From a virus, in IMG/VR virus record IMGVR_UViG_3300021420_000021, positions 30,267-94,266 of that record: 64,000 nucleotides of DNA. One strand, written 5' to 3'. The translations under genes and the position numbers were made by a program. The notes under the pieces were generated by a model. The model was given only the letters and a program-made list of their open reading frames with translations. It searched no databases and had not been told where the DNA came from. How positions within the stretch are numbered: the stretch's first letter is position 1; each line of letters opens with the position of its first letter. Shown in pieces: positions 1 through 64,000 of the stretch.

Positions 1-106
1 CGACAATTTGGAAGACCTTGTAAAGAACTTATGATACAGTCCGATCTCATGGGCGACCATGAGTGCGATTCTAGTGGAAACTAGAAATCCTAAACAATAA
101 TACCAG
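1..106 (+). ncRNA. 3' end of a putative group I intron
   Basis: All three forward frames are closed by stops in this stretch, while the capsid-like reading frame opens just after it. Visible elements: a P7-like segment TGATACAGTCC (32-42), resembling the conserved AAGATATAGTCC of phage group I introns; a perfect 7-bp hairpin 46-52/57-63 capped by the GNRA tetraloop GCGA; and a second perfect 7-bp hairpin 69-75/80-86 capped by GGAA. GNRA-capped P9-type hairpins after P7 are usual in group I introns. The 3' splice site should follow a G; 106, 109, 110, 115 and 120 are candidates. The 5' part lies outside the window, so the class is inferred. Confidence 0.5.
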
Positions 107-120
107 TTGGACAAGCTAAG

Positions 121-498
121 ATGGACGAACTCGTCTCGGTCGATTTGACCGAAGTTATCGAGTTGCCGTCTAGCGGAGTGCAATTCTTTCAGACTAACCT
201 AGTCACTCAAAGTAACAATTACAAGTCTGTTGCTGGACTTGTAGGTCTTCGGACTTACATTTTTGGCAGAGACGGCGTATTTGCTATCAATCTAGGTGCA
301 AAAGGCGACACTGGCTATGGTGATGGCGAGTGGCGGAATATAGAATGCAATATTATGCAGAACGTTGCACCGACCGTCGCGGACCCCGAAGGCCTCATAC
401 CGGGATGGACTTCTTACAGAGTTCATTTCACCACGAGCCTCGGACCCGATACTACGATTCGGCAGAGACAAATTGATGCCGCTTCAGCCATAAGCTAA
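121..498 (+). CDS. Major capsid-like protein, C-terminal exon (partial)
   Basis: 125 codons remain from the first ATG; the true exon probably begins at 107-121 after the intron-like element. The pattern YIFGRDGVFAINLG, then DPEGLIPGW, then a terminal TTIRQRQIDA resembles the end of N4-gp56-type coat proteins (a GxxAfgvvxl strand, a DPLxQrxxxGWK segment, a final beta strand). No SD precedes ATG 121, which supports its being an exon and not a gene start. It heads the virion gene block, where a capsid gene is expected. The capsid assignment rests on pattern recall only. Confidence 0.45.
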   Translation: MDELVSVDLTEVIELPSSGVQFFQTNLVTQSNNYKSVAGLVGLRTYIFGRDGVFAINLGAKGDTGYGDGEWRNIECNIMQNVAPTVADPEGLIPGWTSYRVHFTTSLGPDTTIRQRQIDAASAIS

Positions 499-522
499 AC
501 AAAATAAAGGACTTAAATGTTC

Positions 523-551
523 TTGACTTGTTTGATGTTGTGTGGTAAAGT
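523..551 (+). promoter_or_regulatory. Sigma70-like promoter for the endonuclease VII gene
   Basis: TTGACT (523-528), 17-bp spacer, TAAAGT (546-551). Transcription would start near 558, so the transcript would begin with the structured leader at 575-625. The same -10 hexamer and spacing recur at 24955-24983. Confidence 0.6.
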
Positions 552-574
552 AGTACAGATGTAAATTTCGATAG

Positions 575-625
575 GGGTAGGGTGCCGCAATCACCTTACC
601 CTGATTCGATAGCTCTATTGCGGAG
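575..625 (+). promoter_or_regulatory. SD-sequestering hairpin/pseudoknot leader
   Basis: Stem 575-584 (GGGTAGGGTG) pairs with 592-601 (CACCTTACCC), one G-U. The 7-nt loop 585-591 (CCGCAAT) is fully complementary to 617-623 (ATTGCGG), whose last bases are the first part of the SD of the gene starting at 636. Pairing would hide the ribosome-binding site. The architecture matches the leader at 4694-4735, with different bases in both helices. Confidence 0.6.
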
Positions 626-635
626 AGAAAATAAC

Positions 636-1220
636 ATGTTTGAAAAAGGCAATACTTTTAGTCAAGGCCGAAAAATTGGTTCGCACAGTGAACAAGAAAT
701 TCAAGCTTTAAAAGAACGCAATGCCGCCCGAAAGGGTCAACCTATCACATCTGAGAAAATGTTAGCCGCTTCGCGAGCGGGGTGCAAAGCAATGAACGCT
801 GTTAGGCACTTAAAAGCAGGCCATATTTTAGAAAATGTTGATTCTGTCGCCCTTACAGGTGATTGTCACATTTGTGGTCAAGTGCCGATTAAGGTAATGA
901 AGCATAGAGCGAATGGCGCTTTACGCGATCAATATTTATGTTGGGTTGGAACTCGTTGCAGAGAGACAGACGGAGCACCTGCCAAAGTCGCGTATAAGAA
1001 TCAAGCATTAGAGATGTGGAACAATCAACATGGCAATTGTGCTTTGTGTTACAAATACATGGTTCGCGCAGGAAACACCAACGAAGGTGCAACGTTAGAT
1101 CATTGTCACACGACCGGATTTATACGCGGCTTTATTCATCAAGGCTGCAATAAAGGTTTGGGTCACTTTTTAGACGACCCTGAAGTTTTAAAAATGGCTG
1201 CTGAGTATTTACTTAGATAG
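636..1220 (+). CDS. Endonuclease VII-type HNH endonuclease, probably homing
   Basis: 194 residues from ATG 636, preceded by GGAGAGAA; an upstream in-frame GTG (582) lies inside the leader hairpin and is unlikely. The C-terminal half has paired cysteines (CHICG; CALC) and the recombination endonuclease VII signature LDHCHTTGFIRGFIH followed by CNKGLG and a short helix (LKMAAEYL). The His-His-Asn set is the betabetaalpha-metal catalytic site and the Cys pairs bind structural zinc. It would cut DNA, most likely as a free-standing homing enzyme, since it sits just downstream of an intron-split gene and has its own promoter and repressive leader. A Holliday-junction role is possible but less likely. 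Confidence 0.8.
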   Translation: MFEKGNTFSQGRKIGSHSEQEIQALKERNAARKGQPITSEKMLAASRAGCKAMNAVRHLKAGHILENVDSVALTGDCHICGQVPIKVMKHRANGALRDQYLCWVGTRCRETDGAPAKVAYKNQALEMWNNQHGNCALCYKYMVRAGNTNEGATLDHCHTTGFIRGFIHQGCNKGLGHFLDDPEVLKMAAEYLLR

Positions 1221-1240
1221 CCGGAAAAGGAACATGAATT

Positions 1241-2464
1241 ATGCCTATCCCCGCACAAACAACGGGTCTTGGAACCGCCGTCGCAGTCACGTTGGCGGGA
1301 ACTGGAGTCATACAGGAAAAGACACCTGTTGCTGGAACTCAAGGAATTTCGCACTACAATGTAACTCTGTCTTTGTCCGGGACCGGATTTCCGAGCACTG
1401 TCGCGGTCAGTGCTTCGACCATTGACGTTGCTGGAAACGTCGTTAGTAATGGCGGCGCTTCAGGATCGACGCAATTGGGCGCAGCCGCCGCAGCTTATGC
1501 TATTCTTGCCGCTGCTGGAATTACTAATACTGGCGCGACTGTCATTTCTGGCGGAAATATCGGTTCGTATCCGACTGCAACTGAAACCGGATTTACCGGG
1601 GCAAATTTTGTTCCTCCGGCGACGACTGATAACGCTGATGCACAAGCAGGACTCGCCGCCGCTTTGGTAACATATAACGCGCTATCGGCTTTGACTTTTA
1701 CGTCTTTGTCCGCGTCTTCGGCCAATTTAAGCACTCTTGGTAACGGAAGTACAGCTTCGACTTATACCGCAGGTAATTATTCTGCTGGCACAAGTATGGA
1801 CATTCCGACGAGTATTACTCTTGACGCGCAAGGTAATCCCGGCGCGGTATTTATATTTAAAGCCGGATCGACACTGACTCTCGAATCTAACGCGTCTGTT
1901 CTTCTTGTCAACGGCGCTCAAGCCGCGAACGTTTATTGGCTGGTCGGTAGTTCATTTACTTCGATCTTTGGAACTGTGTCCGTCATGAACGGAAATATTC
2001 TTGCCAATACAAGTATTACTCTTGGCGGTGGCGTCCTGAATGGCCGAGCGCTCGCCGGAATTGTGACTTCATCTGGCGCAGTTACAATTGCGACTGCCGA
2101 AGCAATTACAGTTCCCGGATTTTCGCAAAGCACAGCTTCAGGAATGAACGCAGTTAGTTATAATGCATGGCCGCGTTTGGTTGGCGGCGTTACACAGACT
2201 CGCGATGGTGTGACTCGTAATGCGCAAGATGTCACTGTTTCTTATCCGGCTCCGACTTCAGGTCCGGGCGGCGTTGCTGATGTGTCAGATGTCAATAATC
2301 CATTCCTTGTTACCGCGTATCGTGTCGGTCAAGCGTGGGTCGAATTCTTTTCTCCAACTTTCGGAAATTCCGAACCATTGGCGACAGATATTGAGTCGAA
2401 TTTGACCGAAGGTTTTCCGACCGATAAGATACAGGCCCAACTTTTAGTAAACGTCGTGAAGTAG
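1241..2464 (+). CDS. Virion Ig-like protein carrying an ice-binding-like (DUF3494) domain
   Basis: 407 residues. Residues 1-~75 and ~293-407 match in pattern the two following genes (TGV..., DVAGN, and a closing strand before VNVVK), so they form one Ig/BIG2-like unit. Residues ~79-292 form a complete DUF3494 (ice-binding protein-like, PF11999) domain: AGITNTG at the N-terminus, IFKAGSTL, NVYWLVG and ILANTSITLGGGVLNGRALAG at the C-terminus. DUF3494 proteins fold as a beta solenoid with a long helix and are best known as antifreeze or adhesion proteins. Inside a virion gene block it is most likely displayed on the capsid or tail surface. Ice binding itself is not shown; the domain could bind surfaces or glycans. 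Confidence 0.85.
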   Translation: MPIPAQTTGLGTAVAVTLAGTGVIQEKTPVAGTQGISHYNVTLSLSGTGFPSTVAVSASTIDVAGNVVSNGGASGSTQLGAAAAAYAILAAAGITNTGATVISGGNIGSYPTATETGFTGANFVPPATTDNADAQAGLAAALVTYNALSALTFTSLSASSANLSTLGNGSTASTYTAGNYSAGTSMDIPTSITLDAQGNPGAVFIFKAGSTLTLESNASVLLVNGAQAANVYWLVGSSFTSIFGTVSVMNGNILANTSITLGGGVLNGRALAGIVTSSGAVTIATAEAITVPGFSQSTASGMNAVSYNAWPRLVGGVTQTRDGVTRNAQDVTVSYPAPTSGPGGVADVSDVNNPFLVTAYRVGQAWVEFFSPTFGNSEPLATDIESNLTEGFPTDKIQAQLLVNVVK

Positions 2465-2483
2465 TTTAAAGAAAAGAGAAATC

Positions 2484-3041
2484 ATGTCTAATCCAGTTCC
2501 TCCCCATAATCCTACTGACGGATTGTCGTCTGCGTGTTTTGTGCAGCTATCAGGCACAGGCGTTATTGTCGATCCGAAGCAGACAAGACCGCCGTCTGCT
2601 AATTACCCAAATGCAGGACATTATGAAGTTACTTTGAGTGTTTCTGGCGCAAATGGTTTAGCGTCTTCTGTCGTTATAACACCATCACTTGTTGATGTGT
2701 CTAATACAGCGTATGCTTCGACTGCTGCGTCTTGGGTTTATCGGTCGTATAACGATCCTCAAGTAACCGAAGCAAGTCTTCCAACAGGACCGGGAAATCC
2801 GACTAATCTTGCGCCGAAGCCGACGCAGACTGCGAAACTTGCGTCTGTTAGCGCATCTGGAGCATCAACAGTAACCGTCACTGCGCTGTCTCCGGGCAAA
2901 GCAATTGTATCCGCAATTTACCCCACCTTCGATAACGCAGAAGGAAATGTTACAGTTGGCAATCTTGGCGGACCCTTGGCCGGAACTACAGTGCCGAAAG
3001 ATTATATTTTTTCATTTCTCGATGTAAAAATATTTCCGTAA
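2484..3041 (+). CDS. Ig-like virion/decoration protein
   Basis: 185 residues, SD AGAGAA. Beta-rich, with a LSGTGVI opening, a TVTVTALSPGKAIVSA segment typical of BIG2-type Ig folds and a terminal beta strand. It is a paralogue of the outer parts of the gene upstream and of the gene downstream (18-bp gap). Position behind the capsid-like gene suggests a head decoration or neck-associated surface protein. No enzyme motif is visible. Confidence 0.6.
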   Translation: MSNPVPPHNPTDGLSSACFVQLSGTGVIVDPKQTRPPSANYPNAGHYEVTLSVSGANGLASSVVITPSLVDVSNTAYASTAASWVYRSYNDPQVTEASLPTGPGNPTNLAPKPTQTAKLASVSASGASTVTVTALSPGKAIVSAIYPTFDNAEGNVTVGNLGGPLAGTTVPKDYIFSFLDVKIFP

Positions 3042-3059
3042 ATTTAGCAGAAAGGTATT

Positions 3060-3647
3060 ATGCCGCCTCTTTTTCCAAGTTCGCAGAACAGCTTAAATTA
3101 TACAACGGGCGTAGGAATTCCGGCCCGAGTTGCCCTTAGTGGGACCGCAGCCGGAGGTAATAGTGTGACACAGCAACAGTCCGCCACGATTGACGGAACT
3201 TCGTATGTTGTTCTTCAAATGCGTGGTCCTGAATACTATCTTCTGATGACTTTGCCGTCTGATACGTGTCAATTGAGTGCCGGGATTGTAGATGTCGCTG
3301 GCAATGCGAGCACGGTTGATGCGAGTAATACGTTTACTTATACATCGTGGAACGCGAGTTCGGTCGTATTATCGATGTCGAATACTGGAAGTGCATCAGG
3401 ATCGGAGTTCGTATCTTTTTCTGCCGCAAATATGGGTACAGGCTGGATGCCTTCGAATCTGGCATGGGAAAGTAAAGTTGTAACTATCTCTTCGTCTGGT
3501 TTGATTACTGCGAACGCAAAAGGCCATGCGGTAGTGGAGTGTCGCTACCCCTTAAGTAAAGCATCGAACAATCCCGTTACGAATGGTTTAAATACGACAG
3601 ACAACCCACAATTTATTGCGGCATTGCTTGTAATTCGAGTCAATTAA
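3060..3647 (+). CDS. Ig-like virion/decoration protein
   Basis: 195 residues, SD GAAAGG. Third member of the tandem family; the stretch VVTISSSGLITANAKGHAVV is a recognisable BIG2-like strand pair (value, then 'always changing' strand). The C-terminus IAALLVIRVN aligns in pattern with the ends of the two preceding proteins. Likely exposed on the virion; function inferred from position only. Confidence 0.6.
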   Translation: MPPLFPSSQNSLNYTTGVGIPARVALSGTAAGGNSVTQQQSATIDGTSYVVLQMRGPEYYLLMTLPSDTCQLSAGIVDVAGNASTVDASNTFTYTSWNASSVVLSMSNTGSASGSEFVSFSAANMGTGWMPSNLAWESKVVTISSSGLITANAKGHAVVECRYPLSKASNNPVTNGLNTTDNPQFIAALLVIRVN

Positions 3648-3673
3648 TTATACATGATATAATAGGAGGAACT

Positions 3674-3991
3674 ATGTCTGATGATCGGAACTATATTGCT
3701 AGTTTAGAAGAGGCGCTCGAAGATATCACTGAAGATAATCTTAGATTGCGCAACACAAACAGAATTCTCCGGGCCGTAAATTCAGGACTTCGGTCGAAAC
3801 TTGAAATCGCGCATAAGAACGACGAAGAGTTTGTTTCGGCGTGTCAATGGGATGAAGAAATCGACGCTCGCGCCGCACAAATTGATTCAGAATCTGACTC
3901 GACAGGATATGTCGAGTATGTCGAAGAGAAATCTGACTATCCGCAAGGATTTCAAGAATATTGGGGAATTGGCAACACAAGTTATACGTAA
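3674..3991 (+). CDS. Small acidic coiled-coil protein
   Basis: 105 residues with a strong SD (AGGAGGA). Residues 8-60 are heptad-like (leucines in LEEALEDITEDNLRLR), followed by an acidic tail rich in Asp, Glu and Tyr. I do not recognise the family. It ends the Ig-like block and is followed by a 77-bp structured gap. Confidence 0.55.
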   Translation: MSDDRNYIASLEEALEDITEDNLRLRNTNRILRAVNSGLRSKLEIAHKNDEEFVSACQWDEEIDARAAQIDSESDSTGYVEYVEEKSDYPQGFQEYWGIGNTSYT

Positions 3992-4006
3992 TTAAGTGAA
4001 CAAGGT

Positions 4007-4064
4007 TAAGAAAAAGTGGATTACTATTTCTTAGTCTAATCGGACGGACGGTCTAGAACGACCG
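4007..4064 (+). other. Structured intergenic RNA candidate
   Basis: A perfect 7-bp stem TAAGAAA (4007-4013)/TTTCTTA (4027-4033) has a 13-nt loop whose GATTA (4019-4023) is complementary to TAATC (4037-4041), a possible pseudoknot. A second hairpin CGGTC (4049-4053)/GACCG (4060-4064) follows, just ahead of a small ORF. No convincing promoter is seen. Confidence 0.3.
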
Positions 4065-4068
4065 CGAG

Positions 4069-4191
4069 ATGTTAGTCGTTGTTGCGCCTGATCCGCGCAA
4101 AGAGACGCTGATTTCACTAGTGCAAGGGCTTCTCTGGGAGCCTGAACCGGAGGAGCACAAGCACTACAATTTAAACGGAGGAGGAAAATGA
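4069..4191 (+). CDS. Possible 40-residue protein
   Basis: ATG with a weak SD (GCGAG); a stop lies just upstream in frame at 4054. The reading frame crosses the otherwise empty gap and its TGA overlaps the next ATG as ATGA, the coupling used throughout this genome. The product begins MLVVVAPDPRKETL and is acidic later. No family recognised; it may also be a gene remnant. Confidence 0.3.
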   Translation: MLVVVAPDPRKETLISLVQGLLWEPEPEEHKHYNLNGGGK

Positions 4192-4667
4192 AGTTACTAA
4201 ACCGTATTAGAACTTGGTTGCTTTATAAGTTATGGAAGCCAAAGGATAAATCACCCGAAGAACTAGAGTTTGCGAGAGAAAAAGGTAAGATTTTAACTCA
4301 GCAAAAACAATGGGATGATCAAAGACATGTCGGATGTTCACACCTTAAAGGCGGGAATGTAGGGAACGTGTTTGGCGGCGATTTCAGTAAGTTTGCCCAA
4401 GGTTGGTATAACGGACAAAATGGGCAATACGCAGTAATCAAGCATCAGATGGCGAATGGCGATATTTATGTAAACTGTTTACGATGCGGTAAGAAGTGGA
4501 AAAAGCCAATAAGATCGTCATTTAAGAAAGAACAAGATTACTTAATAGCTCTTGCAGAGTACGAAACTGCTGTGAAGTTTCCTACGAATAATAGCATGTC
4601 TACATCGATTCAATTACGATTTTCTGACAATGGCGAAGCGCATCGTAAAGCGATAGAGAATAGTTAA
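4188..4667 (+). CDS. Zinc-ribbon-like phage protein, paralogue of 5936-6577
   Basis: 159 residues, strong SD (GGAGGAGG). An N-terminal basic helix (MKLLNRIRTWLLYKLW) may touch membrane or nucleic acid. The core has CSHLKGG, YAVIKHQMANGDIYVNC and CLRCGKKW, i.e. a Cys-x-His plus Cys-x2-Cys set that could bind one zinc, then a TNNSMSTSIQLRF segment. The same core, with the same spacing, is in the gene at 5936, so the two arose by duplication; an HNH gene and another gene now separate them. Function unknown. Confidence 0.6.
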   Translation: MKLLNRIRTWLLYKLWKPKDKSPEELEFAREKGKILTQQKQWDDQRHVGCSHLKGGNVGNVFGGDFSKFAQGWYNGQNGQYAVIKHQMANGDIYVNCLRCGKKWKKPIRSSFKKEQDYLIALAEYETAVKFPTNNSMSTSIQLRFSDNGEAHRKAIENS

Positions 4668-4693
4668 ATTTCGCAGTGTCATGAACTGTGAAC

Positions 4694-4735
4694 GGGCGAT
4701 AGCCTTCTACTATCGCCCACTCTTTAGAAGGGAGA
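4694..4735 (+). promoter_or_regulatory. SD-sequestering hairpin/pseudoknot leader (second copy)
   Basis: A perfect 9-bp stem GGGCGATAG (4694-4702)/CTATCGCCC (4710-4718) encloses the 7-nt loop CCTTCTA (4703-4709), which is fully complementary to TAGAAGG (4725-4731). That segment runs into the SD of the HNH gene starting at 4741. It shares the layout of 575-625 and the flank GGAGAGAA, while both helices differ in sequence. Confidence 0.6.
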
Positions 4736-4740
4736 GAAGT

Positions 4741-5280
4741 ATGCGAATTGAAACAAACATAAGAAGCATTAAAGATTTATCCAACATGAAATTTGGTAGA
4801 TTGATACCGATTATGCCTATTGCAAAAGATAGGTTTAATAAGACGATATGGCTAATGTTGTGCGATTGCGGCAAGACAAAAGCTATAAACAGCGCAAATT
4901 TGAGTTCAAAACATACTCAGAGTTGCGGGTGTTTACGCGATGAGTGTCAGTCTGCGCTTAAACATGGTGCTAGTTGTCGCGGTAAGATAACGCCTGAGTA
5001 TCAAGCTTTTAGAGCGGCGAAAGAACGCTGTACTAACCCAAAGAATAAAGCATATAAATATTATGGCGGAAGAGGAATCGAGTTTCGTTTTGTTAGTTTT
5101 GAAGAGTTTTTTGCGGAGATAGGTTTACGACCCGACGCGATGTCGCTAGATAGGATTGAGGTAAACGGGCATTATGAAAAAGGGAATGTTCGTTGGGCGA
5201 CTCAAAGTCAGCAAGTACAAAATCGTAGATCACAGCCTGAAATTCTTTTACAGTATGCGGCAGCATTAGGAGGAGTGTGA
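4741..5280 (+). CDS. HNH-type homing endonuclease
   Basis: 179 residues from ATG 4741, chosen because AGAAGGGAGAG sits at the right distance; the upstream ATG 4681 would translate the hairpin. An N-terminal zinc-ribbon-like part (CDCGK, CGCLRDEC) precedes the phage HNH-like signature: YYGGRGIEF, then LDRIEVNGHYEKGNVRWAT and Q..NRR. These are the DxxxxxGHY.xxNxRW residues of the fold shared by many mobile phage endonucleases. It separates the two zinc-ribbon paralogues at 4188 and 5936, as expected for an inserted homing gene. Its stop overlaps the next GTG. Confidence 0.8.
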   Translation: MRIETNIRSIKDLSNMKFGRLIPIMPIAKDRFNKTIWLMLCDCGKTKAINSANLSSKHTQSCGCLRDECQSALKHGASCRGKITPEYQAFRAAKERCTNPKNKAYKYYGGRGIEFRFVSFEEFFAEIGLRPDAMSLDRIEVNGHYEKGNVRWATQSQQVQNRRSQPEILLQYAAALGGV

Positions 5281-5951
5281 GTCAACCAACACAAGAGGAG
5301 ATTCAACGTCTTCAGGGAACACGGCTCAATACGGAGAAAGCACCGTGGCAGACGTATTCTGAGGAGTTGGATGTGAAGATGTCGCCAGAGTTAGCGGCAG
5401 AAGTTGCCGACTACAGCACGCGATATCACGACTCAGAATCTAGTAATCAGAATAAAGAAGAATTGGCCCGATGGCAAGAGCAGAATTATGACGCGATGGG
5501 CGAATATCGATGGGCAAGTCCAGAAGAATATGCCGATATTGAAGCTCGAATCGGACGAATTATGCATCACAGCGAATTCGTGACGCGATTGAAGAAGATC
5601 GGCGTTCGATGTGCGTTACGCGATCATCCGCAAACAGATAAATTGACTTTGCTTGTACAACGCGGAAATGATGTTTTAAAGCCATATGAAGTTGGATGTT
5701 GGATAAAGAATGGATTCGCGCCAGAATTTTCAGTCATGGGATTTGATGAGCATGGAGTTCCACTCGCAGAGCGTTACAGGGGTTGGCGCACCGCGATTCT
5801 TCAGCTTATTCTTAAACAAGTATTGACGGAAGAACAAGCGCATAAAGAATTTGGAAGTACAGATCGATGTTGTGCCGGGAGATATAATTCAATACTTCAC
5901 GGCATCAGGAATACAGTAGATAAAGAGGAGGAGCAATGTCAGACGAAGTAA
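5277..5951 (+). CDS. Hypothetical phage protein
   Basis: 224 residues from a GTG overlapping the previous stop (GTGA), with AGGAGGA upstream. Acidic, largely helical N-terminus (~1-90), then a mixed region with KIGVRCALRDH and a C-terminal helix with RCCAGRYNSILHG. It lies between HNH and zinc-ribbon genes and overlaps the next start by 16 nt. I do not recognise the family. Confidence 0.55.
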   Translation: MSQPTQEEIQRLQGTRLNTEKAPWQTYSEELDVKMSPELAAEVADYSTRYHDSESSNQNKEELARWQEQNYDAMGEYRWASPEEYADIEARIGRIMHHSEFVTRLKKIGVRCALRDHPQTDKLTLLVQRGNDVLKPYEVGCWIKNGFAPEFSVMGFDEHGVPLAERYRGWRTAILQLILKQVLTEEQAHKEFGSTDRCCAGRYNSILHGIRNTVDKEEEQCQTK

Positions 5952-6577
5952 AGAAACATTCTGCGACAGAAGAGTTGGCGCAGTTAGACTTACAGATTAA
6001 GCGCGAAGAACTTGAACAGTTGAAATTGTCAAGACAAGAGCGCGAATATTCGATCAAAGATTTGAAAGGAAGACTAGCCGAGCGCGACGTAAAAGAACTT
6101 CAGAAGAAAGAAGATCGTGAAGCGCAAGGCCGGACTTTCGCGCAGCAGAGAGGAACTGACGAAGCTCGTTGGAAGATTTGTACGCATAAAAAGGGCGGAA
6201 ACGTCAGTCAGCGCGATATGCGTGTTCTGAGTACAGGCGGAAACGCCGCGCAATACGCAGTTATGAAGCACCAGATGATTAATGGTGATATTTGGGTCCG
6301 TTGTTTGCGTTGCGGTAAAACTTGGTCGCCGCCGCTGAAATCGAAGTTCTATTTTGATAATCGCGGTAAGCAAGTTCCGGCGCATTCGGGCGAATTTAAC
6401 AAAGACCGTTTTGACGCAGCAGTTCTTGATTATCAACGCGCAGTTGCATTCGAAACGAATAATACGATGTCCGGATCGGTCCAAGTTCGGTTCTCCCGAT
6501 GGGACGAAAAGAGTCAGCAACTCGTTGATGCATCGAAAGACTACGCCGAATCGATTGCCGATACGACATTGCGCTAG
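5936..6577 (+). CDS. Zinc-ribbon-like protein with coiled-coil N-terminus
   Basis: 213 residues, SD GGAGGAG. Residues ~10-65 are a charged coiled coil (Glu/Lys/Arg rich). The C-terminal half repeats the 4188 protein: CTHKKGG, YAVMKHQMINGDIWVRC, CLRCGKTW and TNNTMSGSVQVRFS, with the same candidate zinc ligands. A terminator follows, so it closes this transcription unit. Role unknown; regulation or virion assembly are both possible. Confidence 0.6.
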   Translation: MSDEVKKHSATEELAQLDLQIKREELEQLKLSRQEREYSIKDLKGRLAERDVKELQKKEDREAQGRTFAQQRGTDEARWKICTHKKGGNVSQRDMRVLSTGGNAAQYAVMKHQMINGDIWVRCLRCGKTWSPPLKSKFYFDNRGKQVPAHSGEFNKDRFDAAVLDYQRAVAFETNNTMSGSVQVRFSRWDEKSQQLVDASKDYAESIADTTLR

Positions 6578-6629
6578 AATTAACGTCGCCGCTGAGTGCG
6601 GTTTGCGCCCCTAAAACGGGAACACTCTT

Positions 6630-6668
6630 CGGGCGGGTTTGATTTAAAGATCGCCCGCCCGATTTTTA
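6630..6668 (+). terminator. Rho-independent terminator
   Basis: GC-rich 8-bp stem CGGGCGGG (6630-6637)/CCCGCCCG (6654-6661) followed by ATTTTTAT. It separates the small-gene block from the neck/tail genes. Confidence 0.75.
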
Positions 6669-6687
6669 TATTGTGTAGAAAGTAGAA

Positions 6688-7773
6688 ATGGCAACTTCAA
6701 ACAGCACTCTGACCTTGCAAGAATTAGTGGACGACTGTAAATCAATGGCCGATCTTGCGCCCGCGTTAGCGACAGGCGGATATTCTGATCAACCCGCGCT
6801 TTCAATCGCCAATGACGTGATGCAGAATATGGTCGCGGGCGGGCCTGAAGGTCAGCCGTTTAACTGGAAATGGAATCGCATGGTCGAGACTCCATTTTTC
6901 ATTAATTCGTGGCAGCAAGATTATTTCATCCCGAACCTTGTTACACTTGGATGGCTTGAAAGTTGCACCGCATCTTGTTTCTCTACGACACAATTTCCCA
7001 AGCCGATTTTACCGATTGAAGTAAAACGAGACTTGTTGATCGTTAGTTTACAGACTTCGCAAACTGCGAAGATTTGCTGGATGCAAAATGACACTATGTT
7101 GGCAGGAACTTGGGGGCAAACAGAACAAGCTTCAGCAACAGGATTGGCGAATCCGGGTCCGGGCGTTGTTATCACGAATCCGGCAAATCAGCCGTCAATG
7201 CCGATCAATCCTACGACACAGGTGAAAGACGCTTTTGGCAATTTGTGGGTTGTGACGACTTACGGGACTTGCGGCAGTTCGAATCCATTTGCGACGAATC
7301 TTAATCCAGCATTTCCGACATTGCAGAATCAAAGCATTGTATCGACTACAGTAAACGATGGAACTGTTGTTTGGACCGCAGTTAATCCGAAAGGTCAAGG
7401 ATTTCGAATCAATCCACTTCCCGGCCAAACCGGGCCAGTTTGGTTAATTCAACCAGTCGGCCAGAACCGAGTTCAAAGACTGACGAGTTACGGACAATTT
7501 CTTGATCCGATTCCAGATGATTTTTATACATTTTTCAAACAAGGATTTTTCGCCCAATGTTATCGCCGTTCGCCCGATCCAAAAGTCCGGGCGAAGTTCG
7601 AAATGGAATATCAGCTATGGCAAAAAGCATTAGTCAATGCCGTCAGACAAGGCGCACGAGAAATCGATGATTGGGGCTTTTATCCAACATCGAATGTCAT
7701 GGATGGAACTGGATACGGAGGTTGGGTTGGTGCAACGCCCGCACTACCGTATGGCCCCTGGCAAGGTTATTAG
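6688..7773 (+). CDS. Neck/adaptor (tail tubular A-like) virion protein
   Basis: 361 residues, start 19 bp after the terminator. It is paralogous in layout to 7972-8940: an N-terminal helical part (LQELVDDCKSMADL... ANDVMQNM), a beta-rich insert, and a C-terminal helical part (DFYTFFKQGFFAQCYRRS... FEMEYQLWQKAL). This helix-beta-helix layout and position after the capsid gene fit the head-tail adaptor/tail tubular protein A class of podoviruses. The middle segment (NPATQVKDAFGNLW, then VNDGTVVWTAV) resembles a repeated carbohydrate-binding-like insert also seen in the nozzle gene. Assignment by context. Confidence 0.5.
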   Translation: MATSNSTLTLQELVDDCKSMADLAPALATGGYSDQPALSIANDVMQNMVAGGPEGQPFNWKWNRMVETPFFINSWQQDYFIPNLVTLGWLESCTASCFSTTQFPKPILPIEVKRDLLIVSLQTSQTAKICWMQNDTMLAGTWGQTEQASATGLANPGPGVVITNPANQPSMPINPTTQVKDAFGNLWVVTTYGTCGSSNPFATNLNPAFPTLQNQSIVSTTVNDGTVVWTAVNPKGQGFRINPLPGQTGPVWLIQPVGQNRVQRLTSYGQFLDPIPDDFYTFFKQGFFAQCYRRSPDPKVRAKFEMEYQLWQKALVNAVRQGAREIDDWGFYPTSNVMDGTGYGGWVGATPALPYGPWQGY

Positions 7774-7805
7774 AATCAATAATTTACAGACAATTTCACT
7801 ATATT

Positions 7806-8030
7806 GTGTACAAAGATGTTGATCATGAGCATGAGAAACCCGGCACGCATCGTGGCATTCTTTGCGCATGGTGTAACACAGCACTCGGCAGATTAGAGCC
7901 GAATATGCAGAAAGTCTTAGAATATCTGGCCGAGTATGGAAAATACTACGAGCCTCCGCTAAAGGATTTAAATGCCCGCTTTGAGCACAATTACGCTAGA
8001 AATGACGATGGATTGGGCGAAACGCCTTAG
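7806..8030 (+). pseudogene. Truncated endonuclease VII-type gene remnant
   Basis: From GTG 7806 the frame encodes DHEHEKPGTHRGILCAWCN and LGRLEP, the second half of the endonuclease VII signature, followed by the usual short helix. The first zinc-binding Cys pair and the N-terminal half are missing, and no SD precedes it. The frame then runs 59 bp into the next virion gene. It looks like the eroded 3' end of a former homing gene between two neck genes; a short functional protein is less likely. Confidence 0.55.
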
Positions 8031-8940
8031 TTTTAACCGCAACTTTGGAATCGGTAATTCTCTTGAACCCGCGCTTACGTCTGCAAACATGGTCGCTCAG
8101 ACGATTCTTTCGCCTCCATTTGACTTCTGGTGGAATTCTCAAGAGATAAGCTTTACGTGTTCGACAGCGCCTCCGGTCGCGAACATTACAAACGTCGCGA
8201 TTACAAGTAAAATTGTAACTCTGTTGATGATAAATACGTTTGTTCAGAATGATCAAGTTTTAATCGCGTCTTTAGTGACTGCGGCGTTTCTTAATGGCGC
8301 AGTATTGACTGTTTTGACGGCATCGCCAACACAGATTACGGCTTATTTTAATCATGCCGACTATGTTTCTGCCGCCGATACAGGGACTGCAACAAAAAGC
8401 ACGACTCAAGATTATACAGTCAATATCCCTAATTTTTCTCACATCGAACATGCGTCTGTATACGATATATTTACGAACAGTCAGACGACCGGAACTGTCG
8501 GCAAGAAGTGGTGGGAACTAGAAGTAAAGAATAATCTGTCTTTAGATTCTACTCTCGGTCGGCCTCAGTTTATCAATCCGCAATTTGAAGATGTTAATAG
8601 TAACGTTACATTTCGAATGATGCCTGCGCCGAGTCAGAATTACCCTGTCGCACTTCACGTTCAGTTAGCGCCGCCGTTGTTTACGAGTTTGAATCAAACA
8701 TGGTCGCCGCTTCCTGACTTTATGCAACACATTTATTCATGGGGTTTTTTAAGTCTGATGTGGGCCTTTGCGGATGATCCGCGTGTTGGTTTCGCGAATC
8801 AAAAATTTACATCTAGTCTGCTCGCCCGCGCAGATGGGCTATCTCAAGAAGAACGCGACACGTTTCTCAACAATTGGAATATGTTGACTGGAACACAGCA
8901 ACAACAACGAGCACAAGGAACGCAGATGCGAGGTATGTAG
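7972..8940 (+). CDS. Neck/adaptor-like virion protein, paralogue of 6688-7773
   Basis: 322 residues; AAGGA sits 5 nt before the ATG. N-terminal helices (LEPALTSANMVAQTIL), then PFDFWWNSQEISF, a beta-rich middle, and a C-terminal helical part (LPDFMQHIYSWGFLSLMWAFADDPR) parallel the 6688 gene. Together they would form parts of the portal-proximal neck. It shares a TAGTG overlap with the next gene. Confidence 0.5.
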   Translation: MPALSTITLEMTMDWAKRLSFNRNFGIGNSLEPALTSANMVAQTILSPPFDFWWNSQEISFTCSTAPPVANITNVAITSKIVTLLMINTFVQNDQVLIASLVTAAFLNGAVLTVLTASPTQITAYFNHADYVSAADTGTATKSTTQDYTVNIPNFSHIEHASVYDIFTNSQTTGTVGKKWWELEVKNNLSLDSTLGRPQFINPQFEDVNSNVTFRMMPAPSQNYPVALHVQLAPPLFTSLNQTWSPLPDFMQHIYSWGFLSLMWAFADDPRVGFANQKFTSSLLARADGLSQEERDTFLNNWNMLTGTQQQQRAQGTQMRGM

Positions 8941-9254
8941 TGGCTCAACGACAGATCATAAATGGCGGCTTCCAGCTTCCTAACGGGTCGCCACTAGCAC
9001 TCGGGTATTTAAAAATGCGGTTAAATGTTGATGCTACGACCGGAGTAGATCAGATTGTCGCGGGCCGAGTTGTAACTGTTCCACTTGATAGTAATGGGAA
9101 TATATCTGGCGCAGTTTTAGTTTGGCCGAATGATCAGCTTATTCCAATTAATACGGTTTATGTAACTCAAGCATTTAGCGCATCAGGTCAACTATGTTGG
9201 CATGAAGAATTAAGCATTCCTTCGGGCGCAGGATCATATAGTTTGTCAGGATAA
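8940..9254 (+). CDS. Small beta-rich virion protein
   Basis: 104 residues from GTG 8940, overlapping the preceding TAG and preceded by GAGG. The pattern INGGFQLPNGSPLALGYLKMRL with a later VWPNDQLIP also occurs at the start of the next gene, so the two share an N-terminal domain. Likely a tail or fibre-attachment component. No enzyme motif. Confidence 0.55.
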   Translation: MAQRQIINGGFQLPNGSPLALGYLKMRLNVDATTGVDQIVAGRVVTVPLDSNGNISGAVLVWPNDQLIPINTVYVTQAFSASGQLCWHEELSIPSGAGSYSLSG

Positions 9255-9262
9255 GGAAATAC

Positions 9263-10447
9263 ATGTCAGCACCAACTAAGGTCCAGCTTATCGGCGGACA
9301 TTTTCAAGACCTTTCCGGAAATGTTTTAGCAAATGGTTATCTTCGGATGTTTCTTAGTTCTGATGAATTGGTAACAGGGGTCGGCTTTATTTGCAGCGGT
9401 GTTTTTGTACAAATACAATTAGATTCTGCGGGAAGTGTTGCAAGTTCAACAAGCACGCCGCCTGCTGCAAATCAGTTTGTTTGGGGCAATGATCAAATGG
9501 CCCCGACTAATAGTTATTATCGTGTTTTTGGCTATGCCGCAAGCGGGCAACTTGCTTTCGGCCCCGATAATCAGCAAGTTATCGGCAATGGCGGAACGTT
9601 CGATGTCGGTACTTGGATACCAAATTCTGTCATAAGTTGGCAACCGCCGATTCAGCCGTTAACACTTGAAGTAAACAGTGTATTAGCTGGATCACAAACG
9701 CTATTGAATCTTAACGCAGGATCAGGAATAACTTTGACCGATAATGGATCGGGTCAAGTTACTGTCGCATCTAGTCTCGCAGCGCTATTATTAGAAACGA
9801 ACGGAACGCCGAATACATCGCAGACATTATTGAATTTAGCCGCAGGTACAGGTATTACGATTACAAATCCTAGCGGCGGTGAAGTTTTGATTTCGTCTAC
9901 TACATCTGGATCACCTTCCGGATCGAATGTAATATTTATCGATGAAGCACAAAAAAATGCAGGTTCCGGATTTAATGGCGCAGCTACTGATTGTATTATT
10001 GTTCGAGTTCCTGCTAGTTCTGTAGCCGCAATAGGTAGTAAAGTCATAGTTACGATCAATTTTTCTGCGCTCGGATCAAGTTCAATAAAGATGACTCCTG
10101 TATTACGACGGACTCTTCCGGGCGGAACAGCTTTTACCGATACGACTGCAATTACATTTGGTGGCAGCGCTACGCCTACTTTTACAGGAAGTACTTTAAC
10201 GTATACATCAGACGATGTTTCTTGTACTATCGATAGTGCCCATGATAATTATTTCATATTTAATGAAACAACTGTGACAGGTACGCCCGCCTACTATACT
10301 TTTGTAGAAAATTATATTACTAAATGTAGCGGAGAAGTAACTAACGGCGTGAATTATTCTACCGTGTCATCGATACCGAGTTTACCGACTTTGCTCAGTT
10401 TGTTGTCTACACAAAGTACTCTTGTTTCAAGTATCGTAATTGGATAA
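9263..10447 (+). CDS. Tail fibre-like virion protein
   Basis: 394 residues. Residues ~1-125 repeat the domain of the preceding protein (GGHFQDLSGNVLANGYLRM; VWGNDQMAP). Then come two related segments, LNAGSGITLTDNGSGQVTV and LAAGTGITITNPSGGEVLI, the short beta repeats found in trimeric phage fibre shafts. The C-terminal ~180 residues are beta-rich with no catalytic motif. Probably a fibre or appendage next to the tail nozzle. Confidence 0.55.
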   Translation: MSAPTKVQLIGGHFQDLSGNVLANGYLRMFLSSDELVTGVGFICSGVFVQIQLDSAGSVASSTSTPPAANQFVWGNDQMAPTNSYYRVFGYAASGQLAFGPDNQQVIGNGGTFDVGTWIPNSVISWQPPIQPLTLEVNSVLAGSQTLLNLNAGSGITLTDNGSGQVTVASSLAALLLETNGTPNTSQTLLNLAAGTGITITNPSGGEVLISSTTSGSPSGSNVIFIDEAQKNAGSGFNGAATDCIIVRVPASSVAAIGSKVIVTINFSALGSSSIKMTPVLRRTLPGGTAFTDTTAITFGGSATPTFTGSTLTYTSDDVSCTIDSAHDNYFIFNETTVTGTPAYYTFVENYITKCSGEVTNGVNYSTVSSIPSLPTLLSLLSTQSTLVSSIVIG

Positions 10448-10456
10448 GGAAAGTAA

Positions 10457-13400
10457 ATGTCGAACGCGTTGCAGGCCGCTGGCGCTCAGCCGGACAAACA
10501 AACTAAATTCACAAATTTATATACAGGCCGTTTCTTTTCAGGAATCTGGACAAATCGTTCTCCATTACGTGATGCTGCTTCGACTCGAATAGAAGAAAAG
10601 TTTTACGGGCCACGTGGCGATGCAATGATCGCGGGATCGAACGTCGAAATTACGAATAGGCTGACTTTAGGTCGAAGACCCGGAAATCCGGTTTACGACA
10701 ATGTTAATACTTTTACTAATGTTCTGAGTTTTGACGATTTTCGTATCAGCAAGGGCTTATCTGACATTTTCGGAACGGTGACCGAACAAGTCGATACAAT
10801 GATCGACACAAGCGCTGCTCTATTTGCCGAGAATAGTGCTTTTGTTCTTCAAGGCGGCGTCAATCCAACGACAGTATTTACGAAGTCTCCCGGCGCGGGA
10901 CAAAGTTATGGAATTCAAGTCGGAAACGAATGGTATTTTGGCAACGGCGCGGATAATAAAAAGTGGCTTCAGTCTTTATTTGTTCGATCAAGTGCAAGCA
11001 ATAATGCGACTTTAAATCTTAATTCGTATCCGTTCATGGATACATTTTTGATTAGTAATCCGACGACGAATCCGCAGATTCAGCAATTAATTGGTGCCGC
11101 TGTTCAATCGGGCGCGTCAGGTTCAGTCAATAATATTAACGTCACGAACGTCGTTTTGACGAATGAAGTGTTGACACTTACGACTTCCGCCGCTCCGTTT
11201 ACGACACAGCCTATTGGCACGCAGTTTATGCTATGGGGATTTACAAATCCTGCTACGACATTTTTGAACGGTTCGACTATTACTTTGACTGTCGCTTGGT
11301 CGGGAACGACTATTACTGCGACTTGGACCGGAACGCACGCAAATATGTCGCAGGCGGATACAGCGGTCATTCAAATTGAAAAAGGTGGTACGAACTCTGT
11401 TACAAATACACTTGTACTCGGTCCTACGGTTCCGACATGGGGAACAGTTGCGCCAAGTGCCGCTAACGATTTCATGGGCAGTGTAACGATTGACGGACAG
11501 GCGATTTGGGTCAATCGTGGAATAACTGTCGAAAATTGGGGATTAGCAGCACCGACTGAAGATTTGACTTCAGGTCCGGGCGGAATTTCGTTAACTGGTG
11601 CGGCTTCAGGATTTTCTCCAAATACGTTTTTTGCTCCAGCAAGTGTATTCATAGACCCTAATGGTAATTTATGGGAAGTGACAACCGGAGGCAAATCTGG
11701 CGCAACTGAACCTGCTTGGCCCGCTTCGCCTACGTTTAGTGTAAAGCATGACATTTTTGCAGTTTCAGTCGCAGCTAACGTCGCGACTATATATTGTACG
11801 ACTTTGCCGAGTCCGGGTCAAAGTGTGCAACTTTTCGGGTTACAACAAGCGAACGGAAATGGCGGCGCGCCGAATCTCAACGGCGTGACTTTGACCGTCG
11901 CGACAACCGGAGCAAATTTCTTTACTGCGCCTTTTACGTTCTCAGGGACTTATCCGGCGACTGGTGATGGCGCGGATCAAGGATATGCTATATTTTATGG
12001 TACGACTCAAGCAGACGGAAGTGTAGTCTGGACAAGTCTGCAAAGCGCCGCATCGATGGTTTGGGCTGCGCATACGCATTATCATCAAGATGATTTTTTA
12101 GTCGCGCCTACAGGGTCGAGTACATCGTTATTTCGGTTAAGCAAGAATACGCAACCGTTTATTCAGTCTGATGGAGCGCTATTAAGTACTCTTTATCCAA
12201 CGTATAATTCAAGCCCGATAACCGGATCGTTTAACGCGATTGCAAATCCGATAACTATTAATTCTTGGGCGGATAATTCTAATCCCGCCCGAGGGTTTAA
12301 CGGCGCGTTTAGTCAATCGTATTTATCGGTTCCGACATCCGGATCAGCCGCTGTTTCTACGCCTGTTCCGGGGTCTTTATACGCCGTAACAAATTCGACA
12401 GCAGGCGGCGGACCCGAACAAAGCGGGCCGAACGTCTACTTCTTTGCCGTCAACGGCGCGGGCGAAATAGGTGCGTCAACAGATAGCGGACAAGCTCAAA
12501 ATTGGGAAGCTTCGTTTATTTGTAAAATTTACATTCCTGCTCCCGGAACTTATACGTTTTCTCTTTTACACGATGATGGTGCTTTTTTTTCATTCGATAA
12601 TATTTCTACTTCTGCGTTTTTGACTATTGGTTCGCAGACGAATGTTCCGCCAACGTTTTCCGGATCAGGCGGAAAAACTGCTATTCAAGGTTATACCGGA
12701 GTTGTCGGAAATAATAACTCCGGCGTTACTACAGATTCAGCGACTTGGAGATTTCCAACAGCAGGCGATTACACATTAGAAATTAATTGGAAAGCTTGGC
12801 AAAACGCAGAAGAGATGATTTTTACTTGCCAGAGTTTTAATCTTGCAAGCAGTCCCGACGAATCCGGAACAAATCAACCTGCTTGGCCCGCTTTTACGAC
12901 TACTGGAGCGACCGCGAGTACGACGACTGGAATTACGTTTGGTACAGGCGACGTTATCAAAGAAGCAGGCGGTCAGTATACGTGGAGCAATTTAGGTCCG
13001 ACGAGCGCATATAATGTCTGGTTTGCAAATACGACTTATACCGTGTCAGGAACGCCGATTGTTGATACGAATGGAAATGAACAGCTTCCAATTCAACCCG
13101 GCGTAACTGGATCGACTGCGCCTGTATTCAACGGGACATTGAACGGGATTACGACGATATCCGGATCAACGTTACAGTTTATCAACGCCGGAGGTGTGCC
13201 AATTCAGCCGAACACTCCGGGAAAGATTACGGCTACGAGCGCCCAAGGTTGGATTTATGGGATCGCACTTGTCAATACGTTAGATAATACTGTTTCGAAT
13301 ATTGGGCCGATAGGCCCGCCGAACAGCGCAGGCGGTGTAGGAACAGGGCCACTTATTAGCGGACAAGTTACGTTCTCTCCGGGTGCGGGATTGCCAACTG

Positions 13401-15355
13401 ATCTGACTCAAATCGATCCACAAGCTGATTACGTAGCTATTTTTAGAACGACTGACGGTTTTTCGACTTTGTTACTTATACCGAGTAACGGAAATACCGA
13501 TTATACTGTTCCGTTGACTCAGTATTTACAAAGTGGTTATGTTGATACGACGCCCGATACAGGCTTAGATACGCTCATTCAAGCTGCCGCAGCCGGAGAA
13601 AACACCCCTCCGCTACCGGGCGCGGTTAATCTGACGTATCATTTAAACCGTATTTGGTACTCAATCGGCAATACTGTATATTATACAACCGGGCCGTTAG
13701 CGCCAGTAGGAAACGGTATTAATGGAACTTCGCCATTGAACTTTGACGGTGTGACTTCTTTAATCACTCGATTAGTTCCATCTTCGATAGGCATGTTAGT
13801 GTTCACCGTTTCGGATATTTATATAATCCCGAATCAGGGCAGAACGATTCTTCCGAGTCTTCCGTATGTTCCGGGCGTAGGATTGTCGAGCTATAATGCT
13901 CTTGATATATCAGGGCCGTTAGTCGGCTTCTTTTCGACTGATCATCAGTTTATTAACTTCAATCCTAGCGCGGGCGTCAACATCGTTTCGATGCCAATTG
14001 GCGACCAGTTCCGTAAGAACACCGGACAACCGGGAACATCTTGGAACCCGAAAAATGTCTACGTCGCTTGGTATGTCAACGGCGAAGACATGGGATGGTT
14101 TGTTGCGGACGGCGTTAATGGGTGGTATAGGCTGATTAACAATCCCGCACCCGATTTCGGGCAAAGCTGGAGTCCGTTTGCCACAATTGTAAACGGCGTA
14201 AAAGCTATTAAATCTGTTGAAACCGCTCCGGGAGTACATAATTTACTTCTAGGCCCGTCTTCTTCAGCACCTATTAATCCTTCTCAGTTAGGATCAGCCG
14301 GGAATTACGCACTACTCGCGTATTCTGGAATTACAAATACAGGTTCGTCTGTCATCTTCGGGAATGTTGGTACTGTGACTGCAACGGTTACTCCGGGTGG
14401 ATGGACTCTTGTTCCGCCATCAGTCATAGATAACGCAGACGCAGCAACAGCCGAAGTCGCCGCTCTTGCCGCGTATAATTTTTACGCAGCATTGACGCCA
14501 ACGAAATCCGGGCTGTCTAATCTTTCGACAGGCGGAAACGGAAGTACAGCTTCGACCTATACAGCCGGAGTTTACGCCGGAGCGTCGAGTTTGTCGATGC
14601 CGACAGGAATTACTCTTGATGGCCAAGGTAATACTAATTCTATATTCGTATTCCAAGCCGGATCGACTGTAAATCTTGCGTCCGGACAATCGGTCAATCT
14701 TATTAACGGCGCACAAGCAAGCAACGTATTCTGGGTCGTTGGTACTTCGCTAACAACTGTTGCAACAAGTACAATGGTCGGGACAATTCTTGCTCAAATA
14801 TCTGTCACATTAGGCGGCGGAATTTTGAACGGGCGTGCTCTTGCTGGAATCGGCGGATCAAGCGGGGCGGTAACTATTTCTGCCGCAACTGCGATTACTA
14901 TTTCAGCCGGATTGCCGACAGGTTCCGGATTTATTCGATTTAGAAATCTTGATGCTTCTTCCGATGGCGGAACAGGATTGACGAACGGATTGACTTATCC
15001 TGCATACGGAGTATTCGGATCATACGTACTCGCGCAACCCGGTCAAGTCGCGCAAGTTGCATTCGTTACGACTGACTCAGTAAATACGGGAAGTCCGTTA
15101 ATTTTAGGGCTTTTGATAGACGAAGCTTTGCCTTATTTTACCGGAAGTTTTGAGATGTTGAAGAACTGGACGACCGATCCTCCGGGATTACCCGCCAGTA
15201 AATCAATTCTCGGACAACGCTTTTATTTGTCTGAGCTTCCCAATTCCGCAGCGGCGTTACGCCATATGCAAATCATGTGCCAATGGCCTAGCGAAAGTGC
15301 GCTTAATGAATTGCAGAGCTTTACGGTATTTGGCGATTATGTTCAGGAGCAGTAG
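10457..15355 (+). CDS. Giant tail nozzle/hub protein with PA14-like and DUF3494 domains
   Basis: 1632 residues, SD AAGGAAAG. The N-terminus (WTNRSPLRDAASTRIEEKFY; TNRLTLGRRPGNPVYD) resembles tail tubular B/nozzle proteins, which start with a pass describing inputs from many samples of a ring. Residues ~680-815 look PA14-like (YIPAPGTYTFSLLHDDGAFF; GDYTLEINWKAWQNAEEM), a carbohydrate-binding fold. Residues ~1276-1488 are a complete DUF3494 domain (SGITNTGSSV; IFVFQAGSTV; NVFWVVG; NGRALAG). It sits between LLLGPSS and a GSGFIRFRN segment, as if inserted in a continuous domain. Position before the ejection-protein genes supports a tail role. Surface recognition by the inserts is inferred. Confidence 0.65.
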   Translation: MSNALQAAGAQPDKQTKFTNLYTGRFFSGIWTNRSPLRDAASTRIEEKFYGPRGDAMIAGSNVEITNRLTLGRRPGNPVYDNVNTFTNVLSFDDFRISKGLSDIFGTVTEQVDTMIDTSAALFAENSAFVLQGGVNPTTVFTKSPGAGQSYGIQVGNEWYFGNGADNKKWLQSLFVRSSASNNATLNLNSYPFMDTFLISNPTTNPQIQQLIGAAVQSGASGSVNNINVTNVVLTNEVLTLTTSAAPFTTQPIGTQFMLWGFTNPATTFLNGSTITLTVAWSGTTITATWTGTHANMSQADTAVIQIEKGGTNSVTNTLVLGPTVPTWGTVAPSAANDFMGSVTIDGQAIWVNRGITVENWGLAAPTEDLTSGPGGISLTGAASGFSPNTFFAPASVFIDPNGNLWEVTTGGKSGATEPAWPASPTFSVKHDIFAVSVAANVATIYCTTLPSPGQSVQLFGLQQANGNGGAPNLNGVTLTVATTGANFFTAPFTFSGTYPATGDGADQGYAIFYGTTQADGSVVWTSLQSAASMVWAAHTHYHQDDFLVAPTGSSTSLFRLSKNTQPFIQSDGALLSTLYPTYNSSPITGSFNAIANPITINSWADNSNPARGFNGAFSQSYLSVPTSGSAAVSTPVPGSLYAVTNSTAGGGPEQSGPNVYFFAVNGAGEIGASTDSGQAQNWEASFICKIYIPAPGTYTFSLLHDDGAFFSFDNISTSAFLTIGSQTNVPPTFSGSGGKTAIQGYTGVVGNNNSGVTTDSATWRFPTAGDYTLEINWKAWQNAEEMIFTCQSFNLASSPDESGTNQPAWPAFTTTGATASTTTGITFGTGDVIKEAGGQYTWSNLGPTSAYNVWFANTTYTVSGTPIVDTNGNEQLPIQPGVTGSTAPVFNGTLNGITTISGSTLQFINAGGVPIQPNTPGKITATSAQGWIYGIALVNTLDNTVSNIGPIGPPNSAGGVGTGPLISGQVTFSPGAGLPTDLTQIDPQADYVAIFRTTDGFSTLLLIPSNGNTDYTVPLTQYLQSGYVDTTPDTGLDTLIQAAAAGENTPPLPGAVNLTYHLNRIWYSIGNTVYYTTGPLAPVGNGINGTSPLNFDGVTSLITRLVPSSIGMLVFTVSDIYIIPNQGRTILPSLPYVPGVGLSSYNALDISGPLVGFFSTDHQFINFNPSAGVNIVSMPIGDQFRKNTGQPGTSWNPKNVYVAWYVNGEDMGWFVADGVNGWYRLINNPAPDFGQSWSPFATIVNGVKAIKSVETAPGVHNLLLGPSSSAPINPSQLGSAGNYALLAYSGITNTGSSVIFGNVGTVTATVTPGGWTLVPPSVIDNADAATAEVAALAAYNFYAALTPTKSGLSNLSTGGNGSTASTYTAGVYAGASSLSMPTGITLDGQGNTNSIFVFQAGSTVNLASGQSVNLINGAQASNVFWVVGTSLTTVATSTMVGTILAQISVTLGGGILNGRALAGIGGSSGAVTISAATAITISAGLPTGSGFIRFRNLDASSDGGTGLTNGLTYPAYGVFGSYVLAQPGQVAQVAFVTTDSVNTGSPLILGLLIDEALPYFTGSFEMLKNWTTDPPGLPASKSILGQRFYLSELPNSAAALRHMQIMCQWPSESALNELQSFTVFGDYVQEQ

Positions 15356-15358
15356 CAT

Positions 15359-16084
15359 ATGCCCTCGATAAAAGATGCTGTTAACGCAAATCTCGAAGGA
15401 TATGCGCCAGCAGCAAAATTGCCTGTCATATATGAGATGATCAATAACGACAAGCCAAGGGCCAACCCTGCAATTCGTTGTCCCTTGCCGCCATTTAATC
15501 TTGATCCTGATACGTTACGTCAATTTGAAACAGGAAATTCATCGCCGCAAATTCGTGTTCTTCCTGTTCCGGCGCAAACTGGAAATACGACAACGATTAT
15601 TAAATCAGGCGGATTTATCGGAAGTATTGGAACTTCATCTTCGAGTTCTAGTTCCGGATCGGGTTCAGGCGGATCGGGCGGTTCCGGATCGAATAATCTT
15701 ACGCTTAAAAGTGTTGTTCTTACGACCGGATCGATTGCAGTCGGTGGAAGTTTTCTTGGAACAGCGCTAATGGCGAAGTCGTTTCAATTAATTTCTTTGA
15801 CTACGAATCAACCTTGCGATGTGCGAATTTACGGCGCAGCCGCAATTCAATCATTTGACGCAACTCGGGCGATAGATGCGCCCGTTCCGGCAGAAGTGTC
15901 AGATAATATTATTGCCGATGTAATTTTTGACACATTGCCGTTTACGTGGGGCTTCCAAAACGCCGCAGGCGCAAACCAAGACCTTCCGCAGAGTACAAAT
16001 GTTTATGTCAGTGTTTTAAATACCGGAAACACAACGTTGTCGCCTGTACAAGTGACGATCAGCTACGTAGCCTTAGAATCTTAG
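15359..16084 (+). CDS. Virion protein with Ser/Gly linker
   Basis: 241 residues, ATG three bases after the nozzle stop, SD AGGAG. A short N-terminal part (~1-85) is joined by a flexible Ser/Gly linker (~95-115) to a beta-sandwich-like C-terminal domain. The architecture fits an appendage anchored by its N-terminus with a displayed C-terminal domain. No catalytic motif is seen. Confidence 0.5.
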   Translation: MPSIKDAVNANLEGYAPAAKLPVIYEMINNDKPRANPAIRCPLPPFNLDPDTLRQFETGNSSPQIRVLPVPAQTGNTTTIIKSGGFIGSIGTSSSSSSSGSGSGGSGGSGSNNLTLKSVVLTTGSIAVGGSFLGTALMAKSFQLISLTTNQPCDVRIYGAAAIQSFDATRAIDAPVPAEVSDNIIADVIFDTLPFTWGFQNAAGANQDLPQSTNVYVSVLNTGNTTLSPVQVTISYVALES

Positions 16085-16095
16085 GAGACACAACC

Positions 16096-16659
16096 GTGGG
16101 AAATCGCCAAGTCTGGCCTTCGAGCCTGTTTCCTCTTCGTGGAGATTTGAGTGCCGAAGCAGGCGCAACGACAGTCAAAGTTATCGGAATCCAAGGCACG
16201 CCCGTCTCTAACGTCGCGCCGACTACGACGAATCAGACATTGATTTATAATAGTGGGACTAATCAATACGCGCCGGGAATTCTTTTACCCGAACTCGTTG
16301 CTTCTGTCGATTTAACCCGATTACATGCAAACGCGTCCGGAACACTTTATGCGAATGCGGCAGTTTCGGGCCAATATGACATCGGCGCTTATGTAGTCTG
16401 TACACAATCGTCGTCTGTTGGCGACATTCCGGGAATTCTTATTACGTGGACCGACGCGGATACAGGAATTGTAAAAACGAATGAGATAACAAGTCCGACA
16501 GATGGAACTGTAGTTGGAAATTATAATAGCGGACTAATGCGAGTTAGCGCCGAAATTGCGACGAATATTAATTGGGCGACGACAGGATATGTCGGCTATG
16601 TCGCTTATGGCGACGTATTTTATTCGCTTCATTTGAGTTGTGTTCTTGTGTCGGTGTAG
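16096..16659 (+). CDS. Beta-rich virion protein
   Basis: 187 residues from GTG 16096 behind TTAGGAGACA; an open frame continues upstream inside the previous gene but has no SD. Entirely beta-rich (LLPELVASVDL; YDIGAYVVCTQ; SAEIATNINWATTGYVGY). Probably a small tail or fibre component, part of the same operon. Confidence 0.5.
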   Translation: MGNRQVWPSSLFPLRGDLSAEAGATTVKVIGIQGTPVSNVAPTTTNQTLIYNSGTNQYAPGILLPELVASVDLTRLHANASGTLYANAAVSGQYDIGAYVVCTQSSSVGDIPGILITWTDADTGIVKTNEITSPTDGTVVGNYNSGLMRVSAEIATNINWATTGYVGYVAYGDVFYSLHLSCVLVSV

Positions 16660-16666
16660 GAGGATT

Positions 16667-16900
16667 GTGAAACGATATTTGATTGTATTGGCGTTGCTTG
16701 GAACTTTATTCGCCCAAGGGCATAATAAATCGCAAGAAGTTCACGCGAATTGCTGTTTATGTCTTTGCAAAGCGCAAGACGAGACAAAGTGTTCTCGGAT
16801 GTGCATTCGGTTACAACATAGTAAGCGAATTATTTATGAAAAAGAAATGAATGAATGCACTAAAAGCTGTAAAAAACACGGAGTCATACAACTTCAGTGA
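16667..16900 (+). CDS. Secreted cysteine-rich small protein
   Basis: 77 residues from GTG 16667, with AGGAGGATT directly upstream. The first ~18 residues (MKRYLIVLALLGTLFAQG) look like a signal peptide. The mature part has eight cysteines, including NCCLCLC, then spaced pairs (Cys-x3-Cys twice), and many Lys/Arg. That pattern suggests a disulfide-linked periplasmic protein, or alternatively a helical CHCH-like hairpin. It lies in the virion block before an HNH gene; a role in lysis or superinfection exclusion is speculative. Confidence 0.55.
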   Translation: MKRYLIVLALLGTLFAQGHNKSQEVHANCCLCLCKAQDETKCSRMCIRLQHSKRIIYEKEMNECTKSCKKHGVIQLQ

Positions 16901-16911
16901 GGGACAGCTAA

Positions 16912-17535
16912 ATGATAGAAGAAATTAAATATTGTGAGTGTGGCTGTGGGAAACCTGCGCCTATCGCAGACCGTAACGTTAAACGTAATGGATGGGTAAA
17001 AGGGCAAGCTAAACGTTTTATTCGAGGTCATGGATCGATTGCGCTATTTAAGAGTCCGCGATATGTAGAAAAAATGCAGGCTGTACTGACTGGCGCACCT
17101 AGCAAGTTACGCGGACGAAAGCAGCCGCTTGAACATCGTGCAAAGAAAATTAGATCGCTTACCGGTAAAGAGCCGATAATGAGTCCGTTTATTTCTGCTT
17201 TTATATCATTACAAAAAGGCCGTTGGATTGCAGGCGGCAAAAAACTTCATGCTCGCGCTGTGTGGGAACATTTTAACGGCCCTGTGCCAGCCGGGTTTCA
17301 TGTGCATCATAAAAATGGCGACCCATCAAAAATAGAAAGCGACAATATTGATAATCTTATGTTACTTACTGCGGAATGGAATTTACGGTTTATGCCGCAA
17401 CTAGCAGCAGGTTTTGGTATTCATGAGTCTGATGTGACAAAAGCCTATATTGAAGTCGAACATATTCCTTATAAGGATAGGTTTCCAGCAGTTTGTCGAA
17501 TATTATTAGATCAGCAGGTTGATTATGGTAAATAG
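16912..17535 (+). CDS. HNH homing endonuclease
   Basis: 207 residues, SD GAGGGA. N-terminal zinc-ribbon-like CECGCGKPAP, then basic NUMOD-like DNA-binding stretches (RGRKQPLEHRAKKIRSLTGK) and a C-terminal HNH core: VWEHFNGPVPAGFHVHHKNGDPSKI with DNIDNLMLLT, giving the H-H/N-N set. It would make a strand break at a target and spread by recombination. It interrupts the virion operon and overlaps the next start by 11 nt. Confidence 0.8.
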   Translation: MIEEIKYCECGCGKPAPIADRNVKRNGWVKGQAKRFIRGHGSIALFKSPRYVEKMQAVLTGAPSKLRGRKQPLEHRAKKIRSLTGKEPIMSPFISAFISLQKGRWIAGGKKLHARAVWEHFNGPVPAGFHVHHKNGDPSKIESDNIDNLMLLTAEWNLRFMPQLAAGFGIHESDVTKAYIEVEHIPYKDRFPAVCRILLDQQVDYGK

Positions 17536-17905
17536 TCGGCCTTTGATTGAAGATGATTTACCGACATTGCAATCTGCACTTGAAAACTCTCCGCATCCGG
17601 ATCAAAAAGTTGAGCACTATGTTGGCGATAATAAGTATTGCGAAATTTATTCTGACGAATCCGGGCCTATCGGTATTTTACGGTATACAAAAACGTTAAG
17701 ATTATGCGCGACTTGGGTAAATAACGAAGATCGGGCGAGAAACGCCGCATCGATTATTCAAGCAGTCGAAGATGCAATTGCAAAAGCAAAAGCAAACGGA
17801 TTTAGTGAAATAATTTTTCAGACCGATTCTCCTTCTTATGCAAAATTTTGTGTCGATAAGTTAGGTTTTTTAGAGAGTCGCGGTGAGTTTATTAAGTATG
17901 TGTAA
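17525..17905 (+). CDS. GNAT-like acetyltransferase
   Basis: 126 residues; ATG 17525 is preferred over the TTG at 17519. The order of elements fits a short GNAT fold: a beta strand with GPIGILRYT, then the long helix AIAKAKANGFSEIIFQT and the terminal YAKFCVDKLGFLES, where Y..F..K.GF is the usual GNAT end. The classic Q/RxxGxG/A loop is not clear, so activity is uncertain. Translationally coupled to the HNH gene; substrate unknown. Similar genes occur among phage internal-protein genes. Confidence 0.6.
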   Translation: MVNSRPLIEDDLPTLQSALENSPHPDQKVEHYVGDNKYCEIYSDESGPIGILRYTKTLRLCATWVNNEDRARNAASIIQAVEDAIAKAKANGFSEIIFQTDSPSYAKFCVDKLGFLESRGEFIKYV

Positions 17906-17916
17906 AGGACATCAGC

Positions 17917-18585
17917 ATGTGCGATGCCAGTAGTCAACAGAAGCAAGCGGCAGGGACATTAAATACGCTCACAAATAGTATGATGAATCAAGTTTCCCAA
18001 GTGTTCGGCAACGATCAATCAGTTTTTAATAATCTGATGAGCGCGAATCAAGGGATTGTCGCGGGCGGACCCGGACAACAAGGATTTAGTCAAGCTGAGT
18101 TAAATTCGATGAATGCTCAAGCGATTACGAATAACGCGAATCAATATCGTAATGTTGCTGGTGCTGCGAAAGCCGGACAAGCCGCAGTCGGCGGCGGAAA
18201 TACAGCATTAGCGTCTGGCGCGACTACTGCGGCAAACGAGAGTATTGCCGAACAAGCGGCTGCGAATACGTCTAATCAGTTAGCCGGGATAACGCAAGCC
18301 AATTACGCGCAAGGCAATCAAAACTTCTGGCGAGCGCAACAAGGCGAACAAGGCGCTGCTGGAACGTTCAATAACATGGCGTCTCTTGATAGCGCGGCTT
18401 CGAATACAGCGAATCAAAATTTACAAGCGCAGACTCAGATCGGCAATGCTGCAAATTGGTGGCAGAAACCTGTTATGGGGTTAGTTAGTGCAGGAGCAAA
18501 TCTCGCTTCAGGCGGCATTAGCGGCGTTGCTGGAAGTGCTTTAGACATGGCTTCTAACGCGACTTCAAACATGGCAGGGGCTTAG
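17917..18585 (+). CDS. Internal virion (ejection) protein, gp14-like
   Basis: 222 residues, Ala/Gln/Asn-rich and helical, starting MCDASSQQKQAAG. A Gly/Ala-rich hydrophobic C-terminal stretch (PVMGLVSAGANLASGGISG) could enter a membrane. Its position, first of three large Ala/Gln-rich genes after the tail genes, matches the gp14-gp15-gp16 order of T7-like phages, whose products leave the virion and form a channel across the envelope. Assignment by context and composition. Confidence 0.5.
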   Translation: MCDASSQQKQAAGTLNTLTNSMMNQVSQVFGNDQSVFNNLMSANQGIVAGGPGQQGFSQAELNSMNAQAITNNANQYRNVAGAAKAGQAAVGGGNTALASGATTAANESIAEQAAANTSNQLAGITQANYAQGNQNFWRAQQGEQGAAGTFNNMASLDSAASNTANQNLQAQTQIGNAANWWQKPVMGLVSAGANLASGGISGVAGSALDMASNATSNMAGA

Positions 18586-18591
18586 GAGCAT

Positions 18592-20790
18592 ATGGCAGAC
18601 GAAGTAAGCAATATTCCCGATCAAAGCGCAAGTAGCGGCGCGAATCCTAATACTCAACAACAAGCACAGCAGGATCAGGCTGCGAGTCCGGCTAATTCGA
18701 CTGCTTCGTCTGTTCAGAATCCAGCCCAAGCGCAGGCCCAAACACTGCCTCAAGGCCAAAGTCAGACCGTTACGCCTAAGCCAACACCACAAGCGCCAAA
18801 GCCGAATCCACAGCAAAGCGCTTATCGTGGTATTCTTGAAATGCTTGGTGGCGGGCCAGTTAAATTTAATCATACTGATCCTGAGACGGGGAAAGTTTCG
18901 CAAGTCATCGAACATCGACCTGCAAAAGCCGTAGGAATGGGCATTCTTTCTGCCGCGTTAGCAGGAATGTTTGCAGGCGCAGGACAAACTAGTCTCGCCG
19001 GAGCCGCGCAAGCGGGATCAGCCGTAGGACAAGCAGCGGCACAGAAACCAAGTCAGCAAGCGCAACAGAGAGACGATAAAGCTTATGCGAGTCAAATTGG
19101 TACGACCGATCATAATCTTAAAGTTCATCAGATGATGCTTGCGAATACGCAGCAACAAGGTTCGATTATGCAATCGTCAATTGATGATGCAGAACCGATC
19201 ATCAACTCTCTTGAAAATGCGCAAAAAGACGCGCCGCAACAGTTGATTAAGAAACAAGGTGTGACTGAAGACGAGTTGAATAAAATGCTTCAGGACAAGT
19301 CTGCTCATGTCACTCGCGATTCTGTTCTTCCTGATGGTATGGCCGATGTTTATGATGAAAACGGCAAGCAAGTCATGAATCCTGACGGAACGCCGAAGAA
19401 GACTTTTACATATACAGTATACGATCATAACGGACTTGTAAGTCTTACAGACGAATTACGAAAAGCGAATCCTGAACTCGTATCTGCCGCAGCCGGACAA
19501 CAATTGCCCGTAAAAGCGTTAGCTTCGCTTTGGCGTAAACGCGGAGAATCGTCTGCTGCACAAGGCTATGTCAACGATTTCCAGAAGCGTTTGAAAACAA
19601 TGACCGGACAAGATCAAGAGCCGATTGATCTTAAAGATGCTATCGATAAAGACCCAATTCTCGCAGGAGTCAAACCGATTCTCGGGCGATATGCAGGAAT
19701 GGACCCGGATAAAGCACTCGAAAAAATGCAGACTGATAAAGTTGATCCGAATGTTATCGGATCGTTTCAGCGATTACTTGGAATTAATCAGGGCGATTTG
19801 GCTGAAAGCCGCGCAAAAATAGAACGCGAAGAACGTATTAGAGAAGACGAAGAGAAACAAAAAGCAATATCGGCGCAAACATTACAGCGCGAGAAAGATT
19901 TAGCCGACTATAAGAAAAAGATCGGTATAACATCCGATAATTCATCGATTTCTAACGATACGTCATTCCCACATGAATGGGTTGATTCTAAGTCTGGAAT
20001 GCATTATGATCTTTCTGATCCTATTATGAACATGGTCGAAGGAAATGAAGACCCGACGCAGATGACTAAGAGAAGCAAGTCATATAATCAAGACTTGAAA
20101 ATGGCGAATGCGTATTCGTTTGCTCGATACGGAAAACCGTTTGATCTTGCGCAAGCACAGTCAGATTATAAGTATGCGACTGCGGGCGGAACTCAGAATA
20201 CACTTAAACTTCTTCAATCTTTGACAGGTGACAATAAGAATAATTCCGGAACGTTTAAACAATTAGAAGATAGATTTAATGATTTAGGAAATACACAAAT
20301 TCCTAAAGTCAATAACATCTTTAATTGGCTGTCAACGAACGCGGGCCAACCCGGAGTTCCTGCTTTTGATGCGACTCTTTTGGGCGTTGCTGACGAATAT
20401 GGTAAAATTCTTGGCGGCGGTGTTGCGACAGATTCGTCCAGAAACGAAGCGAAAGAAATTATCAACAAAGCATTTAGCGACCAACAGGGTAAAGCTGCTC
20501 TGAACGCAATTCGTGGCACTTTGGCGAACCGTCAGAATGCAATGGTTGGCGATAATCGCTATTTAGCGAAGCAATATGGTAAGATGGATCAACCGGGCCA
20601 AACCAACCAAACACAGACGCAGAATCAAACACAAGCGCCTGATAAACAGAAGATTATACAAAGTATAACACTTCCCGGAGGCGGACATCCGGTCGATGTA
20701 AAATTCGGGCCAAATGGGTCTATGATCGTGTGGAGCGGTAAAGCTGGCGATTCGTGGATAAATCCGGTCACCAATCAACCAGTAAAGTAA
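18592..20790 (+). CDS. Large internal virion protein, Gln/Pro-rich
   Basis: 732 residues, SD AGGAG. Residues ~1-85 are disordered (Pro/Gln/Ala). A hydrophobic Gly/Ala segment at ~105-150 (GMGILSAALAGMFAGAGQTS) may be a membrane insertion region; the rest is helical and charged, with a coiled coil near 400-445. A second Gln/Thr-rich linker (~665-690) leads to a short beta C-terminal tail. Second of the ejection-type trio. Confidence 0.5.
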   Translation: MADEVSNIPDQSASSGANPNTQQQAQQDQAASPANSTASSVQNPAQAQAQTLPQGQSQTVTPKPTPQAPKPNPQQSAYRGILEMLGGGPVKFNHTDPETGKVSQVIEHRPAKAVGMGILSAALAGMFAGAGQTSLAGAAQAGSAVGQAAAQKPSQQAQQRDDKAYASQIGTTDHNLKVHQMMLANTQQQGSIMQSSIDDAEPIINSLENAQKDAPQQLIKKQGVTEDELNKMLQDKSAHVTRDSVLPDGMADVYDENGKQVMNPDGTPKKTFTYTVYDHNGLVSLTDELRKANPELVSAAAGQQLPVKALASLWRKRGESSAAQGYVNDFQKRLKTMTGQDQEPIDLKDAIDKDPILAGVKPILGRYAGMDPDKALEKMQTDKVDPNVIGSFQRLLGINQGDLAESRAKIEREERIREDEEKQKAISAQTLQREKDLADYKKKIGITSDNSSISNDTSFPHEWVDSKSGMHYDLSDPIMNMVEGNEDPTQMTKRSKSYNQDLKMANAYSFARYGKPFDLAQAQSDYKYATAGGTQNTLKLLQSLTGDNKNNSGTFKQLEDRFNDLGNTQIPKVNNIFNWLSTNAGQPGVPAFDATLLGVADEYGKILGGGVATDSSRNEAKEIINKAFSDQQGKAALNAIRGTLANRQNAMVGDNRYLAKQYGKMDQPGQTNQTQTQNQTQAPDKQKIIQSITLPGGGHPVDVKFGPNGSMIVWSGKAGDSWINPVTNQPVK

Positions 20791-20802
20791 GTAAGGAGCA
20801 AC

Positions 20803-23800
20803 GTGGGCGATCCTAATGATGTGACAATTCCTCAGCCGCTGGTATCGGGCGCGACTGATCAACCGAATGCGCCACAATCAGGCCAGCCGCAAGCAGCCCC
20901 GCCTGTTCCTGAAGGCTTTTCTGATACACCTGTGTCTTCTGCCCCGGCTGCCCCGGCTGTTCCGGCAGGCTTTTCTGACACGCCACAAACTCAAGATAAT
21001 CCTAATTCTGTTGATCATCACGGTCTTTTATCTCGTGCTTGGGATTGGTTAAATAAGCCAATTGCTGATAATGTCATGCCGAAAGATATGAAAACGGCAG
21101 ATATTATGAAAGCGCTCGCTTATGAGAAATTGTTTGGAAAACCTTATATTCCGGGCGTTAATGATTTCGATACCGCCGAAGAACAACATTTGGGTGAAAG
21201 TCCGACTCGTCATGCTTTGAAGACTTTTATTGCAGGCGCGGCCAAAGATACCGCAAATATGGCGGCGGGATTTACATCTCCACTTCAAGCCGGATTAATG
21301 GCGACAGGTGCAGGCGAAGCCGGATTACTTGGCAAAACCGCAGCTACTATTGCGAAACCTGTTGGCGCGTTAGCCGGAACTGCATTTGCAGGCGCAGGCG
21401 CAGCACAATCTTATCAAGCTGTAAAAGATGCAGTCACAAATGGACTGACTCCAGAAAACACCCAACAAGGGTTGATGGGCGCGTCAATGATTGCCGGAGG
21501 CACAGCCGGAGCAATTAAAGGCGTAAGTCCTGCGATTAGTAAAATTGCCGGATCATTACGTCCAACGACGGAGACTGTCGGTTCGACCGAAGTCCCTGTA
21601 CGTGGTACAGGACTGTTAGCCAGACTCGCACAAAAGACTGTACCTGATACAATGTCAAGATTTGCGAAAGAGCAAACCGGGCCAGCCGTCGCTAAAGGAA
21701 TTGGAACTGTTGCAAAAGAAGCAGCCGGAACCGAAGGAGTTGTTTCTCCAGATCAGCATGATCGTTTGGGTATTCGCGGAGTAGCAGATGAAGTAGCAGA
21801 CAGATCGAAAGCGGTATTCCAGAAATTAGATGAAGTTTCTGGTAATATGTTGTCAGAAGCGCAAACGATGGCCGATGACGCATCGGGAGATTATTCAAGT
21901 GCAGGACGAAAAGAATATCGTCAAGCAATGGATTTGCAAGATGCAATTTTTGATAACTATAAGAATCATTCTGAACTTCAAGGAATGGACTTAGATCAAG
22001 CGAAAGCTGATTGGCGGCAACAAGTTGCTTTACGTGAGATAAGTAAAAAGCTGACAGGCGGGACCGAAGCTTCGGAATCGGGGGCGCAAGATTATCAATT
22101 TAAGCAAGGAAAGCAATTAGCCGAATCAGTCGATTCGCTCGTAAAGAATGATAAAGATGTTTTACAGAGAGCCGGATTTAACGAAGATCATATTGATCAG
22201 TTACAAAAATTCGGGCGAATAATCCGTGAACAAGGAAATACACCTAAGTTCTCTGGTTATATGGGCGGGATTGCAAAAGCTCTTGCCGGATTGACTGGAG
22301 CGCATTTTCAAGGTGCTGGCGGCGCACTTGGCGGTGTTGTAGCAGAAACAGCGGCAGAACACGCGGGCGGCTGGTTAGCAGATCGAATGCTTGGTAAAGT
22401 TTTGACAACGCCAGCGGCATTGCCGATTTTGACTGAAGGATTAAGCAAGAATATCGACCCCGCGATAGTTACGAATCAATTAAAATCTGCGATTGCGACG
22501 GCTGATCCGGGATGGGCTGCAAAGACGGGCGAAATATTGTCTAATTTGTGGCATGATGAATCAGGTAATTTAACAATTCCCGGAACTGGACAGACTGTCG
22601 GAACTGCCGAAGGCGCAAAAGCCGATACAGCCTTTTTTCAACAAGCAAAAGATGAATTGGGCGAAGATGCGTCTTTTTCCGATGTCGCAAAACGTGCTCA
22701 AGAAATGAAGACGCAAGCGAATCTTTCTGGACCCGGCGCAGAAGGCGCAGGATCAGTTGAAGCGATTAATCGGGCGAATACAGAGAAAGCGCAAGGAGTT
22801 AAACGAGTCGTCGTCGATACAAGAACCGGACAAGAACGACCGTTAATTGGTGTTGACGCAGTTGATTATCAAGCAAAGCCGTATGAATCAGTTGAATTTC
22901 GAGGCGGCGACAGAGATGGCGAAATAATCGATCAGGGCCGATCTGCGCGTGCATACGAACGAAAGTATTCGGGCGAAGAACGACGTGGAATTGAACGCAA
23001 GACGATGAATGCGGCTGAATTAGAAGATGCTATGAAGAATCGTAAGCCGATTCACACGCCGTTTAACGATACCGAAGGCGCGATGGCAACGATTGCACGC
23101 GATCAGAACATGCCGAAGCATCCGGGCGAAAGAACTGTTGCCGAAGAAGCGCAAGCAGCGGCGCACCATGAAAACGGCGGATCGACATTTAGTCCGGAAG
23201 GTCAGAACCTTAATGGAGTCGATAAATATTCTGTTGGCTCTTATCCAGAGCGAACAGAGCAATCGGACATTCTTACGCCTAATAGTCTGAAGGCTTTTAA
23301 AGATAGAAATGCTGATCTGTTGAATCAGCCCGATCACGCGGTTGGAACTTGGAAAGATACAGATACCGGAAAACATGTTCTTGATGTTGCAAAACTTTAC
23401 GACGACAGAGATGCCGCGATTGCTGCCGGACAAGCCGCTAACCAAAAGAGTATTTATCATCTCGGAACTGGCGAACTTGTCGATACAGGCGGAACTGGAG
23501 AAACCCCCACTGGACGTGTCGGACAAAGAAAGCCGACCGGGAAAGCCGAAGCGGGCCACGATCCAAGTCTTAACCTCGGCATGGATGTCATAAATAAAGC
23601 CGGGGCCGATAAACCTGAATATCTTCAGAAACTGGCCGACAAAGTTGCTCAATATCCGACGATGAAATATGCTCCTGAAGGCGCAGACGAATCGTTTGAT
23701 CCTGAAGCAATGGCGACGACTGATCCGCACAAGATTTTGAATAATTTCGTAAAGCAAGCCGCCGATAATATTGAATGGTTGCATAATCAAGTTCCGCCCG

Positions 23801-24951
23801 ATATCAGAGAAATGTCGAAGAACTGGTATGATTCTGCGAACAAGATGACGAAAGACCAAGCTGAAAAGTATGGAATTTCACATCCGCAAGCCGCAGCCGT
23901 GACAGCCGTTCTTTCGCCGCAGAATCCTTGGGATAATAACATCTCATTGGCGAACCGAGTTCTTGATGTTTGGAAGAACCGACAGAATTTCAAATGGTCG
24001 CCCGAGATGTCTAAGAAAGCGGCCAGTTTACTCGGCCAATCAAAGAATATCGATGACGCTTTAGAACTTATACATGGTAAAACGTTTGCACAATTGAAAG
24101 ACGCAGACCCGGAAACCGAAGCCGCGATGAAAGGACTTTGGACTCGGATTTACGACGAAGCGCACAACCCAAGAACGTTTGAGCGATGGGCACCAGATGG
24201 TACGACTCGGGGAATCGCCCGTAACGCGGGCGGAAGTCCGGCGAATGCATCTTGGTTCTCGATTCTTCCTATCTCCAAGGCAATCAGTGTCTTAGAAGAT
24301 GGATCAATGGATAATATTCACGAACAATTGGGCGATGCTCATAAAGTTCGTAATTTTTATAATAATATCATTGACCCGAACTCAAAAATGGGCGATACTA
24401 CTGTTGATACACATGCGGTAGGAGTTGCGCACTTAAGCCCTTATAGTTTAGACGCACAAGAAGTGAAAGATAACTTCGGCGGATCGAGTCATAAGAATGC
24501 GAAATTCGGGCTAAAAGGCACTTATCCGCTTTATGCTGAAGCGTATAAACAAGCGGCTGACAGATTGGGAATTTTGCCCCGACAGTTACAGTCGATCACT
24601 TGGGAAGGAATTCGGTCGTTATTTAAAGACAAGAGTCCTGAACTGCAAGGCGCGGTTCGCGATATCTGGAAGGATCATCAAGATGGCAATATCACAATCG
24701 ATGACGCAAGAAAACGGATTATCGAAGCCGCAGGCGGATTCAAGCCGACCGACTGGCAATCCGATATTGGCGCTAATGAAGAAGCTGAACAGCCCGCAAA
24801 CGCGACAGGCGTACCTCGAACTGGCGTATCTCAAGAAGAACCCCAAACTCAGTCCAGAGGAAGAAGCCGAACTTCCGGAGCAGTTTCAACTTCCGGAAAT
24901 CGACAAAGCCAAATCGAAAACGTCTACAAAGCAGTAACGGGCGGAAAATAA
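20803..24951 (+). CDS. Giant internal virion/ejection protein with glycosylase-like C-terminal domain
   Basis: 1382 residues from GTG 20803 with AAGGAG upstream. Pro-rich N-terminus with a twice-used VPEGFSDTP-type repeat; Gly/Ala-rich hydrophobic stretches at ~130-220 (membrane channel-like); long charged middle. Residues ~960-1320 form a conserved-looking domain with HPQAAAVTAVLSPQNPWDNN, DTTVDTHAVGVAHLSP and YPLYAEAYKQAADRLGILP. The 'AVLSPQ..W..N' helix plus 'VDTH' recall HhH-type DNA glycosylase folds, as in the DUF7178-like domains of phage virion proteins; that link is from memory. The third and largest ejection-type gene. Confidence 0.5.
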   Translation: MGDPNDVTIPQPLVSGATDQPNAPQSGQPQAAPPVPEGFSDTPVSSAPAAPAVPAGFSDTPQTQDNPNSVDHHGLLSRAWDWLNKPIADNVMPKDMKTADIMKALAYEKLFGKPYIPGVNDFDTAEEQHLGESPTRHALKTFIAGAAKDTANMAAGFTSPLQAGLMATGAGEAGLLGKTAATIAKPVGALAGTAFAGAGAAQSYQAVKDAVTNGLTPENTQQGLMGASMIAGGTAGAIKGVSPAISKIAGSLRPTTETVGSTEVPVRGTGLLARLAQKTVPDTMSRFAKEQTGPAVAKGIGTVAKEAAGTEGVVSPDQHDRLGIRGVADEVADRSKAVFQKLDEVSGNMLSEAQTMADDASGDYSSAGRKEYRQAMDLQDAIFDNYKNHSELQGMDLDQAKADWRQQVALREISKKLTGGTEASESGAQDYQFKQGKQLAESVDSLVKNDKDVLQRAGFNEDHIDQLQKFGRIIREQGNTPKFSGYMGGIAKALAGLTGAHFQGAGGALGGVVAETAAEHAGGWLADRMLGKVLTTPAALPILTEGLSKNIDPAIVTNQLKSAIATADPGWAAKTGEILSNLWHDESGNLTIPGTGQTVGTAEGAKADTAFFQQAKDELGEDASFSDVAKRAQEMKTQANLSGPGAEGAGSVEAINRANTEKAQGVKRVVVDTRTGQERPLIGVDAVDYQAKPYESVEFRGGDRDGEIIDQGRSARAYERKYSGEERRGIERKTMNAAELEDAMKNRKPIHTPFNDTEGAMATIARDQNMPKHPGERTVAEEAQAAAHHENGGSTFSPEGQNLNGVDKYSVGSYPERTEQSDILTPNSLKAFKDRNADLLNQPDHAVGTWKDTDTGKHVLDVAKLYDDRDAAIAAGQAANQKSIYHLGTGELVDTGGTGETPTGRVGQRKPTGKAEAGHDPSLNLGMDVINKAGADKPEYLQKLADKVAQYPTMKYAPEGADESFDPEAMATTDPHKILNNFVKQAADNIEWLHNQVPPDIREMSKNWYDSANKMTKDQAEKYGISHPQAAAVTAVLSPQNPWDNNISLANRVLDVWKNRQNFKWSPEMSKKAASLLGQSKNIDDALELIHGKTFAQLKDADPETEAAMKGLWTRIYDEAHNPRTFERWAPDGTTRGIARNAGGSPANASWFSILPISKAISVLEDGSMDNIHEQLGDAHKVRNFYNNIIDPNSKMGDTTVDTHAVGVAHLSPYSLDAQEVKDNFGGSSHKNAKFGLKGTYPLYAEAYKQAADRLGILPRQLQSITWEGIRSLFKDKSPELQGAVRDIWKDHQDGNITIDDARKRIIEAAGGFKPTDWQSDIGANEEAEQPANATGVPRTGVSQEEPQTQSRGRSRTSGAVSTSGNRQSQIENVYKAVTGGK

Positions 24952-24954
24952 AGC

Positions 24955-24983
24955 TTGACAAGATTCGCCCGATTTGATAAAGT
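24955..24983 (+). promoter_or_regulatory. Sigma70-like promoter for the lysis region
   Basis: TTGACA (24955-24960), 17-bp spacer, TAAAGT (24978-24983), four bases after the preceding stop. It would start a transcript near 24990 with a ~143-nt leader. A CGGGCG/CGCCCG inverted repeat overlaps the spacer and may act as a weak terminator or operator. Confidence 0.7.
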
Positions 24984-24989
24984 TGTAAT

Positions 24990-25113
24990 TGGTGTGCTGC
25001 CGAGCCATTGCGCAAATCGAGCAGAGGCGCGGGTGGTGCCTAGGCGTGAGCCGGAACCACCACAATTTTACTTTGTATAACGGAAACTCAGAGCCTAAAG
25101 CTTTGGGTTTCCG
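24990..25113 (+). promoter_or_regulatory. Structured leader RNA before the hydrolase gene
   Basis: The leader holds GGTGGT (25032-25037) pairing with ACCACC (25056-25061), and a contiguous 14-bp hairpin 25081-25094/25100-25113 with loop CTAAA. The SD AGGAGGATT follows 10 nt later. No poly-T follows the hairpin, so it is not a standard terminator. It could control translation or protect the mRNA. Confidence 0.5.
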
Positions 25114-25132
25114 GACCAATTTAGGAGGATTT

Positions 25133-25564
25133 ATGCTCAAACCGGAAGACTATTTAAAGAGCCAAGTTGTTGAAGTTGCTTGGAAATTCGGGCAAAGTTA
25201 TAATTCCGGACATTTGGCCGGATTGATGGTCATGAACGTTCTGTCGAATCGATTTAAAGCAGGCTTTGGATCGTATTTATCGATTCTTGAGACGATTCCA
25301 AACTTTATGGCCGAGAGTGAAATTCCGCCAATGAAATTAGATTCTGTTTGGAATCCTTTGTTTACAAAGCTGCTTCATGGGATTGAGGGCGCGTTTGACG
25401 GATCGGCGCAAGATTTGACAAAAGGTGCTTTATATTGGGGCGATCTTAATCGCATACAAAATCCGTGGTTTCAAGCTAAGATAATCGACGCTGTTGATGT
25501 AGTTACAGGTTTGCGCCGACATCCGATTGTGATGAATTCAAATAGTCTTAGTTTCTTCAAATAA
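25133..25564 (+). CDS. SleB-like cell wall hydrolase (candidate endolysin)
   Basis: 143 residues from ATG 25133, with AGGAGGATTT ideally placed; a longer open frame from 24989 would translate the leader hairpin. The opening part (GHLAGLMVMNVLSNRFKAGFGSYL) resembles the 'A.VVLNRV' helix of SleB/CwlJ hydrolases and the later GALYWGDLNRIQNPWFQAKI resembles their C-terminal part. The family Glu is probably E50 or E58. It would cut peptidoglycan at lysis. It heads a region with holin-like and spanin-like genes. Homology is weak by eye. Confidence 0.4.
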   Translation: MLKPEDYLKSQVVEVAWKFGQSYNSGHLAGLMVMNVLSNRFKAGFGSYLSILETIPNFMAESEIPPMKLDSVWNPLFTKLLHGIEGAFDGSAQDLTKGALYWGDLNRIQNPWFQAKIIDAVDVVTGLRRHPIVMNSNSLSFFK

Positions 25565-25567
25565 TTT

Positions 25568-25720
25568 ATGCTTACTGAATGCTATATTCGTGATCAATAT
25601 GAAACAGAATTGGTCTTTTTGTGCGTGTCGGCAGAAATTGCGCGACAATTGCAAAGAGATTTACTTGTTACTGCGTTTAACTGGACAGAACAGGATATAG
25701 CTGATGGATTTAAAATTTAG
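25568..25720 (+). CDS. Small hypothetical protein
   Basis: 50 residues, beginning MLTECYIRDQYETEL; filled with acidic and aromatic residues. It starts 3 nt after the previous stop and ends just before the SD of the next gene, so the frame uses the gap exactly, but no SD precedes it. Translation by coupling is plausible. Confidence 0.45.
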   Translation: MLTECYIRDQYETELVFLCVSAEIARQLQRDLLVTAFNWTEQDIADGFKI

Positions 25721-25728
25721 GAGGATTT

Positions 25729-26046
25729 TTGCAAGCACGAATACGCGATTACGAAGAAATTCTTACGCTTCAGGAAAAGGCAATCGAAGCGTTAAAATCT
25801 ACGGCAGAAGTTTTGCAACAAGCTTTATACGTGTTAGAACGAGCGCGGGCCGAACACGGATATCAGCAACAAATGCCGTGGAATCAACCACAACAGGCAT
25901 ATTATATTTATCCGAGTAGCAGCGGTCCCGGAACGGCTTATGGTGGCGGAATGAATGTGAACAATCAAGCAGGTAATCAGCTTGTGCAATACAATACGGT
26001 GAAAGAGAATTTTGAGTATGTTCCAGAAACTATTTACAAGTATTAA
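25729..26046 (+). CDS. Coiled-coil small protein with TTG start
   Basis: 105 residues from TTG 25729, supported by AATTTAGGAGGATT at the right distance. Residues 1-48 form a heptad-like helix; the rest is Gln/Tyr/Gly-rich and disordered. It overlaps the holin-like gene by 29 nt. Role unknown; it may be a tail or lysis accessory protein. Confidence 0.5.
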   Translation: MQARIRDYEEILTLQEKAIEALKSTAEVLQQALYVLERARAEHGYQQQMPWNQPQQAYYIYPSSSGPGTAYGGGMNVNNQAGNQLVQYNTVKENFEYVPETIYKY

Positions 26047-26368
26047 AGCTTTTCCTCACATTAAAGAAGCACTTTCGGAAAATGGGCGCGGAAGCTTCAG
26101 TCGATACGCATGTGCTTTTATTCTTATTAACGCGACTGCTTGGGTTTGGTATATGATTTTTAAGACTCATGTTTTGCCCGATTTTTCTTCGCTCGCGATG
26201 TATGTTCCGGCAACTTTGGCAACACTTTACGGGTCAAATCAAGTCAAGAACGTTGTGACCGCTTGGAAAGGCGGAAAACCGGAAGATGACGGAAGTAAAA
26301 TAGAAGATAAAGACGATAAAGATTCGAAGAAAATACTTGACAACGACGATAAACAGCAATATACTTAA
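26018..26368 (+). CDS. Holin-like membrane protein
   Basis: 116 residues from ATG 26018. Two hydrophobic segments (~26-46, YACAFILINATAWVWYMIF; ~55-72, SLAMYVPATLATLYG) are followed by a strongly charged tail with many Asp and Lys. This is the layout of class II-type phage holins, and the neighbours are a cell wall hydrolase and other membrane proteins. Holin function is inferred. Confidence 0.5.
   Translation: MFQKLFTSIKAFPHIKEALSENGRGSFSRYACAFILINATAWVWYMIFKTHVLPDFSSLAMYVPATLATLYGSNQVKNVVTAWKGGKPEDDGSKIEDKDDKDSKKILDNDDKQQYT
26337..26365 (+). promoter_or_regulatory. Near-consensus promoter, possibly giving a leaderless mRNA
   Basis: TTGACA (26337-26342), 17-bp spacer, TATACT (26360-26365). 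The expected start falls at about 26372, the A of the next ATG, which has no SD. Confidence 0.65.
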
Positions 26369-26371
26369 AAT

Positions 26372-26566
26372 ATGCAACCTTGGGAAACTAAACTCGAAGA
26401 CCCAAAAGAACTCATGTTAGAAGATATGAGGTTTATTGCAAAAAGCGTTAATATCGTGACGCGTAATTACTACCGATGTCATGGACGTTTTAGAGAGCGC
26501 GATTGGCAGTGGTTTTTCCCTACTTTTAAAGATTTTGTACGTGCGGCAAAAGAAACTGAAAGGTGA
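26372..26566 (+). CDS. Small hypothetical protein
   Basis: 64 residues, aromatic and basic in its second half (FRERDWQWFFPTFKDFVRAA). No SD precedes the ATG, but a strong promoter predicts a transcript starting at it. Its end overlaps the next gene's leader and probably supports coupling. Family not recognised. Confidence 0.5.
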   Translation: MQPWETKLEDPKELMLEDMRFIAKSVNIVTRNYYRCHGRFRERDWQWFFPTFKDFVRAAKETER

Positions 26567-26568
26567 TA

Positions 26569-27423
26569 ATGGACGAGCAGTCATCGACTTTCAATAAACT
26601 TGAGATTATACAAAGTAAATTACAAGACTACGAGCCGACTGTAACCGAGTCGATGATTATTGCGGGCGAAGCGCGATATTTGAGTTGGGATTTTACACAT
26701 GTAAATATTCCACAGCTAGATTTGCTGCAAATAACCGACGTACAGTTCGGGCACAAACAATGCAAAGTCAGCAAGTTACAAGAGTACGTTGATTGGGTTC
26801 TTGATCAACCGCAGCGATATGTAGTTCTTGGCGGCGATCTTGTTGACGCCGGACATGTTCAAAGTAAAGGCAGTCCGTTTGAACAGATTGGTGATCCGCA
26901 GGAAGAAGCGTGGAGCTTTTGTGATATTATCGCGCCGATCCGACATAGAGTTTTAGGTTATGTCGGCGGAAATCACGAACGAAGATCGATTCCGACTTTT
27001 GGCGATCTTGGAAAGACGATTGCAACGATTTTGAAAGTGCCGTATTCGCCCGGTAAGCAACATCTTGACATCACATTTGGTGATCACAAGCCGTTTAAGA
27101 TTTCGATGCATCATTCCGGATCCGGAGGCGGCGGGACGGTCGGAGCTTTAGCAAATAGTCTCGGTCGATTGATGTCGCAAGGCGATTCACAGCTTTATCT
27201 TTGCGGACATTTACATCGAGCGATGGTGCTTACAGATTTTCGCGAATATAGAAACGGCGCAGGAGAAATGAAATTACAGAAAGTTGTTGGTGCAAGAGGT
27301 TCGTCGTTCTTGGGACACTATGGCACGTACAGCGAAATTATCATGGGAACTTCGCCGCAAGCAGTAATGATGCCACTGGTGACAATTGAAAAGAACGGGC
27401 ACTGGAGTGTAAATACGAAATAG
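26569..27423 (+). CDS. Calcineurin-like metallophosphoesterase
   Basis: 284 residues from ATG 26569 with AGGTGA upstream. The metal-binding motifs are in order: TDVQFGH (D-x-x, altered first motif), GGDLVDAGH (GD), GGNHERR (GNHE), SMHHSG and CGHLHRA (GHxH). It should hydrolyse phosphodiesters or phosphomonoesters with two metal ions in the cytoplasm. In phages such enzymes serve as DNA exonuclease subunits, RNA-repair or nucleotide phosphatases; the substrate cannot be told. A second, unrelated copy lies at 55086-55745. Confidence 0.8.
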   Translation: MDEQSSTFNKLEIIQSKLQDYEPTVTESMIIAGEARYLSWDFTHVNIPQLDLLQITDVQFGHKQCKVSKLQEYVDWVLDQPQRYVVLGGDLVDAGHVQSKGSPFEQIGDPQEEAWSFCDIIAPIRHRVLGYVGGNHERRSIPTFGDLGKTIATILKVPYSPGKQHLDITFGDHKPFKISMHHSGSGGGGTVGALANSLGRLMSQGDSQLYLCGHLHRAMVLTDFREYRNGAGEMKLQKVVGARGSSFLGHYGTYSEIIMGTSPQAVMMPLVTIEKNGHWSVNTK

Positions 27424-27496
27424 GAAATCTATGAAAGATACAATGGGCAGTATTTCAAGTAATTTTAAATAAAATCACGTATTCTGAGGAGGATAT

Positions 27497-27745
27497 ATGA
27501 GCGACGAACACAATCACGAAGAACAACCGAGAGAGCATATTAAACTAGACGGATCAATGGGCGTTGGCGAAAATGCTTTATTGACGATTATCACAAAAGA
27601 CGATCTTCATGGCGAACTTGAAGAGACTTATCAATTCCCGTTTGCTTTGATCAATTTTTCGACACTCAATACTTGTCTCGCTTATAACTTTTTGCGCGGA
27701 TTTAAGATCGTCCGGCAAGAGAAAGTTAAAGAGGAAGTTCTGTGA
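27497..27745 (+). CDS. Small acidic phage protein
   Basis: 82 residues, SD GAGGAGG. His/Glu-rich start (EHNHEEQPREH), then a beta-rich part. Its stop overlaps the next ATG by 4 nt, so it is coupled to the cupin-like gene. Function not recognised. Confidence 0.55.
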   Translation: MSDEHNHEEQPREHIKLDGSMGVGENALLTIITKDDLHGELEETYQFPFALINFSTLNTCLAYNFLRGFKIVRQEKVKEEVL

Positions 27746-28131
27746 AATTCTTCTCTTTGTCTAAAGACGGCGGCGCTGAATCTCATGTCACAGGATTTTT
27801 CTTCGTAGAGATTAAGAAACTATTCTCTATTGTTCTATTGCATTTCGCCAATGGAACACGAGACGCATATCACAGTCATGCATTTAACGCTGTGACTTGG
27901 GTCATTAAAGGCGAGTTCCAAGAGCACATGCTTGATGGAAAAGTCAATATTTTTAAGCCAAGTTTTAGACCGAAAATTACACCGCGTTCGACGTTTCATA
28001 AAGTCAAAAGTGTCGGATCAACTTGGGCGATTTCATTTCGCGGTCCTTGGGTTAATACATGGCGTGAATATTTGCCGAGCAGTAAATCGTTTGTGACTTT
28101 GACTCACGGTCGTAAGGTCGTGGCGTCATGA
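27742..28131 (+). CDS. Cupin-like protein
   Basis: 129 residues. DAYHSHAFNAVTWVIKGEF matches the first cupin motif (H-x-H ... E ... G), and PRSTFHKV supplies the later His of motif 2, so one metal site is likely. Single-domain cupins bind small ligands or act as oxygenases or isomerases. It overlaps both neighbours by 4 nt and is coupled to the deoxyribosyltransferase-like gene, which hints at nucleotide or sugar chemistry. Confidence 0.6.
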   Translation: MKFFSLSKDGGAESHVTGFFFVEIKKLFSIVLLHFANGTRDAYHSHAFNAVTWVIKGEFQEHMLDGKVNIFKPSFRPKITPRSTFHKVKSVGSTWAISFRGPWVNTWREYLPSSKSFVTLTHGRKVVAS

Positions 28132-28571
28132 AAATATATTTAGCCGCAGCGTGGTCAAGACGCGAAGAGATTTCTCGTGTTGCGGACCGTCTTCGCACTG
28201 TTGGTATTGAGATAACGTCGAATTGGCTGACTGAAGAGACAGCATTACAAACGGTCGCGAAAGAAAAGTTTCTTCGGGATCGAGCGTATATTGATTTGGC
28301 CGATGTAGATCGGGCCGATGCGCTAGTTCGGTTTACTGATCCAGAAGCAATCACAATAAGTGCTGAAGCTATTCCACGGTGTTTGCTTTCTGGTGCTCGA
28401 ATGGTCGAAATGGGCTATGCTTTGGCGAAAGGTAAGACAGTTTACGTCGTTGGTGGCAAACAGAACGTATTCGATAGAATTGGTTCGATTATACATGTAC
28501 AAGATACCGATGCGCTAGTGAAATTGTTATCTCAGGAGGATCATGAACGAAGTTCAAGCGCCGAAGTCTAA
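28128..28571 (+). CDS. Nucleoside 2-deoxyribosyltransferase-like protein
   Basis: 147 residues. It starts MKIYLAAAWSRREEI, the usual first strand and loop of the NDT-like fold, and has DRAYIDLADVDRADALVRF and a GARMVEMGYALAKGKTVYVVG segment, where Glu of 'x-x-E-x-G' is the catalytic-type residue. Members cleave or exchange the N-glycosidic bond of deoxynucleosides or dNMPs. With the DUF5664 gene it would belong to nucleotide salvage during infection. Confidence 0.75.
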   Translation: MKIYLAAAWSRREEISRVADRLRTVGIEITSNWLTEETALQTVAKEKFLRDRAYIDLADVDRADALVRFTDPEAITISAEAIPRCLLSGARMVEMGYALAKGKTVYVVGGKQNVFDRIGSIIHVQDTDALVKLLSQEDHERSSSAEV

Positions 28572-29088
28572 AGCACTCGGGTCAAATCCTAAAGATTTAC
28601 TCGGGTCAAAGAAAGCAGATGCGACAAAAGTTCCTGCAATCGCAATTGCTTGGGAATCTTTGGCAATGATGGACGGCGCAGGGAAGTACGATCCTTATAA
28701 TTGGCGTGCGAATAAAGTAGTCGCGTCGATTTACATCGCCGCAGCAAAACGTCATCTTGATGCGTGGTTTGAAGGTGAAGAAGAAGCAGAAGATTCTGGT
28801 TGTCATCATCTCGGTCATGCGCGAGCGTGTCTCGGTATTCTTTTAGATGCCCAAGAAACGGGTAATCTTCTTGATGATCGACCAGTAACAGAAACTTCAA
28901 AAGGCGTTCTTAGTCGGGTTATGAATAAGATCGCGTCGAAAATCCCTGCGATGCAAGAGAGACACAGAAAGTTTCATGAAAATAAGAAACCGCAATGTGT
29001 TTCATTTGATGGCGGCTGTGACGGCGATTTAATTGGCTTAGAACACGAATTGCACTGCCCCGCATTGAGCGAATCTGAGCGAATCTGA
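28543..29088 (+). CDS. dATP/dGTP diphosphohydrolase-like (DUF5664) protein
   Basis: 181 residues, SD CAGGAGG; it overlaps the preceding gene by 29 nt. GSNPKDLLGSKKADATKVP, then W..L.M.DGAGKYDPYNWR and AAKRHLDAWFEGEEEAEDSG with HHLGHARACLGILLD form the DUF5664 family pattern; the acidic EEEAEDSG and HLGHA would coordinate metal like MazG-type all-alpha pyrophosphatases. A C-terminal extension (~110-181) has CVSFDGGCDGDL and HCPA, possibly zinc-binding. Related enzymes remove dATP in Z-genome phages, but no PurZ-like gene is in this window. Confidence 0.7.
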   Translation: MNEVQAPKSKALGSNPKDLLGSKKADATKVPAIAIAWESLAMMDGAGKYDPYNWRANKVVASIYIAAAKRHLDAWFEGEEEAEDSGCHHLGHARACLGILLDAQETGNLLDDRPVTETSKGVLSRVMNKIASKIPAMQERHRKFHENKKPQCVSFDGGCDGDLIGLEHELHCPALSESERI

Positions 29089-29131
29089 ACGAATCTGAAC
29101 GAACATATGTAGACGATATTCCGTTTTAACA

Positions 29132-29240
29132 TCGGGCAAGTAGCTTATGGCTACTCTTCCCGCAGACGCCCATCGGAAGGCCAACGCCTGACTTCGCGCT
29201 GTCTTAGCCCATTTACAGGATGGGACTACTTGGGCTTAAT
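29132..29240 (+). ncRNA. Structured intergenic RNA candidate
   Basis: A 167-bp gap (29089-29255) without a gene. Hairpin AGTAGC (29139-29144)/GCTACT (29150-29155), flanked by CGGG and CCCG; hairpin 29205-29212/29220-29228 with 7-nt loop and one bulge; and CTACTTG (29226-29232) complementary to CAAGTAG (29137-29143), giving an alternative long-range pairing. The 3' end lies just before the SD of 29256. Type unknown; mutually exclusive pairings suggest a switch or a leader. Confidence 0.4.
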
Positions 29241-29255
29241 TAACCGAAAGGATTT

Positions 29256-29396
29256 ATGAACAAGCAAGAGCCAAAGTCTGAATTGGCTAAAGATTATCCT
29301 TGTATATTTAATAACTACTTCAGTCAAGATAAAAAACCCTCGCCGCCACTCGGACACGAAATTCCCAAAGATAGACAGGACGAACTATGTTGCTAA
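29256..29396 (+). CDS. 46-residue hypothetical protein
   Basis: SD GAAAGGA ahead of the ATG. Product polar with a Pro-rich middle (KKPSPPLGHEIPKDRQDEL) and a Cys-Cys end. The next gene begins inside its last codons. Too short to assign. Confidence 0.55.
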   Translation: MNKQEPKSELAKDYPCIFNNYFSQDKKPSPPLGHEIPKDRQDELCC

Positions 29397-29764
29397 TCGC
29401 TACTTATACAACTTATGAAATGTTAAAGTATTGGTTACCCTTGATTTCTGCGGGCGGTATTGTCATTAAAGCGTACTTGACAGCGAAGAAAAACATTAGT
29501 GAGTATACGAATGCGTTGCTTCACAATCATATGGCAGGCATTGAAGCAGCGGCCAAGAGTACTGAAATTGAGACTAAAAAGACAAATGAGTTATTGAAAT
29601 CTTCGGGCGATCATTATCAAACTGTCGTAACTAAACTCGATACAGTATTCGAGAATATGAATCAGCATCAAGAAAAGCAAATGCAAGTTTGGACTGGAGT
29701 TGCAAATACTTTGGCAATTCTTGAGGATCGTTCGCGAGTTTCACGCCGCGCAAGGAAGAAATAA
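29387..29764 (+). CDS. Membrane-anchored coiled-coil protein
   Basis: 125 residues. One N-terminal hydrophobic segment (~10-30, YWLPLISAGGIVIKAYL) followed by a long helix rich in Lys, Glu and Gln and a basic end (RRARKK). The layout resembles small phage accessory membrane proteins of the lysis region. Coupled to its neighbours by overlaps. Confidence 0.55.
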   Translation: MLLIATYTTYEMLKYWLPLISAGGIVIKAYLTAKKNISEYTNALLHNHMAGIEAAAKSTEIETKKTNELLKSSGDHYQTVVTKLDTVFENMNQHQEKQMQVWTGVANTLAILEDRSRVSRRARKK

Positions 29765-30051
29765 TGCAGACATCAAAAGTCAGTATCGATGATAATCAAG
29801 ATAAAGTTGCAACAACGCTTCTCGGAATGCGAACTTCCGAACATGACACGATTCAGTCGCGAACTACAGGCCGAATGCACGAAATCGCGATTACGCCAGT
29901 TGGCGGCGGACTTGTGCCTAAGAATCCATTCGCGAGCGCTGCTCAAAGAAGTTATATGCACGCAAATCCAGAAGTTCTCGGTAAAAAAGGTTTAGCCGAA
30001 TGGGACGCGGCGAGCAAAGGTCAGAAAGTACCTTACAAAGTAAAGAAGTAG
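29764..30051 (+). CDS. Hypothetical phage protein with AQR..HANPE motif
   Basis: 95 residues. The C-terminal part NPFASAAQRSYMHANPEVLG then EWDAASKGQKVPYKV is a pattern seen in many small phage proteins of unknown function. It begins at the A of the previous TAA. No catalytic motif. Confidence 0.55.
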   Translation: MQTSKVSIDDNQDKVATTLLGMRTSEHDTIQSRTTGRMHEIAITPVGGGLVPKNPFASAAQRSYMHANPEVLGKKGLAEWDAASKGQKVPYKVKK

Positions 30052-30055
30052 TTTT

Positions 30056-30110
30056 GCACCGCTGAACAAGGGATTCCTTCGGGAAGCAGCGATGAGTGCG
30101 TGATGCCTTG
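30056..30110 (+). ncRNA. Compact structured RNA candidate with pseudoknot
   Basis: GCAC (30056-30059)/GTGC (30096-30099), GCTG (30061-30064)/CAGC (30087-30090), and TTCC-TTCG-GGAA (30074-30085, a UUCG tetraloop) nest into one long hairpin. CAAGG in its internal loop (30067-30071) is complementary to CCTTG (30106-30110), a possible pseudoknot. It fills the 84-bp gap before the next gene. Confidence 0.4.
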
Positions 30111-30135
30111 CTTGGGCGCATTCTAGGATAATTCG

Positions 30136-30564
30136 ATGTTTAAGTTTTTCCGGCGTACTTGTCTTTATATTCTTATAATTCCTGTTTTATTCACTTTTCT
30201 CGGCGCATTGAGTAATCAAATCGTATTACAAGCGAATCACGACACTTTTCCTGTAATGATCAGCAACGCAAAATTATTTGAACATAAACACGCATTGGCG
30301 AAAATTGCTGAATCGGATTCAGACGCCGATGCTGTTGAAAAAGCGACATTACGATTAGTCGAACTTGATCATGGATTTCTCGATGATACTCATATTGTTA
30401 TGACCGACAAGACGCATTTCAATTTTTTAGCCGACGTATTTGATTTCCGGCATGAAGGAATTGAAAGCATTGGCGATTTATTACTCAAACTTGGCGAATT
30501 TACTTGGACTTACGTGCCGTTTATTTTCGTCTTTGCTGTGATCGGTAAATTGAAGAATCTATAA
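30136..30564 (+). CDS. Two-segment membrane protein
   Basis: 142 residues. Hydrophobic segments at ~8-28 (LYILIIPVLFTFLGAL) and ~122-138 (YVPFIFVFAVIGKL), with a charged soluble part between. Possibly a lysis or inner-membrane accessory protein. Weak SD (AGGATAATTCG). Family not recognised. Confidence 0.5.
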   Translation: MFKFFRRTCLYILIIPVLFTFLGALSNQIVLQANHDTFPVMISNAKLFEHKHALAKIAESDSDADAVEKATLRLVELDHGFLDDTHIVMTDKTHFNFLADVFDFRHEGIESIGDLLLKLGEFTWTYVPFIFVFAVIGKLKNL

Positions 30565-30570
30565 GGCTGT

Positions 30571-30867
30571 ATGGCAAATATTTCTAATATTAAAAAAGTT
30601 CCGGTTTCAATTCAAGGTAATCCGAGCGGTTCTGTAGTGCCGATTACGATTTTATGGCAATCGCCATTTTTTGATACGAATTATGCCATTAGCATAACTC
30701 TCGAAAATACATCCGATTTATCTGAATTGACGTTAGGTACGGGATATCTATACTTTAAAAATATGATTAACGTTACTCCAGCGGGTTGTACTGTTCTGCT
30801 TGGCGCGTATTCACCGACTTCAGCGGTTCTTACCGGAGTGGTTCACGCAATCGCTTCACATCAATAA
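30571..30867 (+). CDS. Small beta-rich protein
   Basis: 98 residues, all-beta in appearance (SVVPITILWQ; TVLLGAYSPTSAVLTGVVHA). It sits between membrane proteins in the lysis/tail-fibre interval; a virion minor protein is the simplest guess. Confidence 0.45.
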   Translation: MANISNIKKVPVSIQGNPSGSVVPITILWQSPFFDTNYAISITLENTSDLSELTLGTGYLYFKNMINVTPAGCTVLLGAYSPTSAVLTGVVHAIASHQ

Positions 30868-30888
30868 TATTTAAATTTAGGAGGATTT

Positions 30889-31614
30889 ATGGCCGATATT
30901 ACAGTCCCGCAAGAAATACTTACACAATTACATTCAGACTTTACTTCGTTGGCAACTAAACACGCGACAACTTCTTTTGCCGCTCTCGGTGTTCTTGTTA
31001 TCGTTCTTATTCTTGCCGGACTTGGCGGCTGGATCGGTTTGCGTGAATACGACGCTCAATTAGCCAAAGCGCAAGTCACCGAACAGAAGTACGAAGCGGC
31101 TCAAAAGACGCTGACTGATCTGTTGGCGTCTGACGCCAAAGAACGGGCGCAATTACAAGCGCAGCAGCAAAGTTTAGTCAATCAAATCGCTAAAAGAGAT
31201 AAAACCCCGCCTGCGCCAGCCGTAACAGCAGCTTTACAGCCAAATGCGACTGCTGAAACCGCTGCAAACGCGCTAGGGCTTGTTTTTAGCCTTTCCCCCT
31301 ATCCGAGTGCCACTATAGACAATAAAATCGCTCTGAGTGTCCCTAATGCGCAAGAATTGATATCTGATGGGGTTGAACTTAATAAGCTTCGGCCCGATTT
31401 AACGGATACGAAGATGTTGTATGGGTTAGAACAACAAAAAAGTGCCAGTCTAAATAAAGACATTGTACAGTGTACTGATACGTTAAAAGATGCTCAAAAA
31501 TCTATCGCTGCGTATAAGAAGATTGCTACACGAAGTCGTTGGAAAAAGTTTCTCGATGGCGCAGAAAAAGTAGGACTTGTAATTGCCGGAGCAGCGATAG
31601 GCCATGTAGTTTAG
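30889..31614 (+). CDS. Spanin-like membrane coiled-coil protein
   Basis: 241 residues behind AATTTAGGAGGATTT. A hydrophobic segment at ~27-50 (FAALGVLVIVLILAGLGGWIG), a long Gln/Ala-rich coiled coil (~55-105), a Pro/Ala linker, a second helical part, and a C-terminal hydrophobic stretch (VGLVIAGAAIGHVV). Inner-membrane anchor plus periplasmic coiled coil is the layout of i-spanins. No lipoprotein partner was identified. Followed closely by the DUF2778 gene. Confidence 0.5.
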   Translation: MADITVPQEILTQLHSDFTSLATKHATTSFAALGVLVIVLILAGLGGWIGLREYDAQLAKAQVTEQKYEAAQKTLTDLLASDAKERAQLQAQQQSLVNQIAKRDKTPPAPAVTAALQPNATAETAANALGLVFSLSPYPSATIDNKIALSVPNAQELISDGVELNKLRPDLTDTKMLYGLEQQKSASLNKDIVQCTDTLKDAQKSIAAYKKIATRSRWKKFLDGAEKVGLVIAGAAIGHVV

Positions 31615-31621
31615 GAGATTT

Positions 31622-32014
31622 ATGTGGAAGTTTGAATCAAGTACGGGCCGATTATTCGATCCGAATCAGACGCACATCGCGTCCGGATACGCCGGGGGCG
31701 ATAAGGGGCTACACAAAGAAGGAATTAACAACCCTAAATTTCAGTCCGTACACAATATCGGGCCTTTGCCCGAGGGAATTTACACAATGGGAACTCCGGT
31801 CGAAGGGAGTCATCTCGGGCCGCTTGCAATACCCTTAATACCTGATGTAAGCAATGAAATGTTTGGACGCAGCGGTTTTTTCATACATGGCGATCACATT
31901 GGCGCTCCGGGAACAGCGTCTGACGGATGTATGATTTTCGCGCACGATATTCGGACTTTGTTGAGTCAATCGCAAGATAGACAAATTCAAGTTGTCGCGG
32001 TAATAGGATCGTAA
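31622..32014 (+). CDS. DUF2778 (Tlde1/L,D-transpeptidase-like) cell wall enzyme
   Basis: 130 residues, SD TTAGGAGATT. The pattern GPLPEGIYTMG, GRSGFFIHGDH and ASDGCMIFAHD gives the His and Cys of the HxD...SxGC active site found in DUF2778 and L,D-transpeptidase-type enzymes; such proteins cut or exchange peptidoglycan peptides. Complete at the usual single-domain length. It has no signal peptide, so it would act through a holin or be carried in the virion. A second lysis enzyme beside the SleB-like gene, or a cell-wall modifier. Confidence 0.7.
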   Translation: MWKFESSTGRLFDPNQTHIASGYAGGDKGLHKEGINNPKFQSVHNIGPLPEGIYTMGTPVEGSHLGPLAIPLIPDVSNEMFGRSGFFIHGDHIGAPGTASDGCMIFAHDIRTLLSQSQDRQIQVVAVIGS

Positions 32015-32331
32015 TGCTGGTAATCTTGATTGTAAATATTTTATGTCTTATCGGTTCTTTATGCGCAGCTTATCACGCTTATAAACAAGCAAATGACGCT
32101 CATACGTATTGTGACGGCGCACACGAATCTACTATGGCCGCAGGAGGATTTATGAATCGCGCCGAAGCAGCGTCTTTGATTGCTAAAATAAGTTCTAGTA
32201 AAGCAGAAGAACACGCTGCGAAAGCGCAAATCTTTTCGCCTACTCATGAAATGTGTTCTACATGTAAATCTCAAGTCGCCCGATTTGAGAAATCAGAAGA
32301 CGGTTCGGTTAAATGTTTTAACTGCAAGTAA
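32014..32331 (+). CDS. Membrane-anchored zinc-ribbon protein
   Basis: 105 residues. N-terminal hydrophobic segment (MLVILIVNILCLIGSLCAAY), an Ala-rich helix, and a C-terminal Cys4 ribbon (MCSTCKSQ... VKCFNCK). The last base of the previous stop starts it. Function unknown. Confidence 0.5.
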   Translation: MLVILIVNILCLIGSLCAAYHAYKQANDAHTYCDGAHESTMAAGGFMNRAEAASLIAKISSSKAEEHAAKAQIFSPTHEMCSTCKSQVARFEKSEDGSVKCFNCK

Positions 32332-32385
32332 TTCGCCCAATTAGTCCGATTCACAAATCAGTTATGTTAACGCTTGTTTGGAAAG

Positions 32386-32414
32386 TCCTAGAACGCGTTT
32401 AGGAAAACTAGGAG
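32386..32414 (+). promoter_or_regulatory. Hairpin covering the tail-fibre SD
   Basis: TCCTAG (32386-32391) is complementary to CTAGGA (32408-32413), which overlaps the SD AGGAG (32410-32414) of the gene at 32421. TTAGG inside the loop offers an alternative partner. Could delay fibre translation. Confidence 0.35.
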
Positions 32415-32420
32415 CTAAAT

Positions 32421-34718
32421 ATGGCAGTATCAAACGTAGGCGGACCCGGAAATCAAGACGGTAGTCCGATTCGAATGACAGGAGAACAAATCGGAGGAAA
32501 AGGCCCGGACGGAAATTTTCATATTTTTTCAACCGATGTTTTTGGCGCGTTAAACGTCAATACGTCCGGAGGAGGCGGGAGTTCTAGCGTTAACCTTGTA
32601 ATGGTCGGCGGCGCGGCTATCGCGCTCGGCCAGACAACAATGGCTGCGTCTTTGCCCACAACAATTGCATCTAATCAATCTGCAATTCCTGTTTCCGGAA
32701 CTGTGACTTCAAATCAAGGGACTGCGAACACGATTGCGAATTCATGGCCTGTCGAAATTACGAACGGCACGGTTGTTCTAGGAACGCCAAGTAACCCTTT
32801 AAGAATTGATCCTACAGGCACGACTGTTCAACCTGTATCTGGCACTGTTGCCTTATCGGGCACTTCAGCATTTAATTTAACCCAATGGGCCGGAACTGTT
32901 TTAGGAACACCAACAAATTATGGAACTTCTCCCGGAGCAGTTATCGCGGGATCAGTTAATGCTTTCGTTACAAATACCGTTGCGACTACTTTAGCATCTA
33001 CAACGATTACCGGAACTGTCGCTGTAACTCAATCGACTTCACCTTGGGTCGATAATTTGACTCAAGTCGCTGGAATCGTTCTTGGCGCGACTGCCGTTAC
33101 TGCCTTCGGAACTGCGCCTGCGGCTGCAAACGTTCCGGGCGTCAATTCGTCTTTATTCTCCGGCACGACCGCGCTTACGAATACTGCCGGAGCATTAAAC
33201 GTCAGTATTACAAGTTCCGCGACTGCTCAAACAGTCGAAGGCGATGAAACTAATAATGCCGCCGCTCCTGAAGCTGCCGCTGCGCTTGAAGTTCTGCCTG
33301 CTATTGCTAACGCCGCATCTCCAGCATGGACTGAAGGATTTAACGTTCTTGAGTCAGTCGATCTTTCAGGAAGACAGCGCATTCGTGGGACTTTGACTCC
33401 GAATACCGCTGCGCCTAGCTCCGATGGTCAAATGGCACTTACGACTATTGCTAATGCTGTCGCGCCCACATACATAGAAGGAGATTTAGTACTCGCGTCC
33501 GTTGACCTTAGTGGCGCAACTCGCATTATAGGGACGCGAACGAGTAATAGCGCTGCTCCGACTTTTGAAGTAAACGTACAGCCTGCTTTAGCGAATGCCG
33601 CTTCACCTACATGGACTGAAGGAAATCAAGTCCTTGAGTCTGTTGATTTAACGGGCCGTCAACGCATTCGTGGTACGCTTACTAATAATAACGCCGCCCC
33701 GACTGCTGATTTAATAGAAAACATGCCTGCTATTGCAACTACCGCAGCGCCGTCGTATACTACTGGCAATGCGGTCATGCTTTCGACTGATTTATCTGGA
33801 AATCTTCGCGTCACCCCAACTACAATCGGAACGCTGACAAATAACAATGCCGCACCCGGAATAATAAATTTAGGTGTTCTTCCTGCTTTGGCAAACGCGG
33901 CTTCACCGTCTTGGACTGAAGGATTTCAAGTCTTAGAATCAGTCGATTTGACTGGAAGACAAAGATCTAGAGGAACTTTAACACATAATAATGCTGCACC
34001 AGCAGCCGATAATATCGGTGTTTTACCTGCGCTAGCAAACGCGGCAGCGCCTTCTTTTACAGAAGGCGATCAAGTTCTTTTATCAACAACTTTAACAGGC
34101 TCATTGCGTACATCAGTAGCCGGGACGTTAGTTAATAACAATGCCGCACCAGTCGGAACTAACGTTGGTGTTCTTCCTGCAATCGCTAACGCAGCCGCGC
34201 CTTCATGGACAGAAGGACGACAAGTCCTCGAATCTGTCGATCTTGCCGGAAATATGCGAGTCGGTGTTCAGAACTTAACAACTCCCCCGTCTTTGGCAAC
34301 AGGTAATACTGCGCAATTACAAGCAGATTACGTAGGCAGTTTATTTGTAAAACCGTATCGCAGAAGTGAAACTGTTTCACAAGCAACGACAATTGCGGCT
34401 TCTTCAGCCGCAACGACCGTTCTTGCCGCGCAAGCAGCGGGCATATTTGCAGATATCAGTAATTTTATTATAACTGTTACGCCGAGTACTGCAACAGCGG
34501 CAGCATTTACAGCTACACTAAGCGACGGCACTAAAAATTATTTATATGATTTGTCATTTGGTGGAACTCTTGGAACAGCAGTTAGCGATGATCAAACGAT
34601 ATCGTTTAATCCACCGTTGCCAGCCACAACCGCAGCGACAGCGTGGACTGTACAATTAAGTTCGTCGTCACCAACAGTGCACATAACCGTTGTTGCGGTA
34701 TTACAAAAAGCCAGCTAG
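32421..34718 (+). CDS. Repetitive tail-fibre protein
   Basis: 765 residues, SD AGGAG. An N-terminal adaptor-like part (HIFSTDVFGALNVNTSGG), then ~300 residues of Thr/Gly/Val-rich strands, then a block of ~55-residue repeats with LPALANAASPSWTEG, VLESVDLTGRQRIRGTL and NNNAAP. The C-terminal ~130 residues are a separate beta domain. Typical of elongated trimeric appendages; the repeats probably set shaft length. The adsorption target is unknown. Confidence 0.65.
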   Translation: MAVSNVGGPGNQDGSPIRMTGEQIGGKGPDGNFHIFSTDVFGALNVNTSGGGGSSSVNLVMVGGAAIALGQTTMAASLPTTIASNQSAIPVSGTVTSNQGTANTIANSWPVEITNGTVVLGTPSNPLRIDPTGTTVQPVSGTVALSGTSAFNLTQWAGTVLGTPTNYGTSPGAVIAGSVNAFVTNTVATTLASTTITGTVAVTQSTSPWVDNLTQVAGIVLGATAVTAFGTAPAAANVPGVNSSLFSGTTALTNTAGALNVSITSSATAQTVEGDETNNAAAPEAAAALEVLPAIANAASPAWTEGFNVLESVDLSGRQRIRGTLTPNTAAPSSDGQMALTTIANAVAPTYIEGDLVLASVDLSGATRIIGTRTSNSAAPTFEVNVQPALANAASPTWTEGNQVLESVDLTGRQRIRGTLTNNNAAPTADLIENMPAIATTAAPSYTTGNAVMLSTDLSGNLRVTPTTIGTLTNNNAAPGIINLGVLPALANAASPSWTEGFQVLESVDLTGRQRSRGTLTHNNAAPAADNIGVLPALANAAAPSFTEGDQVLLSTTLTGSLRTSVAGTLVNNNAAPVGTNVGVLPAIANAAAPSWTEGRQVLESVDLAGNMRVGVQNLTTPPSLATGNTAQLQADYVGSLFVKPYRRSETVSQATTIAASSAATTVLAAQAAGIFADISNFIITVTPSTATAAAFTATLSDGTKNYLYDLSFGGTLGTAVSDDQTISFNPPLPATTAATAWTVQLSSSSPTVHITVVAVLQKAS
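33260..34270 (+). repeat. Protein-coding repeat array in the tail-fibre gene
   Basis: Six or seven diverged units of roughly 165 bp, each encoding a core like ALANAASP-WTEG, VLESVDL-G, R-RGTL and NNNAAP. DNA identity between units is only partial, so it is an old repeat. Confidence 0.6.
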
Positions 34719-34732
34719 TTAATAGGAGAAAT

Positions 34733-34945
34733 ATGGCGAATACTTACATAGTTACATCTTTAACAACATCAGGCAATACAGTCAATGTATCTGGTACAGT
34801 CAATGGCGTTTCTGTGCAAACCGCATATCCCGCGAGTACGACATTTGCGAGCGCTCTTTTATTTCAGGCATTTATCGGGCCGCTAATGCTTGCACAAGCG
34901 CCTTTACCGTCATTAGCAGGGTTTCAAGGCACTTGGTCGGCGTAA
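34733..34945 (+). CDS. Small tail-fibre-associated protein
   Basis: 70 residues from ATG 34733, SD TAGGAG. Beta-rich (TYIVTSLTTSGNTVNVSGTV), then a helix and a hydrophobic end. In the fibre operon; possibly a chaperone or connector. Confidence 0.5.
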   Translation: MANTYIVTSLTTSGNTVNVSGTVNGVSVQTAYPASTTFASALLFQAFIGPLMLAQAPLPSLAGFQGTWSA

Positions 34946-34959
34946 GCGCATAGGAGATT

Positions 34960-35190
34960 ATGACAACAGCAAATCAGATAACTTACCCGAAGATGTATAT
35001 CGAAGGCCCGGATACGAATGGCAGTACAAATCTTTATGTCGCAGATGTAAATTCTCAAGATCAACTTTTGACAGGTGGCGGAACTGGAATCGCGATATTG
35101 AAAATGGGGCCACGAAGTATGATTACAGGCCCGAGCGGTTATATAGCTTCGGTCGATTCTCTAGGTAATCTCGCAACAAGCAACGGTTAA
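34960..35190 (+). CDS. Small tail-fibre adaptor-like protein
   Basis: 76 residues. The parts ITYPKMYIEGP, YVADVNSQDQLLT and ITGPSGYIASVDSLGNL repeat one motif twice, and the same motif opens the next gene. Likely a connector or decoy copy of the fibre base. Confidence 0.5.
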   Translation: MTTANQITYPKMYIEGPDTNGSTNLYVADVNSQDQLLTGGGTGIAILKMGPRSMITGPSGYIASVDSLGNLATSNG

Positions 35191-35204
35191 GATAGGACAG
35201 AATA

Positions 35205-36704
35205 ATGGCGTTAACACAGTCACAAATCGAATTCCCGAAAGTTTTTATTACAGGCCCTTCGGGCTTCATAGCAGATGTAAATTCTCAAGGTCAACTATTG
35301 ACTTCTGGGTCCGGGGGTGGGGGTGGTGTTACAACTCTTAACACTTTGACCGGGGCGATTACACTTGCAGCCGGAACTGGAATAACAATTACACCGTCTG
35401 GAAATACGTTGACAATTGCTTCAACAGGTAGCGGAACAGTTACGTCATTTAGTTCTGGCAACCTTGACGCGATTGCGACGACTTCTGTTGCAACGCCGAC
35501 AACTACGCCCGCATTGACATTTACTTTATCGACACAAACGGCAAATACAGTTTGGGCGGGTCCGACAACCGGATCAGCCGCAGCACCGACATTTCGTGCT
35601 CTCGTCGCAGCCGATCTTCCAGCCGGAACAGGAACTGTCACGAGTGTCAGCTTTACAGGCGGATTAATTTCTATCGCAACGCCGACGACTACTCCGGCTT
35701 TGACTATTGCCGGAACAAGCGGCGGAATTCCGTACTTTTCTAGCGCGACAACTTGGGCGTCTTCGGCTATTCTTGCCGCAACAGGATTAGTTATCGGCGG
35801 TGGTGCAGGAACAGCGCCAGCTACGAATACGGCTTTAACTTTTACAGGTGCGACATTGACAGTCGGACTCGCTGGAACGAGTAGCGGAATTCTTGCGCTC
35901 GCGGGATCGACATCAGGACAAGCAACATTTACTGCACCAGCGATTGCAGGAACTGCATCAAATGCCGTGACTATGAGCAACGCTATTCTTGGCCCGATGT
36001 TAGGCGGAGCAGTTCCGACCTATTCGTTTACAGGCGCGACAACTACCGGACTAGGATGGGACACAGGGGCCGGGTCAATGACTTTTGCGATTGCCGGTTC
36101 TGAGGCGTACCGATTTGCTGCTAATCTATTGGAAGTTTCAGGGGCGTCGTTTGGCATAATCTGGAACAACGCCGGAAACATGGGCGGGTCTTTTGATTTG
36201 GGCCTATTCCGCGCAGGTGCAGGAGTGTTAGAAATTAGTAATAGTTCGTCTGCTAACGCGCTCGGTTCTTTAAACCTCGCGAAGATAACGAACTACAACG
36301 CAGTAGCAACTACTGGCGCGGGAGTTCCTTCTGAAGTCGGCGTGGTCACTGCTACGACCGCTTCTGCTGCGGTGACGGCGACAACTCTTTTAGCCGCTCC
36401 AGTTGCGGGAACTTTATATCGCGTATCGGCGTATCTAAAGATCACAGTCGCGACTACAACCCCCGTTGCTGGACCTATTACATTAACATATAAAGATAAC
36501 GACGGAGTCGCGCAATCAATAGTTATGCCACTTGCGAACGCAACAGGCGCTGTAGTAGCACCGTGGGCCACTGGTAGCACTACTACCACACCCGTAAATG
36601 GTAATTCTTACATATACGCAGGCGCAGGAACTGCAATCGCGTATGCCATTGCGTTCTCTGGTACAGGCACTTACGAATATCGCCTAGTGTGCGAAGCGCT
36701 ATAA
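35205..36704 (+). CDS. Tail-fibre protein
   Basis: 499 residues, starting with the adaptor motif (EFPKVFITGPSGFIADVNSQ) and a Gly run. The shaft uses LNTLTGAITLAAGTGITITP and TVTSVSFTGGLISIATPTTT repeats common in phage fibres; the C-terminal ~120 residues (VSAYLKITVATTT... GTYEYRLVCEAL) form a beta head. Part of the fibre cluster. Confidence 0.6.
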   Translation: MALTQSQIEFPKVFITGPSGFIADVNSQGQLLTSGSGGGGGVTTLNTLTGAITLAAGTGITITPSGNTLTIASTGSGTVTSFSSGNLDAIATTSVATPTTTPALTFTLSTQTANTVWAGPTTGSAAAPTFRALVAADLPAGTGTVTSVSFTGGLISIATPTTTPALTIAGTSGGIPYFSSATTWASSAILAATGLVIGGGAGTAPATNTALTFTGATLTVGLAGTSSGILALAGSTSGQATFTAPAIAGTASNAVTMSNAILGPMLGGAVPTYSFTGATTTGLGWDTGAGSMTFAIAGSEAYRFAANLLEVSGASFGIIWNNAGNMGGSFDLGLFRAGAGVLEISNSSSANALGSLNLAKITNYNAVATTGAGVPSEVGVVTATTASAAVTATTLLAAPVAGTLYRVSAYLKITVATTTPVAGPITLTYKDNDGVAQSIVMPLANATGAVVAPWATGSTTTTPVNGNSYIYAGAGTAIAYAIAFSGTGTYEYRLVCEAL

Positions 36705-36767
36705 ATGACAGAACAGCGTTGCAGTCGAATATGATATACAGGTAATAGAACTGTAAAGGCGTTAAAT

Positions 36768-37421
36768 ATGGCAACTATAAAAGAAGGCGGTTCGTTTGAG
36801 ACATTTAATGATGTTAAGGGCAATCCGCTAATATCATTAAATCGCGACGGAACAATTTTAAATCAAGGTTTGACATTTGCTGATGGCACGAAACAAGTGA
36901 CAGCCGGAGGATCGTCTGCACAACCGACTACGATTAATGGATTTGTTGGAACATTAATTAAAGACGCCGCAGGAAACGATTTAATGTTCATAGCGCCGCA
37001 AGGATCGGCGGGTCCGCAATATACTTATGTATGGTTTGGCGCGAATGCCGCAAACCCAACTTTAACAAATTATTCTATTGTTGCCGATACAATTGATCAA
37101 GGGTCGGAATTTGCCGATATATTTATCAATTCCACAGGTGGAAACTTTAACCTTATGAACAATAATGGTTTAGTTATGGAAGGCGGTGTACGGCTATCTA
37201 ATGGTGTTCACTCTCCGGGAAGTTTTTATATTGGTACAGGTTCGACTCAAAATACAACTGTGCCTTCTCTCGTATTAACAAATTCATCCAGTCCGACAAG
37301 CGCCGGGACAGCAGGAACTACAGGACAAGTGACTTGGGACGCGACTAACTTATACATTTGTACAAATGGCGGAAGCGTAGGCGCAGCAACGTGGAAAAAA
37401 GTAGCCTTATCAGCAGTGTAG
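36768..37421 (+). CDS. Short tail-fibre protein
   Basis: 217 residues. The N-terminal ~45 residues (FNDVKGNPLISLNRDGTIL, TFADGTKQ) are shared with the tailspike downstream, so both dock by the same adaptor. The C-terminal part ends in the common GTTGQVTWDATNLYICT fold of many phage fibres. Confidence 0.6.
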   Translation: MATIKEGGSFETFNDVKGNPLISLNRDGTILNQGLTFADGTKQVTAGGSSAQPTTINGFVGTLIKDAAGNDLMFIAPQGSAGPQYTYVWFGANAANPTLTNYSIVADTIDQGSEFADIFINSTGGNFNLMNNNGLVMEGGVRLSNGVHSPGSFYIGTGSTQNTTVPSLVLTNSSSPTSAGTAGTTGQVTWDATNLYICTNGGSVGAATWKKVALSAV

Positions 37422-37436
37422 AAAGATTAAGAAATT

Positions 37437-39038
37437 ATGGCAATTCAAGCAGGCGGCGGAAATATACCTCAGCAAACTTTTGCGCAATTTAACGATCCAA
37501 ATGGTACGAAACTTATTGCCCTTAATCGAGATGGGACAATTTTAACACAAGGTATTAATTTCGCAGATGGTACGATTCAAGCGACATCGGGCATATTTGT
37601 AAGTGGAGCTATTCAAACTTCATCCGGATCATTTCCTGCAAATCTAAAAGGCGACGGCGTTACAGACAATACGGCTGCAATTAATGCGGCTTTGCTAATG
37701 CTTTTCAACGCTGGCGGCGGAACGCTTATATTTCCAATTGGTACTTTTTTAGTTCTCGGTCAAATCAATATTCCTAATGACGGCGGATCAGCATTTAATA
37801 ATGCTCCAATGCAGCCGTCTATTCGTATTACAGGTTCAGCAGCAGCGGGCGGGGTTGTACCGTGGCGCGGAACCGGCGCAGGGAATTCACTAGTCACATT
37901 CCAATCCGGGCCTGCGGATGGCGGATCAGTTCTTCTTTTAAATTATAATTCACCAACAGCAAAGATTTGCACTTTTGGCACAGGAATGTTAGAAATCGAC
38001 CGTTTGACACTGGCAGATAATTCAACCGATTCTGCGACTTTCTTTTTTACATCTAATACTGTTTGTCATATTCACGATGTTACGTTTTTAGGGAATACGA
38101 CTGCAACAGCTTCGATTTCATCGAATAACGACGCTATTTGGCTCGGTAATAACTTTGGTGTAGCAAATGGAACATTTAATGCACCGTTTCAAGGTTATGG
38201 AACAAGTATTAAAAATTGTTATTTCCAGAATATCAAACGCGCAGTATTCGGCCAAGCGTATGCGAATGGTGTGTTCGTAACTGAGAATACAATTTGGTCA
38301 TCTTGCGGTAATCACGGCGGCGCGGCAATTGTATTTGGTACAAATAGTTTTGGTTCCGGCGCGAACAGTAATTATATTTGTGGTAATCTTGCAGAAGTTT
38401 TATATTATAAATATTTCATTCAGATTATTGCAGGAATGGAAAACAAGATTATCGGAAACGATAGTTATGATCCTATCGGCGGAACGTTTACTGCATCAGT
38501 TAGATTTGAAGCATCAGCTTTTCCAAACTTTGTAATCGCCGGATTTTCAGGCGGATATCCGTATGTAAGTGATGTTCCTGTTACTAGTACTACTCCGGGA
38601 TTAAACACGTATATTGGCACGCCGGGAAGTTCTCAAATTAATTTTTTTGCGACTCCAATCGGTGTGACAATGATTGCAACTGCGGCATTGACTGCCGGAC
38701 AAATAGTTAAAATCGATCCGGCGAATACGAATGCGGTCATCGTTTGCACAACCGCCGATACCGGGGGCGGAATACCAATTGGCATTGCAGGTAATAGTGC
38801 CGGAGCAGGACAAAACGTTTATGTCATAACTGAAGGACTAGTTCGTTCAGGTTTAACATTTTCACCTATACTCGGAACAGGGACTGCAACACCCGGCCAA
38901 TTTGTTATCGTTGATACAACAACAAATGGTCGCGTTAAAACAACTTCAACTTATACAGCCGGAACGGTAATCGGAACTGTTGTTGCTACGCAAGCCAGTG
39001 TCGGCAACCCGGTTGGTTTGTTAATGGGATTACGATAG
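37437..39038 (+). CDS. Pectate-lyase-fold tailspike
   Basis: 533 residues. After the shared adaptor (NDPNGTKLIALNRDGTILTQ) comes LKGDGVTDNTAAINAAL... GGTLIFPIGTFLV, the usual start of a right-handed beta helix of the pectate-lyase superfamily; the coil turns continue to ~residue 370. The last ~130 residues (AALTAGQIVKIDP... GQNVYVITEGLV) resemble a DUF2190/capsid-cement-like beta domain. Such spikes bind and often cleave surface polysaccharide; catalytic residues cannot be assigned. Ends one base before the oppositely oriented gene. Confidence 0.75.
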   Translation: MAIQAGGGNIPQQTFAQFNDPNGTKLIALNRDGTILTQGINFADGTIQATSGIFVSGAIQTSSGSFPANLKGDGVTDNTAAINAALLMLFNAGGGTLIFPIGTFLVLGQINIPNDGGSAFNNAPMQPSIRITGSAAAGGVVPWRGTGAGNSLVTFQSGPADGGSVLLLNYNSPTAKICTFGTGMLEIDRLTLADNSTDSATFFFTSNTVCHIHDVTFLGNTTATASISSNNDAIWLGNNFGVANGTFNAPFQGYGTSIKNCYFQNIKRAVFGQAYANGVFVTENTIWSSCGNHGGAAIVFGTNSFGSGANSNYICGNLAEVLYYKYFIQIIAGMENKIIGNDSYDPIGGTFTASVRFEASAFPNFVIAGFSGGYPYVSDVPVTSTTPGLNTYIGTPGSSQINFFATPIGVTMIATAALTAGQIVKIDPANTNAVIVCTTADTGGGIPIGIAGNSAGAGQNVYVITEGLVRSGLTFSPILGTGTATPGQFVIVDTTTNGRVKTTSTYTAGTVIGTVVATQASVGNPVGLLMGLR

Positions 39039-39674
39039 TTAAAATCGCCAACCGACAATCGTTTGCAATTCTCCTGAACTCAATCGTTCTGATCGTTCTT
39101 TCGCTGTCAATTGAATACAGTTAATCGACTGATCGGAACACGTAATCGTCGCATGGCCGATCCAAATGCCGACTTTTTCTCTTAGGAAGAAGTGTCTCCC
39201 GAAAGTCCACCATAATTGAGTTTCAATGCCGTGCATTCCGTTGCTTTTGTCTGTTCCTGCGGTTTCGTAAGTCACAAAGATTTTACTTATATAACTGTTG
39301 AAATCACGGCCAATCGTCCCTTGCGGATTCCATGCGCTTTTACTATAATTCGGCGTATATAGTTTAAGCCATGTTGCTCCGGGGCCAAAATACCATTTTC
39401 CGGTCTTAATCAGCGTATTCGCTTCAAGATATCGCGTATGCCCGGACGAAGAAGTATTCGTATTATCGTCGTTCTTCCCGCCTGTCGAATATCCCGCTTC
39501 GGGCATAATGAAAAAGTGCGAACTTTCCCAGATTATGCCCGCGACTCCTGTTCCGCCTGCGGCTGACATTCCCGAGCCGTTCAAATTAACACCGCCCGAA
39601 ATAAACGGACTTGGCATTTGAGCAAAAGACAAAGTTGTCAATAAGCAGAATAATAGGGGGATTAATATTTTCAT
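39039..39674 (-). CDS. Phage-encoded outer-membrane beta-barrel-like protein
   Basis: 211 residues. N-terminal signal peptide (MKILIPLLFCLLTTLSFAQ), alternating beta strands with aromatic girdles, and a C-terminal QTIVGWRF ending in Phe, the BAM-recognised signal of outer membrane proteins. It is the last gene of the minus-strand unit and abuts the tailspike stop. Such proteins may change the host surface or block superinfection, like Lom-type proteins of other phages; that role is inference. It implies a Gram-negative host. Confidence 0.65.
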   Translation of the reverse strand: MKILIPLLFCLLTTLSFAQMPSPFISGGVNLNGSGMSAAGGTGVAGIIWESSHFFIMPEAGYSTGGKNDDNTNTSSSGHTRYLEANTLIKTGKWYFGPGATWLKLYTPNYSKSAWNPQGTIGRDFNSYISKIFVTYETAGTDKSNGMHGIETQLWWTFGRHFFLREKVGIWIGHATITCSDQSINCIQLTAKERSERLSSGELQTIVGWRF

Positions 39675-39910
39675 GCTTGAACCGTTGGCACAGGAACTAA
39701 ATCAAGATCATCGTTTAACATAAAAGACTTTACGTCGATCTGATTGTCAACGGAAATCGTTGTCAGCGCCGCTTGCAACTTCTGGGTCAAATCAGTGTGT
39801 TGCGCGGTGACGGCGATAAGTTTACGTTGTAACGTCAGAACAGTAACTTTCTGAGCGTCGGTCAATGGCAAATTCGTTGTTTGTACTTCTACGTTTGTTT
39901 CTTCTGTCAT
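39671..39910 (-). CDS. Small helical protein
   Basis: 79 residues, SD AGGAGAG; helix LTDAQKVTVLTLQRKLIAVT followed by a polar tail. ATGA overlap with the outer-membrane-like gene, so the two are coupled. Not recognised. Confidence 0.55.
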   Translation of the reverse strand: MTEETNVEVQTTNLPLTDAQKVTVLTLQRKLIAVTAQHTDLTQKLQAALTTISVDNQIDVKSFMLNDDLDLVPVPTVQA

Positions 39911-39926
39911 ATTCTCTCCTTTTTAA

Positions 39927-40460
39927 CTAACACCCCATGTCCACGAATTTTACGTGTTTATTTTTATCAAGCCGTAAATTCGCGTTATATAAATCTCCGA
40001 AATACTCTCCAGTCAACCTTTTTATTAGCTTAATTATTAATACGCGTTCCCAAGTGATGTTGCCATAAGTTCGCATCGAGTGCGGATTTTCTGCTTTCCG
40101 GTCGCTATACTTATCATAATACTCCATTACTATGACGCCCGATTTTCGCTCAAAATAAAAAATCTTTGGTAGATAAGATCGCAGAACTTTATACTGATAC
40201 AATTTTTCAATCATTCGATTTTCCTCGCGTGAATGATATTCGCCATTTTCATACGGATCAGGGAATTTAATAACGAGATTTGTATCTTTTATACGATATA
40301 CTGCCCGAAACGCGCCTGAACCGACATGAATAAGTTTAAGTCCCAGATTCGATGCCGTAAGAAGATTCTCCGGACGATTTTCGCGTATTAGTTTCAACGC
40401 CCGAGTTTGTGTCATCTTTGGCGGCTTCTTTAGCTTTCTTGGCGTCGGCTTCTTTTTCAT
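39927..40460 (-). CDS. Minimal protein-kinase-like protein
   Basis: 177 residues from ATG 40460 (GGAGA four bases before). Recognisable kinase parts: Gly-rich loop VGSGAFRAVY, the strand Lys in LVIKFPDP, a Glu in the next helix (REENRMIEKLYQ), hinge-like GVIVMEYY, a catalytic-loop-like GDLYNANL, and VDMGC in place of DFG. At under 180 residues the C-lobe is much reduced, and the HRD-type Asp is in a GDL context. It may phosphorylate host proteins or be a pseudokinase. It overlaps the upstream gene by 125 bp; ATG 40415 is an alternative start. Confidence 0.6.
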   Translation of the reverse strand: MKKKPTPRKLKKPPKMTQTRALKLIRENRPENLLTASNLGLKLIHVGSGAFRAVYRIKDTNLVIKFPDPYENGEYHSREENRMIEKLYQYKVLRSYLPKIFYFERKSGVIVMEYYDKYSDRKAENPHSMRTYGNITWERVLIIKLIKRLTGEYFGDLYNANLRLDKNKHVKFVDMGC

Positions 40461-40737
40461 CAATTCTCCAATTCGTTCGCGGAATCCGGTCTATTTCTCT
40501 CGCGAGTTCAAATCTCTTCGTATCATAATCTGCAACTCGATCACGTTCAGCAGTCAATAAAGATATTGCAGCAGTTAGTGCTTTCTTTCGCAAAGCATCT
40601 TTTTCGTTTGCAAATTGCGCGTAAGCGTTATTGACCGCTTCAAGTCCATCAGACCACATTTCAAGTAATTCGTTATAAAATTGATATCGTGTTCCTTGAT
40701 CGGCTAAAGTTTTACGGATCACAGGCGGTTCGGCCAT
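40336..40737 (-). CDS. Helical hypothetical protein
   Basis: 133 residues. Helical core (LADQGTRYQFYNELLEMW; KALTAAISLLTAERDRV), then a disordered Lys/Ser-rich tail that is the part overlapping the kinase-like gene. Its ATG touches the upstream stop. Not recognised. Confidence 0.55.
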   Translation of the reverse strand: MAEPPVIRKTLADQGTRYQFYNELLEMWSDGLEAVNNAYAQFANEKDALRKKALTAAISLLTAERDRVADYDTKRFELAREIDRIPRTNWRIDEKEADAKKAKEAAKDDTNSGVETNTRKSSGESSYGIESGT

Positions 40738-41160
40738 TCATTTCACCTCGTTCTCAGATTTGACTTCCGACACGCCTAGAAGATTATGACAGCCGATACT
40801 TTGTACCGATTCATGGGCAATTCTTTCGTAGATTAACACGACCGGATTTTCTTTTCCTACGAATTTATCGAGAACGTTTTGCGCATCGCAGAAAAGTACA
40901 TCTTCAGTAAACAGAGTAAAAGTATGGGAGGGCTGAACACGAATGTTTAGATATTTTTTATCGCCCGATTCGATTACTGCGCCCGAAATTACATTTCCGG
41001 CCAAATAAAAGTTTGGATTATCTTGATATATGACAGCGCCGATTGAATTCTTGTGCCGCGAAGTCGTGTCGGCGTAACTTGCGTGGGCCAAAGACACACA
41101 GATAAGAACTAAGAACAGCGCGATCAATCCGAGTCCGATATACGCGGCAGTTTTTGACAT
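40738..41160 (-). CDS. Exported or membrane-anchored hypothetical protein
   Basis: 140 residues, SD AGAGGCG. A hydrophobic N-terminus (IGLGLIALFLVLICVSLAHA) is a signal peptide or anchor; the rest is a small beta domain with two Cys. First gene behind the promoter at 41179-41208. Confidence 0.55.
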   Translation of the reverse strand: MSKTAAYIGLGLIALFLVLICVSLAHASYADTTSRHKNSIGAVIYQDNPNFYLAGNVISGAVIESGDKKYLNIRVQPSHTFTLFTEDVLFCDAQNVLDKFVGKENPVVLIYERIAHESVQSIGCHNLLGVSEVKSENEVK

Positions 41161-41173
41161 ATTTTCGCCTCTT

Positions 41174-41332
41174 TTAAAATACTATCTCATCTATGAACTT
41201 CTTGTCAAGTTTTTTCTTAATATTTACGCGCCTGTTTTTCAGCCAAACTTTAATTATACGCGATACAAAACCTGAAACCGCGCCCGAAAGAATTGATGCG
41301 AAAATGAGATATAATACTTGTATAATCGTCAT
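41174..41332 (-). CDS. Small membrane protein
   Basis: 52 residues, beginning MTIIQVLYLIFASILSGAVS: one hydrophobic segment, then a strongly basic tail (KNRRVNIKKKLDKK). Its start overlaps the previous stop as ATGA. The next promoter lies in its 3' end. Confidence 0.6.
   Translation of the reverse strand: MTIIQVLYLIFASILSGAVSGFVSRIIKVWLKNRRVNIKKKLDKKFIDEIVF
41179..41208 (-). promoter_or_regulatory. Sigma70-like promoter, minus strand
   Basis: On the minus strand TTGACA (41208-41203), 18-bp spacer, TAGTAT (41184-41179). Would add transcription of the distal genes 41160 to 39039. Confidence 0.6.
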
Positions 41333-41523
41333 TCGGGCACTTTATGGCGATTTACAGCGCACTTTTTTCTACAAACGCCGCAACGCCAAGTCCCGAGTGT
41401 CGCTTCGGCGTCTTGAGACTTCAGACACGGCGATTTTGTCGCCGGAACAGAACAACACTTGCTCGTATATTGAAATACGGGCTTGTCACGAAAGACAACA
41501 GGCTTGTTATCGCGTTTCTTCAT
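41329..41523 (-). CDS. Small Cys-rich zinc-ribbon-like protein
   Basis: 64 residues, SD AAGAAAGG. Cysteines occur as KCCSVP, SPCLK and WRCGVCRKKC, enough for one zinc site. It overlaps the HNH stop upstream by 17 nt. Not recognised. Confidence 0.55.
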   Translation of the reverse strand: MKKRDNKPVVFRDKPVFQYTSKCCSVPATKSPCLKSQDAEATLGTWRCGVCRKKCAVNRHKVPE

Positions 41524-42064
41524 TACGTACCTTTCTTACAATTTGAATAGTCTTCAATGCGGGCGATAGTTGCATAAATTCCTCATACGTAAAATTATTA
41601 CTTTTCATACGATTGCATTCGCCACAGCAAACAGTGCAATTCAGAGCAGAATACCCAAGGTTGCTATCTTTTCGATCTAAATTTGATCCTACTCCTGCCA
41701 CATTTATTGAGTACTCTGACCATGATACCTCATCTCCGCAATAATGACAAGCTTTTATTTTTGTAAATTCAATAAATTCTTCATATGTCAGTTCAAATGA
41801 AAGACCCCGGCGCTCACTCTTATACGCAATATTGTTGTATAATGACTCATAAGGACGCTTTCTGCCGAGTTTCATACATCCACAACTTAAACTACTACCA
41901 CTCAATAAGCATGTAGCAAATACGTCTTTTACCAAGCTACAAACACAGCGACATGTATACTTATACATACCCCATCTTTTATCTTTGTGTTCCGGCACTC
42001 CTATAATAGTCCAGTAGCCAAAAACTTCTCCTACTCTTTTATGCCTTGATATCGGCCTTCCCAT
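41507..42064 (-). CDS. HNH homing endonuclease next to recA
   Basis: 185 residues, SD AAGGAAC. N-terminal zinc-ribbon-like region with KYTCRCVCS and SCGCMKLGRKRP; C-terminal HNH core with CHYCGDEVSW, GVGSNLDRKDSNLGYS and CGECNRMKSN, where the Asn-Leu-Asp-Arg and Cys pairs match the phage-type HNH fold. It starts inside the last 26 bp of recA, a typical free-standing homing insertion at the end of a conserved gene. Confidence 0.75.
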   Translation of the reverse strand: MGRPISRHKRVGEVFGYWTIIGVPEHKDKRWGMYKYTCRCVCSLVKDVFATCLLSGSSLSCGCMKLGRKRPYESLYNNIAYKSERRGLSFELTYEEFIEFTKIKACHYCGDEVSWSEYSINVAGVGSNLDRKDSNLGYSALNCTVCCGECNRMKSNNFTYEEFMQLSPALKTIQIVRKVRNEETR

Positions 42065-43055
42065 AAAGTTCCTTATAATAATTATGCATCTTTTCAGTTA
42101 GTTTGTCAAGAGGAATATCTTCACGGCGATATTTTTCTTTTTCGCCTTTTATCGTTAACCATGCATTTCCCTCAACAAGTCCAATATGCAAGCAATGGTT
42201 GATAGTGTCGTCATGGATATTAAAACCTGTATCATAGAACAACGAAACCTCTGTCTCATGAAACGGCGCTCCGGCTTTGTTTTTCTGTGCTTTAATACTC
42301 ATTTTATGGCCGATTGCGTCTCCGTCTTTTGCATCGCCTTCTTTGATAACTCCACCTTTTGACATCGCCAATCGCCGGACTTCCAATCGTGTCGTCGCGG
42401 CGAATCTCAGCGCTCGTCCGCCCGAAGTCACTTCTGGATTACCGAATACAAGGCCGATCTTTTCTCGTATCTGATTGATAAATATGACAGTTGTGCCAGA
42501 TGTGGACACTGGTCCGACAAGTTTACGCATTGCCTGACTCATCATCCGCGCCTGCAAACCCATGTGCGAATCGCCCATATCACCTTCGAGTTCGGCCCGA
42601 GGGACTAACGCGCTGACAGAGTCTACAACTATAAGATCAACCGCTTTACTTTCAACAAGCGCGAGAACGATTTCTAGCGCCTGTTCTCCGAAGTCCGGCT
42701 GAGAAATTATAAGATCGTTCATGTTTACGCCGAGTTTAGATGCAAACGTCGGACTATACGCGTGTTCCGCGTCAACGAATGCGGCAATTCCGCCCGATTT
42801 CTGGCATTGGCCGATAATATGCGAACACAAAGCCGTTTTCCCCGAAGACTCCGGCCCGTATACTTCTATAATCCGGCCTTTCGGAACACCGCCGCAGCCG
42901 AAAACTTCGCGATCTAACGATGGCAGATTAGTCGATATTACCGGAATTTGCTGATTGACTTTCATCCCGTACTTCTGAAATGTTGTCGATCCCAATTCCT
43001 TATCCAGCTTCTTGCTGACTTCCTCTATCATCGCCCACTTCTCGGTTTGATTCAT
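42039..43055 (-). CDS. recA: RecA recombinase
   Basis: 338 residues. Walker A GPESSGKT at ~67-74, EHAYSP (the catalytic Glu region), Walker B LIVVDSVSAL, the L1-type stretch around GLQARMMSQAMRKL, FINQIREKIG and TSGGRALRFAA (L2). It forms ATP-dependent filaments on single-stranded DNA for strand exchange and repair during replication. Length is near normal (~350). SD GAGGAG; the start overlaps the previous gene by 56 bp, with ATG 43031 as an alternative. Confidence 0.95.
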   Translation of the reverse strand: MNQTEKWAMIEEVSKKLDKELGSTTFQKYGMKVNQQIPVISTNLPSLDREVFGCGGVPKGRIIEVYGPESSGKTALCSHIIGQCQKSGGIAAFVDAEHAYSPTFASKLGVNMNDLIISQPDFGEQALEIVLALVESKAVDLIVVDSVSALVPRAELEGDMGDSHMGLQARMMSQAMRKLVGPVSTSGTTVIFINQIREKIGLVFGNPEVTSGGRALRFAATTRLEVRRLAMSKGGVIKEGDAKDGDAIGHKMSIKAQKNKAGAPFHETEVSLFYDTGFNIHDDTINHCLHIGLVEGNAWLTIKGEKEKYRREDIPLDKLTEKMHNYYKELYGKADIKA

Positions 43056-43539
43056 TTTTCTCCTCGTTTTTCTGTTCTTCTTCAGCTTTCAACTTCGCAA
43101 CTGTGCTCATAAATCTCAGAAACATCTTCAAGAATTTGACTCCACGAAGTTTGATTACGAAGTCTTTTCCTTGTTCTTGAAACGCCCGATCAACTGCTTG
43201 TACCAGTTGTCCGTGTGAATTAAACCACACAAACCAACAATACTCGCAGTTCGTCGTTGGTTGATTCATCCGGTCAAGTTTATGCCCGCACAAATCGACC
43301 CGATCATGTCGAACTGTAAAATGCAATCGCCGGAGTACTCTTAATTCGGCTTCCGATATTTGTCTCGGAGCGGGTTGTAATTGATTGACGATTTCACTGG
43401 CAATGGCCGACTGAACGTTGGGCGGGCCGTTTTGATCGAATTCAGGCTCTGCCGCCCCTGCAATCGCGATTGTTCCTTGATCTGCCGCCTGATCAATTTG
43501 TTGACTTCCGCCAAAATTTCCACTTTCTTGATCTGCCAT
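43000..43539 (-). CDS. Phage protein with CxxH-CxxC motif
   Basis: 179 residues. A low-complexity acidic N-terminus (~1-70), then FTVRHDRVDLCGHKLDRMN and TNCEYCWFVWFNSHG, a likely Cys-His-Cys-Cys zinc site, then a helical region and a Glu/Lys-rich tail. Such proteins are common beside phage recombination genes but unassigned. The N-terminal third overlaps the upstream gene in another frame. Confidence 0.55.
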   Translation of the reverse strand: MADQESGNFGGSQQIDQAADQGTIAIAGAAEPEFDQNGPPNVQSAIASEIVNQLQPAPRQISEAELRVLRRLHFTVRHDRVDLCGHKLDRMNQPTTNCEYCWFVWFNSHGQLVQAVDRAFQEQGKDFVIKLRGVKFLKMFLRFMSTVAKLKAEEEQKNEEKNESNREVGDDRGSQQEAG

Positions 43540-43739
43540 AAGTCTCGTCCTTTCTCATCTTTTTCATTCGCCCAAATCGGTCGCTTAATCTGTCGCCAAA
43601 AGTTTTTGTCGATCCTCGTTGGAATTTGCCCGAATTTTTGAGCTAATGACGTTGATAATCCGGGAATTAAACTTTCGCCCAATTCTTCACGAACTTGGGA
43701 ATTGACATCTGCGTTTCGGTCTAGTTTTGTCTCGGTCAT
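43341..43739 (-). CDS. Basic hypothetical protein
   Basis: 132 residues, SD GAGGCG. Helical and basic, with a C-terminal Arg/Pro/Ser-rich tail (QGRQSLNSIKTARPTFSRPL). The last ~66 codons overlap the next gene. Possibly DNA-binding. Not recognised. Confidence 0.5.
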   Translation of the reverse strand: MTETKLDRNADVNSQVREELGESLIPGLSTSLAQKFGQIPTRIDKNFWRQIKRPIWANEKDEKGRDLWQIKKVEILAEVNKLIRRQIKEQSRLQGRQSLNSIKTARPTFSRPLPVKSSINYNPLRDKYRKPN

Positions 43740-43788
43740 TGTTTTCGCCTCGTATACTAGGTTTATACAGATAAAATTATTTAAAAAC

Positions 43789-44184
43789 CTACCAAAATGG
43801 TTGAAACGCGCCGTGCTTAGTTAATCGAAACATGTTTTTATCAAATTCTCCGTCAAACGTTTTGCAATCTTCATCTACTCCGCAGGCAACATGGTTCATC
43901 TCATGTACAAGACACATCCCGACATAAGAAGCAAGATAGTTATGACGAAGACTTCGATCAACTTGTATTAGTTTTGGTATCCATTTCTTGCGCACAACTA
44001 TTTTCTTTCTGTTCTTATAGTTAGTTGTTGTGCGGCTAGTCCATTTCGCTCGTGCAACTGTTGTTCCGGGAAGATCGGCCCACTCAACGGGCAACCTTTT
44101 AGGCAATTTATTCTGAAAATAGTCTTTGTTCAGCCAACGATAAATTCCGCGCAACCATGCGTTTGACCCGGACCTAATTTTCAT
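43789..44184 (-). CDS. SprT-like metalloprotease-fold protein
   Basis: 131 residues. LVHEMNHVACG gives the HExxH zinc site with a following EDCKTFDGEF region; an N-terminal YRWLNKDYFQNKLP matches the SprT-like start (W..lN..yF...LP). SprT-family proteins act on DNA-protein crosslinks. The short length and lack of a clear zinc ribbon make this a minimal form. Stop and start overlap with the next gene as ATGA. Confidence 0.75.
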   Translation of the reverse strand: MKIRSGSNAWLRGIYRWLNKDYFQNKLPKRLPVEWADLPGTTVARAKWTSRTTTNYKNRKKIVVRKKWIPKLIQVDRSLRHNYLASYVGMCLVHEMNHVACGVDEDCKTFDGEFDKNMFRLTKHGAFQPFW

Positions 44185-44582
44185 ACTTGCGGCTTTCTGA
44201 TCGACAACAAATACTTTTGTACAGGATATAATCCGTTCGCAATAAATTTTGCGCCTATACGCTGTTCATATGAATGGCGTTTAGGGCCAAGTAAACGATC
44301 TGCGAACATCTCACGTTCGATATAATCATTCGAGTCATAAACTGAGTATACAGCCCAAAAACGAAGTAATTGATCTTCATTGACATGCGCTTCAACTATC
44401 TTTTCTATGTCACAACGCAGATCAGTCAAAGATGGTCGCGCCGGATTCTTTGTCACCGTTCCGCCGCCATTCGCCCAAACAGCCGCGCCGATTCCTGTGT
44501 CTTTCGCAGAACGATAAGAAGACATCAGTTCGTCAAAGGCCAGCTTGTTCTCACGGAAATGTTTTGGCGTTTTTTCTTTCAT
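44181..44582 (-). CDS. Hypothetical phage protein
   Basis: 133 residues, mostly helical, with RCDIEKIVEAHVNEDQLLRFW and AKFIANGLYPVQKYL. It lies between the endonuclease VII-like and SprT-like genes with 4-nt overlaps on both sides. No motif recognised. Confidence 0.55.
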   Translation of the reverse strand: MKEKTPKHFRENKLAFDELMSSYRSAKDTGIGAAVWANGGGTVTKNPARPSLTDLRCDIEKIVEAHVNEDQLLRFWAVYSVYDSNDYIEREMFADRLLGPKRHSYEQRIGAKFIANGLYPVQKYLLSIRKPQV

Positions 44583-44989
44583 TTCTTCGCCTTTCTCTTG
44601 CGTTTCTTTATTTTATTTACAGGCAATTTCGGTTCGTACGCGCCGCGTTCTCGAAGAATTTTCTCCCATTTCTGCAAATACGCTAACAATCTATCAACAG
44701 GTAAATTTTGTTTTTCGACAACGCCGACCAAATATTTATTGCATAAAAAGCAAAGACAGCCTCTTGAGCAAAGTCCGCAAAAATTTTTTAATCGACGCGG
44801 ACAACAGCCGTGAAAATGATCTTGATATGCTGTAAAAGTCTTACCATTCTTGTCTTTCTTAGGCGGAAATGGCCGACCGCAAATTGCACACCCGCCGTCT
44901 TGTTCTTCGATTAGTTTATTCTGTTGTGCAAGCGTTAACTTGTACGTCTTTTGCAGACGTGCGTCTTTTGCTTTCTCGGCAGAGGTCAA
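44579..44989 (-). CDS. Endonuclease VII-type protein
   Basis: 136 residues. GGCAICGRPFPPKK gives the first Cys pair; YQDHFHGCCPRRLKNFCGLC and CLCFLCNKYLVG follow the family order D-H-x-H ... L-C-x-x-C-N. The stretch between the His pair and the second Cys is longer than usual (extra Cys), and the tail is strongly basic. It could act on branched DNA as a resolvase in this recombination block, or be a homing enzyme. Coupled to both neighbours. Confidence 0.65.
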   Translation of the reverse strand: MTSAEKAKDARLQKTYKLTLAQQNKLIEEQDGGCAICGRPFPPKKDKNGKTFTAYQDHFHGCCPRRLKNFCGLCSRGCLCFLCNKYLVGVVEKQNLPVDRLLAYLQKWEKILRERGAYEPKLPVNKIKKRKRKAKK

Positions 44990-45201
44990 TTTATCCTCCG
45001 AAATCCGGCATCTCGGAACATTTCTCGCGCGTGTGGCGCGATTTTAAAAATATATGCATACGCGTCCGTGTTGCACAAACCCGCCACATATAAAGAATAC
45101 AAGTCGCTGTATTCTGCGTCTTCGTGAGTAACATAAGCTTTGACGCCTGTATTCGCCATAAATGTCAGTATTTCGTATTGCCGCTTATTGAGTTCAATCA
45201 T
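44986..45201 (-). CDS. Small hypothetical protein
   Basis: 71 residues. The start (MIELNKRQYEILTFMANTG) resembles a winged-helix opening; the rest has HAREMFRDAGFRRI. A small DNA-binding role is possible. 4-nt overlaps at both ends. Confidence 0.5.
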   Translation of the reverse strand: MIELNKRQYEILTFMANTGVKAYVTHEDAEYSDLYSLYVAGLCNTDAYAYIFKIAPHAREMFRDAGFRRIN

Positions 45202-45449
45202 TTTGTGCCCGATTTCTCAGTTAACGACCATTTACTTATTTCAACATCTCCATATGATCCGAGTTCAGCCTTGTATCCAAGGGTTTTTAAATGTTTAATT
45301 GTTTTAAGAGCTAAAGCATCTGCTTTAGAAATTCGAACTTCTATCGCTTTATTCTCGGCTTGTTGTCTCGCATATGCTTCGGGCGGACATGGTTCGCCAA
45401 AATGAAAACTACTTAGCCCACAGTCAACACAGTATTCATGATTTCCCAT
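45198..45449 (-). CDS. Small Cys-containing phage protein
   Basis: 83 residues from ATG 45449 (GAGGGC upstream; TAATG overlap with the helicase). N-terminal CVDCG... GEPCPPE may bind zinc; then a helix and a beta part. Not recognised. Confidence 0.6.
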   Translation of the reverse strand: MGNHEYCVDCGLSSFHFGEPCPPEAYARQQAENKAIEVRISKADALALKTIKHLKTLGYKAELGSYGDVEISKWSLTEKSGTK

Positions 45450-47110
45450 TATTTTGCCCTCTTTGATATTTTCTGATCGATAAAATGCGCCGCTTGTCCG
45501 CGTGTCAATGTCGCGGGCCAAGGTTTGCCGCCGTATAATTTCTTCAACAATCCTAATTGTGCCGAAGTTGCTTCTTTTGTGTTCCAACTAGACTTACGAT
45601 CTACAAGATGTACAGAACCTTCGGCCCGAGTACGAATTGCGTTATCCGCCGCCGCAAAAGCCTCCTCCATTGTCGGCCTTTGCCCGATCACATCGATTCC
45701 CCGGATTTGACCTTTAATTTCCCAGCCATCAAGCATATTCTGTTGGATATGTACAAATCCCGCCGCTTCGCCGTTTCTGCCTTTGGGAATCGACATCCGA
45801 TACCCTCCAGTCGCACTTTTACACCATTTGAAATCACTCGCCGCTTCGACTTCTGCGGGAAAACGAATTTCGAACAGATTAATATTCTCAACGAATGACT
45901 TCAAATCTGTTACTTTTTGCAGCTTCATGAAATCGATATTCGGATTTTCTTCTTGCGCTTTTTCGATTTCTTTAACTGATTTAAACAAACTTTGGCCGCA
46001 TAAGTCTAATTTATCAGGCAATCCCATCAACGTCGGAACGGTGCATAAAGTATGATCACCGGACATATCACAAACATCAAGAACGATCAAGTCTTTCTTA
46101 CCTTCGAATAATCGCGTTCCGCGCCCGCAACCTTGATTAAATCGAACCGGACTTTTAGTCGGAACAGCCCACACAACACAACTTATGTTCGGAATGTCAA
46201 CGCCTTCAGAGAGAATTTGAACATTGCACATTATAGTCGTGTCTGTCGCTTCAAACGCAGCTAGTTTTTCTGCCCGAAGTGGGTCTTCGCCATGAACGTA
46301 TTCTGCTTTAACTCCTGCTAGTTTAAACTCTTCAGACAACGCAGCAGCATGGGCAACACTGCCGCAGAATACAATCGTCTGTCTGTTCTCGCCTACTTTA
46401 TTCCATGCTTCAACGATATTTGCATTTCTTTCAGGGTTATTGATCGTCTCGGCTAGTTCTACAGGTTTAAAATCCCCGCCCGCAGTTCCGACGTTTTCAA
46501 TGCTCGTCTTCGTGTCAATTCGATAACCGCGAATATCAACAAGCCAGCCTTCGTCAATCGCAGTTCTTAATCCATAAACATAACTAATCTTTTTATATAG
46601 TGTAGAAAGCGCTTTACCGTCAGTGCGTTGGGGCGTTGCTGTAAAGCCAATTAACAGTTTTTTAGAATCGGGCGTTAAAACACCCGCCATCTCCAGAATA
46701 TTAATGTAACTTTGTGCAGTAGAATGATGACATTCGTCCACACACACTTTATCGATTGAAGACCAGTCAATTTTTTCATTTCGTTTACTTCCTTTCCGCC
46801 CCAAAGTCGCGACACTTGCAACGATTATATCTGAATCTTGATCCGCGACATCTCCGGCCATTTCTTTTGAGACTTTAAGATTCGGATTCGCCGCTCGAAG
46901 CTTTGTAATAGCTTGGTCAATTAGTTCTGTTCTGTGGGCTAAAACAAGTGTCTTTCCGGGCAAAATGTCTTTTAAATGTTCTGGAAGATTAGAAAATATT
47001 TGAGTCTTACCAGTTCCGGTTGCAGCAGAGACAACAAGACTGCTATATCCGTCTTCGTAATCAGACCGGATCGCGTCAAGTGCTCGTTTTTGATATTCGC
47101 GCAATGGCAT
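45449..47110 (-). CDS. SF2 DNA/RNA helicase
   Basis: 553 residues from ATG 47110, which overlaps the HNH stop as TAATG. Motif I AATGTGKT, motif II DECHH, motif III GFTATPQRTDG, motif V LSEGVDIP and motif VI QGCGRGTRLFEG are all present in order, as in RecG/UvsW/SSL2-like SF2 enzymes. A C-terminal extension (~390-553) is uncharacterised. It would unwind or remodel DNA with RecA and the nucleases nearby. It is preceded by a YQKRALDAI Q-motif-like start. Confidence 0.9.
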   Translation of the reverse strand: MPLREYQKRALDAIRSDYEDGYSSLVVSAATGTGKTQIFSNLPEHLKDILPGKTLVLAHRTELIDQAITKLRAANPNLKVSKEMAGDVADQDSDIIVASVATLGRKGSKRNEKIDWSSIDKVCVDECHHSTAQSYINILEMAGVLTPDSKKLLIGFTATPQRTDGKALSTLYKKISYVYGLRTAIDEGWLVDIRGYRIDTKTSIENVGTAGGDFKPVELAETINNPERNANIVEAWNKVGENRQTIVFCGSVAHAAALSEEFKLAGVKAEYVHGEDPLRAEKLAAFEATDTTIMCNVQILSEGVDIPNISCVVWAVPTKSPVRFNQGCGRGTRLFEGKKDLIVLDVCDMSGDHTLCTVPTLMGLPDKLDLCGQSLFKSVKEIEKAQEENPNIDFMKLQKVTDLKSFVENINLFEIRFPAEVEAASDFKWCKSATGGYRMSIPKGRNGEAAGFVHIQQNMLDGWEIKGQIRGIDVIGQRPTMEEAFAAADNAIRTRAEGSVHLVDRKSSWNTKEATSAQLGLLKKLYGGKPWPATLTRGQAAHFIDQKISKRAK

Positions 47111-47352
47111 TACGGTTTCCAACCTCGCAATCGTGTGAATTTAACTTCGCCGTCGATCAACTCAATCTTCAAAAATCCGTCGTGATGCGCGTTGTGACAC
47201 GTTCGGCAAATCGTTATAATATTATGCAATTCGTCTTTACCGCCCTGTGATACATGTACAATATGATGCGGATCGAGCGCGAATGTGCAGCTACAATGTA
47301 CACAATGCCAATCGTCCCGGTCGAAACACAGTTTGCGTAAATTCTTATCCAT
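47110..47352 (-). CDS. Small HNH endonuclease
   Basis: 80 residues: CVHCSCTFALDPHHIVHVSQGG followed by NIITICRTCHNAHH. The Cys pairs with His-His-Asn-His form a McrA-type HNH core with nothing else, so it is a minimal nicking-type enzyme. It lies between coupled genes, overlapping both by a base or two, which is less typical of a recent mobile insertion. Confidence 0.8.
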   Translation of the reverse strand: MDKNLRKLCFDRDDWHCVHCSCTFALDPHHIVHVSQGGKDELHNIITICRTCHNAHHDGFLKIELIDGEVKFTRLRGWKP

Positions 47353-47609
47353 TAATATCGCTTGTGCGGGGAACTTTCCCCGGTCTTAAAATTGATATAA
47401 TCGACTCCAACATAAGGGCGACCATTCGGATTAAACCAAAAACGGGACTCTATGATTCCGTTAACGGAGTTTGTATTACTGCTCTTTATTTCGTTTATAC
47501 TGTTAGCTAGAACCTCATCGGCAGCAAAATCTTTATTATGCAGAACATAAGCACGCGCATTCATAAGTAGCAACCATGCGCCGCGCAACTGAAGTTCTTT
47601 TTTAGTCAT
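47352..47609 (-). CDS. Hypothetical protein
   Basis: 85 residues; N-terminal helix (GAWLLLMNARAYVLHNKDFA), then a small beta part ending RPYVGVDYINFKTGE. Five bases after the ClpB-like gene. Not recognised. Confidence 0.5.
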   Translation of the reverse strand: MTKKELQLRGAWLLLMNARAYVLHNKDFAADEVLANSINEIKSSNTNSVNGIIESRFWFNPNGRPYVGVDYINFKTGESSPHKRY

Positions 47610-47614
47610 ATAAT

Positions 47615-48604
47615 TTACGCCTCGACCGCATAGAATTTAAACGCTTCATCTTTATAGTCTATAACAATGTCTTCAACCGTGTCAAGCTGTTTCGTAGAAA
47701 TTGCCCGCGCACAAGGCAACATAATTTCTTTTTCGATTGTACGCCGTAAACTTCGAGCGTTATATCGTTTGTCGTAGCCTCTTTTCAAGAGTTCGGCCAA
47801 AGCCGCAGGAGTCGGAATCAACTTAGAAAAATTAGACGAAAAGAGAATACTTTGGGCTTTTCTAATTTCTAACCCGAGAATTTCTTTCATGTCTTGGATT
47901 GTCAAAGTTTTGAAACACACGATTTCGTCTAAACGATTAAGAAATTCAGGCGTAAATTTTCGTCTTGCCGCCGACATCGCCGCGTCTTCAACTTGTTGAT
48001 TATCCCGTTCGTCGTCTTCTTTGCCAAATCCGAGAACGCCGTGATCGGAATTAATCGCGCCGACATTCGATGTCATAATAATTATACAGTCTTTAAACAA
48101 AGTTGTCGAGTTATCACCTAAAGTGACAGTTCCTTTATCGAGAATACTAAGTAAAAGATGCCAAAGCGCGTCACTTGCTTTCTCGATTTCGTCAAAGAGA
48201 ATGATCGAAACGGGCATGTCTTGGGTCTGGACTGCGTTTAACGCTTTCTGTGTCAATCGTGCGGGCGTTTCTTTATGCCCGAGATATCCCGGAGGAGAGC
48301 CGATCAACTTAGCGATTTCGTGTGAATGCTGAAATTCACCGCAGTCGATTCGGACCATATTTTTATTCGACCCGAACAGCCCTTCGCACAAAGCCTCGAC
48401 TGTAGATGTTTTGCCTGTCCCGGTCGGCCCGAGAAACAAGAGACTTCCAATCGGGCGATCTTTATCGCACAATCCGCCAAGAAACTTCTCAAGAACATTC
48501 GTCAAAGCAAGAGTCGCAGGTTCTTGACCGATGATCCGATTAGCAAATTTCTCTTGTAACGCGATTGCTTTAAGACTGTGCTTCGACGTGTCGATAGCTC
48601 GCAT
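47615..48604 (-). CDS. Single-domain ClpB/ClpA-type AAA+ ATPase
   Basis: 329 residues, SD AGGAGGC. Walker A GPTGTGKT, pore-loop region GSPPGYLGH, Walker B ILFDEIEKA, sensor-1 MTSN, Arg finger in FTPEFLNRLDE, and sensor-2 DKRYNARSLRR. These correspond to the second AAA module of ClpB/ClpA plus its C-terminal small domain, without the N-domain, first module or middle coiled coil. It would be a ring unfoldase without a protease-docking loop that I can see. Likely remodels a phage or host complex. Confidence 0.85.
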   Translation of the reverse strand: MRAIDTSKHSLKAIALQEKFANRIIGQEPATLALTNVLEKFLGGLCDKDRPIGSLLFLGPTGTGKTSTVEALCEGLFGSNKNMVRIDCGEFQHSHEIAKLIGSPPGYLGHKETPARLTQKALNAVQTQDMPVSIILFDEIEKASDALWHLLLSILDKGTVTLGDNSTTLFKDCIIIMTSNVGAINSDHGVLGFGKEDDERDNQQVEDAAMSAARRKFTPEFLNRLDEIVCFKTLTIQDMKEILGLEIRKAQSILFSSNFSKLIPTPAALAELLKRGYDKRYNARSLRRTIEKEIMLPCARAISTKQLDTVEDIVIDYKDEAFKFYAVEA

Positions 48605-48633
48605 AAGCCTCCTAGCAAGTTCTTACGAAGTTC

Positions 48634-48726
48634 TTACCAAGTTATAAGTATAAAGCCGATTATCGCACCGATTGCTGCGCCGATAAGAAAGCCATAAGAG
48701 AAAGTCGCGATTAGAAATTGAATCAA
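48634..48726 (-). CDS. 30-residue membrane peptide
   Basis: TTG start overlapping the previous TGA; a single hydrophobic segment (SYGFLIGAAIGAIIGFILIT) fills the peptide. The gap to the next gene is otherwise unexplained. No clear SD, so coupling would be needed. Confidence 0.35.
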   Translation of the reverse strand: MIQFLIATFSYGFLIGAAIGAIIGFILITW

Positions 48727-48935
48727 AATGAAAGCCGCAATTCTTGACCTTTTTCGCGAATTGCTTTTGCGAGAAGATAAACTTTTTCAAAATCGTTAAA
48801 ATCGACAACAACCGGATACGGATACTCAACAAACGCAAGTGCGATTCCGCCAATGATATTGCCACATTCCGATTCAACTCCTACGCACATTAAATTTCCT
48901 TGTACCGACCCTGCTGTATGTAATTCTAGTTTCAT
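48723..48935 (-). CDS. Small hypothetical protein
   Basis: 70 residues, alpha/beta (IIGGIALAFVEYPYPVVVDF; VYLLAKAIREKGQEL). Overlaps the previous stop by 4 nt. Not recognised. Confidence 0.5.
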   Translation of the reverse strand: MKLELHTAGSVQGNLMCVGVESECGNIIGGIALAFVEYPYPVVVDFNDFEKVYLLAKAIREKGQELRLSF

Positions 48936-49270
48936 GATTGGACCTTTCCGTAAATCTTTCTATATCCTTCTGTCGCCCACATACATTCGTCGCATATCGT
49001 ATATTCGCCCGGATTTACAAAATTCGCCCAATAGGAATCGCCCGAGCAGTCATAGTATCCGGCTGTTACTGGCGAATCACTCTTAACAAATTTCTCATCG
49101 CATCGGGCACAAAAGACATAAGTTTGCGGATCAAATACACGATTTGCTTCGATTATACAGATCAGAAATCCGATCACGGCGCAACCGAAATTAAATCCGC
49201 CGCCAATCGGTATAAGTAAAACGTTGACTGAAGCAAAGATAAGAGTCAGCCACCAGATAATTTTATACAT
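48932..49270 (-). CDS. Membrane protein with zinc-ribbon tail
   Basis: 112 residues. Hydrophobic hairpin (~4-42), then FCARCDEKF and YTICDECMW, two Cys pairs 40 residues apart that could bind zinc. A phage membrane protein with unknown role. Overlaps the upstream gene by 8 nt. Confidence 0.55.
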   Translation of the reverse strand: MYKIIWWLTLIFASVNVLLIPIGGGFNFGCAVIGFLICIIEANRVFDPQTYVFCARCDEKFVKSDSPVTAGYYDCSGDSYWANFVNPGEYTICDECMWATEGYRKIYGKVQS

Positions 49271-49964
49271 CTTTATCTAACCCCGTATCGTCGGGGATTT
49301 CAAACGAATTCACTGGATCAGACAGAAAATCCAACGCAATTGCCTCGATTGCCGCGCCGTCAGTTGCATCTTTGCTAATTCCTTCGTCATCTTTGCTGAC
49401 TGAACCGATATTCTTCTTCGCCGCTGCGATTGCCTTACGAACGACTTCGCGAGCCGAATGTTTGAGACTAATGTTTAGCCAGACGAGAGAATCATCGCCT
49501 GTCAACCCTTGAATCGTTGCGACTTCTTGCTTAATCTCATCAAGTGATTTAGTTGCGGCACTAGTTACAAGATTGTTAATCAGCGTCTCTGTACAAGGAC
49601 CGCCGTCATAACACGCATTAGGATCAAGTCGTGAAATCGCCCGAAGCTTGGACAAACCGATTGGCTCATACGTTTCACGCGGAACACCCGCCGCGTTCAT
49701 GACTTCTCTTATCTTTACAAGATAGTAAAGTTTGCTCAATTTTAGATCAAGCGTCTTCCCGTATTCGGCAAACGTGTTATATTTTGGTTTGAAATATCCA
49801 TTGCTTTTAATGTCATAAGCCAAGTCCATCACATCGAATGTTGATCCGCTAAGTCCTTTGATCAACTTATTCAATTGATTTCGCGCCTTAGCCGCTGCGC
49901 CAGCTTCTTGTTCGCCCACGATTACTTGGGGCTGCAAATCGGTAACTGTGTCGTACATTTCCAT
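49263..49964 (-). CDS. Helical phage regulator-like protein
   Basis: 233 residues. The central part SNGYFKPKYNTFAEYGKTLDLKLSK... LYYLVKIREVM resembles a helix-turn-helix unit found in phage and plasmid proteins that read a 'kinked' repeated helix; the rest is helical with an acidic tail. A DNA-binding or recombination accessory role is possible. SD AGGAG. Confidence 0.5.
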   Translation of the reverse strand: MEMYDTVTDLQPQVIVGEQEAGAAAKARNQLNKLIKGLSGSTFDVMDLAYDIKSNGYFKPKYNTFAEYGKTLDLKLSKLYYLVKIREVMNAAGVPRETYEPIGLSKLRAISRLDPNACYDGGPCTETLINNLVTSAATKSLDEIKQEVATIQGLTGDDSLVWLNISLKHSAREVVRKAIAAAKKNIGSVSKDDEGISKDATDGAAIEAIALDFLSDPVNSFEIPDDTGLDKDV

Positions 49965-49972
49965 AATTTCTC

Positions 49973-51118
49973 CTATACGTGTGAATCAACTAACGGTTTT
50001 ACACCCGATACTTTACTTTTAAGCATTTTCCAGATAATCGGACGAACATTTTTTCCATCTAACATTGCAAAAAGAACACCCGAAATCGGCTTGTTCTGTT
50101 CATTCGTAAAAAGTTCTGCCCATTGCTTGCGTGTCGGCAATTCATTTCCGTAAGGCGGCGCGTTTAACACTGCTCGGGCGCAAATAAACATTGTTTCTGC
50201 CGCGTCATTAATTTGCTTGTATTCGTTCTCCAAATATCGCCGCCACTTGCTAAGAAAATGACTAAACCAAGGGTTTGTTTCGTTCGTCCATTGATCTAAA
50301 ACGCTCGTCCAGCTATTCTCTAGCGCTTCGAGAATGCGTTTCGGGCTAGTTTGTGTCACAATACGATGGATTTTCAAGTATTCGAGTAGTTTCACCTTGA
50401 GACGAAATGGCGTCTGCCCCTGTCTACACCACACGAGCACAAAGCCTTCAAAGTTCTGCTTATTCGTATTCGCTTCTTTTAATGCTTTCTCCATCGTGAA
50501 ACTGTACTTTTCAGGAATGGACAAACTGTTCAAAGACGCATACTGACACAAATCATCGTAATCAACTTCTTCGCCCGTTTCGTTATCGATCAATGCGAGC
50601 AATGTCAACCCTTCTCGTTTTCCATAGTCAACAACGATCCGCAGATTCGGCGTCAATCCTTCAAACACAGGAGTAAATCCCGGACGCCAGCGCCAATTCG
50701 GGCGATGTTTCTGATACCATTTCGTCGCCCACTTTGCATGAACTGAATTGAACGAACTCTTACTCGCGATATAATCTTTCCCATTGTAATTGTACAAGAT
50801 ACAAAGAAATCCGTCCATTTTTTCGTAAATCTCAGGCTCGCCCGGAGGAAGTAAATTTACAGTATCAGAAAGAATCGCTTGTCCGTAATTAAAGAATTTC
50901 TCAAATGGTCGAGCAACAATTTCAAATGTTTCTGTATTGTAAATCAGCCCGCGACATTTTGTTGTTACAGAATCCCAAACATTATCATAAACCGCCTTTC
51001 GGCCATAACACATAATCGCGAGCGGAAATTCGTCATGAAAGTTCCGGTCGATCAAACACGAATCGATATATTCATCAAGTTTGTCGGCGTCGATTCCCAA
51101 GTACGTGAATAAATTCAT
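49973..51118 (-). CDS. T4 Rnl1-like RNA ligase
   Basis: 381 residues from ATG 51118 (GGGGTG upstream). Motif I is EKMDGFL, giving the adenylated Lys of KxDG; upstream CRGLIYNTETFEIVARPFEKFFNYG matches the Rnl1 N-terminal region, and FEGFVLVW and FRLKVK are motifs IV and V. The C-terminal domain is helical, as in T4 Rnl1. It seals RNA ends with ATP, usually repairing host tRNAs cut by anticodon nucleases. A nucleotidyltransferase-like gene lies 3 kb upstream. Confidence 0.9.
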   Translation of the reverse strand: MNLFTYLGIDADKLDEYIDSCLIDRNFHDEFPLAIMCYGRKAVYDNVWDSVTTKCRGLIYNTETFEIVARPFEKFFNYGQAILSDTVNLLPPGEPEIYEKMDGFLCILYNYNGKDYIASKSSFNSVHAKWATKWYQKHRPNWRWRPGFTPVFEGLTPNLRIVVDYGKREGLTLLALIDNETGEEVDYDDLCQYASLNSLSIPEKYSFTMEKALKEANTNKQNFEGFVLVWCRQGQTPFRLKVKLLEYLKIHRIVTQTSPKRILEALENSWTSVLDQWTNETNPWFSHFLSKWRRYLENEYKQINDAAETMFICARAVLNAPPYGNELPTRKQWAELFTNEQNKPISGVLFAMLDGKNVRPIIWKMLKSKVSGVKPLVDSHV

Positions 51119-51120
51119 AA

Positions 51121-51420
51121 TCACCCCGCGTTAAAAGATGAACAAATTACGCCTGCTTCAACTCCCGGCGCGGCTTTGCCAAGATATTCCACATCGACTT
51201 GATCCGCATCAGCCCAACAATAATTATGAACCTCTTTTGACTCTGAAGTTGTATGTCCGGGCCAAATCCACCACCAAGAATCGTCATGATATGTATAAAC
51301 GAAATCATTTATGGCCGGATATATTTTTCGGGCTGATTCTTCATCTTCTGCCACGACAACAGCAGAGTCGTAAGTGTCGTAGTCATTATTGACGCCCTGT
51401 GAGATGAGATAAAGATTCAT
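51121..51420 (-). CDS. Small phage protein
   Basis: 99 residues. MNLYLISQGVNNDYDTYDSAVVVAEDE with a later DSWWWIWPGHTTS; a short fold common in phages and unnamed. TAATG overlap with the small gene upstream, and GTGA with the ligase. Confidence 0.6.
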   Translation of the reverse strand: MNLYLISQGVNNDYDTYDSAVVVAEDEESARKIYPAINDFVYTYHDDSWWWIWPGHTTSESKEVHNYCWADADQVDVEYLGKAAPGVEAGVICSSFNAG

Positions 51421-51596
51421 TAATCCGCCTTTAGTTCAGGATGTTCTGTTTGAATTTCTTTCTTGATATCGCGATCAACACCGTCGATAATCGCGTTCTG
51501 ATGCTCAGTTTTACGTCCGGGCGCATTCTTTCGCCCGCCGTTACTTTGTACAAACGTTTTTCCGTTTAGCCAAGATAACTTCGGCAAATCGCGCAT
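51420..51596 (-). CDS. 58-residue basic protein
   Basis: Start MRDLPKLSWLNGKTFVQSNG; SD GAGGTG. Basic middle (GRKNAPGRKTEHQN), acidic end. The promoter at 51613-51641 points at it with a very short leader. Not recognised. Confidence 0.6.
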   Translation of the reverse strand: MRDLPKLSWLNGKTFVQSNGGRKNAPGRKTEHQNAIIDGVDRDIKKEIQTEHPELKAD

Positions 51597-51612
51597 ATTT
51601 CACCTCTATATG

Positions 51613-51641
51613 AATATACTATGTATTCGGATGATTGTCAA
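51613..51641 (-). promoter_or_regulatory. Strong sigma70-like promoter, minus strand
   Basis: TTGACA (51641-51636), 17-bp spacer, TATATT (51618-51613) on the minus strand, within the last codons of the upstream nuclease. Drives 51596 and the RNA ligase onward. Confidence 0.75.
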
Positions 51642-52686
51642 CAAATTTCTTTTCACAGGCCGCGCACATCGTTTCTGCGCCGTTACAGCCTTTCTTTCGG
51701 CGCGAGCCTTTGTACTTTGTATAATCGAGACATTGCAATTGTCGTTCCGCCGCAAGTACTTCTTTCGCCCGATCACGTTTCTGAGTCTTGATATCGTCAA
51801 TTCGGTCTTCGATCTTATGAACTGATCTATAAAGTGCCAACGCGTTCAGAAATCCTTGAAAGTCTTGGTCAAATAAATCTTGACCTGTCACATGCCACGG
51901 ATCGAATTCCGCATCATCTTTCCCGAGTCTTATGATCCATCGGTCGTCAATCGTTTTGCCCGATTCTTCCTGAATTGCCTGTTGGTAGGCCGAAGTTTGG
52001 AGCAAATATTCGATATAAAGATAATTACTCGTTTTCCAATCAACGAGCGTATATCGGCCTTTAAACGTCGCCGGGCAACATTCTTTATCGGTACATGAGT
52101 CAACAAATGCGAGTCCATCTGCTGTTCCGGCGTAGTTATATTTCCGGGAGAAGCATTTACGCTCTGTCGAAATCCATCTGACATTATGTTTATGCATCCA
52201 TTCAAGGGCGGCGGTAACGGCGTTTGCGGCTCGTTCATCAGATGGAAATTTGGAGAGTAATTCAAGTCGTCTGTCCTCTTTCTCTTCGATTATACTTTGT
52301 ATATAATTCTCAATCCATTCGTGGGCCGCGTGCCCGGTTTCGCCTGCTGCTTCGAGTTCTTCTTTGTCAGCTTTCTTTGCTTGGGCGATCAGTTCATCTA
52401 ATGTCGTTGAAAGATCAAGTTCACTTAATTCCCAAAGGGGTAAGCCGATAATTAGCTTTTTTAATTTCTCAAGTGCTTTCTTTACGGCCCATCGCATCAA
52501 AACTTCCGACTTGTCGATAATATGACAAACTGTCGTTACTCCGTCTTGACGTTCTCTTGATCCGTCTGGAAGAACGCGATAATAACTCCATTTTGACTGA
52601 TCGAATAGTAAAGTTTCTGTTCCGCCGTAAAAAGAATAACTCGGCAAATCGCCAAAGCCGTCTGCGTAAAGAATCAGCGGCTTCAA
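51619..52686 (-). CDS. PD-(D/E)XK nuclease (Cas4/RecB-like)
   Basis: 355 residues. AGTADGLAFVD, then YTLVDWKTSNYLYIEYLLQTS gives the D...(D/E)-x-K pair and QTSAYQQA the motif IV Gln/Tyr. An early His (GHAAHEWIENY) completes the fold. A C-terminal Cys cluster (MCAACEKKF, plus an upstream KECC) may bind a metal or an Fe-S cluster. Such exonucleases produce single strands for RecA. Confidence 0.75.
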   Translation of the reverse strand: MKPLILYADGFGDLPSYSFYGGTETLLFDQSKWSYYRVLPDGSRERQDGVTTVCHIIDKSEVLMRWAVKKALEKLKKLIIGLPLWELSELDLSTTLDELIAQAKKADKEELEAAGETGHAAHEWIENYIQSIIEEKEDRRLELLSKFPSDERAANAVTAALEWMHKHNVRWISTERKCFSRKYNYAGTADGLAFVDSCTDKECCPATFKGRYTLVDWKTSNYLYIEYLLQTSAYQQAIQEESGKTIDDRWIIRLGKDDAEFDPWHVTGQDLFDQDFQGFLNALALYRSVHKIEDRIDDIKTQKRDRAKEVLAAERQLQCLDYTKYKGSRRKKGCNGAETMCAACEKKFVDNHPNT

Positions 52687-53195
52687 TTCATCTCCGAACT
52701 TACTTCCGGGCGAAATGATTCAAATCTGACTCGACCTTCGTCGATTGCGCGTTTTACCTGAACTTGTCTTGAATTCAATTTTGCAACGCCAGTTTTGACA
52801 TCAAGAAGAACGACCGATTTCAATATTCCTTCGTCAAGTCCGTCGAAGATCAAATAATCAATCGGAGCGCCGATAAAGTGCGAGTCTTTCGGATTGTAAT
52901 TAAATCCATTCAAATACGGCGCAAATTGTTCTGAAATCAATCCCCGATTTACGGCCCGAGATATTTTGACTGCACTTGCGCGTTCTTTTTCTGTATGTTC
53001 GAATTTCCAATCTGCAAACTTTAATTCGTATTCGCCCGCGACTAAAGATTTATGTCGTTCGAGTTCCGATTGCATTTGTTCTTGCGCTTGCATTCGAATC
53101 GCAGTCGTATCGGCGTCTTGTTTCGCGAGCAAGTTTGAATATCTGCGCCAAAGAATTATGACGATTATACACAATACAATGATTGCTATTAGCAT
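52683..53195 (-). CDS. Membrane-anchored Holliday-junction-resolvase-like nuclease
   Basis: 170 residues. N-terminal membrane segment (MLIAIIVLCIIVIILW), coiled linker, then the nuclease: SRAVNRGLISEQFAPYL, PKDSHFIGAPIDYLIFDGL, SVVLLDVKTGVAKL. The E, D and D-x-K residues form a PD-(D/E)XK site as in the COG4741 'archaeal resolvase-related' family, which also has an N-terminal anchor. It would cut DNA at the inner membrane. Overlaps the next nuclease gene by 4 nt. Confidence 0.75.
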   Translation of the reverse strand: MLIAIIVLCIIVIILWRRYSNLLAKQDADTTAIRMQAQEQMQSELERHKSLVAGEYELKFADWKFEHTEKERASAVKISRAVNRGLISEQFAPYLNGFNYNPKDSHFIGAPIDYLIFDGLDEGILKSVVLLDVKTGVAKLNSRQVQVKRAIDEGRVRFESFRPEVSSEMN

Positions 53196-53212
53196 GAATC
53201 CTTTCTAATAGT

Positions 53213-53533
53213 TTAAATCCATTCTGGACCGAACGGCCCTTGACACGTTGCGCCAATATTACCGCAGTCAGTTGGCACTTTGTTTTTATCGATTACATCA
53301 TGAATCGTCCGAAGCGCCATCGCCGCCAACTGGATCAATTCCGTTCGCATTTGGGGCCGAGTATCGCGATTCTTATTCAAATTATACTTTTTAACTTCGT
53401 CCCAGAATTCATCAAATTCTTCTTTGATAACTCCATAACCTTCGTGCGGCCCGTTAATTGGCGCGAATAAAGATTGCGCCCGATTTACTTCGGCGGCGAC
53501 TTCTTGTACAAGACCATCGACTATATAGCTCAT
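53213..53533 (-). CDS. MazG-like nucleotide pyrophosphohydrolase
   Basis: 106 residues. EGYGVIKEEFDEFWDEVKKY carries the acidic EExxE..E helix and RTELIQLAAMALRTIHDV the second helix, in MazG-like order, although the second metal Asp is not obvious. Would hydrolyse NTPs or dNTPs. Coupled to the small gene upstream. Confidence 0.55.
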   Translation of the reverse strand: MSYIVDGLVQEVAAEVNRAQSLFAPINGPHEGYGVIKEEFDEFWDEVKKYNLNKNRDTRPQMRTELIQLAAMALRTIHDVIDKNKVPTDCGNIGATCQGPFGPEWI

Positions 53534-53718
53534 TTCTTTTTCTCCTGTTTATTCTTCGCCTGACTCGCGACAAGATCAAGCGCGTCTTTATACAAATAAA
53601 GTCCTTGAAATTGCGGTTCGCGCCAACGCCACGGACTAGATATATTAAGTTTCTTCCAGCCGTGTTTAAAAAGCCGCGCTTCGCCGTCAGGATCAGACTT
53701 AATTTTGATATTTTTCAT
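53530..53718 (-). CDS. Small hypothetical protein
   Basis: 62 residues from ATG 53718; an in-frame TTG upstream is less likely. Basic, ends in KNKQEKKK. Not recognised. Confidence 0.5.
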   Translation of the reverse strand: MKNIKIKSDPDGEARLFKHGWKKLNISSPWRWREPQFQGLYLYKDALDLVASQAKNKQEKKK

Positions 53719-53863
53719 TCGTCTTTCTTTGAACAATATTGTCAAGTATTTCGCCTGTCAAACGTTGTTCAACCGAAGATTCGTTAATTTTCAGAACACG
53801 AATCCCAGACTTGTTTTGAACTTGAATCAAATCATCTTGATGAATACTTGGAAATTCAGACAT
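53699..53863 (-). CDS. Small hypothetical protein
   Basis: 54 residues, SD AGGAG. Starts MSEFPSIHQDDLIQVQNKSG; looks like a beta hairpin (SGIRVLKIN) then a helix. It overlaps the next gene by 20 nt. Not recognised. Confidence 0.55.
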   Translation of the reverse strand: MSEFPSIHQDDLIQVQNKSGIRVLKINESSVEQRLTGEILDNIVQRKTNEKYQN

Positions 53864-54806
53864 ATATTTTCTCCTGTGCGCGAATGCGCTTAATATATCC
53901 ATTATCGACTGCATTCAGAAACTTGTCAACATAATTCGGATCATAAGCGGCACAAATATCCGGATAGTGCTCGACTGCAAACTCTCGGAAATATCCGGAA
54001 GTCAATGTCGTTCCTATTCTCATCATCGACCACTGAAACGCCGATTTCGCGTCAGCCAATTTCTTGCCTTCATAAAGCATAGGCAAAATTCCGCGCTCAA
54101 GGGCGATTACATACGCTTCTTCGAGAACGCATTGAATTTGTTGTTCATAAGTCAATTCAAAGAACTTCTCTTTGCTCGATTTTACCGTCCCGGATGAACT
54201 GTCAGCAATATACGTAAACATCGGCCATTCGCGGTGCGCCATGACATGATGAATTTCATCGTGTTCGAAAGTGTGATTAGAAACATCATCTTTAAAGAAT
54301 TCATCTTTCGATTTATTCAAACTTGGCGGGCGTTTCGTATGTTTCGTTTCTTCGGCCTTTAGCTTCGTAATTTCGGGCATCGAATCAACGCCGCCGACTA
54401 AGTCTTTCAGGAGATGATAATCACGAATGTGCTTTTCCCAATGTCGAGCGAGAAATCTGTGTGACCGCTTTAACGAATAAAGCATGTCAATACTTGCAAG
54501 CGCAATCGGTTCGCCGTAAACTTCAATCGCTGAATTTGATTCTTTACGGCCCGCGATATAAGCCGCCGTTGCAGGAGATTCTTCAGCTATCTGGAATTCA
54601 ATTGCACGAAACGGTAAATTGGGCGGATTATACACGATATAATGGCCGTTTGATACATGTTCACAATCTCTGTGAATATCGTGTCGCCAACAGAAATCGA
54701 TCATTTCTTCCGTCGTACACATGATATCTAAATCTTGCGGACGACGAAATTCAATACCGAGAAATCGGCAATGATCGGCTAAAGCTGTTGATCCGATGAT
54801 GATCAT
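53856..54806 (-). CDS. Nucleotidyltransferase-like protein
   Basis: 316 residues from ATG 54806 (GAGG five bases before). The opening MIIIGSTALADHCRFLG... RPQDLDIMC matches the minimal nucleotidyltransferase signature GS-x(n)-DLDI (GS plus the metal Asp pair). The middle and C-terminal parts are helical (HDEIHHVMAHREWP; LTYEQQIQCVLEEA). With RNA ligase and phosphoesterase nearby, an RNA-repair role such as end addition is plausible; antibiotic-type or antitoxin transferases are alternatives. Confidence 0.65.
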   Translation of the reverse strand: MIIIGSTALADHCRFLGIEFRRPQDLDIMCTTEEMIDFCWRHDIHRDCEHVSNGHYIVYNPPNLPFRAIEFQIAEESPATAAYIAGRKESNSAIEVYGEPIALASIDMLYSLKRSHRFLARHWEKHIRDYHLLKDLVGGVDSMPEITKLKAEETKHTKRPPSLNKSKDEFFKDDVSNHTFEHDEIHHVMAHREWPMFTYIADSSSGTVKSSKEKFFELTYEQQIQCVLEEAYVIALERGILPMLYEGKKLADAKSAFQWSMMRIGTTLTSGYFREFAVEHYPDICAAYDPNYVDKFLNAVDNGYIKRIRAQEKIYV

Positions 54807-54817
54807 AAGAACCTCGT

Positions 54818-55078
54818 TTACCAGCAATTAGACGATTCGTAGCTTTCTTCGTAAACTGGTTCGACTTCTTCAGACGACTCAAACGCGCTCAATTGCTTAA
54901 ATCGTTCTTGAAGTTCTTGTTCAGTGGGAACAACGATTGTCGCGCCGATTTTCTTTGCTTTCGCGGCGATACTTCGGAATTCAGATTGCGCGTCTTCAAT
55001 CGTCAAATCGCGGCGATTAAGCGAGTCCATAACAGTCGCAATCTGTTGATAAATTTGAGTAATTGTTTCTTTTGCCAT
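54818..55078 (-). CDS. Small helical protein
   Basis: 86 residues behind AATTTAGGAGGATT. Helical start (TQIYQQIATVMDSLNRRD), acidic C-terminus ending SSNCW. Not recognised. Confidence 0.55.
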   Translation of the reverse strand: MAKETITQIYQQIATVMDSLNRRDLTIEDAQSEFRSIAAKAKKIGATIVVPTEQELQERFKQLSAFESSEEVEPVYEESYESSNCW

Positions 55079-55085
55079 AATCCTC

Positions 55086-55745
55086 CTAAATTTCTACAAT
55101 CCAAGGTTTGTTTACGACTTCGTAAGCTTCATTTACGACACTCGCGTTAAAGAATTCTGTTCCGTTGACTGATTTATGACCGTATCCGCAATGAACGTGT
55201 CCGAATACGTGTACTTTAGGGCGAATAGTCATAACTCTTAGGTTCAAATCGGCACATCCGACATGTTCATTCCATACACGATCTAAAACTCCCATCGGCG
55301 GGCCGTGTGTAATAAGTACGTCTGTATTCTGCGGAATCAAATCCCAACGTTCTCGGATTTGCCCGCCACGATACGCGTTAAACGCCCATCCGCCAAACCA
55401 AGGCGTAAACGGACTTCCATAAAACTTTACGCCGTCAATCACTGCGCCCGAATCGCGCAAATAATGAACGTCTTTAAAGAAGTCATTACGCAAAATATCT
55501 TCGCAGTTCTCTTGCATAAATGCTTGACACGCCCAATCGTGATTGCCTGCGATTGCTACGACGTGGGCAAATCTCTTCGTCTGTTCGTTCAGCCAATCTG
55601 TGGCGTTTTTTAATTCTTTAATGCGATGTTTATTGTCCGGATCGCCATTACACAAATCTCCGGCGTGAACGAGAACATCACAACCATCAGGCAAAACAAG
55701 TTGATCATGGAGAGAATGCGTATCGGAAATCAAGCAAAGTTTCAT
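55086..55745 (-). CDS. Calcineurin-like metallophosphoesterase
   Basis: 219 residues from ATG 55745 (AAGGA upstream). The motifs are complete: ISDTHS (D-x-H), HAGDLC (GD), AGNHDWA (GNHD), THGPP and GHVHCG. This is the YfcE/MPE class; substrate may be a 2',3'-cyclic phosphate or a nucleotide. It could supply the phosphatase step of RNA repair with the ligase downstream. Nucleotide salvage is the alternative. Confidence 0.85.
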   Translation of the reverse strand: MKLCLISDTHSLHDQLVLPDGCDVLVHAGDLCNGDPDNKHRIKELKNATDWLNEQTKRFAHVVAIAGNHDWACQAFMQENCEDILRNDFFKDVHYLRDSGAVIDGVKFYGSPFTPWFGGWAFNAYRGGQIRERWDLIPQNTDVLITHGPPMGVLDRVWNEHVGCADLNLRVMTIRPKVHVFGHVHCGYGHKSVNGTEFFNASVVNEAYEVVNKPWIVEI

Positions 55746-55747
55746 TG

Positions 55748-55987
55748 TTATCCTTTTATAACTTTCCAATCGTTCGTGTATTTCAGAACTCCGTCTCCGA
55801 CGAGCATTAAAACCGCGCCGCGCATGTCATATTTATCCGGGCGCGGATAGATTCGGCCTCGAACCTCCTCAAAGAACGCTGAAGCACAAAGGCCGGGAAA
55901 TTGCTTGACAACTGCTAAACAAACTTTTTTTAACGCATTATATTCTTCAATCTTGCCGCTTTCGTGTAGATTCCAAAGTTTGCTCAT
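55748..55987 (-). CDS. Small hypothetical protein
   Basis: 79 residues; helix (YNALKKVCLAVVKQF) then beta-hairpin GVLKYTNDWKV: a winged-helix-like layout. 4-nt overlap with the gene upstream. Confidence 0.5.
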   Translation of the reverse strand: MSKLWNLHESGKIEEYNALKKVCLAVVKQFPGLCASAFFEEVRGRIYPRPDKYDMRGAVLMLVGDGVLKYTNDWKVIKG

Positions 55988-56154
55988 TCGGCCTCTTTTT
56001 GTACTTCGTATAATCCTTCGCCAATACTCTGACGAACGATCAGTTCTTTCGTCGTTGCTTCGGTCTTCGTCTTGGCCGTTCCGACAATTTCGCCGTCAAG
56101 AAGAATCTCGAATGATTCGTCCCAAAGAGCTTCGATTTTGACTCGGTTAGACAT
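55984..56154 (-). CDS. 56-residue hypothetical protein
   Basis: Starts MSNRVKIEALWDESFEILLD; a small beta domain with a helix (TKTEATTKELIVRQ). Its SD is weak (ACTTCTT region), and GGAGG lies inside the leader hairpin instead. ATGA overlap with the next gene. Confidence 0.6.
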   Translation of the reverse strand: MSNRVKIEALWDESFEILLDGEIVGTAKTKTEATTKELIVRQSIGEGLYEVQKEAE

Positions 56155-56167
56155 AAGATTAAGAAGT

Positions 56168-56197
56168 GGCCCGGATCGATCTAGTCGCCTCCGGGCC
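56168..56197 (-). promoter_or_regulatory. Leader hairpin of the 56154 transcript
   Basis: A perfect 8-bp stem GGCCCGGA/TCCGGGCC encloses a 14-nt loop. The only good SD, GGAGG, begins in its stem and runs into its loop, 33 nt from the ATG. Suggests structural control of the unit's start. Confidence 0.45.
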
Positions 56198-56242
56198 TAA
56201 AGCCTAAGCAGGATAAGTGCAACTGCTGGCCCCTCTATTAAA

Positions 56243-56271
56243 AGTATACGAAATACAAAGATCGATGTCAA
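56243..56271 (-). promoter_or_regulatory. Strong sigma70-like promoter, minus strand
   Basis: TTGACA (56271-56266), 17-bp spacer, TATACT (56248-56243). Would start near 56236 and transcribe the structured leader and genes from 56154 on. Confidence 0.75.
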
Positions 56272-56489
56272 GAGAAATCGAGTGTGTTTTCGACAAATAG
56301 TTCCGAGTCGCATAACGAATAAAAGTGATTGGGTGATGATCTGTTCCAAATTTCTATTCTTCGCATTGCCTCTTCTGTTGAAATTCCGCCATTTTCATCT
56401 TCCGTCCATTCAATTCGTGAAAAATCTTTAAACGCCCATAACTTGTTCTTATAGATCGGACCATCAACGAGAAAATGTGTCACTCTCAT
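56268..56489 (-). CDS. Small hypothetical protein
   Basis: 73 residues; acidic with FSRIEWTEDENGGISTEEAM. Overlaps the clamp-like gene by 4 nt. Not recognised. Confidence 0.5.
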   Translation of the reverse strand: MRVTHFLVDGPIYKNKLWAFKDFSRIEWTEDENGGISTEEAMRRIEIWNRSSPNHFYSLCDSELFVENTLDFS

Positions 56490-57094
56490 CGAAATTTTCT
56501 GCCTTCGGTACTCGGCAGCGGCAAACGCTTTTCTTCGTAATATTCGTTCGTCGTCGGTGTTTTGCCGTCAGGTTCGCCCGGAATACAAGACCCGCTATAC
56601 GTAATCCCCATCAGCACTCCGGTGAACTCTTGATCGTTTTCCATTCTGTGCGCGTCGATCCGAAGACTATTTCCGCAAAATCTAAGTTTTACAAGACTGC
56701 GCGAATGATCTGTGACTTCGATTGCTGCTTTCAAAAGATTGATTAGGCTCTTTGCGTTAACGACAATACTCGCAGTCTGCTTATTTGAATCGACAATTCC
56801 TTGTTCGAGATTCGGAACTGTAAATCGGCCCGAGGTTTTCGCTTCTAATCCTTCGGGCAAACTTACAGATTCCTCGTCTTCAGGTTTAATCTTACTGAGT
56901 GTATCTTTGGTGTATATAACAGGCTCATGTAAAGTGGTATTTTGGCCCTTCGGCAATGTTACACGTATAATGCTCGTCGTGTCTGTACAAAGAATTCCTT
57001 TCGGCCCGACAAACGCGTATTCGAATTTATCTTCGCCCATCGCGTGAAGCGCGGCGAAACATTTTTTATTGAGAATAAATCTTCGTTCAGACAT
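56486..57094 (-). CDS. Sliding-clamp-like (beta clamp fragment) protein
   Basis: 202 residues. FAALHAMGEDKFEYAFVGP and SIVVNAKSLINLLKAAIEV with SLVKLRFCGNSLRIDAH resemble the beta-strand/helix repeats of DNA polymerase III beta-like phage clamps; only part of such a ring subunit fits in 200 residues. No clear other motif. It is first behind the AT-rich gap, where a replication gene is plausible. Homology from memory. Confidence 0.4.
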   Translation of the reverse strand: MSERRFILNKKCFAALHAMGEDKFEYAFVGPKGILCTDTTSIIRVTLPKGQNTTLHEPVIYTKDTLSKIKPEDEESVSLPEGLEAKTSGRFTVPNLEQGIVDSNKQTASIVVNAKSLINLLKAAIEVTDHSRSLVKLRFCGNSLRIDAHRMENDQEFTGVLMGITYSGSCIPGEPDGKTPTTNEYYEEKRLPLPSTEGRKFR

Positions 57095-57442
57095 TTTTCG
57101 CGCCCCCGAATAACGAATATAGCATACTTGTCAAGAAAAATCTACTCCCCGGAAAAGTCACGTAAATTTGTATTTAGAAATCATATACTATTTTTTCTAA
57201 ATTCCGGACATTTCAGAAAGTTAAAAAAAGTAACAATATTTTTTAATTACTGTATAAATTTTACACTTACTGCGTTTTTTCGCGCTATTCGCATTTGCAG
57301 TCCCGTACAGCGTCGATAGCTTTCTGATGGCTCTAAACCTCGTTTCTCGAATAATTATCTCTCATATTGGCCTGTATTGCGTTTTCTGTACCCTTATAAG
57401 GGCCGATTAGGTCGTAAACTGCCGCTATATAGGTACTTCCAA
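57095..57442 (-). other. AT-rich gene-free interval with inverted repeats
   Basis: 348 bp without a convincing gene. It holds nested inverted repeats (57172-57202), long A/T runs near 57215-57260, a perfect 12-bp palindrome CCCTTATAAGGG (57391-57402), and a TTGACA and extended -10-like TATATT close to the clamp-like gene (spacing poor). Candidate replication origin or control region. Confidence 0.4.
57172..57202. repeat. Inverted repeat in the AT-rich interval
   Basis: ATTTAGAAA (57172-57180) and TTTCTAAAT (57194-57202), 13 bp apart, nested inside CCGGAA and TTCCGG copies. Could be an operator, an origin hairpin or an RNA structure. Confidence 0.55.
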
Positions 57443-57640
57443 TTACCAGTGTATTCCGTCATACCAGAGCGTTAACTGTCGGCCCGAGTCTCGTTCTACG
57501 TGTGCTGCTATCTCCCGCCGACATGATCCGCAATCGTCCGTGCCAAGCGGACAATGCGCGACACAGCAATGACTATGGCGCAAACGAGAATTACACTCTG
57601 TATAAATCTTATCGCGCAACGCGAGAGTCGGAATTCTCAT
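57443..57640 (-). CDS. Small Cys/His-rich protein
   Basis: 65 residues from ATG 57640. HSHCCVAHCPLGTDDCGSCR has five Cys and several His, likely zinc-binding. Overlaps the upstream gene by 4 nt. Not recognised. Confidence 0.55.
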   Translation of the reverse strand: MRIPTLALRDKIYTECNSRLRHSHCCVAHCPLGTDDCGSCRREIAAHVERDSGRQLTLWYDGIHW

Positions 57641-57897
57641 ACTATTAACTCTTCTTGACTCGCGCATATGCCTAAAATCATTTGCTTACACGATTCAGGA
57701 TCAGGATCAACAATCGAATATGTCCATTGCTTGTTTCCGTCCGGGCCATTCCAATATTCCATTAAACTGCGCGTATTCGTCTTTGGCACAATCGGCTGCG
57801 CATACGCAGTTAGCGACATTATTACATCTGGAAATGTGCCTTTACTCACTGCCCGGATCATAACTTTATCTGTATCTGTCCCGTCATCCAAAATCAT
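57637..57897 (-). CDS. Small hypothetical protein
   Basis: 86 residues; alpha/beta with SLTAYAQPIVPKTNTRSLM and YSIVDPDPESCKQM. 4-nt overlaps on both sides. Not recognised. Confidence 0.5.
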   Translation of the reverse strand: MILDDGTDTDKVMIRAVSKGTFPDVIMSLTAYAQPIVPKTNTRSLMEYWNGPDGNKQWTYSIVDPDPESCKQMILGICASQEELIV

Positions 57898-58280
57898 ATG
57901 GCCGATTCCTCTTGTTTGCCCGAATGATTGAAATATCTCACACGAGTTACTCCCGCGAGTCGCGCCAGTTCAAGACAATTTGCACAAGGCTTTGAACATC
58001 CGAGACTGCCGTCTGCTCGTCTACGCGCAACATAAAGAGTCAATCTTGCGCCTACGTCATAATAGTTGCGCCTAATCAAAGCTACGTGTTCCGCGTGAAT
58101 CGTCCGAACGAATGCCCGATTGTCTGAATCAGGATGAGTCGAATTCCAGCGATTTGCGCCGACTGACAAAAGTCGATTGCCCGAAAATAACGCAGCGCCC
58201 ATCCGTAATCCCGGACGCGGCGCGTTACTTAACAAAGCGGTCGCCAATGCGACATCGAAACCTCGGGCGATAGAATTCAT
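57894..58280 (-). CDS. Deoxycytidylate/cytidine deaminase-like enzyme
   Basis: 128 residues. TIHAEHVAL gives the H-A-E motif (zinc His and the catalytic Glu), and CSKPCANCLEL the P-C-x-x-C zinc pair, at the usual spacing. It would deaminate dCMP (or a cytosine base in RNA/DNA) to uracil, feeding dTMP synthesis. A bit short compared with typical dCMP deaminases (~150-190). Confidence 0.85.
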   Translation of the reverse strand: MNSIARGFDVALATALLSNAPRPGLRMGAALFSGNRLLSVGANRWNSTHPDSDNRAFVRTIHAEHVALIRRNYYDVGARLTLYVARRRADGSLGCSKPCANCLELARLAGVTRVRYFNHSGKQEESAI

Positions 58281-58298
58281 AATTAGATCAGAACTTGA

Positions 58299-58448
58299 TC
58301 AGAACTTAATCAGCACATAACAAATTAGTGCCATGACCGCTAGAGTCGCAATTATCGGCCCAAAATGAACGATCAATCCCCACCACAGAAATACATTCAC
58401 GATCAGTGCGATAAGAACAACCGTGAGAAATCGCCAATTTAGAGTCAT
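58299..58448 (-). CDS. Small two-segment membrane protein
   Basis: 49 residues from ATG 58448 (GGAGG). Two hydrophobic stretches (FLTVVLIALIVNVFLWWGL; IIATLAVMALICYVLI) nearly fill it. Holin-like in size, but located in the replication block. Confidence 0.6.
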   Translation of the reverse strand: MTLNWRFLTVVLIALIVNVFLWWGLIVHFGPIIATLAVMALICYVLIKF

Positions 58449-58467
58449 AAACCTCCAACAGAACCAA

Positions 58468-58487
58468 GGCAGCCGCTTTTGGCTGCC
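58468..58487 (-). terminator. Terminator-like hairpin
   Basis: A perfect 7-bp stem GGCAGCC/GGCTGCC with loop AAAAGC on the minus strand, followed by TTGGTTCTGTT. The T tract is broken, so termination is probably partial. Lies between the small gene ending at 58502 and the membrane protein. Confidence 0.5.
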
Positions 58488-58501
58488 CCGACTCCGTTCC
58501 A

Positions 58502-58627
58502 TTACTTCTTTTTGGGCGCAAATTTGCCGATGTTAGCGAATATTTCTTCATCCGATGCTGTTACAGCGCGATAAAGAATCTTTTCAATCAATTTTTTAGA
58601 TGCTTTAGGTGTCTGTTTCTTTGCCAT
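58502..58627 (-). CDS. 41-residue basic protein
   Basis: Starts MAKKQTPKASKKLIEKILYR, ends KFAPKKK; TAATG overlap with the preceding stop. Basic helix, perhaps nucleic-acid-binding. Confidence 0.55.
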   Translation of the reverse strand: MAKKQTPKASKKLIEKILYRAVTASDEEIFANIGKFAPKKK

Positions 58628-59532
58628 TAGCTTACCTCCGTTTCTGGCGCGGCTCTGAATTTCCTTCCACGTACCTCGACTAACGCGCCGATACTCTGTG
58701 TAACTTCTTTGAATTGCGATTGCAAATCGAGTCTCAAAGTCTCAGAATTCTTGATCTTTTCAACGTCAATACCGGACATAATCGCTTTCAATTTGTCCAT
58801 TTCGATCTGCAATTCCTTCGAGTCAGTGACATTTCTGAGATCAAACGTATTCAGAAATTCTTGCAACTTCGTGACGTGTACGGCGTACAATTTCTTCGAC
58901 TTTCCATCCGCGTCAGGAGTCAATCGGTCAAGAAGAGTTTGTACAAGTTCATGTGCCGTTGTCGCAAGCGCTTGCCCGATTCCAGCAGCCGCTTCCATCA
59001 GCATCTCATGCGCTTTTTCTTTCTCCGCCGCGAATACGCCCGGAGCAACTGACTTGAGATGACCGGGAACTGAGAAAGAAATGAATTGATAAGTGAAAGT
59101 GAACTGCGCTCGGACTTCTTCTTTTGTGGGAAATTCTTTTGCGATGAAATGCTCTTTCAATTCGATTTCCGCTTGATCAATCTGATCGTCATAAACTCCG
59201 ATAAACGCGTCAACGAGTGCCGGACGAGTTTGAGTGTAATTATGAAGAATCGCATCGATCTGCTCAATCGCCGCAATCGGCGCAAAACGAATTCCGACAT
59301 CATAAGGCAGACAAATCGCGTCAATCTGTGCCTTAATCTCGTTATCTGCTTTTGCAATCGCCTTTAATTCGGGCGAAACGAGCAATTTCTTTTGGTGAGT
59401 AAACCGCGATTCGACCGCCTCAGATTGGATTCCGATATCGACTTTGCGCGTAACTCCGAATCGGCCAAAGTTGAGACGTAGAAAAACCGTTTTGTCAATC
59501 AGTGAATCTAGATTAGTCGTTTCGATTGTCAT
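58627..59532 (-). CDS. DUF3150-like protein
   Basis: 301 residues. N-terminal part (VFLRLNFGRFGVTRKVD... LLVSPELKAIAKADNEI) followed by helical regions with YQFISFSVPGHLKSV and a long C-terminal coiled coil. The length and the 'x-L-K-x-I-...' pattern resemble DUF3150, whose genes often sit beside MoxR/CbbQ-type ATPases; here a Ycf46-like ATPase is 1.4 kb upstream. Function unknown. Confidence 0.45.
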   Translation of the reverse strand: MTIETTNLDSLIDKTVFLRLNFGRFGVTRKVDIGIQSEAVESRFTHQKKLLVSPELKAIAKADNEIKAQIDAICLPYDVGIRFAPIAAIEQIDAILHNYTQTRPALVDAFIGVYDDQIDQAEIELKEHFIAKEFPTKEEVRAQFTFTYQFISFSVPGHLKSVAPGVFAAEKEKAHEMLMEAAAGIGQALATTAHELVQTLLDRLTPDADGKSKKLYAVHVTKLQEFLNTFDLRNVTDSKELQIEMDKLKAIMSGIDVEKIKNSETLRLDLQSQFKEVTQSIGALVEVRGRKFRAAPETEVS

Positions 59533-59677
59533 TGTTTTGTTTCTCCTGTCGTACTTGATATAACTCTTTGAGTGTATCTCGAATTATCAGCCGATACGTT
59601 GCAGCTTTAAAAGACGCACTAACCGCATTCTCTAGCAAATAAATTGCGCTGTCAAGTGAATTTAATTTGCCGATCAT
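59513..59677 (-). CDS. 54-residue helical protein
   Basis: Start MIGKLNSLDSAIYLLENAVS; SD TAGGAGAG. Two helices; its last 20 bp overlap the next gene. Not recognised. Confidence 0.6.
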   Translation of the reverse strand: MIGKLNSLDSAIYLLENAVSASFKAATYRLIIRDTLKELYQVRQEKQNNDNRND

Positions 59678-59678
59678 T

Positions 59679-60077
59679 TTACTCTCCTATAAACCACGAA
59701 TTCAAAAATTTTATTTCTGCGTCGATTGCGTCTTTCCTGTTGCGCCATGTTTTAACGCACTCGCCCGTATTATCCCACAACGGACGTACGACGTTAGGAT
59801 AAACATGCTTGTATCGTAGAATCGGCCCGCCTACAGGTTTTGTATTGACTCTCCAGAAAATCGGCCAATTTCTCGTAAACTCTGACATTCGGCCTTTGTC
59901 GCCTAAAACTTGTCGCAGGCCGTGAAAGATTATACGAAGTACAAAGTTATTCGGTTCGACGTGACTCGCCCGCGAAACATTCGCACCTTCGAGTAATGGA
60001 CTTTCGTGCATGAATTCTAGGACGAGAAATTTCATATCGCCCGATTCATCGATTACGAATGTAAGTTCTTGGGGCAT
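59679..60077 (-). CDS. Hypothetical protein coupled to DUF2997
   Basis: 132 residues from ATG 60077, which shares a base with the DUF2997 stop (TAATG). Alpha/beta with FVIDESGDMKFLVLEFMHE and KTWRNRKDAIDAEI. A longer open frame upstream is a shadow. Part of the Ycf46/DUF1257/DUF2997 group by position. Confidence 0.6.
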   Translation of the reverse strand: MPQELTFVIDESGDMKFLVLEFMHESPLLEGANVSRASHVEPNNFVLRIIFHGLRQVLGDKGRMSEFTRNWPIFWRVNTKPVGGPILRYKHVYPNVVRPLWDNTGECVKTWRNRKDAIDAEIKFLNSWFIGE

Positions 60078-60268
60078 TAGTTTTTCTGCTGCAATTTTGT
60101 CTGTGTCAAACACGGCCTGTTGAATTCCGGTTTGTGCGTCACATGGTCCGACTTTCCGACCGCACGCGCAAAACCTTCCTGAATTGCGGCACAACCTTTA
60201 CCTTGATATCCAGCAAGATCAACAGAAACTTCGCCGGATTCATCAATTTCCACAGTTATGATTTTCAT
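60077..60268 (-). CDS. DUF2997 protein
   Basis: 63 residues. IITVEIDESGEVSVDLAGYQGKGC, then an Ala-rich helix and PEFN; this is the DUF2997 pattern ('i.peGev.ve..G..G..C......l...lG'). In cyanobacteria DUF2997, DUF1257 (Ycf35) and Ycf46 are neighbours. Role unknown there too. Confidence 0.65.
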   Translation of the reverse strand: MKIITVEIDESGEVSVDLAGYQGKGCAAIQEGFARAVGKSDHVTHKPEFNRPCLTQTKLQQKN

Positions 60269-60278
60269 ATATTCCTTT

Positions 60279-60680
60279 CTACGCTTGCAAATATTTGATA
60301 ACAGTCTTTCCGTTTACGACTTGGCGCGACATCAATTTTGCGCCGATTCGCTTTGCTTCTTTCGCAGTCGTTCGATTTGCGTAGTTCTTCTTTAGATCAG
60401 TTAACCATTTTGTATTGTGTTTGCCCGAGTCGAACTGAGAAATGATGGCCGAATATCTGCCATCAGGAGTCTTGACAAAGCCGATGTCATTCGCGGCAGC
60501 GCCTACAAACTTGCGCCGAACTATGACATTCGCTTTCTCGGGCCGAGTATCGCCGTGATATCCCACTAAGTTTTGCGCTTCGTCATGAACTTCGACATTA
60601 TTATAACCCATATCGCCCAAAGCAGCAACAAGGCATTCACGATCTTTGTACTGCGTTTCGAGACTTGCGTAAGCTGACAT
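60279..60680 (-). CDS. DUF1257 (Ycf35-like) protein
   Basis: 133 residues, SD AGGAG. MSAYASLETQYKDRECLVAALGDMGY, then V.....LVGYHGDTRPEKANVIVRR, DIGFVKTPDGRYSAII and a WLTDLKKNYA region follow the DUF1257/Ycf35 order. Preceded by a short leader ORF. Likely works with the DUF2997 protein and the Ycf46-like ATPase. Confidence 0.65.
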   Translation of the reverse strand: MSAYASLETQYKDRECLVAALGDMGYNNVEVHDEAQNLVGYHGDTRPEKANVIVRRKFVGAAANDIGFVKTPDGRYSAIISQFDSGKHNTKWLTDLKKNYANRTTAKEAKRIGAKLMSRQVVNGKTVIKYLQA

Positions 60681-60689
60681 AATTTTCTC

Positions 60690-60761
60690 CTAGTAGTAAA
60701 TCGCGTACCAGCGCTGAAGTTTTATGCTCCGAACAAGTTGATAATTTCTAATTTTCTTCAT
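60690..60761 (-). CDS. 23-residue leader peptide candidate
   Basis: ATG 60761 with AGAGGGC upstream; the stop TAG overlaps the SD of the DUF1257 gene. The sequence ends RWYAIYY, with a run of aromatic codons. It is the first ORF behind a consensus promoter, so it may regulate translation of the next gene. Confidence 0.45.
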   Translation of the reverse strand: MKKIRNYQLVRSIKLQRWYAIYY

Positions 60762-60781
60762 AAATTCGGCCCTCTACAACG

Positions 60782-60809
60782 ATTATACACGTACAAAATC
60801 TTGTGTCAA
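60782..60809 (-). promoter_or_regulatory. Near-perfect sigma70 promoter, minus strand
   Basis: TTGACA (60809-60804), 16-bp spacer, TATAAT (60787-60782). Drives the leader ORF, DUF1257, DUF2997 and downstream genes. Confidence 0.8.
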
Positions 60810-60853
60810 GCTTTCTTTTCGCCCGATTTTGCCCGAAAGTGCTATTACTAAAG

Positions 60854-60940
60854 TTACTCCGCTCGGATTTTCAAAATGGCGTTTATCTCACATGCAATCC
60901 AGCCGACTGCAATTCCAAACATAAACCCAAAATATATCAT
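60854..60940 (-). CDS. 28-residue membrane peptide
   Basis: ATG overlaps the ATPase stop (ATGA). A single hydrophobic stretch (MIYFGFMFGIAVGWIACEI) followed by a few charged residues. SD GGAAGGAAAA. Small phage membrane peptide. Confidence 0.5.
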   Translation of the reverse strand: MIYFGFMFGIAVGWIACEINAILKIRAE

Positions 60941-62493
60941 CGCATTTTCCTTCCCGTAGTCGTAACAGTCGGGACGTGTGTAATCTCAGTCTTAGGCGCG
61001 GTATAAGTATAAAGGCCCGGATGTGACGCGCTAAGAAAGCGATTGTGGGCCGATTGCTGTAATTCCGCCATTGCTTCCGAATGTGACTTCATCAAAGGCA
61101 CGACATAGCGCGAAGCTTCCATGAGTGTCGAACCCATCATATCGGCTTTGTCACACATCGAATCGATTTCGCGCCCGGTAAACATATCCATTTCTGGAAT
61201 CTCTGTCGTTTGCTCGGACGTGAGTTTATATTTCGCAATTTTCAGTCTCAGAATCTCGGCTCGTTCATCGGCATTCGGAGGAGCGAAAAAGAAAATTCCA
61301 CCTTTCTCGAATCGTGAGATTAACTCTGCGGGCAGACCGCGCAAACTATTCGCAGTCGCGCATAACAAGATTTGACCATCAGATATCGCTTCGACTACCG
61401 CTTCAGCGTTTCGTAAATTCTTGCCCGAATTGCCGACTAAAGAATCTTGCATTCCCGCGATATCGAAATTTATGACCGGAACCTCGAATTCTCCTCCGAG
61501 ACAGTAAATGATATGCGACTTCGATGCTCCGGGAACGCCAAGAAACAACGTACAGACAACTTTCTTGTCTTCGACCCACGAAAGAAAGTTCCCGAGTAAA
61601 TCGCCCTTGACTCCACTTGTATCAGTTCCCGCCCCCGCAAAGGCTTTCTCGATTTCATCAACGCGGAGAATTACTTTCGCACCACGTTTTCCTTTCATGA
61701 TCTGCGTCAGATACGTTTTGATGTTCGTTAATCCGCCTGCGTCTTTCAGTGTTTCCGGGCCTGTGTAAAAGCTAAGACCGGGACACGCGGAAACGATATC
61801 GCGCTTTCTCTGCCACATTCCAGCGATATCTAATTTGCTCGTTTTTAGATCGATGTGCATTGCCGTTGCTTGGTCCGAAGGGAATGCCGCGATTCCGACA
61901 AGTGCGTCAGCACTTTTCTCTAATATTTCTTCAGTCGGAGTTTTTGCGCCCGCGAATCCGAAACAGTCTTTTACGATCTGTTTAAGTTCGGCCCGAGTTG
62001 GCAATGGTTCTTCTAATGCGAGAACATCGTTATTCAATTCAGGTGGAAGAACAGTTCCGAGAACAGACAATAACACAAGCATATTTCCATTTGCTTTGTA
62101 CGAGTCTCGGACATTCCAAATGCCTTGTAGAACGAGTGGATCAGCCCAAAACAAATGTATATTGTGTACAAAACAGATGACATCTTCTGATGCGTATTCA
62201 AGGGCCGATAACGCAATCGGCAATTGCGCAGTCGCGCCCGCATCGACCTGAATCTTGCTAATCATGCTTGCGACTTCGGCAGAACCTTTGTCATTCTTGC
62301 CAATCAAACCGTGAATCGCATCCCAAGATACAAGCGGAGTTTTGTTAATCAATTCTTCGCCCGCAGTTTTCGTAAGTCCGGTAATCAAAGCTTTGCGGAC
62401 GTTTGTAATTGTCGAAGCGGCATCAGATGTTCTGACGCTGATAATCGGCGTACTGACGGCGCGTGCGGCGATAAATTGCTTTAGAAAATTCAC
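60937..62493 (-). CDS. Ycf46-like AAA ATPase with a permuted P-loop core
   Basis: 518 residues. The N-terminal ~235 residues match Ycf46: SEDVICFVHNIHLF, NMLVLLSVLGTVLPPELN and LEEPLPTRAELKQIV. Then the AAA core is out of order: Walker B VILRVDEIEKAF (274-285) with GDLLGNFLSWVEDK comes first, Walker A GVPGASKS (319-326) second, then LVGNSGKNLR, sensor-1 CATANSLRGLP (378-388) and the Arg-finger-type SRFEKGG (393-399). In normal AAA proteins Walker A precedes Walker B by ~60 residues. A helical end follows. The parts are intact, so ATPase activity is likely. Neighbours DUF1257 and DUF2997 support a Ycf46-type complex. Confidence 0.8.
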   Translation of the reverse strand: MNFLKQFIAARAVSTPIISVRTSDAASTITNVRKALITGLTKTAGEELINKTPLVSWDAIHGLIGKNDKGSAEVASMISKIQVDAGATAQLPIALSALEYASEDVICFVHNIHLFWADPLVLQGIWNVRDSYKANGNMLVLLSVLGTVLPPELNNDVLALEEPLPTRAELKQIVKDCFGFAGAKTPTEEILEKSADALVGIAAFPSDQATAMHIDLKTSKLDIAGMWQRKRDIVSACPGLSFYTGPETLKDAGGLTNIKTYLTQIMKGKRGAKVILRVDEIEKAFAGAGTDTSGVKGDLLGNFLSWVEDKKVVCTLFLGVPGASKSHIIYCLGGEFEVPVINFDIAGMQDSLVGNSGKNLRNAEAVVEAISDGQILLCATANSLRGLPAELISRFEKGGIFFFAPPNADERAEILRLKIAKYKLTSEQTTEIPEMDMFTGREIDSMCDKADMMGSTLMEASRYVVPLMKSHSEAMAELQQSAHNRFLSASHPGLYTYTAPKTEITHVPTVTTTGRKMR

Positions 62494-62939
62494 TTTATTC
62501 TCCTTGGTTCGCCCGTTTCCGGATCAACGTGCCTAAAGAACACGACACGATAGCCCGTCGCATCTGATCCCCTGTGATGATTGCCCATATCTCCGTGCCG
62601 CGCTGTCCATCCATCAACCTCAAACGGCGCGAGAGCTTTGGCGATTCTTTCTTCTGATCCTTCGCCATAAGTATTGTCATTTGTGAAAGGAACGAATTCC
62701 TCTTTGTTCTCTGCTTTCATGCCAATAGGCGCGTCTGAAAACCACTCCATTTGTGCAGCACCTTGGGAACTTGTAAGCGCCTTTGTAAACTCATCAAGCG
62801 CCATCCAAACTTCACAGACGCGACAGCCGCTAATCTTGTCTGTAATAGTAATGTGCATCGGAATCGCGTTTCGACTACCTTGACTTCTGCACATCTGCAC
62901 TGTAGCGGCCAGCGTCTTTGATCCATTCGTTATTTTCAC
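62490..62939 (-). CDS. Hypothetical protein
   Basis: 149 residues; beta-rich with MHITITDKISGCRVCEVWM and TARHGDMGNHHRGSDATGYRV. 4-nt overlaps on both sides. Not recognised. Confidence 0.55.
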   Translation of the reverse strand: MKITNGSKTLAATVQMCRSQGSRNAIPMHITITDKISGCRVCEVWMALDEFTKALTSSQGAAQMEWFSDAPIGMKAENKEEFVPFTNDNTYGEGSEERIAKALAPFEVDGWTARHGDMGNHHRGSDATGYRVVFFRHVDPETGEPRRIK

Positions 62940-63103
62940 TTTGATTTCTCCATGAATAGCGGGTCAACTCGGTAATATCCGATTCGCCCATCTGTGTAAT
63001 ATCGATATTCAACATCTTCGTAAATAAACCCAATCTTGCGCGAGTTAACTAGCTTGTTTAGCGCCTGTTCTTGCTCTGGCGTGCAATCGGGCCAATTTCT
63101 CAT
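62936..63103 (-). CDS. 55-residue hypothetical protein
   Basis: Starts MRNWPDCTPEQEQALNKLVN; then an aromatic beta part (YEDVEYRYYTDGRIGYYRVD). Coupled by 4-nt overlaps. Not recognised. Confidence 0.6.
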   Translation of the reverse strand: MRNWPDCTPEQEQALNKLVNSRKIGFIYEDVEYRYYTDGRIGYYRVDPLFMEKSK

Positions 63104-63279
63104 TGTCGGCCCGCCTTCGTCATAAACGGGCGCGAATTCATCTCTAATGGGTCCGTAATACGTTCACCGTTAATCATCCAATCGAGCAAATCATGGTCAA
63201 CAGGTGCGAGTCCGCACAAAGCACAACCTTTGCCTGTATATGAGTTGTGTACTGTAAAAAGATGCTTTGGATCAATCAT
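63100..63279 (-). CDS. 59-residue hypothetical protein
   Basis: Starts MIDPKHLFTVHNSYTGKGC; CALCG may be half of a zinc site, with later His. ATGA overlaps at both ends place it in the same operon. Confidence 0.6.
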   Translation of the reverse strand: MIDPKHLFTVHNSYTGKGCALCGLAPVDHDLLDWMINGERITDPLEMNSRPFMTKAGRQ

Positions 63280-63443
63280 CGTTTTACTCCGATCAGTTTA
63301 CAGAATACACTGATTTTACATTCGGCGCAAATCAAATCGCCCGATGCGACCGGACTTCCGCAAACGCCACATGCGTTAGTGCTCGGTTTTGGCGTTTTCG
63401 GCCCGCGCTCTGATTTCTTAATTGCAATTCGTGAATACGACAT
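63276..63443 (-). CDS. Small zinc-ribbon protein
   Basis: 55 residues from ATG 63443 (GAGG upstream). CGVCGSP... LICAEC gives a Cys4 ribbon; basic N-terminus. Perhaps a nucleic-acid-binding protein. Confidence 0.6.
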   Translation of the reverse strand: MSYSRIAIKKSERGPKTPKPSTNACGVCGSPVASGDLICAECKISVFCKLIGVKR

Positions 63444-63462
63444 GATTTTTCCTCGCTCGGAT

Positions 63463-64000
63463 TTAGTAATTTTCCGCTTCCGTTCGCGTGATAAAGAAAT
63501 GAATTCCGCCACCGCATTCGATCCATCGATCTTCATTCCATTTATCACATTTTACGATCTTGCCGACGCGATACTCCGTTTTATTATCGTATTGACTAAT
63601 GCCAACTTCTGCGCCGATGACTTCGAGAACTTTGACGTATTCGGCACGACATTTTCGTCCTGTGGCGTTACTTCGCTTTGCGTTCTTGCCGACTAAAACT
63701 TTCACGATTACGTCGTTATTACATTTCTTCCAGCCTGTGATCTGCCCGACTTCAGGCACAATAGACGATTGTGCAGCCAATAGCGGCGAGATGTTTTTCG
63801 CACCAGAAAGGTCCGCACTACGAAGGTTCGCACCATAAAGGTCCGCACTACGAAGGTCCGCACCATAAAGGTCCGCACCAGAAAGGTCCGCACTACGAAG
63901 GTTCGCACCAGAAAGGTCCGCACTACGAAGGTTCGCACCAGAAAGGTCCGCACTACGAAGGTTCGCACCAGAAAGGTCCGCACTACGAAGGTTCGCACCA
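63463..64000 (-). CDS. Pentapeptide-repeat protein with DUF5758 C-terminal domain (5' end outside window)
   Basis: At least 178 codons, running off the right edge. Residues coded from 64000 to ~63797 are A(D/N)LxS-type pentapeptide repeats ([10 protein letters not shown] alternating), a right-handed quadrilateral beta helix that mimics DNA shape in some families. The C-terminal ~100 residues ([51 protein letters not shown]) match the DUF5758 domain found at the end of such proteins. Role unknown; gyrase protection or host-protein binding are options. Confidence 0.8.
63797..64000 (-). repeat. 30-bp tandem repeat encoding two pentapeptides
   Basis: The unit, read on the minus strand, encodes [10 protein letters not shown]. 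Copies nearest the window edge are identical in DNA, those further in differ by a few bases, so the array has expanded recently. It is protein coding, not a CRISPR. Confidence 0.8.

Follow-up and report, generated by a model that had tools for sequence, protein, structure and literature searches.

What does a structured leader do in front of a phage endonuclease gene, and how far does its layout extend beyond one gene? These questions are raised by the window, i.e. the whole 64,000-nucleotide stretch of DNA analyzed here, which corresponds to positions 30267-94266 of a 94,266-bp virus record. In this window, all on the + strand, gene 1 (636..1220), directly behind the capsid gene, encodes an endonuclease VII-type protein (Pfam Endonuclease_7, E 5e-16), and gene 2 (4741..5280) encodes an HNH-type endonuclease (phrog_374, E 2e-49) of a family unrelated to that of gene 1. 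Both genes are preceded by a leader of the same architecture.

Two leaders with complementary hairpin loops

Leader 1 contains a first hairpin, P1, with a 10-bp stem including one G-U pair (GGGTAGGGTG at 575-584 with CACCTTACCC at 592-601) and the 7-nt loop CCGCAAT (L1, 585-591). After an 11-nt linker follows a second hairpin, P2 (CTCT at 613-616 with AGAG at 624-627), whose loop ATTGCGG (617-623) is the reverse complement of L1. The SD is GGAG at 622-625 and the start codon is the ATG at 636. Leader 2 has a 9-bp P1 (GGGCGATAG at 4694-4702 with CTATCGCCC at 4710-4718, L1 CCTTCTA at 4703-4709), followed by a P2 (CTCTT at 4720-4724 with GAGAG at 4732-4736) that flanks the complement of L1 (TAGAAGG, 4725-4731), by the SD GGGAG (4730-4734) and by the ATG at 4741. 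It also has a further hairpin, P0, just 5' of P1 (4670..4692, TTCGCAG with CTGTGAA), with the 9-nt loop TG-TCATGA-A containing a palindrome at 4679-4684; a clear P0 was not found in leader 1. In both leaders, all seven nucleotides of the P1 loop can pair with a stretch whose end falls in the SD. This stretch is exactly the loop of P2, and the SD is split between the end of that loop and the 3' strand of P2. Ten resampled 64-kb windows contained no stem of at least 9 bp with such a 7-nt loop match.

The initial annotation had described the two P1 hairpins and the loop complements at the SD exactly as we find them. It had overlooked P2, however, the second hairpin whose loop the complementary stretch forms. 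Of the two flanks it had considered shared, GGAGAGAA consists of the SD together with P2's 3' strand, and TAAATTTCG is not homologous: it lies at 562-570 (13 nt before P1) in one case and at 4665-4673 (29 nt before P1) in the other. We give the latter no weight because of these different distances and because the copy at leader 2 contains the TAA stop of the upstream gene. The promoter it had placed upstream of leader 1 corresponds to a fair, sigma-70-like match (TTGACT-17-TAAAGT, with TG before the second hexamer; 523..551, + strand, by consensus only) that ends 24 nt before the leader. A promoter-like sequence was also looked for before leader 2, and none was found.

A third copy lies outside the window in the same 94-kb genome (L033, 327-346, complement from 354) and precedes a GIY-YIG/NUMOD3-type endonuclease gene. 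All three copies have + orientation, and two of them lie close to the capsid gene; related endonuclease ORFs on the other strand have no leader. This distribution would suit a brake on genes residing in strong late operons. A further candidate at 25081-25119 of the window was lost once P2 was required; the protein that follows it has no family match, and we took it as chance.

The surroundings offer several observations of their own. The major capsid gene is split (L034:1819-3765, i.e. G000:C1:28818-30764; window 1-498): an exon 1 of 219 aa is followed by a ∼0.9-kb insert with a LAGLIDADG ORF (L034 2551-3351) and by exon 2 at window 121-498. The insert looks like an intron; no group I or II intron match was found in it with Rfam. 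The product of window 1241-2464, adjoining the capsid gene, has an ice-binding-like domain (Pfam PF11999, E 4e-35), and the phage is related to an Arctic-soil phage. Window 7671-8030 contains a leaderless C-terminal remnant of an endonuclease VII gene (profile positions 41-81 only), which may stem from the decay of a homing gene.

A recurrent leader whose sequence changes

By strict criteria (P1 of at least 7 bp, a loop complementary over its whole length, P2, SD, and start codon), IMG/VR phage contigs contain 116 distinct copies in 79 loci, counts that are inflated by shared ancestry. Two or more copies are present in 27 loci, with a maximum of five in 11 kb. L1 is 7 nt long in 87 copies, 6 nt in 28 and 8 nt in one, P1 has 7-14 bp and P2 3-7 bp, and the P2 stem is flush with its loop in 109 of the 116; the leaders extend over about 50-80 nt. 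Since the catalogue was selected for P1, P2, and loop pairing, it is the range of pair types, not the percentage paired, that counts as evidence. This range is wide. The loops occur in 63 different sequences beginning with CC or CT, P1, closed mostly by GTG/CAC, shows four to six pair types at positions 2-7, and P2 stems change wholesale (CTCT/AGAG, TTCA/TGAA, TCAC/GTGA, ACCC/GGGT, GTCC/GGAC). The helices thus keep pairing while their sequence changes, as had been proposed from the two leaders of the window, and the suggested check for further covarying examples before other endonuclease genes returned all the strict copies plus variants.

At an early stage, 33 strict copies were found against none in one Markov-resampled control of equal size. 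To avoid selecting for complementarity, we also searched IMG/VR with patterns in which some bases of the loops were left unspecified. The pattern GTGCCTNNNNCAC-N4-18-TCTNNNNAGGAGA gave 61 distinct matches, 60 of which were complementary at all four free pairs (mean 3.9, maximum 11 when partners were shuffled in 1000 trials). The next four outward pairs of P1, likewise free, were all formed in 55 of the 61 (shuffle mean 9.6, maximum 18). With a CT-type pattern, all five free pairs were formed in 11 of 29 matches, the others having 0-3 (shuffle mean 1.1, maximum 5), and the seven matches to a long-linker pattern were all complementary at five of five free pairs. Because the loop pairing is not nested, such direct tests are stronger than an R-scape-style score or a covariance model.

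Nearly all copies precede endonuclease-like genes (endonuclease VII, GIY-YIG, HNH). Among 57 downstream proteins compared with Pfam and PHROGs, 26-27 are endonuclease VII, 10-11 GIY-YIG, and most of the rest HNH types; the remaining downstream ORFs were classed by motif and by eye, about five of them being truncated. The sole strict copy before a clear non-endonuclease is L316:2365-2417, which precedes the C-terminal part of a D5-type primase/helicase. The search patterns contain no gene information other than the SD, and still their complementary matches stand before endonuclease ORFs; this association is therefore largely unbiased. An earlier scan of the related loci had already brought about 25 further copies to light, again nearly all before endonuclease-like genes. 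Variant forms precede genes of still other types: in large phage contigs (152-467 kb), elements with a 4-bp P1 and 10-16-nt linkers are found, and those of L333, L386, L336, and L375 stand before DUF559/Vsr-like and DUF7487 endonucleases, some having an outer helix, as in L333, where GGGGCT/AGCCCC encloses P0 and P1. A further copy, in L421, precedes a PDDEXK_5 protein. The leader type is therefore common to about six unrelated endonuclease families; the two families of the window are indeed unrelated, as had been claimed, and the number is nearer six than two. The element is not essential: among the related endonuclease ORFs of the loci, the majority (179) have no such leader, against 138 that do. 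On one contig (L319), near-identical leader cores at 3559-3605 and 9650-9696 stand before two genes, one GIY-YIG and the other endonuclease-like but unrelated to it, which suggests that leaders have been swapped between endonuclease families.

A strict pattern gave one match in 84,980 bacterial and archaeal genomes, which is not an element, and Rfam 15, at gathering score or E ≤ 10, gave nothing relevant around the leaders, a single chance match lying inside coding sequence. The element was not found in stretches of four large-phage records, nor in Tunturiibacter phage Tunturi_3, an Acidobacteriota phage and isolated relative; no other phage isolate gave a close record. The search by capsid yielded 80 related contigs. 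In L005-L031, which carry relatives of the HNH protein of the window, no leader was found, including L005 at the same site behind the capsid gene.

In many copies P0 is present and, like P1 and P2, varies in its stem. Among 121 distinct P0-like hairpins, 33 of the 38 distinct 9-nt loops contain a 6-nt palindrome, against 2.4 expected, and nearly all of these loops are laid out as 2 nt, the palindrome, and 1 nt. The palindromes are TAATTA, TTATAA, and TCATGA in 9-nt loops, and TGATCA, TAGCTA, TTGCAA, and TTCGAA in loops of 7-8 nt, so that palindromy is kept, if not in every copy, across seven different hexamers. Its retention through symmetric double changes is what self-pairing of two molecules demands. 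In a sizeable minority, P0 is absent or non-palindromic, with the recurrent loops TTAGCG, GTTGCT, CATTA, and CTTGCTA.

In many cases, upstream sequence similarity ends 28-44 nt ahead of P1, immediately 5' of P0, but in many others it ends at the upstream stop codon, which makes these breakpoints ambiguous as cassette borders. Near-identical phages differ by deletions (L051 vs L055 and L055 vs L059, at L051:7800-8000 and L055:2950-3110) that have removed everything between a point within P1 and one close to the end of the endonuclease gene, with P0 remaining as a scar. Upstream of P1 in L227, L278, L349, and L356-L359, the sequence resembles a promoter (TTGACA-17-TAAGAT) with a spacer that forms an inverted repeat centered on TTGCAA; transcripts from this site would start near P1, without P0.

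A probable lock on translation, in cis or in trans

The leader very probably masks the SD and with it translation, acting as a lock on a homing-endonuclease-like gene that would travel between phages. The RNA is predicted to fold as two adjacent hairpins, P1 and P2, often with P0 ahead; the SD would lie in the loop and 3' strand of P2, and the whole 6-7-nt loop of P1 would pair with the whole loop of P2, clamping the SD shut. Computed folding energies have medians of -2.8 kcal/mol for P2 alone, -14.4 for P1, and -7.2 for the loop duplex. Because P2 alone is marginal and P1 is stable, the lock should depend on the loop contact. Fully paired loops of 6-7 nt are unusually stable, as in RNA I/RNA II and TAR/TAR*.

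Two readings differ in which P1 loop would close the SD. If P1, P2, and the loop helix all form within one molecule, the stem bases would lie at opposite ends of a ∼20-bp stack, too far apart for a linker of 0-3 nt. The linkers between P1 and P2 are bimodal, mostly 0-3 or 6-8 nt, and in several of the 6-8-nt copies (such as the leader-like L209 and L319) part of the linker can, by eye, pair with bases before P1, which shortens it. Nor do linkers lengthen with P1: longer P1 stems go with shorter bridges (r = -0.35), and in 21 of the 116 copies a P1 of at least 11 bp is bridged by at most 7 nt. The alternative would be reciprocal pairing, P1 of one mRNA with P2 of another and vice versa. In such a two-fold symmetric dimer, each P1 would stack through the loop helix on the P2 of the other molecule. 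The two resulting rods would lie next to each other, equally long whatever the length of P1, with short linkers connecting them. It is this fit of short linkers at any P1 length that, by geometrical reasoning, favors a dimer, and the palindromic P0 loop would provide its starting contact. We consider loop-loop pairing in trans, between two copies of the mRNA, to be evenly poised between true and false, on what the sequences offer. The near-identical leaders before two different genes on L319 would allow cross-dimers and thus count against it, as do the copies, leader 1 among them, in which a palindromic P0 is not evident.

The strongest competitor is pairing of the P1 loop with the SD stretch of the same molecule, in an H-type pseudoknot like those of the T4 gene 32 type, with P2 as an alternative or earlier fold. 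It is the simplest reading, it is sterically possible where a P1 of 7-8 bp is bridged by 6-8 nt, and loop-loop pairing in cis would suit the large-phage variants with a 4-bp P1 and long linkers; these copies, and leader 1 with its 11-nt linker, could pair in cis. We nevertheless regard it as rather unlikely. The long P1 stems on short bridges speak against it, as does the complete lack of unpaired loop nucleotides, and it leaves unexplained both the palindromic P0 loops and a P2 that covaries flush against the complementary loop. What stands of the loop-to-SD pseudoknot put forward by the initial annotation is accordingly the structured, SD-masking leader; its simple H-type cis form fits poorly with P2 around the complement, the short linkers, and the long P1.

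The hypervariability of the loops bears on another possibility, namely that P1 and P2 (and P0) form the binding site of a repressing protein, be it the endonuclease itself or an RNA-binding protein of phage or host, with loop pairing merely shaping the site. Autogenous control is common in phages, and several subgroups show sequence conservation in their non-palindromic P0 loops. Across about six unrelated endonuclease families and 63 versions of the loop, however, no common protein contact is evident, and we judge this improbable. An element acting at the level of DNA, i.e. a cruciform, operator, or insertion-site feature of a homing cassette that overlaps the SD secondarily, would account for the inverted repeats. 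It would also fit the palindromes (for example TTGTAGCTACAA) and the promoter-like sequences that lie shortly before several copies. It is a very improbable reading given that the element keeps a constant position with respect to SD and start codon, with the complementary strand ending at the GG or AG of the SD, that P2 stems are flush almost throughout, and that RNA-type pairs, G-U among them, persist through the sequence changes. Finally, an intrinsic terminator of the upstream gene with coincidental complementarity, for which a GC-rich, intergenic P1 might be cited, can be dismissed, as there is no T-tract, no terminator-like site was found at either leader, and the complementarity of 60 of 61 pattern matches refutes it.

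We therefore favor a translational lock that would be closed by an mRNA homodimer through reciprocal loop-loop pairing, and we give this explanation as a whole an even chance of being correct. If so, translation would fall as the mRNA grows abundant, for example when the gene sits on strong late structural-gene transcripts. More tentatively, and with a confidence somewhat below even, we propose that the homodimer, held by the palindromic loop and two reciprocal loop contacts that close the SD, senses abundance, so that a selfish endonuclease would silence itself. The dependence on mRNA concentration and the benefit to the element are what we infer here.

Comparison with known systems

The leaders, which occur in phages of soil and in giant phages, constitute a structured-RNA family without a match in Rfam 15, recognized by structure and not by sequence. 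Their occurrence in front of unrelated selfish endonucleases implies either exchange between these genes or strong common selection. If the favored explanation is true, about six unrelated endonuclease families would carry an RNA-only, concentration-gated translation switch, which would be, to our knowledge, the first case of bacterial or phage translation gated by mRNA-mRNA dimerization. So compact a loop-loop lock, for which any 6-7-nt loop ending on the SD would do, could serve as a designable expression limiter. In the openly accessible journal literature, no description of this architecture, or of its spread over about six families, was found.

Its parts have counterparts. The kissing complexes of ColE1 RNA I/RNA II and of TAR/TAR* likewise pair through loops of 6-7 nt that are complementary over their full length and leave no base single-stranded, but they join two different RNAs, whereas here both loops reside in one leader.

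The guanidine-II (mini-ykkC) riboswitch also controls bacterial mRNAs through two tandem hairpins with kissing loops, which are, however, conserved ACGR loops forming two base pairs, bind a ligand, and are separated by a 7-40-nt linker (PMC7357161). In the leaders described here, ACGR loops are not found in both hairpins; the loops are 6-7 nt long, fully paired, and hypervariable, the linker is mostly 0-8 nt, and there is no conserved pocket. The HIV-1 dimerization initiation site (DIS) resembles P0, whose commonest loop here is 2 + 6 + 1 nt, in being a stem and a loop with a 6-nt palindrome, but it serves the packaging of a retroviral genome and has a GC-rich palindrome with conserved purine flanks (PMC7357161). 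P0 palindromes are mostly AT-rich, have other flanks, and lie beside the SD in phage mRNA leaders, where a dimer is suggested by sequence. GOLLD, ROOL, and OLE are natural RNA-only homo-oligomers too, described as large and ornate RNAs (PMC12286853), in contrast to an mRNA leader of some 50-80 nt with putative oligomerization.

A close precedent is found in T4-type homing endonucleases (I-TevI, I-TevII, I-TevIII, segB, and Aeh1 mobE), which have hairpins that sequester the ribosome-binding site (RBS) (PMC2988022). There, too, the SD of the homing endonuclease gene, whether free-standing or intron-encoded, is concealed by a structured leader on polycistronic phage transcripts, and that these genes are kept down by RNA that hides the RBS makes low expression a known need of such genes (PMC2988022). 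The shared feature, an SD inside a helix upstream of an endonuclease gene of a homing-like family, as assigned with Pfam and PHROGs, is present here. In the T4-type leaders, the RBS is directly base-paired in a single hairpin, part of which is missing from late transcripts owing to the placement of the late promoters (PMC2988022). Such a single hairpin with an SD-freeing late promoter is not what we find, the promoter-like site of leader 1 being upstream of the whole element; instead, there are two hairpins with fully complementary loops, often a third, palindromic one, in many families and with changing sequence. Leaders that hide the SD of phage homing genes are thus already known; the dimer mechanism, if proven, would be new in kind.

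What the first reader, a model, noticed from the sequence alone, without database searches (positions are those of the whole stretch)
1241..2464. Ice-binding-like (DUF3494) domain inside a phage surface protein
A full-length DUF3494 domain replaces or extends a loop of an Ig-like protein that also occurs without it in the two next genes. DUF3494 is typically a bacterial or eukaryotic secreted or adhesin domain. On a virion it could bind ice, mineral or host-surface polymers.
Basis: partly seen in the sequence, partly recalled or inferred. Interest (0 to 1): 0.7.

Follow-up and report, generated by a model that had tools for sequence, protein, structure and literature searches.

The report
Shuffled ice-binding modules in soil phages
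This soil phage carries two copies of a protein module related to antifreeze proteins, each spliced into a different gene of its particle-building cluster, and related phages have put the same module into many other proteins, which suggests that their particles may stick to ice or a similar surface.

Summary
The 407-aa ORF at 1241-2464 is an Ig-like protein, encoded next to the capsid gene, with a complete DUF3494 (PF11999) domain inserted in one loop. Two tandem paralogues (2484-3041, 3060-3647) lack the insert.

In IMG/VR I found about 80 non-redundant copies on 61 viral contigs. Sixty-eight of them form one virus-only clade; the best cellular match is about 44% identical. Most are internal insertions, in at least 17 unrelated protein contexts, including the SU10-type head-tail adaptor and three different loops of the large tail-cluster protein. 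Domain and host-protein histories disagree, and one pair with 93%/79% identical flanks has domains only 54% identical, so the cassette is swapped. The only cultured relative found, Tunturiibacter phage Tunturi_3 (Arctic tundra), has the orthologous genes without DUF3494.

The B-face that binds ice in solved DUF3494 proteins is strongly constrained (Thr rank, small-residue column). Virion location is inferred from genes; ice binding is untested. This is a new variant of a known kind: promiscuous virion display domains. Earlier reports treated phage PF11999 as host-cryoprotection AMGs.

The parts
1241..2464 (+). Ig-like protein carrying an internal DUF3494 domain, 407 aa
   Evidence: PF11999 E 3.6e-35; paralogy to the next gene once the insert is removed
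1463..2122 (+). DUF3494 cassette 1 (residues 75-294; Pfam envelope 88-283)
   Evidence: dN/dS 0.084 against L004
1241..1462 (+). N-terminal half of the Ig-like scaffold
   Evidence: alignment to tandem paralogues
2123..2461 (+). C-terminal half of the Ig-like scaffold
   Evidence: alignment to tandem paralogues
2484..3041 (+). Ig-like paralogue without DUF3494 (185 aa)
   Evidence: weak PKD/Big_2 matches below cut-off
3060..3647 (+). second, more diverged Ig-like paralogue without DUF3494 (195 aa)
   Evidence: weak Big_2 match below cut-off
10457..15355 (+). 1632-aa tail-cluster protein (nozzle-like by position only) with an internal DUF3494 domain
   Evidence: PF11999 E 1.4e-31 at residues 1287-1477; orthologues L007, L009 and Tunturi_3 gp19 lack the insert
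14276..14911 (+). DUF3494 cassette 2 (residues 1274-1485)
7972..8940 (+). 322-aa adaptor orthologue without DUF3494; its orthologues in L007 (685 aa) and L009 (924 aa) carry the cassette
   Evidence: SU10_adaptor PF24175 in Tunturi_3 gp13 and in L007
121..498 (+). C-terminal part of the major capsid protein gene (its N-terminal part lies upstream of the window)
   Evidence: continuous MCP in L019 and Tunturi_3 covers both parts
582..1220 (+). Endonuclease VII-type gene directly upstream of the Ig-DUF3494 gene
   Evidence: PF02945 E 5.1e-16

Best explanation
DUF3494 here is a surface-binding module that this group of soil tailed phages recombines as a self-contained cassette into exposed loops of virion proteins. 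SHOWN: the domain is full length, inserted in frame in two unrelated genes of this phage, under purifying selection, part of a virus-only clade, found at many different insertion points, and swapped without its flanks. INFERRED: the host proteins are on the particle (Ig-like protein beside the capsid gene, head-tail adaptor, large tail-cluster protein), so each virion displays several copies. The N- and C-terminal coils of the DUF3494 solenoid are neighbours in solved structures (order b1-b6-b5-b4-b3-b2), so it can be dropped into a loop without disturbing the host fold. LIKELY, NOT SHOWN: the conserved flat Thr/Ser/Ala/Gly B-face binds ice, letting particles adsorb to or survive at ice in freezing soil. 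I put ice as the main ligand at about 0.5, and a displayed binding module of some kind at about 0.8.
For: Domain and fold. Insertion into a known scaffold. Second copy. About 80 non-redundant copies on 61 viral contigs, 65 of 77 full-length ones internal, at least 17 context families. Virus-only clade of 68 copies (support 100/90), in which the window's copy 1 groups with an adaptor insertion (L007/L009) and another phage's large-protein insertion (L014), not with the window's own copy 2; at least 33 context changes on the tree. Same large protein, three insertion loops: W, L014 and L105, with insert-free orthologues L007, L009 and Tunturi_3 gp19. Cassette swap: L068 and L085 flanks 93%/79% identical, domain 54%, while L068 and L090 flanks are 55%/60% and the domain 82%; nucleotide identity drops at the domain start. 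Adaptor identity: PF24175. Every one of nine DUF3494 phage records searched whole has two or more copies. B-face: outward columns 1, 2 and 4 are 94% T/S/A/G, entropy 0.69 against 1.30 elsewhere (as low in 0.03% of random column sets); col 4 Thr in 65/68 (b1), 57/68 (b6), 64/68 (b5) and 67/68 (b4); the AnpIBP S153/T156 equivalents kept in 64/68 (Ser) and 67/68 (Thr) (mutation data PMC7277481). dN/dS 0.084. Coil order from PMC7966756.
Against: No virion proteomics; SU10 gp10, the positional analogue of the Ig-like gene, was not seen in the SU10 cryo-EM map (PMC9509320). The 1632-aa protein could not be identified by fold (AF2 pLDDT 29) or by profile beyond a weak 'head decoration' repeat match in its orthologues. 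The same B-face pattern exists in cellular DUF3494 proteins, not all of which are proven ice binders. Sample temperatures of the contigs are unknown to me, and the Tunturi_3 paper reports IMG/VR relatives of Tunturi phages in temperate and tropical soils too. Column entropy was not corrected for phylogeny, and random columns are an imperfect control.
Confidence: 0.62

Rival explanations
1. The cassette is a displayed adhesin for a non-ice ligand (host envelope glycan, biofilm polymer, plant or soil polysaccharide, mineral), like the Ig-like domains proposed to hold phages on mucus.
For: Many unrelated protein contexts and copies fit any surface ligand; [quoted passage not shown] relatives of Tunturi phages occur in non-Arctic soils.
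Against: The B-face is strongly conserved, with the small-residue and Thr pattern of solved ice binders and almost no charged or aromatic outward residues of the kind glycan binders usually use.
Confidence: 0.3
2. The gene is an auxiliary gene: the domain is made in the infected cell and protects the host from freezing, as proposed for PF11999 genes in Arctic marine viruses.
For: Published reading of three Arctic vOTUs (PMC11515562).
Against: Here the domain is nested inside structural-cluster proteins including the SU10-type adaptor and sits between MCP and tail genes. The Ig-DUF3494 ORF starts directly with the Ig-like part; no signal peptide was seen by eye, and no predictor was run.
Confidence: 0.07
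3. The domain is a neutral or structural spacer spread by recombination hot spots (repeats, homing endonucleases) with no ligand.
For: Several HNH, EndoVII and LAGLIDADG genes lie around it; another repeat domain occupies the same Ig loop in Tunturi_3 gp7.
Against: Purifying selection is stronger on the domain (dN/dS 0.084) than on the flanks (0.145, 0.162), and the B-face is more constrained than the rest of the domain.
Confidence: 0.08

Closest known systems
DUF3494 / PF11999 ice-binding proteins (FfIBP, ColAFP, TisAFP, AnpIBP, SfIBP_1)
   Same: Full-length domain, same predicted fold, ice-binding B-face columns conserved.
   Different: Known ones are proteins of cells. Here the domain is an internal insertion in phage structural-cluster proteins and belongs to a separate virus-only clade. 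Ice binding untested.
Promiscuous Ig-like domains of tailed-phage virion proteins (own knowledge of the literature; not tested here beyond the scaffold)
   Same: A display domain found on many unrelated virion proteins and lost or gained between relatives.
   Different: A beta-solenoid of about 220 residues, mostly inserted inside loops; here one host is itself an Ig-like protein.
SU10 / Kuravirus-type podoviruses and Tunturiibacter phage Tunturi_3
   Same: SU10-type portal and adaptor, an Ig-like gene next to the MCP (SU10 gp10 position), Tunturi_3 gene order and orthologues.
   Different: Tunturi_3 has no DUF3494. Its gp7 has a different repeat insert in the same loop, and gp19 has no insert at the cassette site.
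Viral PF11999 'AMGs' of polar waters (PMC11515562) and Hyperionvirus DUF3494 proteins (BFVD)
   Same: DUF3494 in a viral genome.
   Different: Reported as host-cryoprotection genes or not interpreted; no virion insertion or shuffling was described in the passages read.

Membership tests
DUF3494 / PF11999 domain family | Profile match over the full domain above the curated cut-off | tested here: met
   122 and 110 bits against 28.7, profile 1-202 and 2-205 of 208
DUF3494 / PF11999 domain family | Discontinuous beta-solenoid with alpha-helix on the a-face | tested here: met
   AF2 model with long helix 134-149 and solenoid strands; 31/31 significant PDB hits are DUF3494 proteins
Functional ice-binding protein | B-face residue pattern of characterised IBPs | tested here: met
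   AnpIBP columns mapped; Thr rank, small-residue column and S153/T156 equivalents conserved
Functional ice-binding protein | Measured ice affinity, thermal hysteresis or recrystallisation inhibition | not testable with these tools
   needs protein
Promiscuous virion display domain | Same domain in several unrelated virion-cluster proteins, present or absent among relatives | tested here: met
   at least 17 contexts; adaptor, Ig-like and large protein with and without insert
Promiscuous virion display domain | Protein present in the particle | not testable with these tools
   gene-order and family inference only
SU10-type podovirus | SU10-type portal and adaptor | tested here: met
   portal PF23899 E 1.8e-18; adaptor PF24175 E 8.7e-6 in the 39%-identical orthologue Tunturi_3 gp13, just below its gathering score
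SU10-type nozzle protein (the 1632-aa ORF) | Platform plus beta-propeller fold | tested here: inconclusive
   no PDB hit outside DUF3494; AF2 model unusable, pLDDT 29
Cryoprotective AMG | Free-standing gene acting in or on the host cell | tested here: not met
   domain nested in structural-cluster or other larger phage proteins in nearly all copies

The most novel reading that the evidence does not exclude
A large group of soil phages uses interchangeable ice-binding cassettes, plugged into adaptor, capsid-adjacent and tail proteins, so that the virions themselves adsorb to ice or resist freezing: a virion-level adaptation to frozen soils.
Probability: 0.42. Interest if true: 0.85.

Novelty: new variant of a known kind. 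Interest (0 to 1): 0.66.

Why it matters
It would be a clear case of an antifreeze-type fold used on virus particles, and of a domain other than the Ig fold being traded between unrelated virion proteins. It changes the reading of PF11999 genes in viral metagenomes (usually called cryoprotective auxiliary genes), and it makes phage persistence in freezing soil testable with a single small recombinant domain and an existing culture system (Tunturiibacter phages).

Tried and rejected
(1) AMG or host-protection reading: rejected as main explanation because the copies are nested in virion-cluster proteins. (2) Recent capture from the host: no cellular relative above about 50% identity (and that over a 100-residue piece; about 44-45% for longer matches) among the best 80 hits of a scan of 84,980 bacterial and archaeal genomes, and the tree puts 68 viral copies in one clade. 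(3) Recent within-genome duplication as the source of the window's two copies: rejected, they lie in different subclades. (4) Fold of the 1632-aa protein from the L007 orthologue: model failed (pLDDT 29), so 'nozzle' stays positional. (5) PHROGs gave no family for the Ig-DUF3494 protein or the 1632-aa protein. (6) tblastn of the whole domain against cultured phages gave no match even at E 10, probably because low-complexity masking hides much of it; an 88-aa piece gave only chance hits, and a profile search of Tunturi_3 gave none. So absence from other cultured phages is not well tested. (7) Rfam found no group I intron in the window virus's split MCP region. (8) IMG sample numbers could not be traced to habitats through papers. 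(9) A scan with the next Ig paralogue found only the three nearest phages.

Full report
WHAT IS THERE. The window is bases 30267-94266 of a 94,266-base IMG/VR virus record. Upstream lie a terminase large subunit (phrog_38), an SU10-type portal (PF23899, E 1.8e-18) and a major capsid protein gene (phrog_1357). [quoted passage not shown] An Endonuclease VII gene follows (582-1220), then the gene of the finding (1241-2464) and two Ig-like paralogues (2484-3041, 3060-3647). PF11999 covers residues 88-283 of the 407-aa product at E 3.6e-35. PDB relatives are ice-binding proteins only. The AF2 domain model is confident, and all 31 significant Foldseek hits are DUF3494 proteins. Cutting out residues 75-294 leaves an Ig-like protein that aligns end to end with the next gene (33.5% over 170 aa, E 1e-11). 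The domain is thus an insertion in a loop.

A SECOND COPY. The same genome has a second DUF3494 domain at window 14276-14911, inside the 1632-aa ORF 10457-15355 (PF11999 E 1.4e-31). It is 52-58% identical to the first. A whole-record search finds exactly these two, and none in 14 control genomes.

A FAMILY OF INSERTIONS. Scans of IMG/VR gave 80 non-redundant copies on 61 contigs. Of 77 full-length copies, 65 are internal with at least 40 residues before and 25 after, and 10 are N-terminal. Grouping by flank similarity gives 17 context families. That is a lower bound, because another shared repeat domain merges unrelated proteins by single linkage. Nine DUF3494 phage records searched whole have two or more copies each (six on a 223-kb contig), while Tunturi_3 has none.

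SAME PROTEIN, DIFFERENT LOOPS. In the large tail-cluster protein, the window phage has the domain after 'VHNLLLG'. L014 has it about 45 residues earlier, before 'GWYRL'. In L105 the flanking text places it about 20 residues later, after the 'STDGG' motif. L007, L009 and Tunturi_3 gp19 have none. In the gene of the 322-aa protein (7972-8940) the window phage, L014 and L022 have no domain, while L007 and L009 do. That protein is the SU10-type adaptor: PF24175 matches its Tunturi_3 orthologue gp13 (E 8.7e-6, just under the gathering score) and, more weakly, the L007 protein.

CASSETTE BEHAVIOUR. A tree of 77 viral and 50 cellular domains puts 68 viral copies in one clade with support 100/90 and no cellular member. 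The remaining viral copies (an FN3-like group, L029, L040) fall outside it, with long branches. Inside the clade the window's Ig copy groups with the L014 large-protein copy and the L007/L009 adaptor copies (99/92), away from the window's own second copy. With my context labels the tree needs at least 33 changes for 23 labels. Direct swaps are visible: L068 and L085 have 93% and 79% identical flanks but 54% identical domains, whereas L068 and L090 have 55% and 60% flanks and 82% domains. The nucleotide identity of L068/L085 falls from 80-96% to about 50% at the domain start. A caution: tree bootstraps had not fully settled.

CULTURED RELATIVE. Tunturiibacter phage Tunturi_3 (PP885686.1) is a podovirus of an Acidobacteriota host from a Finnish tundra meadow (PMC11924767). 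It shares the gene order and orthologues: terminase 50%, portal 59%, MCP about 80%, adaptor 39%, large protein 38-50% in pieces. Its gp7, next to the MCP, is an Ig-like relative (z 9.8 against the window protein with both inserts removed; negative controls near 0). It carries a different insert, residues 71-224, in the same loop. So that loop accepts different modules. An Acidobacteriota host for the window phage is a reasonable guess, not shown.

IS THE ICE FACE KEPT? PMC7277481 lists the B-face of AnpIBP and shows that S153Y and T156Y lower activity to 17%. Mapped onto the phage clade, column 4 is Thr in 65/68 (b1), 57/68 (b6), 64/68 (b5), 67/68 (b4), mostly Thr or Asn in b3, and mostly Asp or Thr in b2. 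Column 2 holds almost only small residues. The S153 and T156 equivalents are kept in 64/68 and 67/68. The outward columns 1, 2 and 4 have mean entropy 0.69 against 1.30 elsewhere; 0.03% of random column sets are as low. In cells the figures are 1.06 and 1.33. The domain is under stronger purifying selection (dN/dS 0.084) than its flanks (0.145, 0.162). This fits a working binding face and, by analogy with solved relatives, ice. It is not proof: cellular DUF3494 proteins share the pattern and some may bind other substrates (PMC12337378).

WHY IT CAN BE PLUGGED IN. In solved DUF3494 structures the coil order is b1-b6-b5-b4-b3-b2, so the N- and C-terminal coils are neighbours (PMC7966756). That is what an insertable loop domain needs. 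I could not measure the distance on the model here.

WHAT IS INFERRED. Virion location rests on gene order and families. SU10 gp10, the Ig-like gene beside the MCP, resembles minor capsid and head-fibre proteins but was not seen in the SU10 map (PMC9509320). The adaptor is an established virion component in SU10 (same paper). 'Nozzle' for the 1632-aa protein is positional only, since its model failed.

PRIOR KNOWLEDGE. No open-access paper in the searched library holds both 'DUF3494' and 'phage'. One paper reports three PF11999 genes in Arctic vOTUs as cryoprotective auxiliary genes, with homologues in Synechococcus phage S-SKS1 (PMC11515562). BFVD holds DUF3494 proteins of Hyperionvirus. Phage-encoded DUF3494 as such is therefore not new; the inserted, shuffled structural-gene module appears to be.

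Noticed in passing
L042:12818-14764 (record 28818-30764; C-terminal part = window 121-498); L003:6901-9077; L004; L022; L023; L068: The major capsid protein gene is interrupted at many different positions in these phages (after residue 217 in the window virus; about four interruptions in L003), often with LAGLIDADG ORFs, and is continuous in Tunturi_3 and L019. One weak group I intron match lies in L068 (E 0.0013, below gathering); none in the window virus.
   Followed up: partly
Tunturi_3 gp7 (L205:7573-8511), L007-L018, L024, large tail-cluster proteins: A second promiscuous repeat of about 70 aa ('YTGTxTGGAxNxFxGxxFTVxGFTNxxNNGTF') is scattered over structural-cluster proteins and sits in the same Ig loop as DUF3494 in Tunturi_3.
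   Followed up: partly
window 582-1240: The Endonuclease VII gene next to the Ig-DUF3494 gene has no similar counterpart at that place in the near-identical relative L003; DNA similarity resumes at about 1240, the start of the Ig-DUF3494 gene.
   Followed up: no
window 14340-14450 against L070: Within otherwise about 90% identical DNA, the first part of cassette 2 drops to about 60% identity, suggesting partial cassette conversion.
   Followed up: no
BFVD A0A3G5A745, A0A3G5AEI1, A0A3G5ACG7: Giant virus Hyperionvirus has at least three DUF3494 proteins.
   Followed up: no
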